From NCBI GenBank assembly GCA_023897205.1, contig JAHWDD010000001.1, positions 2,790,001-2,854,000 on the forward strand: a stretch of DNA of 64,000 nt, written 5' to 3'. Shown here piece by piece: positions 1 through 64,000 of the stretch; positions within the stretch are counted from its first letter, which is position 1; every line of letters starts with the position of its first letter. The DNA comes from Exophiala sp. HKRS030 (Eukaryota > Ascomycota > Eurotiomycetes > Chaetothyriales > Herpotrichiellaceae). The position numbers were made by a program, and so were the translations under genes. The notes beneath the pieces are model-generated. The model had not been told where the DNA came from, made no database searches, and was given only the letters and a program-made list of their open reading frames with translations.

Positions 1-671
1 CGACTCGACTCTATGTATTGATACGCTCTCGTAGCGGGCTTCCTCATCTGGTTGTTGCGTTATCATTCACCCCATTATCCGTGACATCCAATCTCTGTCT
101 GGGAATTCTGCCCGGTCGAGATCTCGACTCAAGAAGCTGCACCATCGTCCCTGAATCAACACACGATACCTACAGTACATCTCTACCATCTAATCTTTGT
201 ACCGTTGATCATTGACCGCCATTTCTGCCTCATCAATCCCACTACACGACGTTAGTTGAGTCGAAGATCAATGGGTCATGCATTGACCCATGATTTCCAG
301 CAATACCATAATTCAAACTATAGATCATGTTTTTCTGGAAAATTGCTCGCCGGTCTCAATGGGTCCAGCGGCTGCATTCTCCTTTAGCGATGCGATATCA
401 TAATCCAAACCGTGCCTCCCGTGCCAGATCCGATCAATCTGTCACGTGATTCAATTGAACCCCGCGTGACGCTCGCCAAACCTTCCTCTTTCGTCTTGTA
501 TTCTCCGAATCACCAGAATTATTTTTCTGGCCGCAGGTCAAACTTTTGCCTTGGGCGGTGGGAGAAATATACAACTGAGTGCGACATTACTTGTATTTGT
601 TCTTGTTCACTCCAAGAATATTACCCGGACTGTCACGGACTGCTTGCAGAAAAGAAAAAACGACCGTAAAC
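1..671. other. Upstream region of the bystin gene, no gene seen
   Basis: No open frame here resembles a known protein. The part next to the bystin start presumably holds its promoter and 5' leader. The in-frame ATG at 579 lies upstream of the chosen start but would add a hydrophobic segment not expected in a nucleolar protein. Confidence 0.6.
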
Positions 672-2225
672 ATGTCCACCTCTGCAGTCTCCCGACGACA
701 CAATCCTCTCGAACACGACATATCCACCGCTGGTGGTCGCTTGCGGACAAAATCCATCACGGGCAAGAGAAAATCAAGATCTGATGAAAATAGTCACGGC
801 CAGGGCTATATAGATGCCCGATCCTCAAGGAAAATTCTGGCCATCGCTCAAGACCTCGCGGACGAGGAAGATGCTGATCGGAGTGCCGCCAAAGCAATCC
901 CGTCCCCAAACGCAGCCTTTGGATTCGACTCTCGGTTTGCAGCAGATGAAGAGGCTGATGGTGAGGATAGATATGCTGACGAGGATGATTGGGTACCTGA
1001 TGAGGACGAGGAAGAACTTGTGGTTGATGAGGACTTGGACCCAGAAGAGTTGGCCGTCTATAGGAAATTTCTCAATCAAGGAGAAGACCTGCCAGATTTT
1101 GCACCCAGTCTAGCAAACTTATCCACAAGCGGTCGCAATGCCGATTCCTCTACCCTCCAAGTACCGACAGATCAATCGCCTGAAGGACAGACTACCAACC
1201 TGACAGAACTGATTCTTCAACGTATCGCCGAGAAGGAGGCAATGGATGCTGCACGGTTAGAAGGTCGTGAACCAGCCTTCATTCCACCACCAGACGCAGT
1301 CGAGATTCCAGCCCGAGTTGCCGAAACCTTTGAAAAAGTTGGCCAATTACTCTCACGATATAAGTCAGGTCCTCTTCCCAAGCCTTTCAAGGTTTTGCCA
1401 ACTTTGCCACAATGGCCCGATTTACTGTCAATTACTCGTCCCGATCGTTGGACGCCCCATGCAGTATATCGTGCAACCAAGATCTTTATCTCCGCTCCTG
1501 CAGCCACAGGTAAATATTTCTGCAATGAGGTGCTTCTTGACCGTGTAAGGGAAGACATTCAGGAGACCAAGAAACTCAACGTCCACCTGTACAATGCCCT
1601 AAAGGCTGCCTTCTATCGACCAAGTGCCTTTTTCAAAGGATTTCTATTTCCTCTTGTCGAATCAAGCTGCACTCTTCGCGAAGCACATATTATTTCAAGC
1701 GTACTAGCAAAGATCAAAATCCCTGTGCTCCATTCCGCAGCAGCATTGCTCCGGTTATGCGAGATTTCTGCAGAGCAAACAATCAACATCAACAGTGAGG
1801 CTGCCGGCTCCGCCAACATCTTCATTCGGGTTCTCTTGGGCAAGAAATATGCACTCCCTTATAAAGTTGTCGATGCTCTCGTCTTCCATTTTCTTCGTTT
1901 CCGTGCCTCCAAAGATCCCAACGGTGACGAAATGGAGGGTCTGGGAAGCAAAGAGGCCAAGTTGCCTGTTCTATGGCACCAAAGCCTTCTGATATTCGCA
2001 CAAACATATCGAAACGAAATCACAGAGGACCAACGAGAAGCACTCTTGGATCTTCTGCTGGTGAGAGGCCATAAGGAAATCGGACCCGAAGTGAGAAGGG
2101 AACTGTTAGCAGGTCGTAATCGATCTGGTCAAGGCCCAACCGGAGAGGATGGAATGGTGGTCGACCGAGTATTACCAGAAGAGACGAGGGATGATGGCGA
2201 TGACACTATGGATGTTGCGATGTGA
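672..2225 (+). CDS. ENP1: Bystin / ENP1, 40S ribosome biogenesis factor
   Basis: Single-exon gene of 517 residues. Bystin/Enp1 is a nuclear protein needed for 18S rRNA processing and export of pre-40S particles. The N-terminal third is polar and strongly acidic (about residues 100-150, rich in D and E), as in the family, followed by the conserved helical bystin domain from about residue 210 to 480 (segments such as LPTLPQWPDLL and SFFKGFLFPL-like AFFKGFLFPLVES are visible). The length is close to yeast Enp1 (483 residues). The ATG at 672 is preferred over the in-frame ATG at 579 because the intervening 31 residues are hydrophobic and fit no known bystin N terminus. The frame is intact with no intron. 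The next gene is about 0.9 kb away and convergent. Confidence 0.93.
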   Translation: MSTSAVSRRHNPLEHDISTAGGRLRTKSITGKRKSRSDENSHGQGYIDARSSRKILAIAQDLADEEDADRSAAKAIPSPNAAFGFDSRFAADEEADGEDRYADEDDWVPDEDEEELVVDEDLDPEELAVYRKFLNQGEDLPDFAPSLANLSTSGRNADSSTLQVPTDQSPEGQTTNLTELILQRIAEKEAMDAARLEGREPAFIPPPDAVEIPARVAETFEKVGQLLSRYKSGPLPKPFKVLPTLPQWPDLLSITRPDRWTPHAVYRATKIFISAPAATGKYFCNEVLLDRVREDIQETKKLNVHLYNALKAAFYRPSAFFKGFLFPLVESSCTLREAHIISSVLAKIKIPVLHSAAALLRLCEISAEQTININSEAAGSANIFIRVLLGKKYALPYKVVDALVFHFLRFRASKDPNGDEMEGLGSKEAKLPVLWHQSLLIFAQTYRNEITEDQREALLDLLLVRGHKEIGPEVRRELLAGRNRSGQGPTGEDGMVVDRVLPEETRDDGDDTMDVAM

Positions 2226-3160
2226 ACTGGCAAAATGCACAATTCATTTCCCTTTCCATCCCAAATGCCATGTCCAGTTCCCACGGCACATACTCCATAC
2301 TTTTCCTGTTTAGACTCCTGAATGATGAATGATGAATGTACGAACGCGCTTTCACGAATGATTGAATAATTGAACGAACAAAGGGATTGAACACACAAAC
2401 GGCGAGAATCATCATATCTCTCCGACTTCGATAATAAGCAAGTCCTTCGCCCTTCAGATATCCACGTCTATCCGATCCCGCCCAAACCGCATCACACCCG
2501 CTCTTGTAGCCATTCCGATCTATGCTACGTAGATAGCTATGTACCTACCTTAGAACAAGCTCTGGCGCGACTAGACAAACCAAATCCCAATTCACGAACC
2601 CTCCACGCGGAGGCTCTCGTTATGTCGCGAAACTCCTGACAGATATAGCGTTGCGATCGATGATGATAACGGCGACGGTGATGGTGATGGCAACGGCAAC
2701 AGCATCGTAACAGGGGAATAATGGTTCATCGTCCTACACCTGTCACCGCCGATGGGACAGAGAGGCCATTCTAAGTAGTTAGTTAGTTAGTTAGTTGATT
2801 TGTTGGTTGGTTGGCCGGTTGGTTATTCGACGAGTCACTGTGCATGCACGGCGCGCCCGTACATTTCGAATACGAGCAAGCAAGCAGGTACAATGGTTCA
2901 TTCATGTCACGAAGATGCTAACTACCTAGTACCTAGTAAGTACACATGCAACACCTCGCTAAGTAGACTACAGTTCCGTGATTTTCGATCTCTTTATGTC
3001 CATGGAACCCCCGACCTCGGATCAGGAATATCTTGCGCTCTGCGCTCTCTCCCACGACATATGATCGACGAGTCCGTCCAGTCCCTCGGGAGACCCCTGG
3101 GGCTTTCCGATAGGTCTCTTTGCGGTGGAAGAGGGTCAACCTATCTATCCATCCACCAAC
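2226..3160. other. Intergenic region between two convergent genes
   Basis: Holds the 3' flanks of the bystin gene (+) and the HET gene (-). It carries a TAGT tetranucleotide tract at about 2775-2796 followed by TTGG repeats to about 2825, and several CTAG-type motifs near 2925-2940. No coding sequence recognised. Confidence 0.6.
2775..2825. repeat. TAGT and TTGG microsatellite tracts
   Basis: About five consecutive TAGT units are followed by four to five TTGG units, seen directly in the sequence. They lie in non-coding DNA between convergent genes. Confidence 0.85.
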
Positions 3161-5502
3161 CTACCATCTCAGAATCTCCCACCAGCTGATCGGGTCGAGG
3201 TCTAGAGTGTAGTCGTCGAATAGGACGCTGGTATCGTCGTCGTCGTTGTCATCATTATTATCCACGTCGTGGTCGTGGTCGTGGTCGTTGTCGTGGGTTT
3301 GGGCATGTGCGTGGTCGTCATTATTCCCATTTCCCGCTGTGGTCGTCGAGCCCGCGACTGATTTAGGTTTTTCGTGGGCTTTGTCTGCTGCGATACTGGC
3401 GCCACCACGACCACCATGGCGAGCACGGGCGACACCGCCACTGCTGCCCTCACTGGCAACAACACCAGACCATTTGACACCTCCCTCTTTCTTCGCACCT
3501 GCATCCCCACCACCGCCGCCACCACCACCAGCAGCGCCGCCGTTGCCATCACCACGCATCCGTGGATGCACGCTCCTGCCACCCTTCAAGCCGACATGGT
3601 CCAGCATACGCGCATACCCGACGAGCCGCACCGTGCCACCATCAACACGTCTGACGACAAGTGTCTGCTCGAGCCCCGTGAATTGGCAGATCAGATCGCC
3701 CGCGCGCGCGTCTGTGCATGAAAAGCCGATTCGCGCGGGGTCGACGCCGCGGCGCCGTCGTGATTCGATGATCACGTTCGGCTTGTGTAGCGCTTCGTTT
3801 AGGTGTAGCCGTTTGTCGTGCGGCGAGTCCAGGAGATAGGCGGTTGGGATTGCCGAGGTGGAGATCTTGGTGGGAGGCGGATCGCTGGCGCTGGTACTGG
3901 TACTGGTACTGGTGGTGGTGGTGGTACTGGTACTGGTACTGGTGGTGGTGTTGTTAGGGATGTTGTAGAGTCTTTTTAGCGTGTCGTCGGCGTGCTCGGC
4001 TGCGTAGATGGCGTTGTCTAGCATGTCTGTCGGTAGGTCGGCGCGAACGGTCTGGATGGCGCCGAGCAGGGTGGTGTTGCTGAATGGGTCTGGGCTGAGG
4101 GAAGCTGAGGAATTGTTGAAAGAGGGCTTTCGTTGAGAGGTCGTGGTAGTCGACCCAGATGATGAAAGCCTGTGTGTTAGCGGTTTACGCTTGACTTCAT
4201 GGCCAACGTATTTGGCCCAGTCGACCTGTTCGAGGCGTTGTCGTAGGTCGCGGATGCTGGTCCATCCCGGTAAGACTTCGGATATGATATTGATGTAGTC
4301 GGGTTTTATAGGCAGAGACAATAATGACAGCCTTGTGTCTAAAGATGGAGCGTTTCTGTCGATTTTTTGTTGTCGTGATACATGATCGAAAAAGGACTTG
4401 ATGTCACTTTCGCCGAGACCAAGGGATCTCTGCGTCAGGCCAATGGCCAGTAATGGCGACCGCTTACCTTTCACAGACTGCACCAGGAACCTGAACACGT
4501 CGAAATAGACCTCGACGATATGCTTCGAGTAGTCTGGTTTAGGTCTCTCCAGGTCACCGTCATGCTGTGCCTGGTCACCACAGTCATCCGCTATGCCTAG
4601 GATTCCGTAGATTTTGTCCCTGCGTTCGGCACATTTGGAATCGTAGAATTCACTGATCAATTCCTCGAGGGTCGACGTGGTGTGGAAGATTCTCCTCGTG
4701 GTCAATCTGACGGGCAGACTCTGCATGACTTGCGACACGAAATCCGGGGTGGACTCCGGTGAGAGTTTCTCGACTTCTCTAATCGCTCGCACCACGTCTT
4801 CGAAATGTCGCCATTCTAACCTTGCCGTGCCGCACCATACTTCGATAACACTGGCCTGGAGGAACTCCTGTATTATCCAGGTCCGTGTCCAGTATGCCGC
4901 GCGACATAGTTCTAGCAGATTCACCCAGCGACTTGCACTCACCTGAGCGAAGTACCTGTCACGAAACCGGCCGATGGCTCCATCATCCTTTTTGATCAAC
5001 GTGGCCATCTCCTCGATGAACTCTAACACTCTGGCCTGCCTGCGATCCTCGCTCGGCAGTCCCAGCCAGACGATCACATTGCCGGCACCTTCATAGATGC
5101 GGCCCATCCGAGAAACATGAAAGTTTCGCTCCTCCAAATTCTTCTGGTCGATGCACAAGGCGTCGATCCAGAGGAATCGACTTTCCCCTTTTTGCCGCAG
5201 ATGCCACAGCAACGTCCAGAGATTCTGGCGCACCAGAAACGGTCGTCCATTGACACGGATGGACCGTAGTGGCAGCGTCGCACTCCCCATGTATACGAGA
5301 CTGCGAGATACGCCGGCCGCCGAGACATGGCGTATTGTGTGATGCGTAGCGAGATGAGATCATTAGCTTTTGCGGTGGAGCCGAAACTTGTCCTCGAGCC
5401 TTGGATTGTGGCGGTACCCTGGATCTGAAGCAGCCGCATGAAGCCGCCAGGCAACTTCAACCGCTCGTGGCGATACTCGTCCATTACCATCGAACTCGCC
5501 AT
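3161..5502 (-). CDS. HET-domain (heterokaryon incompatibility) protein, one-base frameshift in the HET domain
   Basis: The HET domain is found almost only in filamentous ascomycetes and triggers cell death when genetically different hyphae fuse. Read from ATG 5502 (MASSMVMDEY), the protein shows YRHERLKLPGG, then the first HET block LAVSYTWG ending near 5287. The rest (RSIRVNG, block two RFLWIDALCIDQKN, VIVWLGLPSEDR, then the W.RTWI.QE block) lies in a different frame down to 3161. One extra base in the four-base run at 5285-5288 joins both parts seamlessly and gives a 780-residue protein, so I read it as one gene. The C-terminal half is low complexity: Thr/Ser repeats from a GGTACT-like DNA repeat (3894-3951), a poly-Gly stretch and a His/Asp-rich tail. 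The break may be real (pseudogene) or a sequencing undercall. The start could also lie upstream in a further exon. Confidence 0.8.
3894..3951. repeat. GGTACT-type short tandem repeat inside the HET gene
   Basis: Repeated GGTACT/GGTGGT hexamers on the + strand encode the Ser/Thr-rich run in the C-terminal part of the HET protein on the - strand. Such a tract can vary in length between strains. Confidence 0.8.
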
Positions 5503-8252
5503 TTGCTGGATGGTGGCTGCTGCGGGACGGAGGAACCAAGCACGCTCGACAAGCCGGCCACTACGTCTGACACAGAGACCACCAATGTACGATGCTGGTG
5601 AGGTGCAAATTTGACCTCGCAGCAACAAAGGGGTTTAGATGGATCCTCCTTGGTGAGCAGATTGCCGAAGTTGTATTGGTGTGTATATCGTGCACTCCGT
5701 AGCCTGAGGCAACAGGACAAAGGCGGGACGTTCTGGAGTGAAAAAGCCTTTGCTAAGAGGAGGTTTGCAAAGACCCGGCCGAGACGAACGTATTGGAACC
5801 CACTTAGCCCATGAATCCAAGGCCACCGCACAATCGTACGGCTCACAGGTATGGACGGTCTGGCCACGTACGGTGGGAGCTTCTTGGAGACAATCGACAA
5901 ATCACTTTCCTTCCCCACTAGGATATTGAAGAGGTCTCATGACTGAATCCCACTGTCTCTGGTGATTTAGCGAGTTATGGAGGCTAGAGAGATGATGAAG
6001 GACTCGGTAACATCCAATTCAGCACGGAGTCATCTATCAACTATCGGGCACGAGGTTTTCGGAGATTTGATGGCATCATCTCAGATAAAGGGTGGGCTAG
6101 TGAAGGCGTTATGACATTGAGTAGGCAGACCGGAATGTGGGAGTAGGGTAGCCTCGTCCTGCCCTGGCCGTCCCTTGTTTGGATGTCCGTAGCGAAAGTC
6201 TGAGGAACTAGCGTCTATGGGTGATTTCCTCTGTGTGCAACGTCGTCACTCGACAGCTTCGGTTGATCAGGATGAAACAGTCCTTATGGTAAATTGTTCA
6301 TGGCTCGTGAGGCCTCTCGTCTTGGCATCCAAAAAAGCGGCGAATATCCTGGTGCATGAATCAGTCGATTCAATCTGATTTATGCATCGAATTCCTGAAA
6401 TATCCAGGTCAGTAATTGGGCGAGGATGGGAAGGTGATCGATTGTGAAACGTTGGTCATCATTGGCAGGGAGAATTGCATTTTCCCCTGGCCATGTGGTT
6501 AGGCCCATCGACGCTATGGCAGATTTGGTATAGTCGTTGTCATTAAATCCAAAATGCACTGCGTCTCAATGGAAGAACGGTGCTGTACTACGATATGTCT
6601 ATGTACATAGAATGAGCAGACGGGGAGATAAGATGACGATATCTTCAACGTGAGGTGTGAGGCAGCCCTCTCGTTGTGGATCGAAAGACACCACTTGTAC
6701 TCACATCCAGAATTAGTGGGCATACATCCACTGATGTGAGCCACTTATATGAGATGGTGCATGAACATCGAATTTTGAATATTCGTGGGATGAGTGCACA
6801 TCTCCTCGAACATCGCTAGGCTGTCGCCGGTATCAAAGTCATGGGCCAGAAAGCAGGAGTAATAAAACACCTACCAACGTTGCCGAGAATGCCTTAGCTT
6901 CATCGGCCACAAAGATACATAGCAACGGCCCACACAAATCCATGACTCAGCCCTGCTGGTCGAATAAACCCGGACATTCAAGCGAATTAAGGACTGCAGT
7001 ACGTTCGCCTTCTCGCGGAAAAATACCCTTGAAAGAATCCCGGTGTGCAAGTATCCGGGTCTGATTATGATTATGCAAGTAGGTCCATGATATACCACTT
7101 CCCACTTGTGCGACCAAAGCCAAGAGCCCAACACCCATCTATTATTTCACAGCCGTGTGATTCCCGCCAGGCTGCAGGATTGTCGATATCACCTTGTCTT
7201 CCGTCCCTGTAATGTCCCCAATGCGCCTTCCACTTTGAAAGTATTCTTAGCACCCAGGCATAAGAATGTTCCATCCTTGCTGACATCGCTATGATTGTAA
7301 TCACACCTGGACTCTGATGTCCATATGTGATGTCTGATAGAAAGACGAAATCCATGATTAAAAGTGAGGAAGGAGATAAAGCTTTCAAGAGTGCCATTGG
7401 TGCCACCGCTATCGGGAATTCATGTGATGCTTTCGTGAGAATCAGGTGGGCCTTGGTATGACTTCTAACGTCAGTCGAGGCAGTCCTTTATGAAAGTTGC
7501 TTGGGAGAAATATTGACCTTGTGGGCTGGGTATGCTTAGACTGTATTGATGATCATCTCGTAGGTCTCTGCCGAGAAGTAGATTCCGGCAACATATCTGA
7601 GTATTGTTGGGCACGTGAACTTTTAACACCGCCGCCAATTATGTTTCGTGCGTTGTATCGTCGATCATGCTGGCAATATGGGAGCGTGTCTTTTTTTGAT
7701 CAACTCGATGCAGAGGAAGATTAATATGCCCAAGACCAGACCGACGGTTGCTGCAGCCGGAATGAGCACCATCAGAGGAATATGTTCCAGCATGCTAGCA
7801 GAAAGGTAGATTTGTTCGAACTCGTTGTCGCTGGAGATGTTCCGTCAAAGCGATTTGAAGAATCAGAGGTGGAAAATCTTTCTCAGCGAGCAAGATCGCA
7901 TTTCAACATCGTGATCATAGTGGTCGACATGTCGGATGATAGGACTCTTAGAATCGGTATGAGCGGTCTAGTGGGCTGATCTGGTGCATCAACTGAGGTT
8001 TTGTTGGCGTGACCATGCTTTAGTAAATCAGAATCTTATGCGGTGAACGCAAGATAAACCAAGAGTGGATTCACTTGGCTCGCAATGCCCAGATCGGACT
8101 GTACCGACTTGAGATCCTGTCAAGTGTGATCTAGTCCCGTGGATCCACTATTAGATGGGTTGAAACCATCGCCGAAAATACGCGAAAGCAGACTTTATGC
8201 AGGATGATATGTCGGCAGCGAAGGATATTGTCCAATGGATTTCGAGTGGAAA
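5503..8252. other. Long gene-poor interval (2.7 kb)
   Basis: Only short open frames on both strands, none recognised. It contains the HET gene promoter at its left end and the 3' flank of GatA at its right end. The only protein-like stretch is a 42-codon membrane-segment frame at 7665-7793 (listed separately). Confidence 0.5.
7665..7793 (-). other. Short open frame encoding one transmembrane segment
   Basis: From ATG 7793 the frame encodes 42 residues beginning MLEHIPLMVLIPAAA, with about 22 hydrophobic residues followed by a basic IKKRH end, typical of a single membrane anchor. The frame is open a few more codons upstream of the ATG. It could be the last exon of an unrecognised membrane protein, a gene remnant or chance. 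No homology can be claimed. Confidence 0.2.
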
Positions 8253-10067
8253 CTATAAGCGCGTATTGGCTTGGGTTCGGACAGGGCTGCCATGCATGTG
8301 GAATCTTTGCAAGTAATCCTGAGCCAGATAAATTACGCTGAAATCATCTCCGTATTGACCGATAACTTGCATACTCGTAGCCAGCTCTGGTGTCCAAGCA
8401 TAATCAGGATGAACCGGCCCAGGTACTGAGATAGCTGGCAGACCTGCTAGACTTGCTGGTACTGTAAAAACATCATTCATATAAGACTCGGTCGGTGTGC
8501 TGGATTTTAGGTAATCAAGGTGTGGCGGAGGAGTTGGAGCCGTTGGACATACGATCAAGTCAACCCCATTGTCACGGTGCTTGGAGTTACTTCGAAGCGG
8601 ATTCCGCATTCGGAAGACCGAATCAAAATCATTCTGAACCATTCGACGAATCTTCTGGGCTTTGATGAAGTAGTTGTCCATGGCCCCCGCACTGAGACTG
8701 TATGTCCCAAGCAAAATCCGTCTTCTTACTTCAGGACCAAAATTCTCATATCGGTGTTTCGCATACAAAGTGTCACCATCTTCAGACGATGGGACAGTGC
8801 GCGATTGACCATATCTGACCCCATCATACTTAGCCAGGTTAGATGATGCCTCGGCTGGAGCTATAATATAATATGCCGATAAGGCGTGCTTCGTTGACGG
8901 TAATGAGATAGGTACAAGCTCGTGGCCTTCCGTTTGCAAGAAACTTAAGGTAGCAACCCATGCCCAGCGTACCATTGGGTGCATTTCGGCGATATTGTAT
9001 TCCAAGGGGATTCCAATGCGTCTGGTTTTGAATTTGGGTTTGAGAGGGAGTACCTTATCGTTTTTATGTATTTGTCCTCTCCGTAGCAGTCGTGCTTTTA
9101 AAGATTGAGGGTTGAGACCGGCACCTGCATATGTCGTGGTGGTTTGCTCAACCACGCCACGGCGTTGATTTTTGATCTCCATTACTCGATGTCGTGTGTC
9201 CTTGTTCACGCAAGTTGGATCAAGAGGATCTGGCCGGCTGAGGATGTCTGCAGGCACTTGTCAGGTCAGGCGTAACAATGGTGTTTGCAGGCTCAGGCTC
9301 GACGTACCGAACATGAGACGAATATCCAGCACGTCGCGGGCAATGATGCCAACTGTGTCCAGTGAATTGGCATAGGGGATAACGCCATTGCGAGAGATGA
9401 AACCATATGAGGGTTTGAAGCCGACCACGCTCATATAAGCTGCGGGAAGCCGCACAGAGCCCCCAGTATCGGTCCCGATACCATACTCGGCCAGATTTTG
9501 AGCAACTGCGACAGCGCTTCCACCAGAACTCCCACCGACAGACAAGGCATCCCGCCGACCATTTGTCACAGGTCCAAACGCAGAGTTGATCGAGTGAGAA
9601 CCCATACCGAACTCATCCATATTAGTTTTGGCCATTAGGAGCAGGCCAGCTCTTTCGAGCAAGCTGGTCACGGTGGCATCTTGACTAGGCTGGAATCCCC
9701 GTAGAATGTCGGAAGCGGCAGTAGTGGGTAGGCGGTAGGTGTTGATATTGTCCTTGACAGCCACCGTAAAGCCCTGATTAGCGGACCGCAACCTGCCTTC
9801 GGGGCAGAGTTAGTGGACGAATATTGGTTGTTTGAGTAGGAAGTCGGCTGACTCACTATAATCCGTCCCTTCTCTTGCACGCTTGTGTAAGAGGTTAGCG
9901 ACACGCGCATGTTTCAAAAGGGTTCCTGGGGTAGAGAGCGCTTCGCGAATGGTGGAGATGTAAGGATTGCCATAATGTTTATCGACTTGGGAACGACCGA
10001 GAAGTTTCCGAAAGTGTTTTTCGAGCCGAATATGCCTGTAATCACGATGACCCCGGCCGATCCTCAT
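8253..10067 (-). CDS. HER2: Mitochondrial glutamyl-tRNA(Gln) amidotransferase subunit A
   Basis: GatA (Her2 in yeast) is the amidase subunit that converts Glu-tRNA(Gln) to Gln-tRNA(Gln) in mitochondria. Three exons on the - strand: 10067-9857, 9796-9308 and 9247-8253, with two 60-bp introns (donors GTGAGT and GTACGT). The join gives 564 residues. The amidase signature is complete: catalytic Lys in AVKDN, the cis-Ser motif GGSSGGSA and the nucleophile Ser in GTDTGGSVRLPA. MAKTNMDEFGMGS and VCPTAPTPPP are also typical of GatA. Exon 1 contains NPYIST, matching the family's NAFIS-like N-terminal helix, which supports ATG 10067. A cleavable mitochondrial leader is not obvious. It is divergent from ETR1, another mitochondrial enzyme. 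Confidence 0.88.
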
Positions 10068-10485
10068 GAGCAGCGAAAGGAGCCAAGGATATTAGGCTTA
10101 AATGAGTGGAATAGTGTTCTTGATAGTCGTGTGCAGCTTGGTGTAGAGATAATTGGAATCTGCGGAATTCTAAACGCAGTATCATCAGTTCGCGGTCATG
10201 CTAGATTATCACGTGCCGTTGCGTGAAGATAAGATAAGATTCGGGTTGAGGTCCGATTGATGAGGCTCCCCGACATGACATAATTATGCCTCGTGTGGAC
10301 TGCACCCACGTTTTCTCGATTCCAGCGACCTATGTACAATATCTACTTGTTAGCGTGTTTGACCTAACGTGAGCACTGGATCTTTGATAGATCTGGATAA
10401 CGACTTACTTCCAATGTTCGAGAAAACTGAAGCAATTTTTGCTTGAAAGGAAAACTCTCTGCGCATTGAGACAGATATCTTCAAA
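10068..10485. promoter_or_regulatory. Shared divergent promoter region of GatA and ETR1
   Basis: The 418 bp between the two start codons must contain both promoters. Both products act in mitochondria, so co-regulation is plausible. No specific binding site can be named with confidence. Confidence 0.5.
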
Positions 10486-11724
10486 ATGTCTATACCCTTC
10501 TCTGCGCGCATACCTGCGACAGCTACTACGCGCAGTCTGGCATTGGCAAGGCATTGTCGTAAGCACCTTAGCCGGACTCTACCAGTTCTCTCCAATACCA
10601 CAAGTCAAAGCAGAGCTATCAGCAGCTATGGCTACACACAATCAAAAGCTTTGGTATACTCAAAGTACGGCGAACCGCAGGATGTCCTCAGTCTCCACGG
10701 CCACTCGATATCTCCTGTTACAGGCACGAGTGTCATTGTTCGGATGCTCGTTGCCCCCATCAATCCTGCCGATGTCAATCAAATTCAAGGTGTCTATCCA
10801 TCCAAGCCCGAGTTGACGACTGCACTTGGAACCTCAGAGCCATCAGCGGTCGGAGGCAATGAAGGAGTGGGAGAGGTCGTTAGCGTCGGCTCTGGCGTCA
10901 AGACCTTGCAGAAAGGGGATTGGGTTATAATGAAACATACTTCTCAGGGAACATGGCGAACACATTTGGAAATCGATGAGAGCAAACTATTGAAGATTGA
11001 AAATAAAGATGGCTTGACGCCTCTACAAGTCGGAACTGTCTCGGTCAACCCTTGTACTGCCTACCGCATGTTGCTCGATTCTGCCAAGTGGGACTTTCGA
11101 GGGGAAGAATGGTTCATTCAGAATGGTGCCAACAGTGGGGTGGGACGTGCAGCCATTCAACTGGGAAAAGAATGGGGATTCAAAAGCATCAACGTCATCC
11201 GTGGTCGCGAGGACAAGGCAGAGGAGCAGAAGCTGAAGGAGGAACTATTGAACTTGGGGGCGACAAAAGTCATCACGGAAGAAGAGTTGCAAGCCCGTGA
11301 AATCAAGGATCAGATCAAGGAATGGACCAATGGAGGCCGGCAGCAAATCAAAGTCGGACTAAATTGCGTCGGTGGTAAACCCGCGACCGCACTCGCCAAA
11401 TTTCTCAGCCCTGGAGCTACGATGGTGACATACGGCGCAATGAGTAAACAGCCAGTCATGCTTCCAGCATCGCTCCTGATTTTCAAAGAGATCAGCTTCA
11501 GTGGATTTTGGGTCAGTAAATGGAGTGACCGACATCCTGACCAAAAGAAACAAACAGTGGAAGATGTCTTGCGGTTGACCAGAGAAGGACGATTCAAAGA
11601 TATACCCGTGCAAGAATGCAAATGGGGTTGGAATACCGAGGTCGACGCCCTCAAAGCTGCTGTGCAGGGGACACTTGGCGGCTTCAGAGCCGGTAAAGGT
11701 GTCTTTGTGTTTGAAGAAACATGA
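10486..11724 (+). CDS. ETR1: Mitochondrial trans-2-enoyl-[ACP/CoA] reductase (ETR1/MECR)
   Basis: Single-exon gene of 412 residues. ETR1 carries out the last, NADPH-dependent step of mitochondrial type II fatty acid synthesis, which supplies the octanoyl precursor of lipoate. The first 45 or so residues are Arg/Ser/Ala-rich with few acids (SARIPATATTRSLALARH), as expected of a mitochondrial targeting peptide. The MDR/zinc-free quinone-reductase fold follows: KALVYSKYGEP, the catalytic-region motif PINPADVNQIQGVYP, GGNEGVGEV, and the NADPH-binding loop GANSGVGRAAIQLGKE at about residue 212. The length matches fungal ETR1. Upstream it shares a 418-bp divergent promoter with GatA. Confidence 0.93.
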   Translation: MSIPFSARIPATATTRSLALARHCRKHLSRTLPVLSNTTSQSRAISSYGYTQSKALVYSKYGEPQDVLSLHGHSISPVTGTSVIVRMLVAPINPADVNQIQGVYPSKPELTTALGTSEPSAVGGNEGVGEVVSVGSGVKTLQKGDWVIMKHTSQGTWRTHLEIDESKLLKIENKDGLTPLQVGTVSVNPCTAYRMLLDSAKWDFRGEEWFIQNGANSGVGRAAIQLGKEWGFKSINVIRGREDKAEEQKLKEELLNLGATKVITEEELQAREIKDQIKEWTNGGRQQIKVGLNCVGGKPATALAKFLSPGATMVTYGAMSKQPVMLPASLLIFKEISFSGFWVSKWSDRHPDQKKQTVEDVLRLTREGRFKDIPVQECKWGWNTEVDALKAAVQGTLGGFRAGKGVFVFEET

Positions 11725-12498
11725 AGCCTGGATATAAATGCCGAATGCCAACGTCGATGAAAAGTGACAAAAGCTCACCACAAGCCGGCAATCATCGTTA
11801 AGCGGTCAAACTGTAACACCAAATCGCATTTTCAGACTGTACATAGGTGAATTAGGAAGTTCAACGCCAAGAATAATGTGATAATGCAGAGATATAAAGT
11901 CATCCTTGTCATCTTGTTTAGCCACACCGTCCTCGTTTCTCATCGCGGCACTTTCAGGAATGGTACTCAGGTGTCATACCGTCCCGCCTAAGCGAGAATA
12001 TTACCATCAACTAGTCCAATGGGTACATAAGGCCGTTGCAGGTCAGCATCAGGTCGTATCAAGCACAATTGCTGACCATGGTGGCGGCGTAAAGGCTTGA
12101 CCGCGGAGTGCCGTGGTAAGGGCGGAGGGGAGTGATCCACTTTCCTCTCCTCAACTTCCCGATTAGTCCAATTGTGCGCCAACATTCCGCCATCGGCATG
12201 CCGGAGAAATTCATGTTCCGGGATTTCGAGATCTACAGAAAGCTGCTGACTTCTTTCATTCGTCAGAGACCAGGCCGAAGGGCGTTCCAGATACAAATTC
12301 TATGCAAGTCTTTGGCTCAGGGACAGATATCTCGTTCTTTACTCTTCCATGTATATCTTTACTAAACGTTTGTCCTGACGCCTGAAGTAATTACTATTAA
12401 TGCTACTGACCCGTCTACCAAAGACATCCAAGTCGAGATCTTCCATATTTCCCCAACAACTACTTCAAAGATTTTTCAGTTCGTCCCAAGTCTTTAGA
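11725..12498. other. Intergenic region, no gene seen
   Basis: 3' flank of ETR1 and promoter of the decarboxylase gene. An in-frame ATG at 12400 could serve as an alternative start of the decarboxylase. No other coding sequence is recognised. Confidence 0.5.
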
Positions 12499-14197
12499 AT
12501 GGATGCCGATGAGTTTAGAAAGGCCGCTCACGCGGCAATAGAAGAGAGTAAGGAGTCCTACCCCAGCATTCACACCACGGCGAGACTTCGTAATATCGAT
12601 ATCCACGTACTCAAAGACGCTCCGGCTAACAGGCTCTTAAGTCATTCAATACAATCAGAACATCACAGATTTCCCAGTATTACCAACCATTAAACCAGGG
12701 TACCTGGCCCCCCAACTACCAAAGTCTGCACCAGAGCTGCCCCAAACATGGTCAGATATTCAGCCAGACATCGCCAGTAAGATATTGCCCGGCATCACAC
12801 ACTGGCAATCACCCAACTTCATGGCCTTTTTCCCGGCCAGCGTGACATATCCCTCGATGCTGGGTGAGATGTATTCGGCAGCATTCACCGCACCAGCGTT
12901 CAACTGGTTATGCTCGCCAGCGTGTACCGAGCTTGAGACCGTCGTTATGGATTGGCTTGCTCAAGCATTTGCACTTCCCGAGGAATTCTATTCAACTAGT
13001 GCCAACGGTGGTGGCGGAACAATTCAGGGCTCCGCATCCGAAGCTATAGTGACCTGCATGGTCGCCGCTCGCGAGCGATATCTACATGCCAAATGTGATG
13101 CGGAAGGACTAGCCCCTGAATCCAAAGAGAGAGAGGATCGAATATCGGAGGTACGAGGCAGATTGGTCGCATTGTCCTCAAATCAGGCCCATTCAAGCAC
13201 TCAAAAAGGCGCACTAATTGCCGGGACCCGGTTCCGCTCGATTCCAACCCAGCTTTCGAATGAGCTTGCCCTCCAACCATCGGAGCTTGAAGCTGCTCTG
13301 GATCAGGCAAAGGCGGACGGTCAGGAGCCGTATTATATCACACTGACTCTGGGAACTACATCAACTTGCGCCGTCGACGATCTGGAGGCCCTTTCGTCCG
13401 TTCTGAAGAAGTATCCCAATCTATGGGTTCATGTGGATGCAGCGTACGCAGGCGCTTCCCTCGTGTGTCCAGAATTCTCGGACAAGTACTCTAAATCCAT
13501 GATACATGCCGACAGCTTCAACATGAACATGCACAAGTGGCTGTTGGTCAATTTTGATGCCAGTTGTCTGTTCGTGCAGAACCGAAACCATCTGACACGT
13601 GCCTTGAGCATTTCTGCGGCGTACTACAACAATAAACACAGTGACAGTGGCCTTGTCACCGACTACCGAGATTGGCAAATCCCACTAGGCAGAAGATTTC
13701 GCGCTTTGAAGATCTGGTTTGTCTTGCGAAGCTACGGCCTCGAGGGTTTACGAAAGCACATCAGAAACAGTGTTGCTATCGGTGAGGTATTCGCTGGTCT
13801 TGTTCGTGACCGAAGCGACCTGTTCGAATTCGTGGCTCCTCCGAGATTCGCATTGACATGTTTCAGAGTCAAGCCCGAGATTATTCCAGTTACAGGAACA
13901 AGCACAACCACAGAGGACTTTGTTCCTGAATCCTCGGCCGTGCAACAGAGAGAGCAGGAAGCAAACGCTGTCACATTGAAAATCGGAGACTTGATCAACG
14001 AGCGAGGACAAGTATTCTTGACGTGCAGTTCGACCTCTGGGAAGAGTTTCATCCGCGTTGTCAGTGGAAATGCGAATGCGGAAGAGAAATATGTACGGGC
14101 TGCATTCGATATAATTGTAGCAACGACAGAGGAAGTCTTGAGGGAACGAGGAGGAGGAGGAGGGAATAGAGCAGTCGAGAACGGGCATGCAAGATAA
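12499..14197 (+). CDS. Aromatic-L-amino-acid decarboxylase, PLP group II
   Basis: PLP enzyme that decarboxylates an aromatic amino acid (tryptophan, tyrosine or a related substrate). Exons 12499-12547 and 12642-14197 with a 94-bp intron (GTAAGG ... TTAAG) give 534 residues. The join recreates AIEEIIQYNQNITDFPVLP, which is the family N terminus. Other marks are GITHWQSPNF(M)AFFPA, NWLCSPACTELE, the PLP-stacking His near residue 200, HVDAAYAG (Asp about 282) and NMHKW, whose Lys (about 315) binds PLP. MDADEFRKAAH at 12499 is the usual family start. An in-frame ATG at 12400 would add 33 Ser/Arg-rich residues that could be a targeting sequence. It neighbours a SnoaL-like gene and an MFS exporter, suggesting a specialised-metabolite or amine-producing role, which is inference. 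Confidence 0.9.
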
Positions 14198-14399
14198 AAC
14201 CTGGCAATAGAACACCGCTACAACATAGATCCCCACTTACCCGCAACGAACATATATTGCGGCTACAATAACATTTTGGACACGAAGACTGATTCCGGGA
14301 AACTTGGTTCTGTACCACAAGGTAAAGAAAGTCATATCTTATTCTTTACCTTCCGAATAATTGCATGACTTTTCCGGCACAAAGCTCGTCCCAGCCTTT

Positions 14400-14918
14400 C
14401 TAGCTACCTTGCAACCACAAATCCTTTCTCGCCCGTGATCTACTGTCAGCCAGCCAATACTCAATAGGCTTCTCATTTCCCAAGTCCTCGGCATCAGACT
14501 GAATAACACGAATGTCCTTCATCAAGCCATCCGAACCGAGCACATAAAACGCCCAAACCGACAACCTAACAATCCCACCCTTCTTGACGCCAAAGACGGC
14601 ACCGGGTGATTGGCCAACGATGTCCTCTTTGGCCTCGAAGCACGTCTCCATAATGAAGAACAAGCGCTCATTGTCGTCGCCAATCACAAGTTCCATCGGT
14701 GTAATTATTTCAACGAACTTCTCGAATAGTGGCAGGTAGTGCGATTTGATACCCTTGCTGCCGACCAACGGAGGTAGCTTCTCCGCTGCCGGTAGGTGCA
14801 AAACCACGTCTGGAGCGTAGAATGCGTGTTGCCGGTCATAGTCGTGTGCGTTGAAGGCGCGGATGTAGTCGAGAAATCTCTCGACTGTGTAATGCTTCTC
14901 GCTGTTTATGGAACCCAT
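14400..14918 (-). CDS. SnoaL-like / NTF2-like domain protein
   Basis: Single-exon gene of 172 residues with the SnoaL-like (NTF2 fold) pattern: an N-terminal helix (FLDYIRAFNAHDYDRQHAFYAPDVVLHLP), GSKGIKSHYLPLFEKF, then beta strands (RLFFIMETCFEAKEDI, IVRLSVWAFYVLGSDG) and a C-terminal basic tail. Members include polyketide cyclases, isomerases and many proteins of unknown function, so the substrate cannot be given. The start MGSINSEKHYTVERF is the first ATG of the domain. Its 3' end lies 202 bp from that of the decarboxylase, convergently. Confidence 0.8.
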   Translation of the reverse strand: MGSINSEKHYTVERFLDYIRAFNAHDYDRQHAFYAPDVVLHLPAAEKLPPLVGSKGIKSHYLPLFEKFVEIITPMELVIGDDNERLFFIMETCFEAKEDIVGQSPGAVFGVKKGGIVRLSVWAFYVLGSDGLMKDIRVIQSDAEDLGNEKPIEYWLADSRSRARKDLWLQGS

Positions 14919-15795
14919 GGTTTGTTTGATATTGAAGAGACAAAGGATAATGGACGTCTAGATGAATTTGCGTCGTGACAGATTGTTGTCGATGCAATGC
15001 AAAGGAATGAACTGGCCTGTTGAGTATCACTGACATATATGAAAATACGAAGAATCGCTATATTCGGCAGATACTTAATCGTCCTTCGGATGAGGCTCTT
15101 GTGAATGCCCGGAACGAAGCTGTAGCGACTAAGTCAACGTTCTCCATATTCCCCGGAATATGGAGGGATGAAATTCTTTCTGGGGTGCGGCTCCACACGG
15201 AACCCACGAAGCGATAACTTCGCCAAATGTGATGGAGGAGACTGCTGCGAGGTAGAACGACAGCGAGATGCTCGGGCCATGTGGGGTTTGCAGACGTAAG
15301 TCCGCTGGGTCATGTCGATTGTAGTGTCCTTCCCCAGAGATCATATTGGCCTTGGATGGAGTACTCACCCACACGACGAATACGAGAAGTTCGTTGTGTG
15401 CTGAAGCTGCTGGAGAACACAGGGTACCGATAATGACTGAGGCTAGAAAGTAAAGTCGAAACGTTTTACCTAAGGCTAAATTGTGCATTTGCTGCACATC
15501 CCACGATCTCCGAGACTCACGAACAGGGCTCACAAAGCTAAATGTATCCAACCTTTGCCGTCAAAAGGTCCGGTATAGCTAACATGAGCAGCTTGAATAC
15601 TGTGATTCAGGTTATGTGAATTGTATACTAGTGGACGCATTATCGAGAAAGTGAAGTTTATGCAACCACGTGTTATGACATTCTAAAGCCCCTTGCTTGG
15701 CCAAAAAGAATTACAATGACCATCTACTAACCCTCACATCACATTTTTTCAACTGTGATACGACTCAAGACTTTGCAAACTTGGCTCCTTCATGC
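14919..15795. other. Intergenic region, one doubtful open frame
   Basis: Contains the promoter of the SnoaL-like gene and the 3' flank of the MFS gene. A 140-codon frame on the - strand (15129-15551) has some hydrophobic segments but no recognised domain and no clear start, so it is not called. Confidence 0.4.
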
Positions 15796-17695
15796 TTATT
15801 CTCCCACTTCACGATCTTGGTGCCAATCAATTTGTCTGACGAAGTGCATCTTCATAACCCGATGGCGAATAGGCTTACCCCAGATCGACAAGGGGATCCA
15901 GAAGAGGTATACGACAAAATTGATGGCAGATAGGATTCCCATAACTTTCAGGAGCCCGGCCTGGGCGATCCATGGATTGGTGTAGAATGATAGTAGAAAT
16001 CCAAAGCCCGCTGTGGCACATCCAAGTTAGTGTTTATATTTCAAGCAACATAGAATTGAAAGATTTTGCCTAGGGCGGGACAGTGATAGGCAGGACAACT
16101 CACCTTTGAAACTCAGCTGAACTACAACTGCTTCACCAGCGATCGGACGGTACGCATCGACCACGTACACGAGCACGATGTTGCTCGATTGAGTAATTAC
16201 AAAGCCAACTGTGACAATTACCTTGTTAGTCCTGGCTCAACGAAAAAGTATCGTGGTTTGGAGCACTTACCCAAGGCAATACCGATTGTGGACACGATCC
16301 AGTGCATATGATGAGCCAAGCCCACGGCATAGAGCATGCAGCCAACAGGCATCGCCAACATAGAAAGAACAATCGTGGGGAGTCGCATTTCTGGTTCACG
16401 AATGCCGTTGTTGCGTCTAGTCAGCCAGCCGGCGACAAAGTCAGATAGCCATCCTCCGCCCCAGATACCAGTAATGGAGCCCACTGTTACGGCCAGGAAA
16501 ACCAGTCCAAGCTGACCACTGTTGAAGCCGTACTCCATGGCAAAAGCTGAGGCGAAGTTATTCGCGAGTGCGACAAAAGTTCCAATTGAGACCGACATGA
16601 CCAAGGTAGCCCAAAGAACATCTGGCACAAGGAGGAGAGGAAACGGTCGCGTAAACATCTTGACAAGGGACTCCTGGGTAAGTGCAGGGCGAAAGACTCT
16701 TAGTCTGCTCAAATAGCCTTCCTTCTTGTAGATCTGATCCTGACCTCGGGTCTCGACATGCTCTAGATCGATGTTTGAGACCTCGCGTGCCAACTTTGAG
16801 TCAGCGTCAGTTTCGTCAAGGGTATCTCCTTTGTCGGCAGGGCAGTTATCTTGCATATCATCACTTTTACGGTGGAAGGCTGTTTCTGGCATGGTGAAGA
16901 ATACTGCGAGGACAAGTGCTCCAGTCATTCCAGCCACAATGTAATTGACAATCCGCCAACTATGGTTGTTCGCAACAAATCCAGTTATCAGGATGCCCAT
17001 GGCAACACCACTGGAGAGACATGCAGAGTAGCATCTAAAATTATGTTAGCGAGATTCAAATAGGTTGTGTCACATTGCAAAGTGTGGGTTGAACATACGA
17101 CATGATGAAGCCACGTTCATGTAGGTAAGTGACATCGGCGATCGTCAGTGGAGCGAGGCAGTCGGCCGAACCAGACACAAATCCCAAGCAGATTCTAGCA
17201 GCCAGCTGACTGGCGAAACCCTTGGCATTTGCAGACCAGACGGCAAACGAAAGGTATAGAACGAAGGAGATCAGGTAGATCGGTCGACGGCCAAATTTGA
17301 TGATCAGAGGCATGAAGAACAAGTTCGAAATGCCTTGGGCCAGCGCAAATGTCGTGAAGAAGTATGATGCCTTGGCTAAAGCGGACTGGAAGTCCGGCTG
17401 TGCAGGAGTGACTCCAAAGATGTCATAAATGATATTGATCATAGCGGCGCTTGGTCCGGCGGCCAGGAACTGTGACATGAAGACGGCCATACAGGTGATG
17501 AAGGCAATATAGTAGCGGAACCAGGCCGACCTTTTGACATGTTAGAATCTTTGATATGAAGAAATGACATGGAGTTTCGCACCAGTTAAGAGGGTCATTT
17601 GGATCTCTAGAAGGAGTAGGAACGAGTATTCTCTCGTTAGTGATTGTGTTATGTAGCCTCACGCTACCGAGATTGTGGCCGCCTTTGGATGCCAT
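15796..17695 (-). CDS. MFS transporter, DHA1 (drug/polyamine-type) family
   Basis: Proton-driven exporter of the plasma membrane with 12 predicted membrane helices. Five exons on the - strand: 17695-17583, 17530-17099, 17034-16271, 16208-16104 and 16010-15796, with introns of 52-64 bp, giving 542 residues. The start MASKGGHN is followed by DPNDPLNWSAWFRYY, the usual DHA1 entry to helix 1, then LIIKFGRRPIYLIS (MFS motif A between helices 2 and 3), ARICLGFVSGSADCLAPLTIADV and FTMPETAF. The central loop (RKSDDMQ... to about residue 300) is charged. All splice junctions keep the frame. It may export a product of the neighbouring decarboxylase, but the substrate is unknown. Confidence 0.88.
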
Positions 17696-20186
17696 TATGC
17701 TTTTTCTTTTGTGCTTTTTCTGATTTGTGATGATAGAAGACCGAAGCGCTTGATGACCGAAATGGAGGTGATGCTCGTCTATATAAGCTAGGTCAAAAGT
17801 CAACGCTATGTTCCATCTTGTCGTAGGCGGAGGACAGAATCAAGCTCACAGGGACGAAGCCTCACGCTAGTTGCGCTCGATGGGTTCCAGGTGAGTCTGG
17901 GACTCTGGGTTGTGGGGAGGCCGCGTGTTCCACATTGCCGTTGTCGAAAATGCTCGATATTTTCCACGTGCCGATGGTGGGTTTAGCTTTAGATTACGCC
18001 CGGTATTGCTCGTCTACGAGCGGTGCATTTTCTTCAGTACTTTCATAATCATTCTTTTGAAGATTGCTTGCGCTTCTTCCGACATAATTCGATCTTCGGG
18101 CGACTTCTGGATGACGGAGCCATTACTTCGGGAGATAGAGATAGCTTGAGATCGCAGCATCGGGAGTATCGACCAGCTCAGCCGGCATTTCCAAACGTTC
18201 CTGAAGAATACAAGGTATCAAAAGTCAATACCAAAGCTCAACACGCTTCAGACCATCGGTACTTGTGTGTCCGGCACAGGTCGTGCAAGAGTCTTGAATC
18301 CAGTGCAATATCTTGTCCAAGTATCATCAGATTTGGCTTACAGATCCTTGTGAATGTAATGTTAAAGACGTTAAGGCGATTTTACAAGTGTGGTCTTGCC
18401 GACAATGCCATAAAGGGCGCGCCCTTGGTATTCTGCAATTCTGTTGGTGGCAGTATAGAAGAAAGCCACTGACAAGGTTTCATTGGCAAGTAGATGTCTG
18501 GAAAAACAAATAATTCATCAGAGGCCCTTGTGACTGTTCACAGGGCCCATGACTGCAGTCTTGTGAGACTCAAAAGCACCTCCATTTCGTTAAGCTTCGG
18601 AGGACACATCATCATCTCGTCTGCGACCATCAAAGCATAGGTATTACGCACCCGAGGTGGAGGAAGGCCGTTAGTTCCAATATCTGGGGGGTAAGGGTAC
18701 CCACAAGTCGTCTAGTCCTTTTCCTGGCGGCCTGCAAGCGTAATTCGAGCTCGATCCAGCTATCTGAGGGTTTCTTGAGGAGAGGGGCCGAAAGTGCGAA
18801 GTTGACGCTCCCAAGTACTGTGCTCGTGGCAATTGCTGGGACTTGGATTGAGATTGAACATCTGGGTCTTACAACTATTGCCATTTCGCTACTTGTGACA
18901 AGACACATCTTCAAACAGAGTTCCCTCGAAGTAAATGGAGAAGTTCATCACTGCACTGAAGCATCCAGTACAGACCCTGCTTGTTCGGAGTAGAGACAAT
19001 CCCGCTCTGACGTTTGGAATTCGGGAACCCACCTTGAACCACCGGTTACGAGCGACTTGATGAAGGACAATTGTTGATGCGTAACATAAAGCAGGCTCTT
19101 TACTTTGCAATCCTCATTGCCAGAATATTTCCTCTTGGTGTCCTTTTTTCCCAAACCTTCGTCCTTCACTGCCAGGATAGGATTCTGCGATTCATCTGCA
19201 GTATACGCAGCTCTCTCCCCACTGTGTTCACTATTTCCGTTGCTCTTATGGTCGCATTTCGGCATCATATACTGATCTCATGCAACCCAATCTGTCAATG
19301 CTTGTGCGGATGGTGCTTTAAGACCACCGAGCCCACCAGGCATAGATTGATTGATCGAGCATCAGCCTTGCGATCGTTAGAAGCATTTGCAGCATAGACA
19401 TGCTCAACACTGGCGTGTCTGCGCATCTTGCACCGCTGGGATGACAGGCGAGGCAGGATTTTCTGCTATGCAAAGTCCTCCGGTCGTGAACTCTTTGGCC
19501 TATTGATGCCAGCATCCGAGTCCTCGATGTGGTAAGCCCGATCGTTTGGTTTCGTGGGAGGGGAGGCGGAATGTGGAGGACTTCGCGGAAAACTATTTAG
19601 CAGAAAGCCTGGCTGAACTCTCGGATGTGGCACCAATCAGATCCACGACGATTTCACCTGAACGCCATCGCAGAGAGCAACTTCCAAATTCGGCGCTAAA
19701 GGGGCGACTAGAGGTTTGAGACCTCGTCTCGTGGCTTTATTGAGCCATGGATCACTTCCAACAGCCTATCCAGGACTTGGAGGTCCCTGTTGCTGGCCCT
19801 TGGCTACCTGGGGAGCAATTGTCCCCCATCCGACAGCTCACTGATAGGCCATAACCTCTGCCTGGGGGCTTATGGCGGCCTGCACATGCAGAGAGAAGCA
19901 GAACCCCCGCTGCACATTAGTCAAATTCTTGCAGTGTTGAGACTGCCATGAACTTTGCATGCCAATCCTCCGGACTTTCAGTTGACGGAAGATGCCACGA
20001 GGCAAACATCACCCACGTCAAGAATCTAGCCCGTGGCCGCGCTATGAGCCACACTTTTTGAGACTTCGATCGTTTTGAAACATTGACATGGCTCAAAATC
20101 TTGCACTCTTCTACTCTGTAGAGCTGGGCATCATTTTGTCAAGTTTCGCATCGAGAGTCTTATTTTGGCTCTGATTATTAGCTCAC
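17696..20186. other. Gene-poor interval (2.5 kb) upstream of a transcription factor
   Basis: Short frames only; none resembles a known protein and none shows a convincing exon chain. The left end includes the MFS promoter, with a TATATAAG-like stretch at about 17779-17787. The right end is the long upstream region of the transcription factor at 20187. Confidence 0.5.
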
Positions 20187-23100
20187 ATGTCTACCTTTGA
20201 TGGCAATCAAGCGACCTCTGCGTCGCAACAGACAATTCCCAGCCCAAGGACAGAAGCGCCGTTTGCATGTAATATTTGCAGAAAACTCTACTCACGTGTT
20301 GGGCATCTCGCTCGTCATCACCGATCGCGTAGGTGCTTGTAATACACTTGACCTGCGCCAGACTGACTTCTCACCGCAGATACCCAGGAAAAGCCCTTCT
20401 CATGCCCAGACTGTGACAAAAGTTTCACCCGCGCGTAAGTTTCCGTCAGCTCTGAATGATCTGATTCTGACTCGGCCGGAGAGATGTCCTCAAAAGACAT
20501 CTGGAAAATCATTGGGAGCAAGGTAACTCAGCAAAGCGATCTTGCAATCGTACAGGACATCCTCAGACTCGAGCCGAAAAAGCTTGTAGGCTATGTGCGA
20601 CTGCAAAGGTCAGGTGTGAAGGCGTCCAACCCTGCCAGCGCTGTAGAAAACGAGGGTTCGATTGTGTCTATGTCAACAATCGGCCATCGGAGCTAGGTAT
20701 AATGAACTTTCAGCCTGCCTCTAATGGTAGGTTACTTCTGTGACGACCCCATCACACAGCTGTGATTCAACTTACATAAATTCAGTTCAACAAATGAATA
20801 CTCATCAGCAACCCGAACCTCCGGTTCCCAACCAGGATCATAACGTCATGGCCTTGCATGATGTTCAAGGATCGTATCAGCCTACTTCAGAACTGCCCTC
20901 CTCGCTGAAGCCTAGTGAGCAGCCACTTTTTACACTCTTCCAGGACCAGGCTGTAGATCGCCTTCGACCACGGCCAGAGGAAGTTCTTCTACAAGACCAA
21001 GCTAGTATCAAGGCTAGTACTGCAAGTACGATAGATCAGTCGCCGCAACAGCAACGAAACCAACTCATGACAGGAAATGATCCATTATCCACACGACAGG
21101 AATTCCTTCACGACGCTTTGGTGTCCGATCCTGTACAAGATGCATTCCTTGCCCAGGATGTAACAAATTTGAGCGGATACCCATATCGAGACTACCTGAA
21201 CTTTGGCACTGATTGGTTTGATGCTGAGGGTCTCGAAAGCATCACATCCAGCAATCTTGCATCCGCTGAAGGTTGCTTCGCGAGCTCAACTCGTGAGCCG
21301 TGGCACTACGGCCAAGACAGTACAAAATCTGTCTCTGGAACAAAGACACCCAGGCAAACCGAGAAAGAGCGCGCCGGTCTTGGTGCAGACGCCTTCAGAA
21401 GATCCATATGGCGCTGGACCCCAACAGAGCTTGATCATCGTGGTATTGAACAGATCAGCTTGTCCCCTGACCTGAACGACATTGAGACCCCACAATCGAT
21501 GTCAGAGGCTATAACTCAAGTCTCTCAACAACATCTGAGCTCAAAACAACGTGATAACATCCTCGCACTTGTGCTTGGGACTTGCGAGTCTTATGCCATT
21601 CGCCATGTGGTGGCATCATTTCCAAGTCTCCCATTGCTTGACAGTTTAATGCACTATTTTCTCCGTCGACACCATCATCAAACCAGTACCTGGCTCCATT
21701 TCCCAACATTCCAGGTAAACGAACAAGCATCCGAACTCCTTTCAATGATGATTTCGGCGGGTGCTAGTCTTGCCCCGAAAACCGTATTCCGCAAGCTGGG
21801 TCTTGCTCTACAAGAAGCGGTTGAAGGCGCGTTGCCAACAGTGGTATGAACCTTTCTATTCTTCTTCTGGTTCCCTCAAAATTGACTGTTCTGTCTCATG
21901 CAGTTTGATCGAGACAACCGCAAAACACGTAATCTGCAATACCTTCAAGCTTTTGCATTACAACTAGAGGTTGGTTTGTGGAGCGGCAATAGTCGAAAGA
22001 TGGAATTGTCCGAAAGCGAAAGCTTGCATGTCATCACTGTAAGACCGGAGTCGGAATACTTCTGATATTTGTCTTCTTAGACTCATGTTTCTTACCAGAT
22101 GCTGCGAAGAGCCGGTGGCTTTCACCGTCGACCGCTAAACACCGGTGTGATGCCCAGCGCCCAGGATGATGAAGAAGTACTAAACGCAAAATGGCGTAAG
22201 TGGGTGCATTCAGAGTCGCTGAAACGGTGCGTTACGATAAAACCAACGAGCTCGTTCTTAAGTCATTGACATGATGAGCAGTTTAGCATTCCATATTCTT
22301 GTACATGATGCACAATCTTCAATGGCACTGCAGACACCTCCGTTACTCAGTGCGGGAGAACTGACGCTCGATCCTCCTGCGTGTGCACGGTTGTGGTTTG
22401 CAAAGACTGCTGAAGATTGGCGAGATATATACTTACATTTGCCGGAAGCTAGTTTCAGTGGTCAACCTGACAGGCCAATGCCCCTCATCAGCTACGTCTC
22501 CAACATTGCCCCCCTTCGAGACATCGCATCGATCGATCTCCCCTTTTCTATCATTATTGTCATAAGTATCGCATGGCAGCTTACCTGGAACTATCTACAG
22601 CTTGCCTCTGTCCTAGAAAATCATTCCCTAAACTCGGATAGGCAACCACGTTCCGGGTCTTCTAGCCCGCCCATATCATCGTTTGGTTTGAGAACCAAAA
22701 GTTCTTCTTACCATGGATTACTCCAAACCCTCGAAAACTTGCGATGGAACATCTTGGAGTGGAAAGATCTTCTGGGCAACCACTACTCCAAGTTTATGGT
22801 CATACTCGAGGGAGTGATCCTCAATCTTCATGTGCCTTTTGACTTGGTACAAAACTTTGCAGGCAAAGAAGGCGAGGAAGTAGCCAGAAGAGCTTCCTCT
22901 GAGTTGCGTCAGTGGGCTAGCAGCGACCAGGCACGAGAGGCACTCTGGCATGCAGGCCAAGTACTGTTGGCCGCGCGGTCATTCTCCAATGGAAGGGAAC
23001 CATTGATGCAGTTTGAAGCGATCTGCATATATCACGCGAGTCTGACCATGTGGGCGTACTCGGTCGTGAATTGTACGAGCTTCTCCCCACCAGTGGCGTT

Positions 23101-23486
23101 TTCGGACTCCCCAAGGAGGGAACATCAGTCAGAGTTCGACACGCAATCTGTTATCCGGTCCAGAAAACTTGCAGGATTTGGTCTGGCTTGATTCCGGGGA
23201 CAAGGCCTCTGCGCAACGATGGATCTCTCTTGGTTATGGCGTCCCTGTCATTTGCGAATACTCTGAAGCGAAGCTCGCGAGTCAAGCATCTGGAGCACTA
23301 ATCCCAATCCCGCTGCACAAGCCTGAAATGTTTATGGACAGCTGTATTGCATTACTGTGCCAGTGTGCATCACCGGAAGATGATGGCGAGATGCTTCCGT
23401 TGATCGCAAATCTGTGTCAATTGATGCGCGACTTGGGCTATTCTGCCCGAGGTCAAGGAAACGAGAGGATACAGATCACTAGCTGA
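20187..23486 (+). CDS. Transcription factor with tandem C2H2 fingers plus a Zn2Cys6 cluster
   Basis: DNA-binding regulator with two C2H2 fingers, a Zn2Cys6 cluster and a fungal-specific TF domain. Exons: 20187-20328, 20380-20434, 20482-20696, 20786-21843, 21904-22038, 22099-22226, 22282-23065 and 23133-23486, for 956 residues. Finger one is FACNICRKLYSRVGHLARHHRSH; splicing at 20328/20380 recreates the standard linker HTQEKPF. Finger two is FSCPDCDKSFTRADVLKRHLENH. The Zn2Cys6 part reads ACRLCATAKVRCEG then PCQRCRKRGFDC. The later exons carry the middle homology region (LRRAGGFHR, RLAFHILVHDAQ). The last intron (about 23066-23132, GTGAAT ... TCAG) is inferred from a frame change and is the weakest junction. 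A 33-nt GT...AG segment at 20523-20555 is kept as coding. Target genes are unknown; a second TF follows in the same orientation. Confidence 0.85.
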
Positions 23487-23934
23487 GGATCAAGTTGGCA
23501 AATTAGGTTCATTTGTTGGCTATGAAAAGAATAGCAAAAAGCGTGCAAACGATCGGGTGGCCACGTGTGCTTAGCGGCTAAGATACTGTCCTCACGTGTG
23601 CGGAGTTCTTCGTCCTTTTACCTCAGAAATAAGCTTATCCGCTAGGGGCTAGTGCGGATGGCGAGATCTCTTGGCGAACTTAATTCTGTTGTCTCAAATA
23701 TCTCGGCGACATGCATGTCGCTTCTTAATCTACCGAGTATATGTCATTGTTGTCGTTGGTAGTCATGTACCTAAAGCGACAAAATTGTCTACAGACTGAC
23801 ATCGTACTGGCTATACGTGGCTACTCATAGACGGTTCAAGCCCGTCAAGGGTCTTGAGATACGATCGACCAGGGCATGTTTGCAGACTCGCGGAAGCCCG
23901 AAAAAGCCAAGCACTTCTGGCAGCAGACTAGGAA
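23487..23934. promoter_or_regulatory. Intergenic promoter region of the second transcription factor
   Basis: 448 bp between two co-oriented transcription factor genes. Two CACGTG-type E-boxes or near-matches (CCACGTGTG near 23560, TCACGTGTG near 23593) are visible. No coding sequence. Confidence 0.35.
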
Positions 23935-26386
23935 ATGGAAAGTCAGAGACAACTGAAACGCCACCGACGCGGGCCCTGGGCTTGTGATGAGTGTCGACTC
24001 CGGAAGAAGAAATGTGACAGTACAGTAGGCAAATCCTGCGGCCTCTGCCAATCGCTCAATATCCGTAAGTTGGAGTTGTCGCCGAGTACAGAGATCCGTC
24101 TGAGGGCGACGTAATGGGCTATTTTGATGAATTACGAATAACTATCACCCAGGATGCAACTATGAATCGCGGGCTACCATCCAAAATCCTACACAGAGGA
24201 TTCGCGATCTCGAACAACAGCTAACCCAAGCTCGCGCATTGCTTGCTAAACAACCTCCTTCCGCGGTACAGTGGAACGGCCAAGCAAACGAGGTTGGTAT
24301 CAAAATCCTCGAGAGATCAGGCTATCTTGAACTACCTCTCAAGGATCCGATAGAACATGCAGTAAGACACCTGCCCGGCACAAGTAATGCCGAGAAGAGG
24401 CAGTTGTTCTTTGGCCCATCCTCAGGATACTCTTTCCTCCAGCGTACACTTGAGCTGTTCTTAAAAGAGAAAGATTCATCGACAGCAATAGCCAGAATTC
24501 AACCGTCTTTGCTTACCCTTTTTGACAGAGCTAAGCCCGCCGCTGCCCATGTCGGTAGCAATTCGTTGGCGCCGCACTTTCCTGAACTTCCACCAACCTC
24601 TCTTCTGGTGCAAATGGTCAAGACCACGTTTATCCACTGTTCTCTTCTGGCTGGGCTTCTCAACGAAGCGGATACTCACGACTTGATGGCACAGTCATCT
24701 GAACTGGCGTCATCCGATGCTTATACTCATCAAACCCTGATCCTCTCTCATGCCGTACTGTCGATAGCCTGGTTGTATCACGTTCCCCTACATCGGGGCC
24801 GAGGATGCAGGGCTGTCCACGTGGAAGCGTATGTTCTAGTCCCCACGCAGGCCAAACTTGATATGCCTTGCTGATATGTGCGTTTCTTCAGCCAAAAACA
24901 CTTCCTTGCGGCTGCATCCGCTCTCAATCTCAGTATGTCTCAATGTGATGACTTGATCGCGTTACAGTCCATTGCCTGCATCGTGATCTTTCTCATCTCG
25001 ACCAGTCGACTAGTTCTCGCACATACCTATATTGGTATAGCCTGTTCTGCGACTCTCAGATTGGGCCTGCACAGACAAACAGCGCAGAGCCTTTCCCGAG
25101 GTTCAGAAACTCAGGATGCAAGATTACGGATACTTCTCACAGTCCTCAGGCTTGACGGGCTTGTGAGCGTAGTTCTTGGTCTGCCAGCATTCATCGATCA
25201 CCATAGTGTTGATCAGTCTCTCATCCAGCAACGTGCTACTTTTATGCCGGGTCATCTTTCTCATACCAATGCTTACCATGAGGCAAATGAGATTGAATCT
25301 TCAGCAAAGCATACTGAGATTTTGGGGATACTGGCTTCTGCCGTGAAGGCATTGGCGAGCCAGGAGCCGAAGTCCCGTGGAATTGTCGGATCTGATCACC
25401 TGGTCAGCTCTACTGCCACTCTTCAATCGGAAAAAGTGCAGGCTCAATTACAGGGTTGGTTTCGAGATTCTGCCCCGTTTATTCAACAGCATAAATCATC
25501 TACAAGAAATGATCTGTAAGTGTCAATAAAGCCGTCGGTCTGGCGCTCTTCGAATTGACTGTGTTGAAATAGAGCACGATATGAGCTGGAAATGACTTAC
25601 TATCTCAGTCGCATCATCACCACCCAACCTTTCCTACAGTATCTAACCAAATCTATCGAAAAAGCTGCGATATCGCGCAACGAGTCGCAGTATGCGCTTA
25701 TCTCCATCAAGATAGCGTCTATCACCATCAGTCGATCTGAGGATGCTATCAAACGAGGGCTTTTATCTGCGGCATCATGGGTTCCGGTGTATACCATCTT
25801 CCTGGCTGTCTGCAACCTAGTCTTCCTGGTCGCCGCTCACCATGGGACTTCAAGGCCTGGTGAAGCATGGAAAAAGGCCACGCGTGGAGTCAGGTTATTG
25901 GCAGCCGTCTCTTGCTGTGATGGCGCAGCTGCTGCCTGTCTCGACATCTTGAAGGTTAGTCAAGTCTATTGTTTGGCCTGTCTGTAATTGCTTTAACCAA
26001 CACATATATGGCAGAACATGATATCTGAGTTATCCCATACCATTGATATTGATGTGGACCAAGTAAAGTATTGCACTGCACGGCTTTGCCAGTACAGTCA
26101 TCTGGATGACAAGTCTGCGAAAGAGCTCGACAGCATCGAAATGTTTGAAGGGTTTCGCTCTCATTCCACCACAAGTCATTTGGACGTTTCCATCAATTCC
26201 AGTGTTCCTATCACTTCGCTCAAACCACCTTCAGGACTGTTCGACCCAATTTTCCAGACATACGGGGATACACGTGGAGAGATTTCTGAACCACAACAGT
26301 GTGACGCCGATTCTATCTTGGCTCATGCACAAGAAATATCTCTGGGACACCCTCTGGAAGATCTCATCGTTGCCCATAGGCAATGA
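23935..26386 (+). CDS. Zn2Cys6 transcription factor with fungal-specific TF domain
   Basis: Five exons: 23935-24064, 24153-24828, 24892-25515, 25573-25954 and 26015-26386, giving 727 residues; introns of 57-88 bp all keep the frame. The N terminus RRGPWACDECRLRKKKCD followed by SCGLC and, across the first intron, the sixth Cys in RCNYES forms the Zn2Cys6 cluster. A predicted coiled coil (IRDLEQQLTQARALLAK) follows, as is usual for dimerising members. The fungal-specific TF domain runs from about residue 210 to 450 (EAQKHFLAAASALNLS, YIGIACSATLRLGLHRQ). No target can be read from the sequence. It lies between another TF and the HAK potassium transporter, all on the + strand; regulation of the latter is only a possibility. 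Confidence 0.87.
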
Positions 26387-27734
26387 TTCTCGTCGATATT
26401 GCTATATTTCTCCACAAAAAGATCAGTCAGTGATGCCATCACTCTCGCCGTCTGAAAGTATATGCATCAGATCTTCACAAGCATTGTACAAAAGATGTTC
26501 CAGTCGCTGAAACCCGCAGTAAGAGAACACAGTATAAGAGAAGTCTTGATTTTATTCATGTGATTATTACTTATGGAATAGAGTGGTTGAGGGAGCTTGG
26601 AACGCTCTTTTCCAAGCTGCGTACCTGACAACCCAACACTATATCTGAATCGGATCTCGTCAAAGACACCAGCGAGATAGCAATTCTTTGTCCATAACAG
26701 TCGGTGCACTGAGGTGAAGCAGCAGGTCTGCCGGCTGAATGCGGAACAAGGACAATATGTTGCACAGGAAGTAGAATTGCTGCAAGCAGACGTTGATGAC
26801 ACCCTCCTGAGGATCTCTCAGCAGAATCTAGTCATGGTCTGGCAGTCTAGAAGAGTTTTCATCAGCCGTTAGGAATCAGTGAAGGTTCATTTGATAGGCT
26901 GAAGTAAATCCAGCAAATCATCACTGGCTGCGGCCTGCGATGGTGGTGACCAAGGTCATTATGGTAAACACAGGTTTGCGGAGGCGTTTGCCATCGCGAT
27001 ATTCAACCCTCGCAGGTGGCGTTGAATAACCGTTCTCAGCAGATTGTCAAATCGATGAGAAACGCCACATCAACATCTTATATGCGCCTCTCACTTTTTT
27101 GAAGTCATTTTCGATGGAACTCCCTATCGGGCCAACCAATCCATTGTCTCTGGCAAAGGCTAGAGATTGAGGGATTTTTGTGCAATTTTGTACAACCTTT
27201 TCAGGGAGTGCTGAGAGTGCAGAATGCCCATCATCTTTGGTGGATCCTGGTAAGCTCATGCAAGCCTGTCTCAATGCTCCGGAAACAGCTTACAATTGGC
27301 TGATAAAAATCCAGAATTGAATACACACTGCCAAAGCCACGACAGGGTTTTGTTTGACGAATCATTTCACTGGCGGTTAGGCGGAGCAGACTTCGGTAAG
27401 ACGGAGATGATTTGCGGCATGACGGCGAAACATTTTGGCTAGTTGACATAAAGGGAATATCATTGGTCCCACAACACACCTTTACTTGGAGTATTGAGGT
27501 CCACAACCATCAACCATGGGTCCAGATAACGTATGCACATGCCAGGAATGCAATTGCTGCATTGCGAGAGCCCCCTTATATCGAGAGCAGTGCACCCATT
27601 GTGCAATTTCGTCTTGCCTCCAAAAGTCCTGATACTGTCCGTTGCTTTAATCCGGAGGGAACGATCAGATTACACAAAAGAATCCGCATTGGACGACAGG
27701 AAGTCGTAGAGGTTGCTTCTGATTGAAGCAACCC
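26387..27734. other. Intergenic region with two unassigned open stretches
   Basis: A 63-residue open stretch at 26681-26872 (+) has a long amphipathic helix pattern (AEQGQYVAQEVELLQADVDD). Another at 27412-27726 (+) is open for 104 codons but contains no ATG. Neither is assigned to a family; they may be exons of an unrecognised or decayed gene. The right end is the HAK promoter. Confidence 0.35.
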
Positions 27735-30333
27735 ATGGCTACGATATCGATTGCGACTGATACACACCCAAGAGAGAATCCAACCATCACCAGAACCAAG
27801 ACCAGAGACAGCGACTTGACCAGCATACAAGCTTATCCAGCTGATGGAATTTACAACATACGGTCGAGGCATAATATACCGACACAGAACGACTGGCACG
27901 ATGAAGACCCTGGCTTGCAGAAGGACGGCGACTATAAGAAGAAGCAGGTATGGATTTACCAAGCATTCTAGCAGATTATTTTGTTTTCAACTGACCTACT
28001 CTCAAGGTCTTCAACGGGAAAATGCTCCTCTGGCTGGCTTACCAGTCCACAGGTGTGATTTACGGTGATATAGGGACCAGTCCTCTCTATGTTTACTCGT
28101 CTACTTTCCATTCCGCGCCATCTCACCAAGACCTTGTTGGCGTGCTGTCCTTGATTATCTGGTCTCTCATCATGATGGTGACGGTAAAGTATATCCTCAT
28201 TATTCTCCATGCGGACAACGAGGGTGAAGGAGGTACATTCAGCACCTACACCTTACTGAGTCGATATGTAAGATCTGCTTCTTGGAATTGCTCAGATTCA
28301 CGATCACTGACTAGGTTTTCATAGATGAACATCACGCATCGTGATCCTAGGGAAGCTTCACTTGTCAGAATGCAACGCTACCTGTCCGGCGACCTTGAGA
28401 ATGCAGGCCGGAGATTGCGCCGTGGTCTGGAATCCAGCAAGTTTGCTCGCGGCATTCTCAAAGTGATGGGTGTTCTTGCAGTGTCTATGGTCATTGCAGA
28501 TGGAGTCCTCACCCCTGCGCAGTCAGTTCTTGGAGCTGTGCAAGGAGCACAAGTTGTCAATCCAGACATCTCAAAAGGAGCAATCATTGGCATCACCGAC
28601 GCTATTCTGGTGGTTTTATTCCTGGTCCAACCTCTCGGAATTACCAAAATTACAGTCCTCTTCGCGCCAATCATCCTAATTTGGCTGGCTTTCAACGCCG
28701 TTTTTGGCATCTATAATCTGGTAAATTACGATGCCTCTGTCTTTCGTGCCTTCAATCCTGCCCTTGGCTTCAAGTTTCTGATCCGTCACGGAGAAGAAGG
28801 TTGGAGAATGTTAGGGGAGTGCTGCTTGCGTTTACTGGAGTCGAAGCACTTTTCGCGGATCTGGGTGCATTCTCTCGAAGAGCAATCCAATTGAGTTGGT
28901 TGTGTTATACATTTCCATGCCTTCTCTTAGCATATATTGGACAAGCAGCATTTATCAGTGCGAACCCCGAGGCTTACTCTAATCCATTCTTCAACGCCGC
29001 TCCTCCTGGGACTATTTATCCAGCTCTTATCATAGCAATTCTTGCCGCAATCGTTGCGTCACAGGCAATAATCACGGCAACCTTTCAAGTGAGTTCTGAT
29101 GAAATGATTCTTGTGACAAATTCTTGCCGCTAACATTTCGACCCAAATAGTTGCTAGCTCAAATCATGAAGCTATCATATTTCCCTCAGCTAAAGGTTGT
29201 ACATACTTCGCAACTATTCCATGGTCAGATCTACATCCCGTTAGCCAACTGGCTTTTGATGGTTGGCACAATATTGGTCGCGTCCATCTACAACAATGTA
29301 TGGGTTTTAAATGCACGATATATATTCGAGGCTAACTTATTAACAGACGACCTCACTTGGGAACGCTTACGGGGTGTGTGTCATGTTTGTGACGTTTTTC
29401 GATACATGTATGGTATCTCTCACCGCCATTTTCGTCTGGCGTCTCAGTCCGTTCCTCATCGTGTTGCCATGGCTTGTCATCGCCTTAATGGATAGTACCT
29501 TCCTCTCCTCAGTGCTCACCAAAGTACCCGATGGCGCGTGGTTCACCTTGATGCTTGCCGCTATCCTGGGCATTGTTTTCCTTATTTGGAGATTTGGAAA
29601 GGAGCATCAATGGCACGCTGAAGCCGAGGACCGAGTGCCAACCTCTCACTATGTCCAATTGAGTCCGGAAAACAAACTTCAGCTCACGGCCAGGTTCCAA
29701 GGCTTGCCTCTAGGAATGATCAAAGGATTCGGCATATTCTTCGACAAAGCCGGTGAGACAACACCGACAGTCTTTTCACAATTCTTGACCAAGCTTACCT
29801 CAGCACCTGAGATTATGGTATTCTTCCACATACGTCCGCTAGAGCGACCATCTGTTTCGCCGCAGGAGAGATACGCTGTTTCCCGGCTAGCGATCCCAAA
29901 TTGCTACCGTGTTGTCGTTCGCCACGGATACAACGACGAAGTTATTAATCCAGATCTTGCGACCCTAGTTCATCAGCAGATCCGACTCTTCCTTCTCAAC
30001 CATGGGAATGACCACCACATGCCCAGTACACGGGACTTGAAGGATTCGACTTCTTCCACACAAAAATCTGAGGAAAAGTCCGGAATCGCAGGTCAAGAAG
30101 CCAGTGTCATGCCGCTCACCGACGATCTGCAACGCCTTGACGCAGCGTTTGCTCACAAGGTTTTATATGTGCTGGGCAAGGAGCAGATGCGGATCAAGCA
30201 TAAGACGAATCTGTTCAAGAAGACCCTACTGCTGATTTTCTTGTGGATCCGTGACAACACCAGGACGAAGATGGCGAACTTGAAGATTCCTGTCGAAAAC
30301 GTGATCGAAGTGGGATTTCTCAAGGATATTTGA
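27735..30333 (+). CDS. HAK1: High-affinity potassium transporter, HAK/KUP/KT family, one-base frameshift
   Basis: Plasma-membrane potassium uptake transporter. Exons 27735-27947, 28007-28267, 28325-29088, 29151-29297 and 29347-30333; introns of 49-62 bp. The conserved entry VIYGDIGTSPLY, HADNEGEGGTFS, GDLENAGRR, MVIADGVLTPAQSVLGA and NNTTSLGNAYGVC are all present, with about 12 hydrophobic segments and a cytosolic C-terminal tail from about residue 570. Exon 3 is broken at 28814-28817: the reading ...GWRMLG jumps frame to GVLLAFTGVEALFADLG, a highly conserved family block. One added G makes the whole protein 790 residues with no gap. The gene is otherwise intact, so an undercall is likelier than decay. 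The gene symbol is by family, not by proven orthology. Confidence 0.9.
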
Positions 30334-31617
30334 GGCGATTCATACTTTTGAGCCATTCAAATGTCGATGAACACTGGTTCTGGCTCTACCAGGCAGCATA
30401 GACTTCTCGTTCTTCGTCAATATTGGTGGGGATACAAGATCAATGGCGACCGGTATTTGTGATAGTGCCTTTCTGATAGCACAACATTGTTCTTGAAATG
30501 CACAACTCCTGGTGGCCTTGCTTATCAATGTGGGACGCAGTGACATTGACAATTACCAAAGAAATGCCGCTAGAACATAGATCGCTCCATGGAGCCGAAC
30601 GTATTTCACCCTTGGTACGGAGAGACCTTAGTATACAGCAAAGATCACATTCTCCCCACCAAGCCGTACAACACTGCCTCGTGCCGGCGCTCCGCAATCC
30701 TAAGACACGAAGACGCCCATCAATTAATAAGCACCCAAGGCTATGGACGTGACAATTAAAACACTGAAAAGATCTGGCGACGGAAGGGTTTCCCGATTCT
30801 GCCGCAGGAAAATAAATAATTCCCCTTGCTGGAAAATCCGCACAACTAAATAGTTATTTAGCCGGCGTTCGAGAGCGAATATAGCCGTCGCGCCCCGGGC
30901 CTTCTCCGGCACAGTTTGTGGTGGGGACTCTATCGACTCTGGGTGGACAGTCCCCCTACTGAAGACGGTAGTTGTTTACAGTTTTGCTTTCCCTATTACC
31001 AATCTAATCGCCAGGCGTGCTATGCTTGCGAGTTAAGAGGCATAAGCTCGTATGGGAAACGTGGAAATGTCCGTTTTATGTAGAAGGTAACAACTGGACA
31101 CAAACATACACATGTCACACAGAGGAATGCAGCAGCATAGCGCGCGGGGTTTGCGCTTGGGAACCGAAAAACGGGGTGCCTCGTCATTGACTCGCGACCT
31201 TCCTTGAACAAGCATGATCGGCACCACTCCCGATGTCATTTCGATATGAATATACAACGCATTTATTGTTAAGTTTCAGTTAACTGGGGCGGCCAGTCCG
31301 GCGGGCGGAAAACCCACCGGAGAATGCGGCAGAAGTGATTTGATACATGAGTATATAAAATCCCCCACAGACCGGTTCCCCCATGAATAGCCCCTCCGGA
31401 TCCCCCATATATCGGATTTAAAGATTTCCAGACTAAGCCACTGGAGTACTTGTCTCCAGGAGAGAAGGACAGTATATCAGTAAAACAGGAGAAGAAAGCT
31501 ATTTCAGGAAATCTCTTTTTGTTACTACGTTTCCACATATTTGAAGCAGAACCTCCACGCCTTCGTCTACTCTTTGCTACAAACACGAACACCAAGACCG
31601 CCGCCTAGTGGAAAGCC
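30334..31617. other. Intergenic region, promoter of the SDR gene
   Basis: No gene recognised in 1.28 kb. A clear TATA-box-like TATATAAAA at 31352-31360 lies about 260 bp upstream of the SDR start. Confidence 0.5.
31352..31360 (+). promoter_or_regulatory. TATA-box-like element upstream of the SDR gene
   Basis: The sequence TATATAAAA matches the TATA consensus and is followed by a pyrimidine-poor leader up to the ATG at 31618. Spacing implies a 5' UTR of roughly 200 bases. Confidence 0.4.
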
Positions 31618-32345
31618 ATGCCGGTCTACGCTATAACTGGCGCCAACCGGGGCATCGGGCTCGGCTATGTGCAGCATCTCTCATCAGCGTCGGCAGACAA
31701 CACTATCATCGCCATCGTGCGGGACACGCAAACAGCCAGCGCGGGACTGAAAGCCCTGGTCGAAAAACATCCCAAGGCCATCCACTTGGTGGAAGCCGAC
31801 GTGGCCAACGCCGACTCGATCGACAGCTTAGCAACCAAGATCCCCAAAGTGCTGGGGTCGGATGCGAAGAAGATTGATTATTTAATCAACAATGCCGCTA
31901 TCAACCAGGACGTCGAGCTGACCAGCCTGAACTTGACCGAGGATGTCATCAACAAGCACATCGGCGCGAATGTGCTGGGCCGGCGCGCGTGACGACCACG
32001 TTGTTGCCGTTCCTGGCCGATCGCGCGGTTGTTGCCAACATCTCGTCCGGCATGGGTTCAATTTCGAAGTTGGCGAATGGGAATATTAAGCCTCATGTTG
32101 TGCCGTACAGTATTAGCAAGGCAGCGTTGAATATAGTCAGTGTGCAGCAGGCCAAGGAGTTGGAGGGGAGAGGCGTGATCGTGCTGGTGATCGATCCTGG
32201 TCACGTCAAGACAGATATGGGTGGGAGAGGGGCGGTGTTGGAGGTCGAGGAGAGTGTTAGTGGTGTTTTGAAGGTTATTCACGGTGCGACGGAAAAGGAC
32301 AGTGGCAAGTTCTATGAATATAATGGCAAGACCGTGCCTTGGTAA
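31618..32345 (+). CDS. Short-chain dehydrogenase/reductase (C-factor/sniffer-like), one-base frameshift
   Basis: NAD(P)-dependent oxidoreductase of the classical SDR type. The first part reads VYAITGANRGIGLGYVQ (cofactor loop TGxxxGIG), EADVANADS and DYLINNAA. The frame is lost at GGGCC (31977-31981), just after ANVLG, and resumes as PARVTTTLLPFL in the next frame with the catalytic Ser (NISSGMGS) and the YSISKAALN Tyr/Lys motif. One added G makes a continuous 242-residue protein, the usual length for this subfamily. Substrate unknown. The first half has no stop other than the one caused by the shift, so an assembly undercall is the likeliest cause. Confidence 0.85.
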
Positions 32346-32581
32346 GAAACCCGGTCTCGAGGTCAGAGGTCGTGATTTGGATGAATGGTAGTATTTACTG
32401 TTGCTCTGGCGCCGGCAATGGAGCCGCACAGAGACCTTGTCACAAGAACAAAGCATATTTATGATACGCATGGGGCCACTGATACCAAGTATTGTGTAGC
32501 AACCTCACACGCAACGATGGTGAATTTGTTCCATGGTCAAACTATCTCTGGCCCGCACACCTTCTTGGGTAATCTACCATG

Positions 32582-34128
32582 TCAAATCTGCTTGTTAATA
32601 ACGGCAAACCCCTTTCGCCCAGAATCTCTATCTGCTGAGTCCCCGTCGCTAGCTTCATCAAGTGCTTCCCGCTTGATCTTCTTGTCCTCCCACTTGAAAG
32701 CGAAATAGATGATAATGAACAACAAGGTAGAGAATACGGAAAACCCAAGATACAACTTGGCGCCGATCCGCCAATTTGGGGCTTCTTTTGCGGGGAAGAC
32801 GGCAATGGGAATGAAAGCATTCATGAGATATGCGAAGAAAGTGCCAGTCGCAAACAGAATGGTGCGCACTTCAGGCTCATGATACAGACGCCCAGAAGCC
32901 CAGGCAAGAAGAAGCATCATCGAGACAGCTCCGAGATAATTCAGGTACCAACCAGCCATGTACGTATGACGGTCGCTAGGTTTGAGACTCAATATGACCA
33001 GTGAGGTGATATTGATGCAAGAATGGAGTAGTAGAAATGGGAACCTTGTGCCCAGCCAATCGCTCAGACCACTAAACACGACCTCGGCAACTAGTTGCGC
33101 CGCTTGACCGATGATAGGGAGGTAGTTGAGCATGGCAACACTGTATCTACGTGTGCCATCAGGGTTCTTAAGCGACTTCAACCACAGATTGTAGAAGTTT
33201 GCTGGAGTGGTATTGCCACCCAACGGCCACGCGAGCGCGAAAATCCACAATTGCCAAAACGTGAAGGCACGGAGGAAACTTCTTGGTGTTATGCCAATCT
33301 GTGGCTTGCGTTTGACCCGGTGGGCTCTAGCCAGAGCAATCTCGATGTGTCGGGGTTTGAGGTAGAATTTGGACAAGGGTTTTGTCGTTCGGGATAACCA
33401 GGGAGGATGAAGTAAGCACCCAAAGCAACGATGATGGTGCAGGCCCCATTGAAAATAAAAGCCCATCTCCAGCCAGCCCTTCCGAGAACGCCTTCAAAAT
33501 TTGTGGACAGGGCACCTTGCATAGCGCCAGACAGCATAGCTCCTGTAGGTTGGGCGATATTGTAGATGCTCATACGAAGCGCAATTTCGTGTGGCAAATA
33601 CCATTGACTGATGAGCGTATAGTAGGCGGGCCATGCGGTTGCTTCGAAGAAGCCAATCAGAAATCGTAGGCCGTAGACCTGATGAGCATTTGAGACCGTT
33701 GACAGGCAGCAGGTGAAGACTCCCCATAGCACCTCGGCAGTAGGAAGCCAGACAGATGGGCCGATGTGTGAGATGAGGATGCAGGAGGGATATAACATCA
33801 CCATATAGCCAATGTTGAAGAAAGTTGTGAAGTAGTTGAGCTCATTGCCATAGAGGTGGAGGTCTTCTTTCATGCCCGAGACGTATGCGTTCGAAATATT
33901 AGTCTGATCAATATACTTGAAGCAGTATCCAAGGAAACCAATGGTCAGGAACCAAAGATCAAGTCGCCAGACAAAAGCACGCTCCTCTTTCGGGTCGACA
34001 TAGCCTGGATCAAATTGAGGAGCAGACGATGAATCGTGCTCCAATTCACTTGAGAGTTTGGATGTTGGGCTATCTGTCGGACTGATAGCATTTTGTACGA
34101 TCACCTCGGAGTCACCAGGATTACCCAT
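32582..34128 (-). CDS. MFS anion/vitamin carrier, DAL5/Liz1-like (ACS family), one-base frameshift
   Basis: Plasma-membrane transporter of the anion:cation symporter family, to which fungal allantoate, nicotinate and pantothenate carriers belong. From ATG 34128 the protein has a polar N-terminal tail, then FVWRLDLWFLTIGFLGYCFKYIDQTNISNAY (helix 1, family signature) and LRFLIGFFEATAWPAYYTLISQWY. The frame changes at about 33377-33383 (GGGTTTT on the + strand) after YPERQNP and resumes as LSKFYLKPRHIEIALARAHR, then FWQLWIFALAWPLGGNTT and the remaining helices. One added base gives 515 residues, normal for the family. The missing base could be a G or a T. The substrate cannot be set; pantothenate-type is the nearest guess. 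It is convergent with the SDR gene. Confidence 0.85.
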
Positions 34129-35759
34129 TTTGTCTCGTCTGACCGTGAAAAGGGTAGTAGTAGGGGATCTTGAAGAATTTTGCAGTAAATGCAGCGAGCT
34201 TTGTAGACTTTATCTTGTTCCATTTGCCGACTTACAATCCATTATATTGCCACTGTTGATAGCCGACCTCAGCTGATCCGCTGAATCCAGAGTAGACACC
34301 GGCCACGGCGAATTGCATCAATAGATGATGTAAAAACGTGCTTCCAAAAGGCCAATGAAATGATGCGCGTCAAAACCAATGCAGACCCATCGATACGCGG
34401 CTAGCATGGTTTGGCAGAGGATCATACTCTCGCCAACATGATCAGTGGATTTATGTCTCTTCCAAGCCCATCGAACTGAAGCAAAGCTCACCCACTGTCA
34501 TAGGGTCAGATGGCGGGAGGTAGTCCATTCCATGTAGCAGGCATGTGCATTTGATGCTTTCACACACTCAACGATTCATCAGAAATTCCCAGTCGGTAGT
34601 GCACTGAAGTCTGATCCAATGGATCTTACACTTCAATCTAGAAATATTTCTCGTATCAAACCGTGGTGGGTATGTCCGTGGGAGGACGGAGTTGTTGGCT
34701 ATATCAGAGCTTATGGTGCCATAACTGCTAAAATGACTGCAGTTCGAGTACCACGTAGCGACGGAGCGAGATTAAGCGAACGCAGAATTACTTGCTCTGG
34801 CCCTGTACATGAGTCAGTGATCTGCACGATAAGATATTGTGAGATTTCCGGGGTTGTAGAAGCAAAGCCGCGGTAGACACTGCTGATAGAAGGATTTGTA
34901 CTGGGAAACCTCTACCAGGTACTAGAGGATCCAATCTGGCTCTATTTGCGTGCTTGTCCAGATACATTGAGCCATCTGATCAGTCGCCATGCCGAAGCTC
35001 GGATAGAAGAATGGTGAAAACCCTGATCGCACTAAACCCCATATCCTACTGTTCAACGGCAATCTAGACCCTCGCGATGACCGTGGCGATGTGCTCGTGA
35101 CTGGGGAGGGTTCATCTGATGGCTGAACATGGCGTATATCAATTCATTGTCTGAGACGCTGAGAAGTAATGCTGCAGATAATCTGGCCCAGGTGATGATA
35201 AAGTTATACTGCCAATTCTGGGCACGGGACAAGAGTTCTAGATGATCTTGGTGGAATGGGCAATACGAGTCTTGAAGCTGACGGTGCTCTCGGCACAACC
35301 TAGTCCCTTTACGGGCAGATTTGAAATAATAGCAACTACCTGAATTATTGTGGGAGTTTTGAGTGAGATATCTTGATGCCCACTTGCATCTGATCAGGTG
35401 GTGGCAGGTTGAGGACGGGTATGGAATTATTTGCAGACTGTTGTGCGATTACTGCACGATGCAAGATAGATATTATGACGATGAAGTGGTTTGTGTGCTG
35501 GTCGGTGGCCTGGGTTCCTTCCTCCATTCCCCGTCCTACCGCCCATGCTCCTTCCTCGCTCAACCGCAACTGCCCCACCATCCGCCTGCAGCCCCTCGCC
35601 GCCCTTTTCCTTCCCTTACGCGTCTTAACTTTCCCACACGCGTAAAGTGCTTGAAACACGTGAGAATGCGCATCAACAATACCACAGATATTCCCAGGTA
35701 AATCACCTTGCATAGTCAGTCGTCTGTTCATTGCAGTGACCTTCCCCCGGCAGCGCAGC
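34129..35759. other. Intergenic region (1.6 kb), no gene seen
   Basis: Divergent promoters of the MFS carrier (-) and NSE1 (+). Open frames here are short, with no recognised motifs. Confidence 0.5.
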
Positions 35760-36772
35760 ATGCCTCATTCCACACCCGATGCCAGCTACACAGATGCCAA
35801 TCGTGCTTTCTTGCAAGCCTTTCTGGCTCGTAGCAGCCTCACTCTGGAAACAGCCAAACCAATACTTGCCGCAGTGCAGTCCTATCAAGATGGCAGACAG
35901 GTCTCAGCAGAAGACATCACAGCTGAAGATCTCAACCTATATGTTTCGCAGGCAAATCAAAAACTGTCCCCTCTAGACCTCGAGATCCGAACCGCATTTC
36001 ACCAACAAACGCGCGAGAAGGTCTATGCATTGGTCAATACCACAAGCGACGCTTTGACCCAGTTGGCCACTACATTTACCCCAGACGAGATTGCATTTGT
36101 CAAGAGGATGCTTGATGAGATGTTTGACGGGAGGCAGAACACTAGCAGGACAGAAGCCATGTGTTTGAGTGGTATCGATGCTCTCAAACTGGGCAGAAGT
36201 GCGAACAATAGAAGGGAAACCCAGAATGGAGATGCAGATAGCGGGAATACCCAACCTTCGACTGGCAACCTAAGTCCCAAGGAGGCCGAAACAGTGCTCA
36301 GCAAATTAGTGCAGGAAGGGTGGCTGGAGAGAAGCCCGGCAGGATTCTATTCTCTGACCCCACGCGCTCTTATGGAATTGAAGAGCTGGCTGGTCGAAAC
36401 TTATAATGACGAGGACGACGACGGGAACAACCTGACAAGATCAAATTTTGCCACGCATGCAAAGACATTGTCACAGTGGTAAGGCATGGCTACGTTCTTT
36501 TGTGCTGCACATTGGCTAACCACTTGCGACTATAGGGCCAACGTTGTGAGAAGCGAGAATGTCCTTGCAGATTACATGACATTTGCACTCAGCAGTTCTG
36601 GCGTGCTCAGAGGATGCAAGCAGAACATAGGTGTCCCTTGTGCAACACATTGTGGGATGGTGAACATTACGTGGGAGAAAAAGCCATCACGACTTCAGCG
36701 AGCTACCGAAACGGTCGGCCACGACAATCGAACAATCTTGTTCAAGCAGCCAATAATGACGACGAGGGATGA
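35760..36772 (+). CDS. NSE1: NSE1, RING-type subunit of the SMC5/6 complex, one-base frameshift
   Basis: Nse1 is a winged-helix plus RING ubiquitin ligase subunit of the SMC5/6 DNA repair complex. Exons 35760-36478 and 36536-36772 (57-bp intron, GTAAGG ... TATAG). The N-terminal part (NRAFLQAFLARSSLTLETAKPIL, KVYALVNTTSDALTQLATTFTPDE) and LSPKEAETVLSKLVQEGWLERSPAGFYSLTPRALMELKSWL match the winged-helix domains. After the acidic DEDDDG the frame is lost at GGG 36423-36425. One added G restores KIKFCHACKDIVTV, which splices to GQRCEKREC, LHDICTQQFW and CPLCNTLWDG, the variant RING. The repaired protein has 318 residues. Without the repair the RING domain is absent, so it would be missed by automatic gene calling. 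Confidence 0.88.
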
Positions 36773-37704
36773 TATGAAGAGGACGACAAATAACAAGGCT
36801 AATCGTGTTCACAACTTCAACCTGCACAGTCTCAGCCAGCATCAAGACTCGGATCCGACAACCACGGGCGTTTAACCTCATGACAGCTCCGAATCAGATT
36901 TGCGGTCGTCAACCACGCGACGGAAGGGCAGATCGTTCCCGCTGCAAACCAAGAAGATTGACGAGCCATGACACGCGTGGCGCAGTCTAATCCTACCAAG
37001 GTTGCTTCGACCGGCCTTGGTATGTCAACGCTTACTTGTGGGCTAACATTTGGCCCAAGCTCACCCGTTAGGTGCTTGCTACCCCACAGAATTAGGCGAG
37101 AGGACGCCTCCTGGACGCCCAGGGGTCTACCAAAGCTTTAACCCTAGCCGGCCACTCTAGGATTCACCACCAATGATCAATTCGACGCCCAATCAGGCCC
37201 GGAAATGTTGACAAACTCTCCGCAATATTGATCCCCGCAATCGCCGCGGATGACGTCTTGTTGAGCAATTTGCATCTATGATGAGCTTTTGAACAAGGTA
37301 CCGGTGCAACGAAGCCAACTTTCCAGACAACCGGTTATATCCAATTGGTCTGAGTGAATCAATAGACAAGGATAGGCAGTCACAACCAACATGACCACGA
37401 GACACCTCAGAAACGGGACGATGTAACTTTTCCTTCACCATGCATGGTATTATACTTGCTGAGACACCGACCTCATACTTTTTCCAAGGCTTGAGATTGG
37501 TTCTCAGTCTCCAATTCACTATAACGCCATAGCTCTCTCAGAATCTCAAACAAGTATTTTACTTTTTAGGAGCTCTTGTCACAGTTTCCTCAAATGTGGT
37601 AGAGGCTGCTTCACGTTCTGTCAAACCTCACCTTTTCCTTTTTGCAATCCGGCTTCTCAGCCGTTGGACCTGAAAGTAGAATTCGGAATCACGATACCGT
37701 CAAG
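36773..37704. other. Intergenic region upstream of acid trehalase
   Basis: 3' flank of NSE1 and promoter of the trehalase gene. The in-frame ATG at 37642 is upstream of the chosen trehalase start and would bury the signal peptide. No other gene seen. Confidence 0.5.
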
Positions 37705-40700
37705 ATGGGACTCATCTTGACAGCAATACTTCTCATCTCCTGGCTTATGCCAGTCGCAATAGCACAATCTGGCAACGATTCTACCATCTATGACACTCGA
37801 TTCGAGAATGTGACCTGGGACGCGAATAACTGGGTTCTGACAACGACTAATCTTGATCAAGGGCATTATCAGTCACGCGCGATCGTTGCAAATGGTTATA
37901 TCGGTATCAACGTCGCCGCCCTGGGGCCCTTCTTTGAGGCCGATGTTTCGGTAGATGGAGATAATATTCAAGGTTGGCCACTTCAGAATCGTCGACAGAG
38001 TTTCGCTACCGTAGGCGGATTTTGGGATTCCCAGGAAACCACAAATCGCACTAATTTCGAATGGCTGTACCAATATGGAGGGGATTCAGTGATCAGTGGA
38101 ATCCCTCACTGGAGTGCCATTATCGTTGATTTGGGCGGCGACATCTATCTCGATGCCTCCACTAATAGCTCGACTATCAGTGCCTTTCAATCGAGCTACG
38201 ACTTCAGGCAGGGCCTCCTAAGCTGGAGCTACACTTGGTCTCCAGAAGGACAAGGCACCTTCAATATCTCGTACCAACTCTTTACCCACAAACTGTACGT
38301 CAATCAAGCGTTCGTAACGCTCAATGTAACCGCAGAAGAGGACACCAATCTGACAATTGCGAATGTCGTCAACGGCGATGGTGCCGTGCGTTCTACCCCT
38401 GCCGAAAAAGGTACCGAAGCTGGCCTGATCTTTACCTCAGTCCGACCAGATGGTATCACCAACGTGACCGCTTGGATCTACACTGGTTTAAATGCTACTG
38501 GTGCAACTTTGCAGTCGACTCAAGAGGCTACTCTTGACCGTCCGTATGTTGGTAGGAACGATTCCTCCGTCGCTACAGGTTTGAATGTCACACTCGAGGC
38601 TGGGCGAGTAGCGACTTTCACAAAATTCATCGGCATCGCATCTTCTGATGGTTTTGCTTCGCCACGCAATATTGCCAGAAGTGCAGCAATCAGTGCGACT
38701 AAGCAAGGCTTTCAAGCTTCACTCGAGACACACGTTGATGAGTGGAAAACACTCCTTCCTCAAACCTCAATCGATGATTATTCATACCCTGAGAATGGTA
38801 CACTTCCAAATGACGATTTGATAATCGAGTCGTCTATCATCGCCGTGGTCAACCCCTACTATCTACTTCAGAACTTGATTTCCACAAATGCGGAAATCGC
38901 CGCCGGCAACGCTTCAATTAACAGCCACAGCATCGCTGTTGGAGGACTAGGGTCAGACTCATATGCTGGACTGATATTCTGGGATGCCGAGACCTGGATC
39001 CAACCTGGCCTCGTACCAGCATTCCCTTCAGCAGGCAGATCGTTCGCCAACTACCGGGTGGAACGCTTTGGGCAAGCTCAAGCAAATATCGAGACTGCGT
39101 ATCAATCATCCAAGAACGACACCAACTTCACCTCTGATGCCGCAATATTTCCCTGGACGAGTGGCCGCTATGGCAACTGCACTGCCTCTGGACCTTGCTG
39201 GGATTATCAGTATCATCTCAACGGCGACATTGGACAGTCATTCTCAAATTACTGGCTGACTTCAGGTGATACCGCCTATTTCGAAGAGGAATTATATCCC
39301 ATCTATGATTCTATTGCGCATCTTTATTCTCAAATTCTCGAACCAGATGGCGATTTTTACACGGTCCAGAATATGACTGACCCAGATGAGTACGCCAACC
39401 ATATTGACAACGGCGGCTTCACCGTGGCTATCATCTCTAACCATCTCAATTATGCCAACAAATACCGTTCCTTCTTCAATGACACTCCTAATGATACATG
39501 GACAGACCAAGCTGGGAAAGTTCAGTTCTCAACTGACGTTGAGGCAAATATCATCCTTGAATATCCAGAGCAGAATGGTTCAACAGTGGTTAAACAAGCA
39601 GACATCATTCTGATTACCTTCCCACTATCTTACACTGGACAGAACTATACAGCGGAACGATCACTTGCAGATTTAGATTACTACGCTGCAAAGCAGTCAG
39701 TCGACGGGCCGGGAATGACATATGCCATGTTCAGCATCATTGCTAACCAAGTCTCGCCGTCAGGCTGTTCCGCGTATACGTACCAACAAAACTCCTACTA
39801 TCCATACGTGCGTGCACCATGGTATCAATTCAGCGAACAGCTTCTTGACAGTTTCAACGACAATGGTGGGACTCATCCAGCATTCCCTTTCCTGACTGGT
39901 CATGGTGGTGCAAATCAAGTTGTTCTCTTTGGCTATCTCGGCCTTCGTCTCATCCCGGGTTTCACACTTTACGTTGATCCTGCTCTTCCGCCTCAGATTC
40001 CCCAACTACGCTATCGCACTTTCCATTTCCATGGCCATCCCATCACCGCCTTCTCCAATCAAACTCATACAACCCTATCCCGGAACGCTACGCTCGCCCC
40101 TGCTGAAGGAGCGTCACCAAATACGACCTTTACGACCAGCCCCATTCCAATCATCGTTGGCGGTAATGGCTCACCCATCACCGGAAACTACAGTCTAGGA
40201 CCAAACTCTACCATTACAATCCCCAATCGCAACTACAGTAGCCTACGTACCACAGCAGATAACCTGGCTCAATGTGTTCCGGTGACGTCGCCCGATGACT
40301 ACCTCCCAGGCCAATTCCCCGTTGCAGCTGTCGACGGTGCAGCTTCCACAAAATGGCAACCAATTTTCGCAAATCAGACTGCCAGCATCACAGTTTCCAC
40401 ATTACCAGGATATACGGTACGTGGCCTGCGATTCGATTGGGCCAAGCGCCGCCATGGAACTATTCAGTGTTCTTCCACAACCAGACGCTCGAGGATTCTT
40501 CGAGCTTGGACGTTAATGGCACTGAAGGCGTGTTGTTGATCGCCAGCGAGGACGGGGTCATCGAGCGTCGGTACGACGAAGAGGCTATCTACAACATTGA
40601 GCCGGTCCAAGCAAATATTACAACGCTGAACTTGACATCGTCTAGTGCCGGTGATGGGAATACCTTCATCACGGCAAGATACGCAACACTGCAGATCTGG

Positions 40701-40961
40701 GGTAGTCTCGCCAACGAGACCCACAATGCCACGTATCAAGACGGCGATGGCGCGACCGTCGCTGAGTTCAGCATCATTGTGGACGGATTAGACGCGAGCG
40801 AAAACGCGAGCACGGACATTGCCAGGAGGAAGACCAGGCGCAAGAGAGGAGCGCAGCTGACCACGGCGGAGATTGATTTGCATGAAAATAAGATCCAGAG
40901 GGATTTTCTCATGAGGTTGGGAAGGGTCAGGAGAGATCTGGCGGCTGGGAGACGACCTTGA
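37705..40961 (+). CDS. ATH1: Secreted acid trehalase, glycoside hydrolase family 65, one-base frameshift
   Basis: Extracellular or cell-wall enzyme that hydrolyses trehalose to two glucoses. The ATG at 37705 opens a classic signal peptide (MGLILTAILLISWLMPVAIA). GH65 N-terminal (VANGYIGINVAALGPFFEADV), catalytic (FPWTSGRYGNCTASGP, YHLNGDIGQSFSNYW, DEYANHIDNGGFT with the expected acid Glu) and C-terminal domains follow. Many N-x-S/T sites agree with secretion. The frame changes at GGGCC (40439-40443): GLRFDWA joins to QAPPWNYSVFFHNQTL in the next frame when one G or C is added, as family members read. The repaired protein has 1085 residues, similar to fungal acid trehalases. The C terminus is basic (RRKTRRKRG). 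No introns. Unrepaired it would lose about 140 residues. Confidence 0.92.
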
Positions 40962-41782
40962 GAGGAATGTCCTTTCTTGCCAGAGGTCGATGAAGAACTT
41001 CAATAGGGACGATGGAACGTCTGCAAGAAAAGACTGTTAATAAAAGGTGAAAAGGATTACAGACACGAAGTAGTATAATACATTCATTGCGAAAATGAAA
41101 TCTATAGGTGCATTTCGATTGCCGTGTATCATTGTGATATCATTGGTTTACATGTTTTGGGCAGCCACAATCCGTCATTTGCATCGTTTGTGTTCGACTC
41201 CCAAGCCTTCATCAAAGCTCGTGTCCGAATAAACAGTAGCTGAATCCTGTTTCCATTTGATGAAGGTGTCTTCAAATGGCAAATTCAAGAGGACAATTGC
41301 ATTACTCTTCAAAGACAAGCAGTTTGCAGCTGGAGCCGGGTAGGGGAGTAGTAGATTGTCCCGCAGCTGGGGTGGCACAGGCAGAACCTCTAGGAGGATT
41401 GCCATGCGGATGTGCCGTGGCGACATAGTATAGATCCGTCGAAGCTCGTATTAATGGTTTATAGAGAGTCTTCCAAAGGCTAGTGATTGGTGGGCCCAAG
41501 ACGCATGCGTTCCATTCTGTTCCGGAAACTCTTGAAGGCGGTAGCAATAAGCAATGGCCGCCCTCGTCGTGGATATCCGCGACAACTCCGTATGGTAGTG
41601 GCTGTGGCCTAGGGCTCGTCAAGGCGGTCGAAACATGGACGTGGTATAGCATTTGCTTTCCAGTACTTGATAGGCAAGAAGGACTTGTAAGCATCTTTCG
41701 TCATCTCATTGGATCCAGTCGTGGTCCGAGTTGTGTATCAGTTTGGAGGAGGCTTTCCAGCGGTGCAACCTAGGCATTTGTC
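40962..41782. other. Intergenic region between convergent genes
   Basis: 3' flanks of acid trehalase (+) and NC2-beta (-). Open frames of 80-130 codons overlap on both strands without recognisable motifs. Confidence 0.5.
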
Positions 41783-42344
41783 TCACTGCGGTTCCGGGCC
41801 ACCCTCCATGCGACCGCGTGCTTCACCCAATAATGCCTCCTGCATCTTCAACAACTCCTCGGCACCCATCTTATCAAATCCGCCAAAATTGCGCATCTTC
41901 TCTCCTCGACCAACTCGTTTCTTCTGTACTTGCTGCCACTCGCCTACAACACCGCGGCAGCCCTCAATGTAGCTACCGAAGCCGAGATCAGTCAGGGCCT
42001 GCTCGACGTGTTCGATGCTGATGGTCTTTTTGGATTCCTTTTCGGAAATCTCGTTTGACTCGGACGACAGCATGCGAAGGAACTCCAGGGAGCAGGAGAT
42101 CAATAGATCGCGGGCAGGCCGGGTGAATGTCATTTCGCCTTTGTCTCCGGGGTTGGTTTGGTCTGGGGTAGTTGTGTCAAGATCTCGGAGATGATCTTCT
42201 GCACTGTGGCTTTGGGAAGACTGAGATCATCACCGCCTGCAATGAGTAATGGATCGTTAGCCGAAAGTTCAACTACGACACCAACTATTCGACTCTCGGT
42301 GCGGGATGGGGCTGCACTTTACCTCCAAATTCTTTGTCTGACAT
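41783..42344 (-). CDS. NCB2: Negative cofactor 2 beta (Dr1/NCB2), histone-fold repressor, one-base frameshift
   Basis: NC2-beta pairs with NC2-alpha (Bur6), binds TBP on promoters and represses or tunes RNA polymerase II transcription. Exon 1 is 42344-42323 (MSDKEFG), exon 2 is 42236-41783; the 86-bp intron splices to give MSDKEFGGDDLSLPKATVQKII, the family N terminus. The frame is lost at the four-base run 42149-42152 (GGGG on the + strand). One added base joins TQLPQTKPTP to GDKGEMTFTRPARDLL and then the histone-fold helices (FLRMLSSESNEISEKESKKTISIEHVEQALTDLGF). The repaired protein has 158 residues, right for the family. The first exon is only seven codons, easily missed by gene finders. 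Confidence 0.9.
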
Positions 42345-43726
42345 GATGGGCTTAATTGGAGTTTCCCCGAGTTATTATAGGTATGACAGTAGGATATCTT
42401 TCAACTTGTATGAGGCGCGTCTCATGGGTCCAGCCCACGAGAGCGGTTGGAGAGGGAGGGAAGGGTAATAAATAGATGATAATGGAGCCCTCCCACGCAC
42501 GCAGGCGGAGAGGCAGGATCCTTGGTGGCTGAAAAAGGAATGGCGTGTTTTTGTCTTGGCATGAATCGAAGTTTTATTGTTTGAATTTCTGCCCTCGAAC
42601 AATTTCACCTTTTCCATCACCTTTGGAATTTCTTCCAACCGATGTTTCATCACCACCGGAATGGTATCTGTGATGCTTAATGATCTGCGTTAAGCAGAGA
42701 CTGTCTCGGTCGTGATCATTGTGACTGTTTGCCCTTCATCGAGATTCCGCTATCTGGTGATGAGACGACAATCTGACTGTGGGAGCTTGGATACGGTCTA
42801 AGCTCACATTCCATGGCTAAGGGAATTCATGACGCAGCGCAATCACTTGTGAAGAGATGATATGAAATCCAGTGAGTCACCCCTATCTCTTTTCCTCTAA
42901 TCTCTTCAAATGATGAACTTTCGTGTCGCCCCTATCATACAACGATTTGTAAATATGGTGATTTACCTGTCCAAAGCCAAACGGACTGGCTGATATCTCA
43001 CATCTCCACCTCTATTCACTTGCTTATCTTTGTCAAACCTGCTTTGCTGACAATAAAAAGGATTAGGTACTTGTAAAGTTCAATCTCATCGACCTCATCC
43101 CCACTGTGATACTCCGGTAAGATTGAATCGCCAATCCCCATCCTACATTAAAGTGATGAGCAACAAAATTATGTACTATCAAATTCGGATATTCAATGAC
43201 GAATTAATTTGGTTCGATTACCTGAAAAAAGACTTTCAACTTTCCTTGCACCTCATTGATTTCTGGTCTGAAAACCGTTTCTGACCATTACTATTAGAAT
43301 CTTCACCCCCTTCCTGCGCTCCACCACCCTTCTTGTAGGCTTATTTTGGTAAGTCGTCATTCCGCTGTACTACTTGATACCTATGATGAACCAACCACTC
43401 TTCCATGCTAAGTATGAAGATCTATCAATCTAATGCTTATACCTGTGTATTCATTTTTCATCTTTCGCCTGAGTTTCATTCATGTCTCAGAATCACTGCC
43501 TATCTTTCGACTGGACGATATACTGACAAAACGAAGCAAATTTATAGGTACGTCGAGAACAGTCTTCGTTATACAGCTGCTCCAGGATTCTCTCCTCGGC
43601 AAACATATCACGTGTGGACAATGTCCGATGATTTGAGCCCTCATTTACCCAGAACGAAATGCTTCCAATTTCGGATCATCCCAACTGTCAACGTCAGAAT
43701 CCGGTCTCGATCGATTCGGTGCTTAC
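42345..43726. other. Intergenic region (1.4 kb), no gene seen
   Basis: Promoter of NC2-beta at the left end and 3' flank of the SDR gene at the right. AT-rich around 42950-43300. No protein-like open frame. Confidence 0.5.
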
Positions 43727-44527
43727 TTACCTTAAAAACTGGCCCGATAATTCCTTGGGTGCATTAATGGACAGCTCTGCGATGACATTACCAGGCTTCT
43801 CTGGAGCCAGTAATTTACCATCCTTCTTTGCACTGATGAACTTCTGCTGGTCCCTCTGATCCATATTCTTCAAATACTTCTCACGAATATCTACTTGCAT
43901 CGCTGTGTCGACGACTCCAGGCCTGATAGAAATGCTCGTCACATCAGGCTCTTCACTCTTGAGCGTCATAGCCAAATGGTTGACGGCAGCTTTCGTTGCT
44001 CCGTAAGCTCCCCATGACGTGTAGGCGTTGCTCGCTGCTCCTGACGATGTGAAGATTATTCTGCCTTTGCTGGATCGAAGTAGTGGCAGTGATGCCTGGA
44101 TCTGATCCCAAGTAGGTCAATGACACGATTCAATATAAAATGGGTGTAAAGTTACCAGAACCACGAGACTCGTAACATTAATCGTAAACGTGCTGTCCCA
44201 GTCTTCTGCTTGCACATCACCTATTCTCTGACACGCGCCCAATGTGCCATGGTTAAGAATCAGCCCGTCCAATTTGCCACCTAGCTCGACATCCTTGAGG
44301 ATCGACTTGACATAACTCAAGTCCGACATATCGCCCTCGGAAGTCACGACACGCTGCGGATACCTAGACTCGAAATCTCGCAGCACATCCGTCTTGCGGC
44401 CAGCCAGGATCAGAAGATGCTGCGCCTTAGACTGTAGCAAGTAGTTGGCAATTGCAAGACCGATTCCCGCGGTGGCACCAGTCACCAGAATCGTTCTCGA
44501 CTCTGGATGTTCAGCCTGAAAGGTCAT
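43727..44527 (-). CDS. Short-chain dehydrogenase/reductase
   Basis: Classical SDR, 248 residues, in exons 44527-44156 and 44101-43727 (54-bp intron, GTAACT ... TCAG). From ATG 44527: SRTILVTGATAGIGLAIANYL (cofactor loop), GRKTDVLRDFESRY, EGDMSDLSYVKSILKDV, LILNHGTLG (replacing the common NNAG), then across the intron IIFTSSGAASNAYTSWGAYGATKAAVNHLAMTL with the catalytic Ser, Tyr and Lys. It resembles the fungal YIR035C/sepiapterin-reductase-like group, but the substrate is unknown. The start was chosen because the cofactor loop follows within about 20 residues. Intact. It is divergent from the FAD oxidoreductase. Confidence 0.88.
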
Positions 44528-45265
44528 GGAGTTAGGACTCGATCCGCAGGCACCGTGGCGTGCACAAATCAGTAGGCAACCATTGACATACTCTGAATTT
44601 CTTGACGGCCTCAGGGGACTCGCCAAAGTGCTTCGCCATGTTTTTTCCGGGAACAAATATCGAGCGCACAAAGGTCGACTTTGAAGTGGATGAGTAGCGA
44701 TCGCACAACTTTGCCGTTGTGGTCAATTGATGCGCCACAGATGTTCTGCCGATCCCGGTAAATTTTCTGACCATGAACTGTGCAGCCCTGACGACGTTTT
44801 GAAACGGGTTCGCAGATCTGTGCTATATCGAAGATACCGTTCACGGCTTTGGTACGTTATGGAGACCGGAGAAGCTTTTTGTTAAAGTTTCGTCATAGGG
44901 CGAGAGGCTTGACGTCAAGCCCGCGCCAATCGTCCTGAAGATATACTGGGCGGAGAAGACCGGCGCTCGAAAGGCGCGAGTTGTGAAATTTGATATTCCT
45001 TTGCAGTCCTTTACTATATGATATCGGCATTCTATTTCGAATTTTATTCCGTCTTTCTTTACAGGCCAGAAAAGTATATAAAGACACCCCTCCAAGGACA
45101 GCCAGGCAAGTTAGACGGCTTCTTATCACGACACCCACGGCCCAAGCATAAATACTTCCGCCTCAAGTGGCAATCGACGTTGAAGTCTCTATGCACCAGA
45201 CAAAACAGAATCCGTAGCAGAGACTACACCTTACTCGTGGACTTGTTGATCACTCATCTAGGCAA
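44528..45265. promoter_or_regulatory. Divergent promoter region, SDR and FAD oxidoreductase
   Basis: 738 bp between two divergent starts. A TATATAAAG at 45075-45083 sits about 185 bp upstream of the FAD oxidoreductase ATG. Short frames here have no recognisable motif. Confidence 0.45.
45075..45083 (+). promoter_or_regulatory. TATA-box-like element of the FAD oxidoreductase gene
   Basis: TATATAAAG on the + strand, followed by a leader of about 150 bases before the ATG at 45266. Confidence 0.4.
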
Positions 45266-46617
45266 ATGTCCACTGTCATAATCGGTGGTGGCATCATTGG
45301 CCTGTCCACCGCCTATTACCTTTCCCAAAGCCGTCCAGTGTCCACATCATCACAAATACACATCGTCGACTCATCGTCTGAGCTATTCGCCTCTGCCAGT
45401 GGATTCGCCGGCGGATTTCTGGCATTAGACTGGTTCGGCCCAGCCGAAGAAGATCTCGGTGCTCTGTCGTTCCGGCTCCATCGTCAACTGGCCGAGAAGC
45501 ACGGCGGACAGCGAAAATGGGGTTATGCCGGTAGTCACGTCTACAGCCTTAACATCGACGATGCGGAAATTGGTAGCAATGGGAAGAAGGTCAAGGGCAC
45601 GGATTGGTTGTTGGAGGGGACGAGCCGGGCCAATGCTGCGAGACGTGAGACAGATGAAGCTGGAGGCGCGCATGTAGCTGGAGGGGGAGCTGAACCGGTC
45701 AATGCGGATGGCTCGCCCATCGTATTCACGCCACAGGCAGGTGGGAGCCTGGAATCAGTTGCTGGGCCAGAAGAGTGCGCCCTCGTTGAACCAAGAGAGT
45801 TGTGCCAGTTCTTGCTCGAGGAATGCAAGAGTCTTGGTGTCAAAATTCATTTATCAACGAAGCCGGTCGACATCTTGACAGACGACGGTGGCGTGCTCAA
45901 AGGTGTGAAACTCGATTCGCAGGGGGGTAACAGTGAGTTGACGTGCGACAACATCGTCCTCGCCGCTGGTGCATGGACACCTAAGGTGTTTGAAACCCTG
46001 TTTCCAAAGAGCCTAACACGACTTCCAATCGACCCGTTGGCCGGCCATAGCATTGTTGTACGCTCGCCGCGCTACAAGATACCTTTCATCGACCCCCAAA
46101 AACGTAACATAGGAGGTGACGATAACTGGTTGTCGTACTCGATTTATGCAGCCCCAGGTAAGTATTGGGATTTTGCCACAGAAGCATATGCTAGGCTCGC
46201 ACGAAATGGAGAGTCAGAAATCTGGCTCGGAGGGCTCAATCACAGTAACTTGGAGCTGCCTGAACTTGCAACGGATGTCAAGGATATGATAAATCCACAA
46301 AGCGTCGCGACCGTGCGCAGGACCATTGTTCAGTTGACTGGATTGGCCAAAGAAGGCAACGAGCTGCACGAGGATGATCTTGACACGGTCAGAGAAAGTT
46401 TGTGCTTCAGGCCTGTCAGCCGTACTGGAAGTCCGATCATAACAAGGATAGCAGAGGATCATTTGGGAGGGGTCAAGGATGGCCCTGGGGTGTCTTTGTT
46501 GCTTCTGGTCACGGTCCATGGGGTATTAGTCTGTCTTTAGGAACGGGACTCATCGTGACTGAGCTCATAGAGCGAAAGAAGACCAGCGCAAATATCCAAG
46601 GTCTTGGCTTGAGATAG
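45266..46617 (+). CDS. FAD-dependent amine/amino-acid oxidoreductase (DAO fold), one-base frameshift
   Basis: FAD enzyme of the D-amino-acid oxidase superfamily; the nearest yeast relative by pattern would be Tda3-like proteins of unclear substrate. Single exon from ATG 45266. The FAD loop VIIGGGIIGLSTAYYL begins at residue 4; ASGFAGGFLALDWFG follows and DNIVLAAGAWTPKVF is the second FAD-binding motif. The frame is lost at GGGG 46469-46472 near the C terminus: AEDHLGG joins to GQGWPWGVFVASGHGPWGISLSLGTG in the next frame after one added G. The repaired protein has 450 residues. The GHGPWGISL block, which contacts the flavin ribityl, is needed for function, so an undercall is more likely than a real truncation. 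Confidence 0.88.
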
Positions 46618-47053
46618 ACGAAATGAGGCAAAGGGCTTGTGAAGTTGATGATTTTATTCCGGCCTCAGATGCTTCGAATCGAAGTAGCGATTACGCTGGA
46701 CAAATAGATAAAGACAATCCTTTGACGATTCAAGTACATATTGAAATTGCCTAAGCCTTGTCCAGTATTCAAGGTCAGTGCTACGATAGAGCTCCTCCAG
46801 CGGCATGGCGCGGATAAACACGGCCCACAGCCTCACACGGCAACACGGGCCGAGAGGATCATCATACCCGCCTCCTATTCTGCCCAGAAATCAACATTCC
46901 ATATTCATCCTCGGCACCGTTTTGGAGTTTGCGGAGATCGAGTCAATCCCCTCAAATACTCTGTACGACCAATCTCGACAAGTACTGTTTATTCGCATTT
47001 CCTGCACAGCGAACAGAAACAGCATGCAAGGACTCTAATAGCGAGCTTACGGT
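46618..47053. other. Short intergenic region, promoter of the lyase fusion gene
   Basis: 436 bp between two genes on the + strand; only short frames. No specific element is recognised. Confidence 0.5.
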
Positions 47054-48990
47054 ATGGAAATGTTCAGCACGGTAGCAAGCCGGAATCTGCACAAAGCCTC
47101 AATTAGAATCCTCAAGCGATCACTGGCAAGCTTAGCAACCCAACCAAGTGTACGAATAGTCGAGGTTGGTCCTAGAGATGGACTCCAAAATATTAAGAAG
47201 ACCGTCCCGCTACCGGTCAAGCTTGAGCTGATCGAACGACTAAGCAAAGCTGGTGTGAAAATTATGGAGCCGACATCCATTGTGTCTCCGAAAGCCATCC
47301 CTCAGCTTTCAGACAGCCAAGCTCTATTATCGACGCAATCCATCAAAGATTTGATTGCGACTCAAGGCACCAAATATCCGGTACTGATACCCAATCTGAA
47401 GGGACTGGAGATAGCCAAGAAACTCGGCGTCAAGGAGATTACGGTCTTTGTCAGTGCGACAGAGGGATTCAGTCGTGCGAATATCAACTGTACAGTTGCC
47501 GAGGGACTTCAGAGAGCAGAAGAAGTGACGAGAAGTGCGATTGAGTCTGGTATAACAGTGCGTGGGTAAGTAATGTGTCAAGAGCCATCCAGACACACAG
47601 AATATCGTGCTAATCTGGTCGTCAGCGCTGTCTCTTGCATTTTTTCCGACCCTTATGAAGGGCCGACCGACCCGCTTGCAGTCCAACAGGCAGTCCAGCA
47701 GTTGCTATCGGCAGGCTGTTATGAGGTGCTGCTCGGTGACACCGTGGGAGTAGGCTGCCCGGACGACGTCCGAAATCTACTGAAAGTATTGCTCGACTCG
47801 GGCATCCGCGCCGACCAACTTGCCGGCCACTTCCACGATACGTATGGACAGGCAGTAGCCAATGCGTGGGCTGCATATGAGTATGGTATACGGACTTTCG
47901 ACAGCAGCGTGGCCGGTTTGGGTGGTTGCCCATTTGCACCTGGGGCCAAAGGTAATGTGTCTACAGAGGATCTCGTTTACTCTTTCCACAAGGCAGGAAT
48001 AGATACTGGAATCGACTTGTCACAGCTTTCAGCCACGGGCGAATGGATCTCAAACGTGTTAGAGGGCCCAACAACAGCCGTGCAGGGCAAGCAATCGCCC
48101 GCAAAGACGCGGCATCGAGTAGCACAAAGGAAACGCGGACTTCGACAGAGTTGAATTGGACTACGATAGATCAGCCAGAGGGTCTGGAGATCTTGAGATC
48201 CGGTGCAAACGTGAAGGTGGTTCTTCGACGACCCCGGAATGGTAATGCCCTGACTACGGAAATGGTCTCCCAGCTAAACCGATACATCAAACAAATCTCG
48301 ACCGACCAGTCCATATCACGCATCATTCTGACAGCCGAAGGCAAATTCTTCTGTACAGGTATGGATCTAAGTGGCAATAGCAAGATCGATAAGCCTCAAG
48401 CGGAAGGAATCAGTCAACACGACATGTTCACTGAGCTGTTCCAGACCATTTCGGATGCACCTCAAGTCACGATCGCGGCGATCAACGGACCACTGTATGC
48501 TGGCGGCATTGGCCTTGCATTTGCCTGCGATATTCGCATCGCGGTCGAGACAGCAAGTCTCACTGTCAGTGAGGTCAAACTTGGCCTCTGCCCGTCCATA
48601 ATCTCGAAATTCCTGGTCCGAGAATGGGGTCCGGCATTTGCACGTGAGGCTATGCTTTCTGCACGGCCCATCACTATGGCCGAACTCAAATCTATCGGTG
48701 CCGTTCACGTTCTGGCCAAGGATGTGTCCGACCTGGACAAAAAGCTCGATGCGTATCTGGTTGGTCTCAGGAAAGCTGCGCCTGGTGCGTCGACTTTCGT
48801 CAAACAAGTGGTCAACACGGCCTGGCAAGATGCTGGTGGTGAGAAGCAAAAGGAGACCATCAAGCATGTTTTCGAGACCATGACGAAGCCAGGCACAGAG
48901 TCCGAGATAGGTCTCAGTGCTTGGCGCAACGGTAAGAAATCTGTCGATTGGGACGCTTTGAGAGAAAACCCGGCCAAGCCAAGATTATAA
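47054..48990 (+). CDS. HMG-CoA lyase fused to a methylglutaconyl-CoA hydratase-like crotonase, one-base frameshift
   Basis: Likely bifunctional leucine-catabolism enzyme. Exons 47054-47565 and 47626-48990 (60-bp intron). Residues 1-30 look like a mitochondrial leader (TVASRNLHKASIRILKRSL). The lyase part has VGPRDGLQN (41-46), HFHDTYG (His239, His241) and GLGGCPFAPGAKGN with catalytic Cys272. Its C-terminal NSRAG motif lies in another frame: after ISNVLEG the frame is lost at GGG 48064-48066, and one added G leads to PNNSRAGQAIARKDAA and straight on, without a stop, into a crotonase (about 350-600: RNGNALTTEM, FCTGMDLSG, GGIGLAFACDIRIA, SEVKLGLCPSIIS). The repaired protein has 625 residues. 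SEVKLGL.P..IS resembles bacterial LiuC methylglutaconyl-CoA hydratases, whose product HMG-CoA is the lyase substrate. The fusion is an inference from the shared frame; the crotonase substrate is less certain. Confidence 0.87.
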
Positions 48991-49501
48991 GGATGAGTTT
49001 GCTCTTTGAGCGTCGGTCGACTATCCTGTCTACCAAGGACGCAGAATGTATAGGCATGCGCCTGATCAAATCTCTCTCCAAACCGTACGAAACGATCTAC
49101 GATCTCAGCCGCCAGTCAAACCAGAACGGCCGGAGAGTTTCACCAAGGGTGGAGCGATATTTAGACCATCAGAAAGATACCGGAACCAATGTGGGAGAAC
49201 GCAAGTAGCGGCAACTTTATGGTGGCTGAAGGTCTATAAATTGGGAAATATATCCGTGAAGACGCCGGCTTTCGAATGTTCGCAGAGCTTCAGGGTCGTC
49301 TTAACAACGGTTCCGTTACGCATGCCTGCCAACATACCTCGCCACATCGTCTTAATGTTGTGGCGAGAGCTGTTTGCAATTCAAGGTCCACTCGTCAAAT
49401 GCAAGGCAATGAGGTGCATTCAATGTATAGTGAGGATACAAACAGCGCGACTATGATGTTAAGCTCGTGCATGAGGAGTGCAAGGCCCAGCTTTTTATTA
49501 A
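48991..49501. other. Intergenic region between convergent genes
   Basis: 3' flanks of the lyase-crotonase gene (+) and the HeLo gene (-). No recognised coding sequence. Confidence 0.5.
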
Positions 49502-51175
49502 CTATGGCCTGATGTCTAGGCGCTGTTCGTTCATGGTCTCAATAGGGCATACAATGCTTTGGAAAAATCTAACTAGTCGCTCCACTTCGTCCGCTCCGTC
49601 TTCTTCACCATACGCCCTTCCGACAAGCAACTTCACCGTCGCTTGCTGATATGAGTTACCCATTCGGTGAGCCAAATCATCACGAAGTTGATTTTTCAAC
49701 AAACGATCCCGATTCTCCGCCGCCGTATTGGTCGACTTGAGGAATGCTTCCACTGGCCGCCAAAACCCTATCTCGAGTAGCACAATGCCCAAGCTGTACG
49801 CATCAAATGCCACGCGATATCCTTGTCGTGGAGAGGCAACAAGATCCGGGTGTTGGTACGCAGCCTCAGGAATTGTGGTCGACACGGGTAGCGATAGTGC
49901 CCCTGGAGCGTCCTCGCGAGAGTAGCCAAAGCCGACGACGAAATGATCTTCGAAGAATGATTCCTCGTTGTGACTGCCTCCCTGTACATCAAAGAGCTGG
50001 CGGATAAATACAACATTTTCGCTACGAAAGTCGCGGTGCAACCACTTGGCGGCGTGGAGCTGCAAGATCGAGTTGGCCAAGCTGCCCGCTAAGCGAAAAC
50101 GTTCGTGGAGAGTAGGCAATGGTGTTTTTGAATAGCTGCGCGACTGGAGGAGCTCGTGTAGGCTTACAATCCCGGGTGCGATGGCGTTGTTGGAAGGTTG
50201 GGATGGAAGAGAAAACACAACACCAAATCTTTCGTTGACTTGGTCATGGCAATGCCCTATACAATCGAGCACGCGGAAATTTGGAGGCTTTGGAGCACGA
50301 CTTAGCAGCACAGCGAGGCTTTCAGTACGGCTTGCTAGAAGGGAAACGGTCTCTGGAGGCTCTCTTTTGTGCGACCGCCATTCGATGAGAACGGGCTTGC
50401 CGTCTAGAAAGCCGGAGCTCCTCTGCTTCAGCTCGTTGCTTGGTGGAACAGTCAATCTCGACATCCCAAGAGCGGGTGCGCCGGATGTATCAAGGGTATT
50501 CCTTGCGTGGAGCATCAAGGCGTGGAAGCGCTGGTCTGCAGATCTTGTAAGACCGACATATGCATCCTGTGCTGCCTTGCGTATGACTTGCAGCGTACTC
50601 ATGTTGTCTATAGAAGTTGACCGCAGACTCATCATGGCGAAATCGCGGTGAAAGTTTGCCTGTTGACCTTCTCGAAGCAGCGAGTTTAGTCCGTTGTTCA
50701 AAGTCCGGAGGTCGTGAACTATCTTCTCAAACTTTTCACGATCAAAGAGCCACCGCAGTGCGAGCTTTGCGGCGGTCGTCCTCCGTCTTCCCCAGGACAG
50801 TTGCTTGGAGGACAACTCTGGTCCGCCAGTGATGTACATGGTTTTAGTTCGATCCTCATAACCTTCATTTGCAGGTGCATCTGCCCTAAGCCCATACCTG
50901 GTGTTCAGCGTGGCTGCATCCTGAGTGATGATCTCAACTTGGCGAAGGGTGCTGACGACGGTATCGAGTTGACTAGTAGGAATGAGACAAGTATCATCGA
51001 ATAAACCAGCGTTTCGACTCCAAAGCACGAGTCTCTTTTCTTCAATCTCAAGACAGCAAGCAATTGTGGCAGCGTCATTACCCTGATCGCGAATGGCTCG
51101 AAGGGCTCCATATCCCTGTACGCAGCTTGAGAAGAGCGACAGCACGCCAATCGCCAGGCTGGCAGCTTCAGCCAT
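49502..51175 (-). CDS. HeLo-domain protein with C-terminal pseudokinase
   Basis: HeLo domains form the membrane-acting part of fungal cell-death proteins such as HET-S. ATG 51175 gives MAEAASLAIGVLSLFSSCVQGYGAL, the standard HeLo start; an upstream in-frame start at 51307 is less likely. The HeLo domain covers about residues 1-200 (AAKLALRWLFDREKFEKIVHDLRTLNNGLNSLL at its end). A kinase-like domain follows from about residue 260 to 550. It has HRDFRSENVVF at about 380 but GFG instead of DFG at about 415 and no clear beta-3 Lys (LIEWRSHK), so it is probably inactive. YQHPDLVASPRQGYRVAFDAYSLGIVLLEIGFW is typical of this HeLo-kinase group. 557 residues, single exon, intact. It is divergent, 401 bp from a kinase-ankyrin gene. 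Confidence 0.85.
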   Translation of the reverse strand: MAEAASLAIGVLSLFSSCVQGYGALRAIRDQGNDAATIACCLEIEEKRLVLWSRNAGLFDDTCLIPTSQLDTVVSTLRQVEIITQDAATLNTRYGLRADAPANEGYEDRTKTMYITGGPELSSKQLSWGRRRTTAAKLALRWLFDREKFEKIVHDLRTLNNGLNSLLREGQQANFHRDFAMMSLRSTSIDNMSTLQVIRKAAQDAYVGLTRSADQRFHALMLHARNTLDTSGAPALGMSRLTVPPSNELKQRSSGFLDGKPVLIEWRSHKREPPETVSLLASRTESLAVLLSRAPKPPNFRVLDCIGHCHDQVNERFGVVFSLPSQPSNNAIAPGIVSLHELLQSRSYSKTPLPTLHERFRLAGSLANSILQLHAAKWLHRDFRSENVVFIRQLFDVQGGSHNEESFFEDHFVVGFGYSREDAPGALSLPVSTTIPEAAYQHPDLVASPRQGYRVAFDAYSLGIVLLEIGFWRPVEAFLKSTNTAAENRDRLLKNQLRDDLAHRMGNSYQQATVKLLVGRAYGEEDGADEVERLVRFFQSIVCPIETMNEQRLDIRP

Positions 51176-51576
51176 GAGGTTTCCAACCGAGTTTCCTGCT
51201 GTGAATTTTAGGCACAGGCTGGCTACTATCAATGAAGATAGTCCAAACCCAAGTCTCAAGAGCTGAAGTGCAGATGACCAGTTGAACAAAGCAGATAAGG
51301 CTGGCAAGCCACAGGATCAAAGCCACATACTAGCTCGTTGAGGCGTCTTGCACCTCGTATTTCCAAGAATAGGGGCAATTCATCATTCCCAACCTCTCGA
51401 TTTCTGTCGTGCGAAGTTTACTGGGAACCTCAATCAATATACCTGGCGCTTGCGATCAATACGTTTGAATTGTTTGACGTATCTGAGATTAAGGAGCCGA
51501 TGATGCACAATGCAATCGGCATTGCATTGAGCTCACATAGACCTCCACCCTTTTCAGCATACTGCTGGCGACCGTC
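51176..51576. promoter_or_regulatory. Divergent promoter region of the HeLo-pseudokinase and kinase-ankyrin genes
   Basis: 401 bp between the two start codons, so both promoters must lie here or overlap the leaders. No known binding site identified. Confidence 0.45.
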
Positions 51577-54500
51577 ATGTCACTGTCCTCATCGCAGAGG
51601 TTATTTTCATCCTTGAGACAAGATTCGGACAGTTCTGAGCTTTCGACGGCGCCATCATGTACGCCCATCGATGTTGCACTTACACATCTGATTGTCATGG
51701 GGGTCTGGATGCACAATACAATTCCCGAGATCTCCAATGAAACTGTCCTTTCTAGTACACCTCTAGCTTTTTCATCAGGGTCGGCCTCAAAATCGCAGCC
51801 TATTGCCCAAGGAGTAACATCCTTGGTATCGGGACAGGCAAACACAATACTCATCAACGGCTCAACTACATCCAGCATCAGTGCTGGTTTGAGTGGATTT
51901 CTTTCATCTCTTGAATCTTCTCCACCAGATGGGTCAGATTCTGTTTCACAAACCGAAGGAATCGTCGTGGAGAAGAGGGTCCGGACATGGCACGGCGAAG
52001 GCCAGCATTCCGGGATGGCTATTCTTAGGGAGCTGAAAGTCTTGACATCACCTTCCATACGTCGTCATCCAAATATTGTTAAGCTCATGGCCTATTCGTG
52101 GGAAGATACTGCGATTGACAGTCCCCGGATTTCACCCGTGCTTTCCTTTGAGAGAGCCATTGGCAGCCTTGCACACATCCAATCTCAAGAACTTCTAAAT
52201 TATACTGAAAAAAGGGACGTAATGCTTGGAATTTCCCGAGGTCTCTCTGTCATTCATGCCGCTGGAGTCATACACGGGGATCTGAAGTCTGAAAATGTCT
52301 TATTATTTCGAAACAACAATGCTTATACTGCAAAAATTTGCGATTTCGGCTTCAGCATCTTTCTTGCGGATGTAAAAGGTAATCAAGTGCGTTTACATGG
52401 TGGAACTGCGCTTTACATGGCACCAGAATGCCTTACGGCAGATATGGTGTCTATCAGCGAGCTCAAGAAAACTGACTGTTACTCGCTGGGACTGTTATTC
52501 TGGAGGGTGCTTCTCGATGGCCATAGTCCTTTTGATATTCCCGGACTCACCAAAAATCGTAGTCATGCAGAGCTCAAGCGAGATCAGAAACCAACACTTC
52601 TTGCCATTGCTCAATTGTCCATACTTCTGATTGAGGACTTGAAGCCACAATATGAACAGATCTTGCAGCTACTCGGCGCAACAATCCGAAAGAATCCAGC
52701 TCATCGGAGTCTTCAAGCCGTTCTCACTATACTTGACGACCGTGGTATCACAGAAGTCAGCAGCAGTCTAGTGAGCATCAGCCCTAGCGAAGTATTACGG
52801 GACCAACGGTTCGACGTTCGCAATGTTCCCTTTTGGTTACGGCAAAAGGCTCTGCCACATCTTCAAGCAGGGTCAAAAACTATTGAGGAAGCTATCGGTG
52901 ACTTGACGCCAGGACTTTGTCCGATTTCCAGGACTTTGATAGACTACAGTCTCGGTGATGGAGGGATGAGCAGCGACGATGATCCAGAGGCCGTCTTGCG
53001 TCTCCTAGCACATTGCGCAGAAAGGGGTAACATTGCAATCCAGGCCATTATTGTCAGGATGTTCGACTATTTCGGGATTGTGATGCCAGATGCCGTGCAG
53101 AGACGCGCGAATGAGTACCTCGCCAATGCCGTTGCAAACGGGTCTCACACTGCAGCCTTGGACTACTCAACTTACTGGCAGAGGTTAAAGTACCAGACTG
53201 AAGAAGAGCCAGAGTCGTTTCTGATCAACCTAAGAACACGGTTCTCAGGCGGCATTGGTGTCGAGATCGACAGCCGTATGATTCTTCTCCAAGACACCTC
53301 TCTGCTCCAGTCTCGACTCTCCAACGGCATGAGCATGACCTTGCTGAAAGCAGCGTACGGACTGAATCGCGGCAACAACCTGATACACGGCGCAGCTATG
53401 CTGAATCTGTGCGATACCGGAGAGATGCTGATTCGAAAGTTCAACGTCAACGTGAATGAGCAGAACGAACACGGAGACACGCCTTTACTGCTCGCCTGCC
53501 GGCACGGTCACTTGCAGATGATCACCAAACTCCTGACGAACAAGGCACGGCCCGACATTGCGAACAAACTTGGTGAGACACCGCTGCACTGGGCTCTGAA
53601 TGTACCGGACAAGCCTTATGAAATGGGTGGGGTTCCTATCCGAAGCTGCCTCGAGCTGGTCATCATGATGCTTGTGACCGAACATGCAAATATCAACTCA
53701 CCAAAAGCACAGCTTCTGTCCTCGGTCGGGGAATATTTCACACGTTTGAAGTGGGCTGCGGGAACGCCTTTGCATCGCGCCGTATCTCGTCGGAATCTGG
53801 CTGCTGCTCGATATCTGCTGCAAAAAGGGGCAGATCCACTCGCCACAGACTGGCAAACGGAAGCGGAATCCTTGACACCGTTGGACATTGCAATGAACCA
53901 CCATAATGCACCAATGCTGAAACTGCTGCTTGAAGCATGTCCACACTATGATGTCAACAATGTCGATGAATTCGGCACTACTCTGTTCAGTAGAGCCATC
54001 TCTACCGCATCTGTCATCCAGATGATTATCATTCATGGGAAGTAATACCCTCAAGCCATTGCCGACACCATAGACGTCCTCATCTCCCATGGCCTCAACC
54101 TCGACATTGTCCAAGCCACAAGCGGCATGGGCCCGCCTACGCCGTTTAAGCAACAGAAACTTTCTGGTCCACGGGACAAGTACTACACATTCGATGCTCT
54201 CTACCTTGCGACATAGTTTGAAAAGTATGCATGGGTGCAGTACTTGCTGGACTCACCAAAATGCGCAGTGGCCATGTCCCGCTGCATCAACCGTCCCAAC
54301 GGCTTCATGGGCCGTACACCGATACATGCCTCGATCGAAGACGGGCAGCGGTCCATCTTCCGGGCCCTTCTCGCTGCTGGAGCCGACCCAACAGCACGGT
54401 TCAATCTATACGGCGCTCGGCTGGCAGCCCAGCATGGCCTCACGAATGAGATGGGCTGTCTGCATCTCGCAGTGGCTCAGGGAGACCCAGATCTTTTCTT

Positions 54501-55448
54501 CACGAAGCGTCTCCTCGGCTACGACATGGATCTAGAGCAGGGAGACATTCAAGGCACTACGGCACTGTGCGCGGCGGTCCTCGAGGGCCGGTACCACATA
54601 GCCACAGCCTTGCTGGAGGCAGGAGCCAACATAGACAAATTGATGGGTGCTCCAAAAGCCCCAGCACATCGCAGGCAAACAGTGCTGGAAAAGGTCATCT
54701 CTCTAGGCGCAAATGACACGCGGCGTTTGCTGTACCTGCTAGGATGTGAGACTGACCCTGTACGTGACGATGATAACAGTACTCACCAAAGAAGCCCGCC
54801 AGTCCCCTGGCGCTCACGTCCTGGTCCGCCGGCATCAATGCATTTTGGCGACACCACTGCTGTCCACTTCCTCCTCGAGACCAACGCCACACGTACAGAC
54901 TCGACTTTCGCCGCATGTCTGCGGGTTGTCCTCGACGCCTGTCAAGCCCCGACACCACCACAACCACAACTAGAACCACAACCAGAACCACTGGCTTGGG
55001 CACCACCACCACCAGCAGCAACAGCAACAGCAGCGCCAGCTCACCAATCAACCAACTCGCGCACCCACAGCGTCTCGCCGCAGGCGACGCAGACCCAAAC
55101 TTGGCGCTGGCACCGCTGCATCTAGCCGCCAAGCACGGCAACGCCGTCGCGGTGGAGATGCTGCTCGACGCCGGCGCAGATCCGCACGTCGAGATGGCGC
55201 CGGGCTTGCAGCCGTTGTTGCTTGCGAAGGAGGGGTTGCGCCGTCTACGGCAACGGCCTAGTGCTGCTACTGCGGGCGTCGCTGGGTTCCGAGAGGCCAT
55301 ACGTCTGCTCAGTGGTGGTGGTGATGGTGATGGTAGTGGTGGTGGCGGGGAGGCAGTCCAAAGCCACGACGACGGGCAGAAGCTGGGGCTGGGGATGGAT
55401 GTCGTCCAGCGCTTGTCGGCGCGGCTGATGGCTTTGACTGCTGATTAG
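51577..55448 (+). pseudogene. Protein kinase with ankyrin repeats, two in-frame stops and a C-terminal frame change
   Basis: From ATG 51577 comes a kinase domain (about 125-400): VVEKRVR (candidate Lys133), ILRELKVL, HGDLKSENVLL (233-243), CDFGFS (DFG 256-258) and MAPE (281-284), so all catalytic motifs are present. Ankyrin repeats follow (GDTPLLLACRHGHLQMITKLL, GTPLHRAVSRRNLAAARYLLQKGADP and more). The same frame is stopped by TAA at 54043 and TAG at 54214, yet the DNA between and after them still encodes ankyrin-like sequence (DTIDVLISHGLNLD, WVQYLLDSP, ALLEAGANID). The last repeats (APLHLAAKHGNAVAVEMLLDAGADP, to 55448) are in the next frame, reachable by one added C, for instance at 54947-54950. 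Both stops fit single C-to-T changes at CA (CAA to TAA, CAG to TAG). It may be a decaying gene, or a truncated kinase with one short ankyrin array that ends at 54045. Confidence 0.75.
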
Positions 55449-56620
55449 ACTAAAACGAGGTAGAGAAGAAGATATGGGTGAAGAGGATGAGTGGCTTATC
55501 TATCTCTTGTTTTCATGTATCTATCCAGACAGACCTCCATCTAATGATCTAACGATCTATCGTTGTAATCTATCTGACGGTCCTTTTCAAACATCTCGCA
55601 CCGCCGCCACTTCACTCCATTCCATTCCATCTCACTCCATTGCCGTGCATCCATGGATATCTACATATCTACATATATATATGCATGCTAGTATAGGTGC
55701 AAAAGACGAGTGACCACCTGGGGTGAATTAATAATCTAACATCGTCTTCCTGTTTAATGCAATCGCAAACGCAACGCCGCGACCGCACACCGGGCTGCCT
55801 GCCCGTATTGGTCTGCGCACATTGACTACTTAGTTTTGGGCCAGCCGATTACTTTGCTGATTAGTTACAAGAAACAGAGACGGCATCGACAGGAGTACAA
55901 GCGCAAGTGCAAGTATAAGTGCAAGTGCGAGCGGAGAGATAGGGAAGAACTCGGGAGGGTGGGGGAGAGGAGGAGGAAGGACGAGGAGGACGACGACGAC
56001 GACGACGACGGCGATGAGAAATCAAGGTAATCTTTTACTGTTTATTAGGATGCCCTCCCGTACGAGAGTTGGAGGAGGATAGATAGGAGCTTTTCTTCTC
56101 TCACCCTTCTAAAGTCCTGAGCATAACTCTTGAGTAGATAGATAGATAGATGACGATGTCGTATCGCTATTCCGACGTGTGATATCTGACCCATGAATCG
56201 AGACATGTCGATTTTCCTACAGTATTGTACAAATACTTTTCTATACCCTAGCCCAGTTGTGTTCTATTTGTACAATACTTTGGTCGCTATGCAAATTTTG
56301 CCAAAATGTCCGTGTCGCCAATCCACAGTTAGGGGATTCACCCTCCTCTTTCATGCCAGAGTGGGTAAGTAGTTCGTGCCAATGTTGTTACAAAATGATC
56401 CCTTCCAATGGACTGAATCTGATGTTAAGGTGCGTGTATGATTTCCGTCTCGGTGTACATACCAGGGGTGGACTTTGATCAGAGGTGTTACCAGGGGCAT
56501 TGATGGACCTCAGACAACGCAATCAGAAGATCGAAATAGTCCGCACACACCCTAGCTAACTCTTAGTCATGCAACACCTCCCACGGACCCTGTCGAATGT
56601 CATTAGAGAAGGAAACTCCC
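55449..56620. other. Intergenic region between convergent genes, with microsatellites
   Basis: No coding sequence recognised. Holds GAC repeats at about 55989-56010 and short GATA-type repeats near 56137-56151. Confidence 0.55.
55989..56010. repeat. GAC trinucleotide microsatellite
   Basis: About seven consecutive GAC units in non-coding DNA, read directly. Confidence 0.85.
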
Positions 56621-59590
56621 TCATGATCGCAGATCGGTCAACTCTGCCAGTCGACCTTGACCCTGTTGTTTAGCCAGATCACCAAATTCTGTACCCCAGC
56701 CTTGAGTCACTTGGTATCTGAGCCTTGCAGCGGAACGTCGTCTGTCGCCTTCTGTGACCGGTTTCCTCTCTGAAGACGATCTCGGCGGCCGCGATCGCAC
56801 ATCTTCTGCGGCAGCTCGATTTGTGTATCTGATACTAGGACCATCCGAGGCACGTGTGGAAGAGTTTCTCGAGGAACGACCTGAACTTCTTCGCTGTCGT
56901 GATGACGTTTCAGCGTTGGAGCCCTCTCTCTCAAAGAGTCCCTCCTCCAGTCTCCTTCCTCCGTCTGACCTGCGCGAGGAATTGCCGAACCTGCTCTCCG
57001 AAAATCTGCTGTTCTGACCCGCCCGGCCCGTTCGCCTGTCAGACCTGTCGCGGAGTAGTGTTTCAGGGAATTTTGACCGAATGTTATCTTCTTTCTGCAC
57101 TTCTAATCTCTGACGTCGAGACATTCCTCTCAAATTCGCGTTTTCCCCACGTTTAGCACGACGCTCATAGACAGCGCGGCTTATTTCAGATCTCTCTGTA
57201 GATTCGATGGGACCAGTTACATCCGCGGCGTCATTGTCACCCGTGGTAGCCTTCCGACCTCGTTCTGCAGAGGGCGGTGAGAGTTTATTGACGACTTTGG
57301 CTGTACTCCATGGTACTCGATCACCAAAGACTTCTTCCTCGGTATGTTTTGGAGCCCACGAGTTCTTGGCACCCCGGATACCATCGATGTTGTTGACCTT
57401 ACTAACGAGCGTGTTGATAGTACGTTTCTGCGCGGTAATGTCCCTCAAGAAAGCACCGTCCAACGGACCCAAACCTTCATCCTCGAGCTTCTCGTTGACA
57501 TAAAATACTTTGTCAAGAGCTCCAAGAAGAGCTTGAAAGTACTCCAGTAACTCTGCGACATGCTCAGGTACTTCAGCTCTTTTGCGAAGTAACCATGTCA
57601 CTCTAACAGTTCTGGACTTGTCAGCCAACTGTCGTTCGTATTCTTCGACAAAGATCTTGAGGAGCCGTTTGGCGTTATTCGTGGCGGGAACAAGTTTGGT
57701 TAAGGCGTGAGTAGTATTGTTCTTGTTGAGATCTCTCTCAAAATCCAGATCTCCATCTTTCTGTTTTACAAGCGCTTCCCCGTTGAGGCCATGAGTCGTG
57801 GCAAGAGCAACCTGCAAATAGTTCTTCAGGACTTTTGGGGACAAAATGAGAAGCTCGCGAATTGATCCATCAGAGTCGGATCCATCGTGTCTTGTATATT
57901 GTTCCAACTTCTGCTGCATCATGTCAATAATTTCGCTTGCTGTCGCAAAAACATTGGGATTGTTCTTGTCCCTTGCACATGTGCTCATGGCAATGATGAA
58001 AGTGCCTTTGGTTGCCATCTTCTCCCACATTCTCTCCGAAAATGACTTCAGAATTGCAAGTGTTTCTTTACTTGATCTCGCGATGCGAAGCAGACGAAGA
58101 TAGTCTGTATATGCCCGAAAGTCCGGTTGTACACGGTAAGGTTTTTCCGGAGATGTGATGATGTTCCAATATCGCTTTCCAGCTTCGATATCCTTCAACG
58201 AGGTAGCAGTCTCGATCAACATAGAAAGGGTCTTACTACCTGGAGTGGCGAAGACTGAATTGACTGGATTGAGGAATTGATCAGAGAGAGGTCCTGGAGG
58301 TGTTGACTCATGTTCATCCTTGGCACCATTCTGAAGATCGTCGACATTGTCTTCAGTGCTTTCTTCCGGTGCAATCTCGCTTTTCTCAGTATCTTCAATA
58401 CTTTTGCCCTGAGTGGAAAGTCTCATCGTCTGTTCGACCAAAGTGAAGACATCCTGGTGATTATGTGGCTGTTTGGACAACATCAACAAACGGCCCATCG
58501 CACAAACCAGATGTTCGTCGATCTCCAGGTCACCTCTCCGCCAGCGAGCGGTCACGTCCGTCCACAGCTTACGACCATCTTCGACAGCCTTTTCAAAAAC
58601 ATTGTCACCAGCATCTGGATCTCCATCTTGCTCTCCTAGCTCGAGCGCTCTCTTTCGAGCATCAGCAGTGATGGCGGTCAAGATTGTAGTATATGTTATT
58701 TGATCTGGAGCACCTGGGCCACGCTCTGGTAGTCGACCGGCAATAGTCCAGATCTGAGTCATATCATGCCCTCGTGCGCAGACAGACAAGACACTGTTTG
58801 TATGTATAATGTTGGGTTTCACGGCCGAGTTTGCCGCATACATCGAGTTGTAGACTTCCGTAGCGCGTTCAACGGCATTTTTGACCTTGTAGACGTTCTC
58901 TCGGTAGCCCTGCAACAACGCGGTGAAAGTCAGGGCATCCGGTTTATGTCCGCGCTTTTTCATCTGGCAGGAACATTAGCATCAAAGCCTGACTCCATCA
59001 GGGTGCAAACTGCGTCTCACCTCATTGAAAACCTTCCAGGCCTGTTTGGGATTATGTTGGCGCATCAGCCAGTCAATGATATGATTCCAACTGACGGTAC
59101 TGTCGATGGACGAGCCATTATTGGAGGACTCACTTGCCCGCACGAGATCGAGAGCCTGAGTGACCTTCTCAGCCTTCAACAAGCGCACGACCTCCTGAGC
59201 CAGCTTGACACGATCATTGAGATATGTGCTTTCACCGGATAGACCTGTAGAGCCATTGTTGACCAGTCTTAGTTGCCGATTGTTTGCCCTGGCAAATGCA
59301 TCGTTGATGGCCATGCGTTCCCGCGCCGACCCTCCTTTTGCAACCTCGGCCTTGAGCGCAAGGCGTTTCGGCTTGGATTTGAGATTCAGAGACTTGACCA
59401 GTTCACGACGATGGTGGCCCTGCTGGATCGATCGAACCGTGGAGTGCCCGCGGGCGGCGACGAAAGGACGGGAAGTGCCTGCGCATGATGGGTTTGCGGC
59501 GGACAGCAGTGGCCGTCGGTAGACGATGTTTGCGAATGAGAGGGGGAGTCGGCGAGGCGCTTTCTGAGCACAGGCAGAACAGGAGAGCAT
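56621..59590 (-). CDS. Mitochondrial pentatricopeptide repeat (PPR) protein
   Basis: Organelle RNA-binding protein. Exons 59590-59021 and 58963-56621 with a 57-bp intron (GTGAGA ... CCAG) give 970 residues. The N terminus (MLSCSACAQKAPRRLPLSFANIVYRRPL) is basic and serine-rich, as expected of a mitochondrial leader. PPR-type helices are visible across the junction: TVSWNHIIDWLMRQHNPKQAWKVFNEMKKRGHKPDALTFTALLQGY, then VKPNIIHTNSVLSVCARGHD and APDQITYTTILTAI. The last 200 residues are Arg/Ser/Glu-rich and probably disordered. The protein resembles fungal mitochondrial PPR or ribosome-assembly factors of the CCM1/DMR1 type, but the exact ortholog cannot be told. Intact. Confidence 0.82.
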
Positions 59591-61394
59591 TTGAGAGACT
59601 GGCGGAGGGTGATATTCACATCAGCAAGTCCGGGCGTGAACTTGTCAATGGATGGTGCGTCGAGTGTCGACTTTGTACCAAAGACCGGCTTTCGTTTACA
59701 ACACGTCTGGATGAGGAACAAATTAATTTTTCTCAGACGAGGCAACTTGGCCGAGGCCCAAATACGGTAAAGCGTGATACCAAGCATTAGGGGAGGGAAG
59801 CACGGGGATCCATGCTCCGGCCGAAAGTTACGGTAATGTTGAGTACAATGGACCGATCGGGCAATTTGAGATAATGGGGTAGAACACGAGGAGGGCGATC
59901 GTCCGCCAATCTTCATCATTTCTGACATAGATACACAGATACAGAGGGACAAAGAGGCAGATGTGTATGATCCTGTGCCTTGATGGGAAGAGCATCCAGT
60001 ATCAGCTTACTCTGACCCCGTACAGATGGACGGCCCTGTGGTTAGAAGCATTTTCACCAGCATTAACCATTCCTGGACATGTGGATGTCCATCACTTCCT
60101 GCGTTTGTGAGATGCCATGTTACTCGATGCATGACAGGCCGCTAAGTGACTAGCCTCGATGTGCCGTGTCTTGATCTCTTGATCATCGTCTACCCCAGAT
60201 CGTGCCCAGATGTAGTCCCCTTAGTGTGAGAGTACACTTTCCACGACAAGGGTTGCTGTAAACCTTCAGCTACGTTAGGACGTCAACAAAGACGGCTCGA
60301 GGCCCACCAACCCGTCGAATCACTGGTAGACGGAATCGCATTCCCTGTCTCAAACACACTAGATCTGCTTCGCTAGAGCAGAGCTTATTCTCTGGATGTG
60401 GAGGAGTATGCAAAGCCGTTGAGCTGACATTAGCGTCAAGCTATTGTAGAGGATCGCAAAGGCAGGGGTTTGGGAGGGCTTTGAAGTGGTCGAGTCGTCC
60501 GTGTCCACGTGGGTTCCATCCGCCGTGAGCCGCCCCAATCTGCGATGATCCTCGCACAATCATGTGGTGGCTGTCTCGTAGCCTCAAGGTGGGAGCATAG
60601 CTGCATGGTCTTGCGGAGTTTGCACTAAAGATCAAACTAGATTGTTTTTGGTGATTCGCTTTTCACTACAACAGGGTGAGCGTCGTAAGGCTGTTAGTCA
60701 TTCAGCCCAAGTCGTCCCAGTGGACAGCCTAGCCTTGTTGTGCCATCAGCGACAGACAAGGTTGAGATTTGCGCTTGCTTGACAAATCTACCTGATTGTA
60801 ACAAGACGACATTTTACCAGGTGTCCTCGTCATATACATGGCAAAGTCGACATGGCATGTACAATCCATAAAAGGCCAAGATAGGTCCATAATCCTATCG
60901 TGCCCCAGTACCTCCTGCAAGGAACAATCCAAAATGCAGACGGTGAGCTCCACCGACGCGGCTGACCAAGAGCTGAACAACCACATCCAGGATCCGCAGG
61001 ATTCCGTAACGGTTGAGCCCAGCAGGTGTGCAGTGGCAGGGGAAGATCGACCTTCTTGGGGAAGGGCTGAAACAAACCTGTGAAAACATAGTCTCGTGTG
61101 CCCGACCAAATACAAGGAAAAGAGACAAGAGACGCAGGGAGCGAGCAGTAGGCAAGCCAGTAGCCAGTGAGACAGGTAACCAGACTGTTGGAAAGGCTCA
61201 TGATTGGCAAGATGGCTGCATTGTCAAGTCGAATCGTATCAGAAGGACACCAACTTCCTGCCAAGTCGTGAAAGGTGTGCCCTCATCCTTGGATGTCGAC
61301 GTCGATCGGCTGTGGTCAGGGGTGACCTCAGGCCCGGGTCCTAACGGCGAGGAACCAGCCACAAGACAGCATATCAAGTCTTGATGCTATGGTT

Positions 61395-61416
61395 GGGGGT
61401 GGGTGGGTGGGCGGGT
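61395..61416 (+). other. Putative G-quadruplex motif
   Basis: Five G-runs of at least three separated by single bases (GGGGG T GGG T GGG T GGG C GGG) match a strong G-quadruplex pattern. Seen directly; whether it folds or acts is unknown. Confidence 0.6.
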
Positions 61417-61426
61417 GTTTGGAAAG

Positions 61427-61446
61427 AATTGAATTGAATTGAATTG
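61427..61446. repeat. AATTG pentanucleotide repeat
   Basis: Four tandem AATTG units right after the G-rich tract. Confidence 0.85.
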
Positions 61447-62221
61447 ATATCAAATCAAGTCGCAAGGGAAATAAATCTTCATATTGATATTGATCAATGC
61501 TCTCATCTCTTCCTTAAAGGGCAAGAACCCACAGGAAGACTTTTAGTTGGGCTGGTCACGCTAACCTGGGCTTGAGTCGGATAAGTCAATGCATTCTTGC
61601 CCTGGATTCGACTACTCCAGGCGGCGTCAAATAAGACGTTAATGACAGGGAAACAGATTCGAGAAAGAAACGGCAAACAACCAAACAAACAACCAACCAA
61701 CACCATCTCGGTGGTCATAGGTACTGTAGGGCCCGGTGCCACTCGTCATACTTGACTACCTAGTGTTCCTATCTAAGGAGCATCTATTAGTAGATACACC
61801 TAGGTGGTTAGTTAGGTATCCTCTAACACGAGCCGTGTGCCTAGTCAGATCGACTACTGTAGCTGGAACCTACTCATCTAGTTGCGGAGTTCCTACCAAC
61901 GTTATTCTCCGAGCTCTAAAGCAAAGCTAGCAATTGTGCTCGGGACTCGGGAACGGCGTATTAATGACTACTACTTAGTGCCTTTGATCGAGATGGCCAT
62001 ATGGTAGTGGCGAAGGACTAAGGCCTGCCGCCGGGAAGACGAGAGATGGTATGCCATGATCGTATTTATTATGTCAAGCTCCCAACTACTCCGTTAGTTA
62101 GTCCCTTGTCAAGACGCAGGGCTATACTGGGCAGTGGGCACGACTGGGGAGGTAATCCCTAGGGAACTAGACACCCGTGGCACCTTACTAAGTTAGTTAC
62201 AACGTCTTGGACTTGGGCGTG

Positions 62222-62244
62222 GGTGGTGGTGGTGGTGGTGGTGG
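62222..62244. repeat. GGT trinucleotide microsatellite
   Basis: Seven to eight tandem GGT units in non-coding DNA. Confidence 0.85.
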
Positions 62245-62690
62245 CTCGTGGAGGGCCTGAAAGGGCCTGGGTCTCCTAACGTTAGCTAGCTCGCGAGGCC
62301 CCTCGGCCGTAGTTAGTTAAAGGGTTGTGCCCCTGAGAGGGAACGCCCAAGCCTGGAAGTCTGAAAGTCAAACACCTACCACATGCCAGACCGACCGTGG
62401 TTGGCGCAGGCCAGGCTCAAGACACTTGGGCCACCTAAGGTTAAGGGAGGCCTAAGCAATCACTTACTAGGTACTGTCCGTACCTAGGTACCGACCTAAG
62501 GTATGTACTCCGTACTACTAGTTAGTACCTAGATACTAGGTAGTTAACAGGGCCGCCTTTGCCTCTGGGGCCTTGGCTGTGGTAGTGCCTCGTGCCTCGT
62601 GTCTCGTGTCTGGTGCAAAGTCCAAGCCAGCTAGCTAGCTCACTAACCAACTAACTAGGTATATTTACCAGTTAGAGCTTTCTGGTTAGC

Positions 62691-62730
62691 TAGTTAGTTA
62701 GTTAGTTAGTCAGTTAGTTAGCAGCTACCG
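62691..62730. repeat. TTAG tetranucleotide repeat
   Basis: About nine TTAG/TAGT units with one interruption (AGTCAGTT). It is part of the wider CTAG/TTAG-rich region. Confidence 0.85.
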
Positions 62731-63134
62731 ACCTACCGACCTACCAACCTACTCCGGTACCTGCCTACTATAAGTTACTAACTAGTAAGCCTGTACATAA
62801 GTAGGAGGGAGGGGAAACTACTCTCGGGCACCATCTTAGTTCCCATAGTCTTGTGTAACCACACTTCTTTCTGTATTAACTTAGGTGCCTACACTAAACA
62901 AGACCCCGGGATCTAAGCTGGCTAGTTACCTAGTTAGTTAGTTACATTACGTAGGAAACACGCCGGGCCAAACAAAGAAAAACGAAGATGCTAGTTAAAG
63001 TACTGTACCTACTAGGTAGTTGTTTGGGCGAGTGACGATGAACTCCTCGGCCCAAGCCCACTAACTAGCTACTTATTAGCTGGTTTCTCTTAGTTTGTTA
63101 CCTAGGTACTAGGTAGTTAGTTCGAACGCTGAGT

Positions 63135-63160
63135 CCATCCATCCATCCATCCATCCATCC
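63135..63160. repeat. CCAT tetranucleotide microsatellite
   Basis: Six CCAT units in tandem. Confidence 0.85.
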
Positions 63161-63550
63161 GTCCCAACACATCCCTTCATCGCCATGTGGTTTCTTTGTT
63201 TTTCCTTCTTGTTTCGCCCTTGCCCCTTCGATCGTGCATGATCCCGTGGTTCACCTAGGGTGGTTTAGTGCCCAATCCGGCATGTCACTTGTACACCATG
63301 GCTTCAACCTTAACTGCACCGCAACCGACTCCCCGTATAACTCGCAATATACAACGACGTTAACATGCTGTCTTCTATCTGTCTACTCGCGCGACGACGT
63401 TCTTCTTGTTCAAAAATTCTATGCCATTGTACTGCTTGCAATGTTCGTTTTCTAGAATGAATGTTTGTCATACCGCTCACCGCTCACCACTCCCCGCTCC
63501 AACGCTTTAACGCTCCAACACTCCACGTGATCGCCGTCATCCTTTGTAGC

Positions 63551-63593
63551 TCTCTCGCTCTCTCTCTCACTCTCTCTCTCACGCTTCTCTCTC
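63551..63593. repeat. CT-rich pyrimidine tract
   Basis: Nearly pure CT repeats. In filamentous fungi such tracts often lie just upstream of transcription start sites, so this could belong to a + strand gene outside the window. Confidence 0.6.
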
Positions 63594-64000
63594 CAACCTG
63601 CAAAACCAACGCCTGGATCTAACATGAAAACACTTATCGACTGGACTTTGATAAACTGCGTTCAAGCTCCTGCCCGTGCTCGCAACGCAAAAGAAAAATG
63701 TACAAAACTGGTTCACGACCTTGCCAAGGCTGATCCAGTGCACGAGATCAAGAGTCCACACACAGCCTATGGCTGATTCAATCGCTGCCTCCTGAAATCA
63801 TTTCTCTCCAACAAGCCATGCACTTGGGCAAAAAGAAATAAGAAAAAACTCCTCCCGCCTCATGCAGTCTCTCTTTTCTCCCCTTACGGTCCCATTCAAT
63901 GCCCATCCATACTGTCAATTGATAGAATCATGAGGCTCGTCATGGAATAAAAAAACTCTGGGCCGGCCACCCAGCGGTCGCCAACTCAAGTCGTCGGACA

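What the first reader, a model, noticed from the sequence alone, without database searches (positions are those of the whole stretch)
49502..55448. Divergent pair: HeLo-pseudokinase beside an active-type kinase with ankyrin repeats
The HeLo domain is a membrane-acting cell-death module; its C-terminal kinase-like domain has lost the DFG Asp and the beta-3 Lys. Only 401 bp away, a divergent gene encodes a kinase with intact HGD, DFG and APE motifs plus an ankyrin array, which could act as a sensor. A paired executioner/regulator arrangement parallels known fungal NLR-HET-S gene pairs. Such a HeLo-pseudokinase with kinase-ankyrin pair is not one I know as described.
Basis: partly seen in the sequence, partly recalled or inferred. 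Interest (0 to 1): 0.8.

Follow-up and report, generated by a model that had tools for sequence, protein, structure and literature searches.

The report
Fungal killer-pseudokinase and kinase gene pairs
This fungus carries a repeated two-gene unit in which a predicted membrane-attacking protein with a dead kinase domain sits head to head with a gene for an active-type kinase joined to ankyrin repeats, an arrangement that resembles the kinase switch of necroptosis in animals.

Summary
Window 49502-51175 (-) encodes an intact 557-aa HeLo-pseudokinase. Across 401 bp lies a divergent active-type kinase with ankyrin repeats, but that gene is broken here: two in-frame stops and a frameshift end it at 822 aa, where two database relatives run 1164 and 1166 aa. 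The pairing is not an accident. In the same 59.8 Mb genome a pseudokinase query hits 12 loci; 8 of 12 have a hit of the kinase-ankyrin query within 5 kb, all 8 divergent, start codons 232-881 bp apart. All seven loci with HeLo plus pseudokinase are paired. In all eight the pseudokinase lacks the beta-3 Lys and DFG Asp while the partner keeps its catalytic residues. In Ilyonectria destructans both orthologues list a single contig of 409,888 bp. Best explanation: an executioner/activator module in which the kinase-ankyrin protein phosphorylates or otherwise switches the pseudokinase and frees the HeLo domain, as RIPK3 does MLKL. Phosphorylation and cell death are inferred, not shown. A 2025 review's figure legend mentions HELL domains joined to kinase/pseudokinase domains; ten searches found no paper describing the pair.

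The parts
49502..51175 (-). HeLo-pseudokinase gene, 557 aa, one open frame, intact
   Evidence: ORF list; Pfam HeLo + DUF7580 + sub-threshold Pkinase; start chosen by comparison with P0001 and P0004
50624..51154 (-). HeLo domain (PF14479); the gene's first codons encode a hydrophobic helix
   Evidence: profile A2 matches the solved HET-s HeLo domain 2wvo at E 6.9e-10; residues 1-19 are the most hydrophobic 19-residue stretch of the protein
49511..50491 (-). Pseudokinase domain: beta-3 Lys replaced by E, DFG Asp replaced by G, HRD kept
51176..51576 (.). 401-bp shared upstream region between the two start codons
51577..54045 (+). Kinase-ankyrin gene, part before the first in-frame stop (822 aa): kinase domain, linker, first ankyrin repeats
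51949..52710 (+). Protein kinase domain with HGD, DFG, APE (active type)
   Evidence: Pfam PF00069 99 bits, residues 125-378; motif table
54043..54045 (+). First in-frame stop (TAA), where relatives read on
54214..54216 (+). Second in-frame stop (TAG), where relatives read on
54217..55125 (+). Remnant of the ankyrin array after the stops, same frame
   Evidence: 56% identity to P0023 over 279 columns; Pfam ankyrin for 54235-55122
54915..55448 (+). Last ankyrin repeats and C-terminus in another frame (frameshift)
   Evidence: 42% identity to P0023 residues 1052-1162; Pfam ankyrin

Best explanation
The locus is one copy of a multi-copy, divergently transcribed two-gene module. One gene makes a HeLo-pseudokinase, a membrane-acting cell-death executioner held inactive by its pseudokinase domain. 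The other makes an active-type kinase with an ankyrin array that senses a trigger. On sensing, the kinase binds and probably phosphorylates the pseudokinase domain; the HeLo bundle and its hydrophobic first helix are released, go to the plasma membrane and kill the cell, in self/non-self recognition or defence. The shared upstream region probably co-regulates the two genes. Shown: domains, catalytic residues, pairing, orientation, repetition. Inferred: sensing, binding, phosphorylation, release, death, co-regulation. In the window the executioner is intact and the kinase partner is truncated, so this copy has probably lost its partner's function, or works with a short partner.
For: Eight of 12 pseudokinase loci have a hit of the kinase-ankyrin query (17 loci) within 5 kb; chance about 2e-18 if loci were placed independently at random. 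8 of 8 are divergent with 232-881 bp between start codons. The eight pseudokinase domains are only 24-35% identical to each other and the kinases 21-34%, so the layout has outlasted deep divergence. Dead/active split in 8 of 8. HeLo recognised in 7 of 8. Ankyrin repeats over a Pfam cut-off beside the kinase in all eight. The first helix region is the most hydrophobic stretch of the whole protein in 6 of 8 copies. Ilyonectria destructans has both orthologues on a contig of the same length. One further locus has a kinase domain and the pseudokinase in a single frame. Solved-structure profile hits are the HET-s HeLo domain, then kinases with MLKL among the first; the window kinase's best solved match is RIPK1.
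Against: No experiment. The distance matrices of the two partners are not correlated beyond chance (r 0.26, 9356 of 40320 permutations as good). The kinase-ankyrin gene in the window is broken. In the other seven pairs kinase and ankyrin lie in separate frames 30-550 bp apart, presumed exons of one gene but not shown to be. Homologues of the HeLo-pseudokinase in Aspergillus and Penicillium had no partner of this type found. The C10 copy has no recognisable HeLo domain. The kinase-like domains are not specifically close to MLKL or RIPK: margins are small and a profile of seven partner kinases ranks EGFR and LRRK2 above RIPK1.
Confidence: 0.6

Rival explanations
1. Poison and antidote: the HeLo-pseudokinase is toxic by default and the linked kinase-ankyrin protein keeps it in check.
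For: Tight linkage and a short shared upstream region in 8 of 8 pairs suit a poison-antidote pair as well as an activator pair.
Against: In the window the kinase-ankyrin gene is truncated while the HeLo-pseudokinase stays intact, which a strict antidote would not allow; but the 822-aa product still has its whole kinase domain and might suffice.
Confidence: 0.17
2. A signalling pair without cell death: the HeLo-pseudokinase is a membrane-bound scaffold or decoy and the kinase-ankyrin its client; the HeLo fold serves for oligomerisation only.
For: I saw no toxicity data for any member; the C10 copy has no recognisable HeLo domain but is still paired.
Against: The hydrophobic first helix is kept in most copies; PMC12881547 section 18 (read) ties the N-terminal helix of HET-S to membrane targeting.
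Confidence: 0.15
3. Hitch-hiking: one ancestral neighbour pair was copied by segmental duplication and the linkage has no meaning.
For: All eight pairs share one layout, as copies of one ancestor would; the partners' distance matrices are not correlated.
Against: Both partners, their orientation and their opposite catalytic states survived at 21-35% identity on eight loci of eight contigs; nine control loci with only HeLo or only DUF7580 lie 66 kb or more from any listed kinase hit or on contigs without one.
Confidence: 0.05

Closest known systems
RIPK3-MLKL of mammalian necroptosis
   Same: An active kinase and an executioner made of a helical bundle plus a pseudokinase domain. MLKL is among the first kinase hits of the solved-structure profiles (second, first), and Foldseek ranks two MLKL entries first and second by a small margin.
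   Different: Here the genes are linked and divergent; the bundle is a HeLo domain; the partner carries ankyrin repeats (an architecture that I recall for RIPK4 and ANKK1); no motif shared by the partners' ends was found. Specific kinship with MLKL or RIPK is not shown.
NWD2/HET-S and related NLR/HeLo amyloid gene pairs
   Same: A HeLo executioner gene next to the gene of its activator, which carries repeats; linkage kept across species (PMC3321046, passages seen).
   Different: The partner is a kinase, with no NLR domain in the frames scanned; no shared terminal motif; orientation is constant here (8 of 8 divergent) while PMC3321046 states that relative orientation is not conserved in the het-S type clusters.
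Fungal gasdermin/protease two-gene clusters
   Same: Linked pore-former and activating enzyme that often carries WD40, ANK or TPR repeats (PMC12881547 section 20, read).
   Different: Activation there is by proteolysis; here the enzyme is a kinase and the putative pore-former carries a kinase-like domain.
HELL proteins with kinase or pseudokinase domain
   Same: Mentioned in the legend of Fig. 6 of PMC12881547 as reminiscent of MLKL; helical bundle plus kinase-like domain.
   Different: The legend names no partner kinase gene. The figure itself is not held, so it may show more.

Membership tests
HeLo domain (PF14479) | Sequence match to the family profile and to the solved HET-s HeLo domain | tested here: met
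   99.8 bits against a cut-off of 23.2; 2wvo at E 6.9e-10 and 8.9e-14
HeLo domain (PF14479) | Membrane permeabilisation and cell killing | not testable with these tools
   Only the hydrophobicity of the first helix was checked
MLKL-type executioner | N-terminal helical bundle plus C-terminal pseudokinase | tested here: met
   Pfam; beta-3 Lys and DFG Asp absent in 8 of 8 paralogues and 19 of 19 rows of alignment A2. The bundle itself is placed by sequence; its model is of low confidence
MLKL-type executioner | Pseudokinase closer to MLKL than to other kinases | tested here: inconclusive
   MLKL first and second in Foldseek with E 1.5e-07 against 1.8e-07 for PAK1 at rank 3; VIA-align rows are tied kinases
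MLKL-type executioner | Activation by phosphorylation by a dedicated kinase | not testable with these tools
   A linked active-type kinase is present
RIPK-type activator kinase | Kinase domain closest to RIPK | tested here: inconclusive
   RIPK1 entries are the best matches of the window copy; a profile of seven of the eight partner kinases ranks EGFR and LRRK2 entries above RIPK1
NWD2/HET-S pair | Partner is an NLR (NACHT or NB-ARC) | tested here: not met
   The window partner and the paralogous partner frames scanned give kinase and ankyrin families, no NACHT or NB-ARC
NWD2/HET-S pair | Shared amyloid motif between activator N-terminus and executioner terminus | tested here: not met
   First 80 residues of the kinase against first and last 60 of the pseudokinase, 16 comparisons: in the best case 60 of 500 shuffles were as good. 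A very short motif could be missed
NWD2/HET-S pair | Executioner and activator genes adjacent | tested here: met

The most novel reading that the evidence does not exclude
Filamentous fungi have a kinase-driven, amyloid-independent necroptosis-like pathway: families of linked kinase-ankyrin sensors and HeLo-pseudokinase executioners, expanded to about eight separate sensor/executioner pairs in one genome, arisen either from a common ancestor of the animal RIPK-MLKL axis or by convergence.
Probability: 0.45. Interest if true: 0.92.

Novelty: new variant of a known kind. Interest (0 to 1): 0.8.

Why it matters
Fungal HeLo executioners are known to be switched on by amyloid templating from NLRs (PMC12881547). 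A dedicated linked kinase facing a HeLo-pseudokinase would be a second way to switch them and a close fungal counterpart of RIPK3-MLKL. It would make the question of how far necroptosis and fungal necroptotic-like death are conserved (named as future work at the end of section 18 of PMC12881547) directly testable with eight natural pairs in one genome.

Tried and rejected
Reading 51577-55448 as one gene: rejected, two in-frame stops and a frameshift. Explaining the stops by one intron: the donor- and acceptor-like ends near them (54042 and 54216) would remove 175 bp, a stretch that matches the relatives, and shift the frame (worked out by hand). Explaining them by RIP: dinucleotide indices are not RIP-like (thresholds recalled). 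An assembly error is not excluded.

Amyloid link between partners: no similarity of termini beyond shuffles. Correlation of distances between partners: not significant for pseudokinase against kinase (r 0.26; 9356 of 40320 permutations as good) or HeLo against kinase (r 0.19; 10850 of 40320), while HeLo against pseudokinase of the same protein gives r 0.79 (11 of 40320). With all copies about equally far apart the test has little power.

In one search only 55 of 128 candidates were scored, so its list is a lower bound. In one search twenty of 64 papers were listed and most were not opened.

Full report
What is in the window. The minus strand 49502-51175 holds an uninterrupted 557-codon frame with a HeLo domain (PF14479, 99.8 bits) followed by a kinase-like region that Pfam calls DUF7580 (34.3 bits) and, below cut-off, protein kinase. 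Across 401 bp the plus strand from 51577 encodes a protein kinase domain (99 bits), a linker and ankyrin repeats. The flanking genes look unrelated: HMGL-like and enoyl-CoA hydratase/isomerase frames on one side, a PPR protein on the other.

The kinase-ankyrin gene is broken in this copy. The frame ends at 54043-54045, and the same frame meets a second stop at 54214-54216; the last ankyrin repeats and the C-terminus lie in another frame. The database relatives P0023 and P0024 run 1164 and 1166 aa, and four pieces of the window match P0023 in order (60%, 52%, 56%, 42% identity). The truncated 822-aa product keeps the kinase domain, the linker and the first ankyrin repeats. Whether it is made is unknown; an assembly error is not excluded.

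Family of the HeLo-pseudokinase. A protein search gave 22 relatives at E <= 0.001. P0001-P0018 all list both HeLo and DUF7580 in the precomputed Pfam column and were aligned with the window protein (19 rows, 30-75% identical to it). P0019 and P0020 (DUF7580 without HeLo) and P0021 and P0022 (kinases without either) were left out. Named sources are Ilyonectria, Aspergillus and Penicillium; the rest are unnamed. None of the 19 rows has Lys at the beta-3 position or Asp at the DFG position; the HRD Asp is present in the window protein and P0001 only.

Repetition in the same genome. The window lies in a 59.8 Mb genome of 50 contigs. The pseudokinase query hits 12 distinct loci at E <= 0.001 and the kinase-ankyrin query 17 distinct loci at E <= 1e-6 (55 of 128 candidates scored; loci as grouped). 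Eight pseudokinase loci have a kinase-query hit within 5 kb: C1 (the window), C2, C3 at 3.66 Mb, C5, C7, C8, C10 at 2.06 Mb and C30. With independent random placement the chance is about 2e-18; duplicated pairs are not independent, so this measures retention of linkage rather than eight separate origins. The five best kinase loci after the window's own (C2, C3, C8, C7, C30) are all in pairs; nine of the 17, with weaker matches, are not near a pseudokinase locus, and whether they carry ankyrin repeats was not checked.

Anatomy of the pairs. Reading the DNA around them shows in each case a pseudokinase gene and, divergently, a kinase frame. In the window kinase and ankyrin repeats share one frame, as in P0023-P0025; in the other seven loci the ankyrin frame follows the kinase frame on the same strand after 30-550 bp, presumably one spliced gene, which is not shown. 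The C3 and C7 pseudokinase genes lie in three and two frames, presumably exons. Start-to-start gaps are 401, 739, 421, 507, 881, 232, 618 and 519 bp in the order of loci given above, with start codons chosen by eye. The eight loci are on eight contigs.

Which loci are not paired. Of the other four pseudokinase loci, C3 at 4.94 Mb, C2 at 5.93 Mb and C3 at 5.27 Mb have no kinase-query hit within 1.2 Mb, no HeLo hit in the genome-wide HeLo search and none in the frames scanned (one of the two tandem frames at the C2 locus was scanned). The fourth, C10 at 2.08 Mb, is a single 824-aa open frame with a kinase domain at residues 8-195 (72.4 bits) and the pseudokinase at about 516-812, tail to tail with kinase frames followed by a TPR frame. 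The fusion hints that kinase and pseudokinase act together. Nine control loci, four with HeLo but no pseudokinase hit and five with DUF7580 but no hit of the pseudokinase query, are 66 kb or more from any listed kinase hit, or on contigs with none.

Dead and active partners. In the alignment of the eight pseudokinases the beta-3 position is E in seven and N in one, and the DFG Asp position is G in all eight. In the eight kinases the catalytic Asp, the following Lys and Asn, the DFG Asp and the PE of APE are present in all; the alpha-C Glu is Asp in C7 and C8. A Lys stands at or next to the aligned beta-3 column in seven rows; the C3 row is a gap there and its Lys was read by eye.

HeLo in the copies. 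A leave-one-out profile recognises the N-terminal part of seven of eight (hmmsearch E 1.7e-8 or better against a single sequence; weakest is C5, hhalign probability 67%) but not of C10 (E 0.004, probability 0.4%), so C10 is a pair with an unclassified N-terminus. The first residues hold the most hydrophobic 19-residue stretch of the whole protein in six of eight copies, C10 among them; C2 and C8 are the exceptions.

Other genomes. Ilyonectria destructans P0004 (HeLo-pseudokinase, 56%) and P0025 (kinase-ankyrin, 57%, marked partial) each list one contig, of 409,888 bp. I infer that this is the same contig; the distance between the genes is not shown. The kinase-ankyrin type of the window was otherwise found only in Thelonectria and unnamed sources. 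The Aspergillus and Penicillium HeLo-pseudokinases may have a partner too divergent to find, or none.

Mechanism. [quoted passage not shown] Here the C-terminal domain of the putative executioner is a pseudokinase and the linked gene supplies an active-type kinase with a repeat array. The simplest reading is a phosphorylation or docking switch. No shared terminal motif between partners was found, so amyloid templating is not supported. The intact executioner beside a truncated kinase in the window argues against a strict antidote role.

Literature. Ten searches gave no description of a HeLo-pseudokinase/kinase-ankyrin gene pair. I read sections 18 and 20 and passages of PMC12881547 and passages of PMC10197012, PMC5485727, PMC4986451, PMC9815663, PMC3321046, PMC12258605, PMC7889193 and PMC7885112; other papers were seen as listings only. 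The legend of Fig. [quoted passage not shown] the figure is not held. The library has only open-licence papers, so this is not proof of novelty.

Noticed in passing
G000 C10:2077746-2080217 (L033 5746-8217 +): A single 824-aa frame joins a kinase domain (residues 8-195) to the pseudokinase (about 516-812); it is tail to tail with kinase frames followed by a TPR frame (C10:2080389-2083727).
   Followed up: partly
G000 C7:4056266-4060027 (L023 2266-6027 +): A NACHT/NPHP3_N protein gene ends about 2.5 kb from the 3' end of the C7 HeLo-pseudokinase gene, with other open frames between; whether it belongs to that cluster is not known.
   Followed up: no
G000 C2:5931978-5936372: Two tandem frames that match the pseudokinase profile, without a HeLo hit in the genome-wide search and without a kinase-ankyrin neighbour; one of the two was scanned with Pfam.
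   Followed up: partly
window 54900-55100: Low-complexity CCA/ACA-rich stretch around the frameshift in the 3' part of the kinase-ankyrin gene.
   Followed up: partly
G000 C3:5268793-5272320: A 1176-aa frame with a DUF7580 region at residues 319-518 and about 650 further residues without a Pfam match at E <= 0.01.
   Followed up: no
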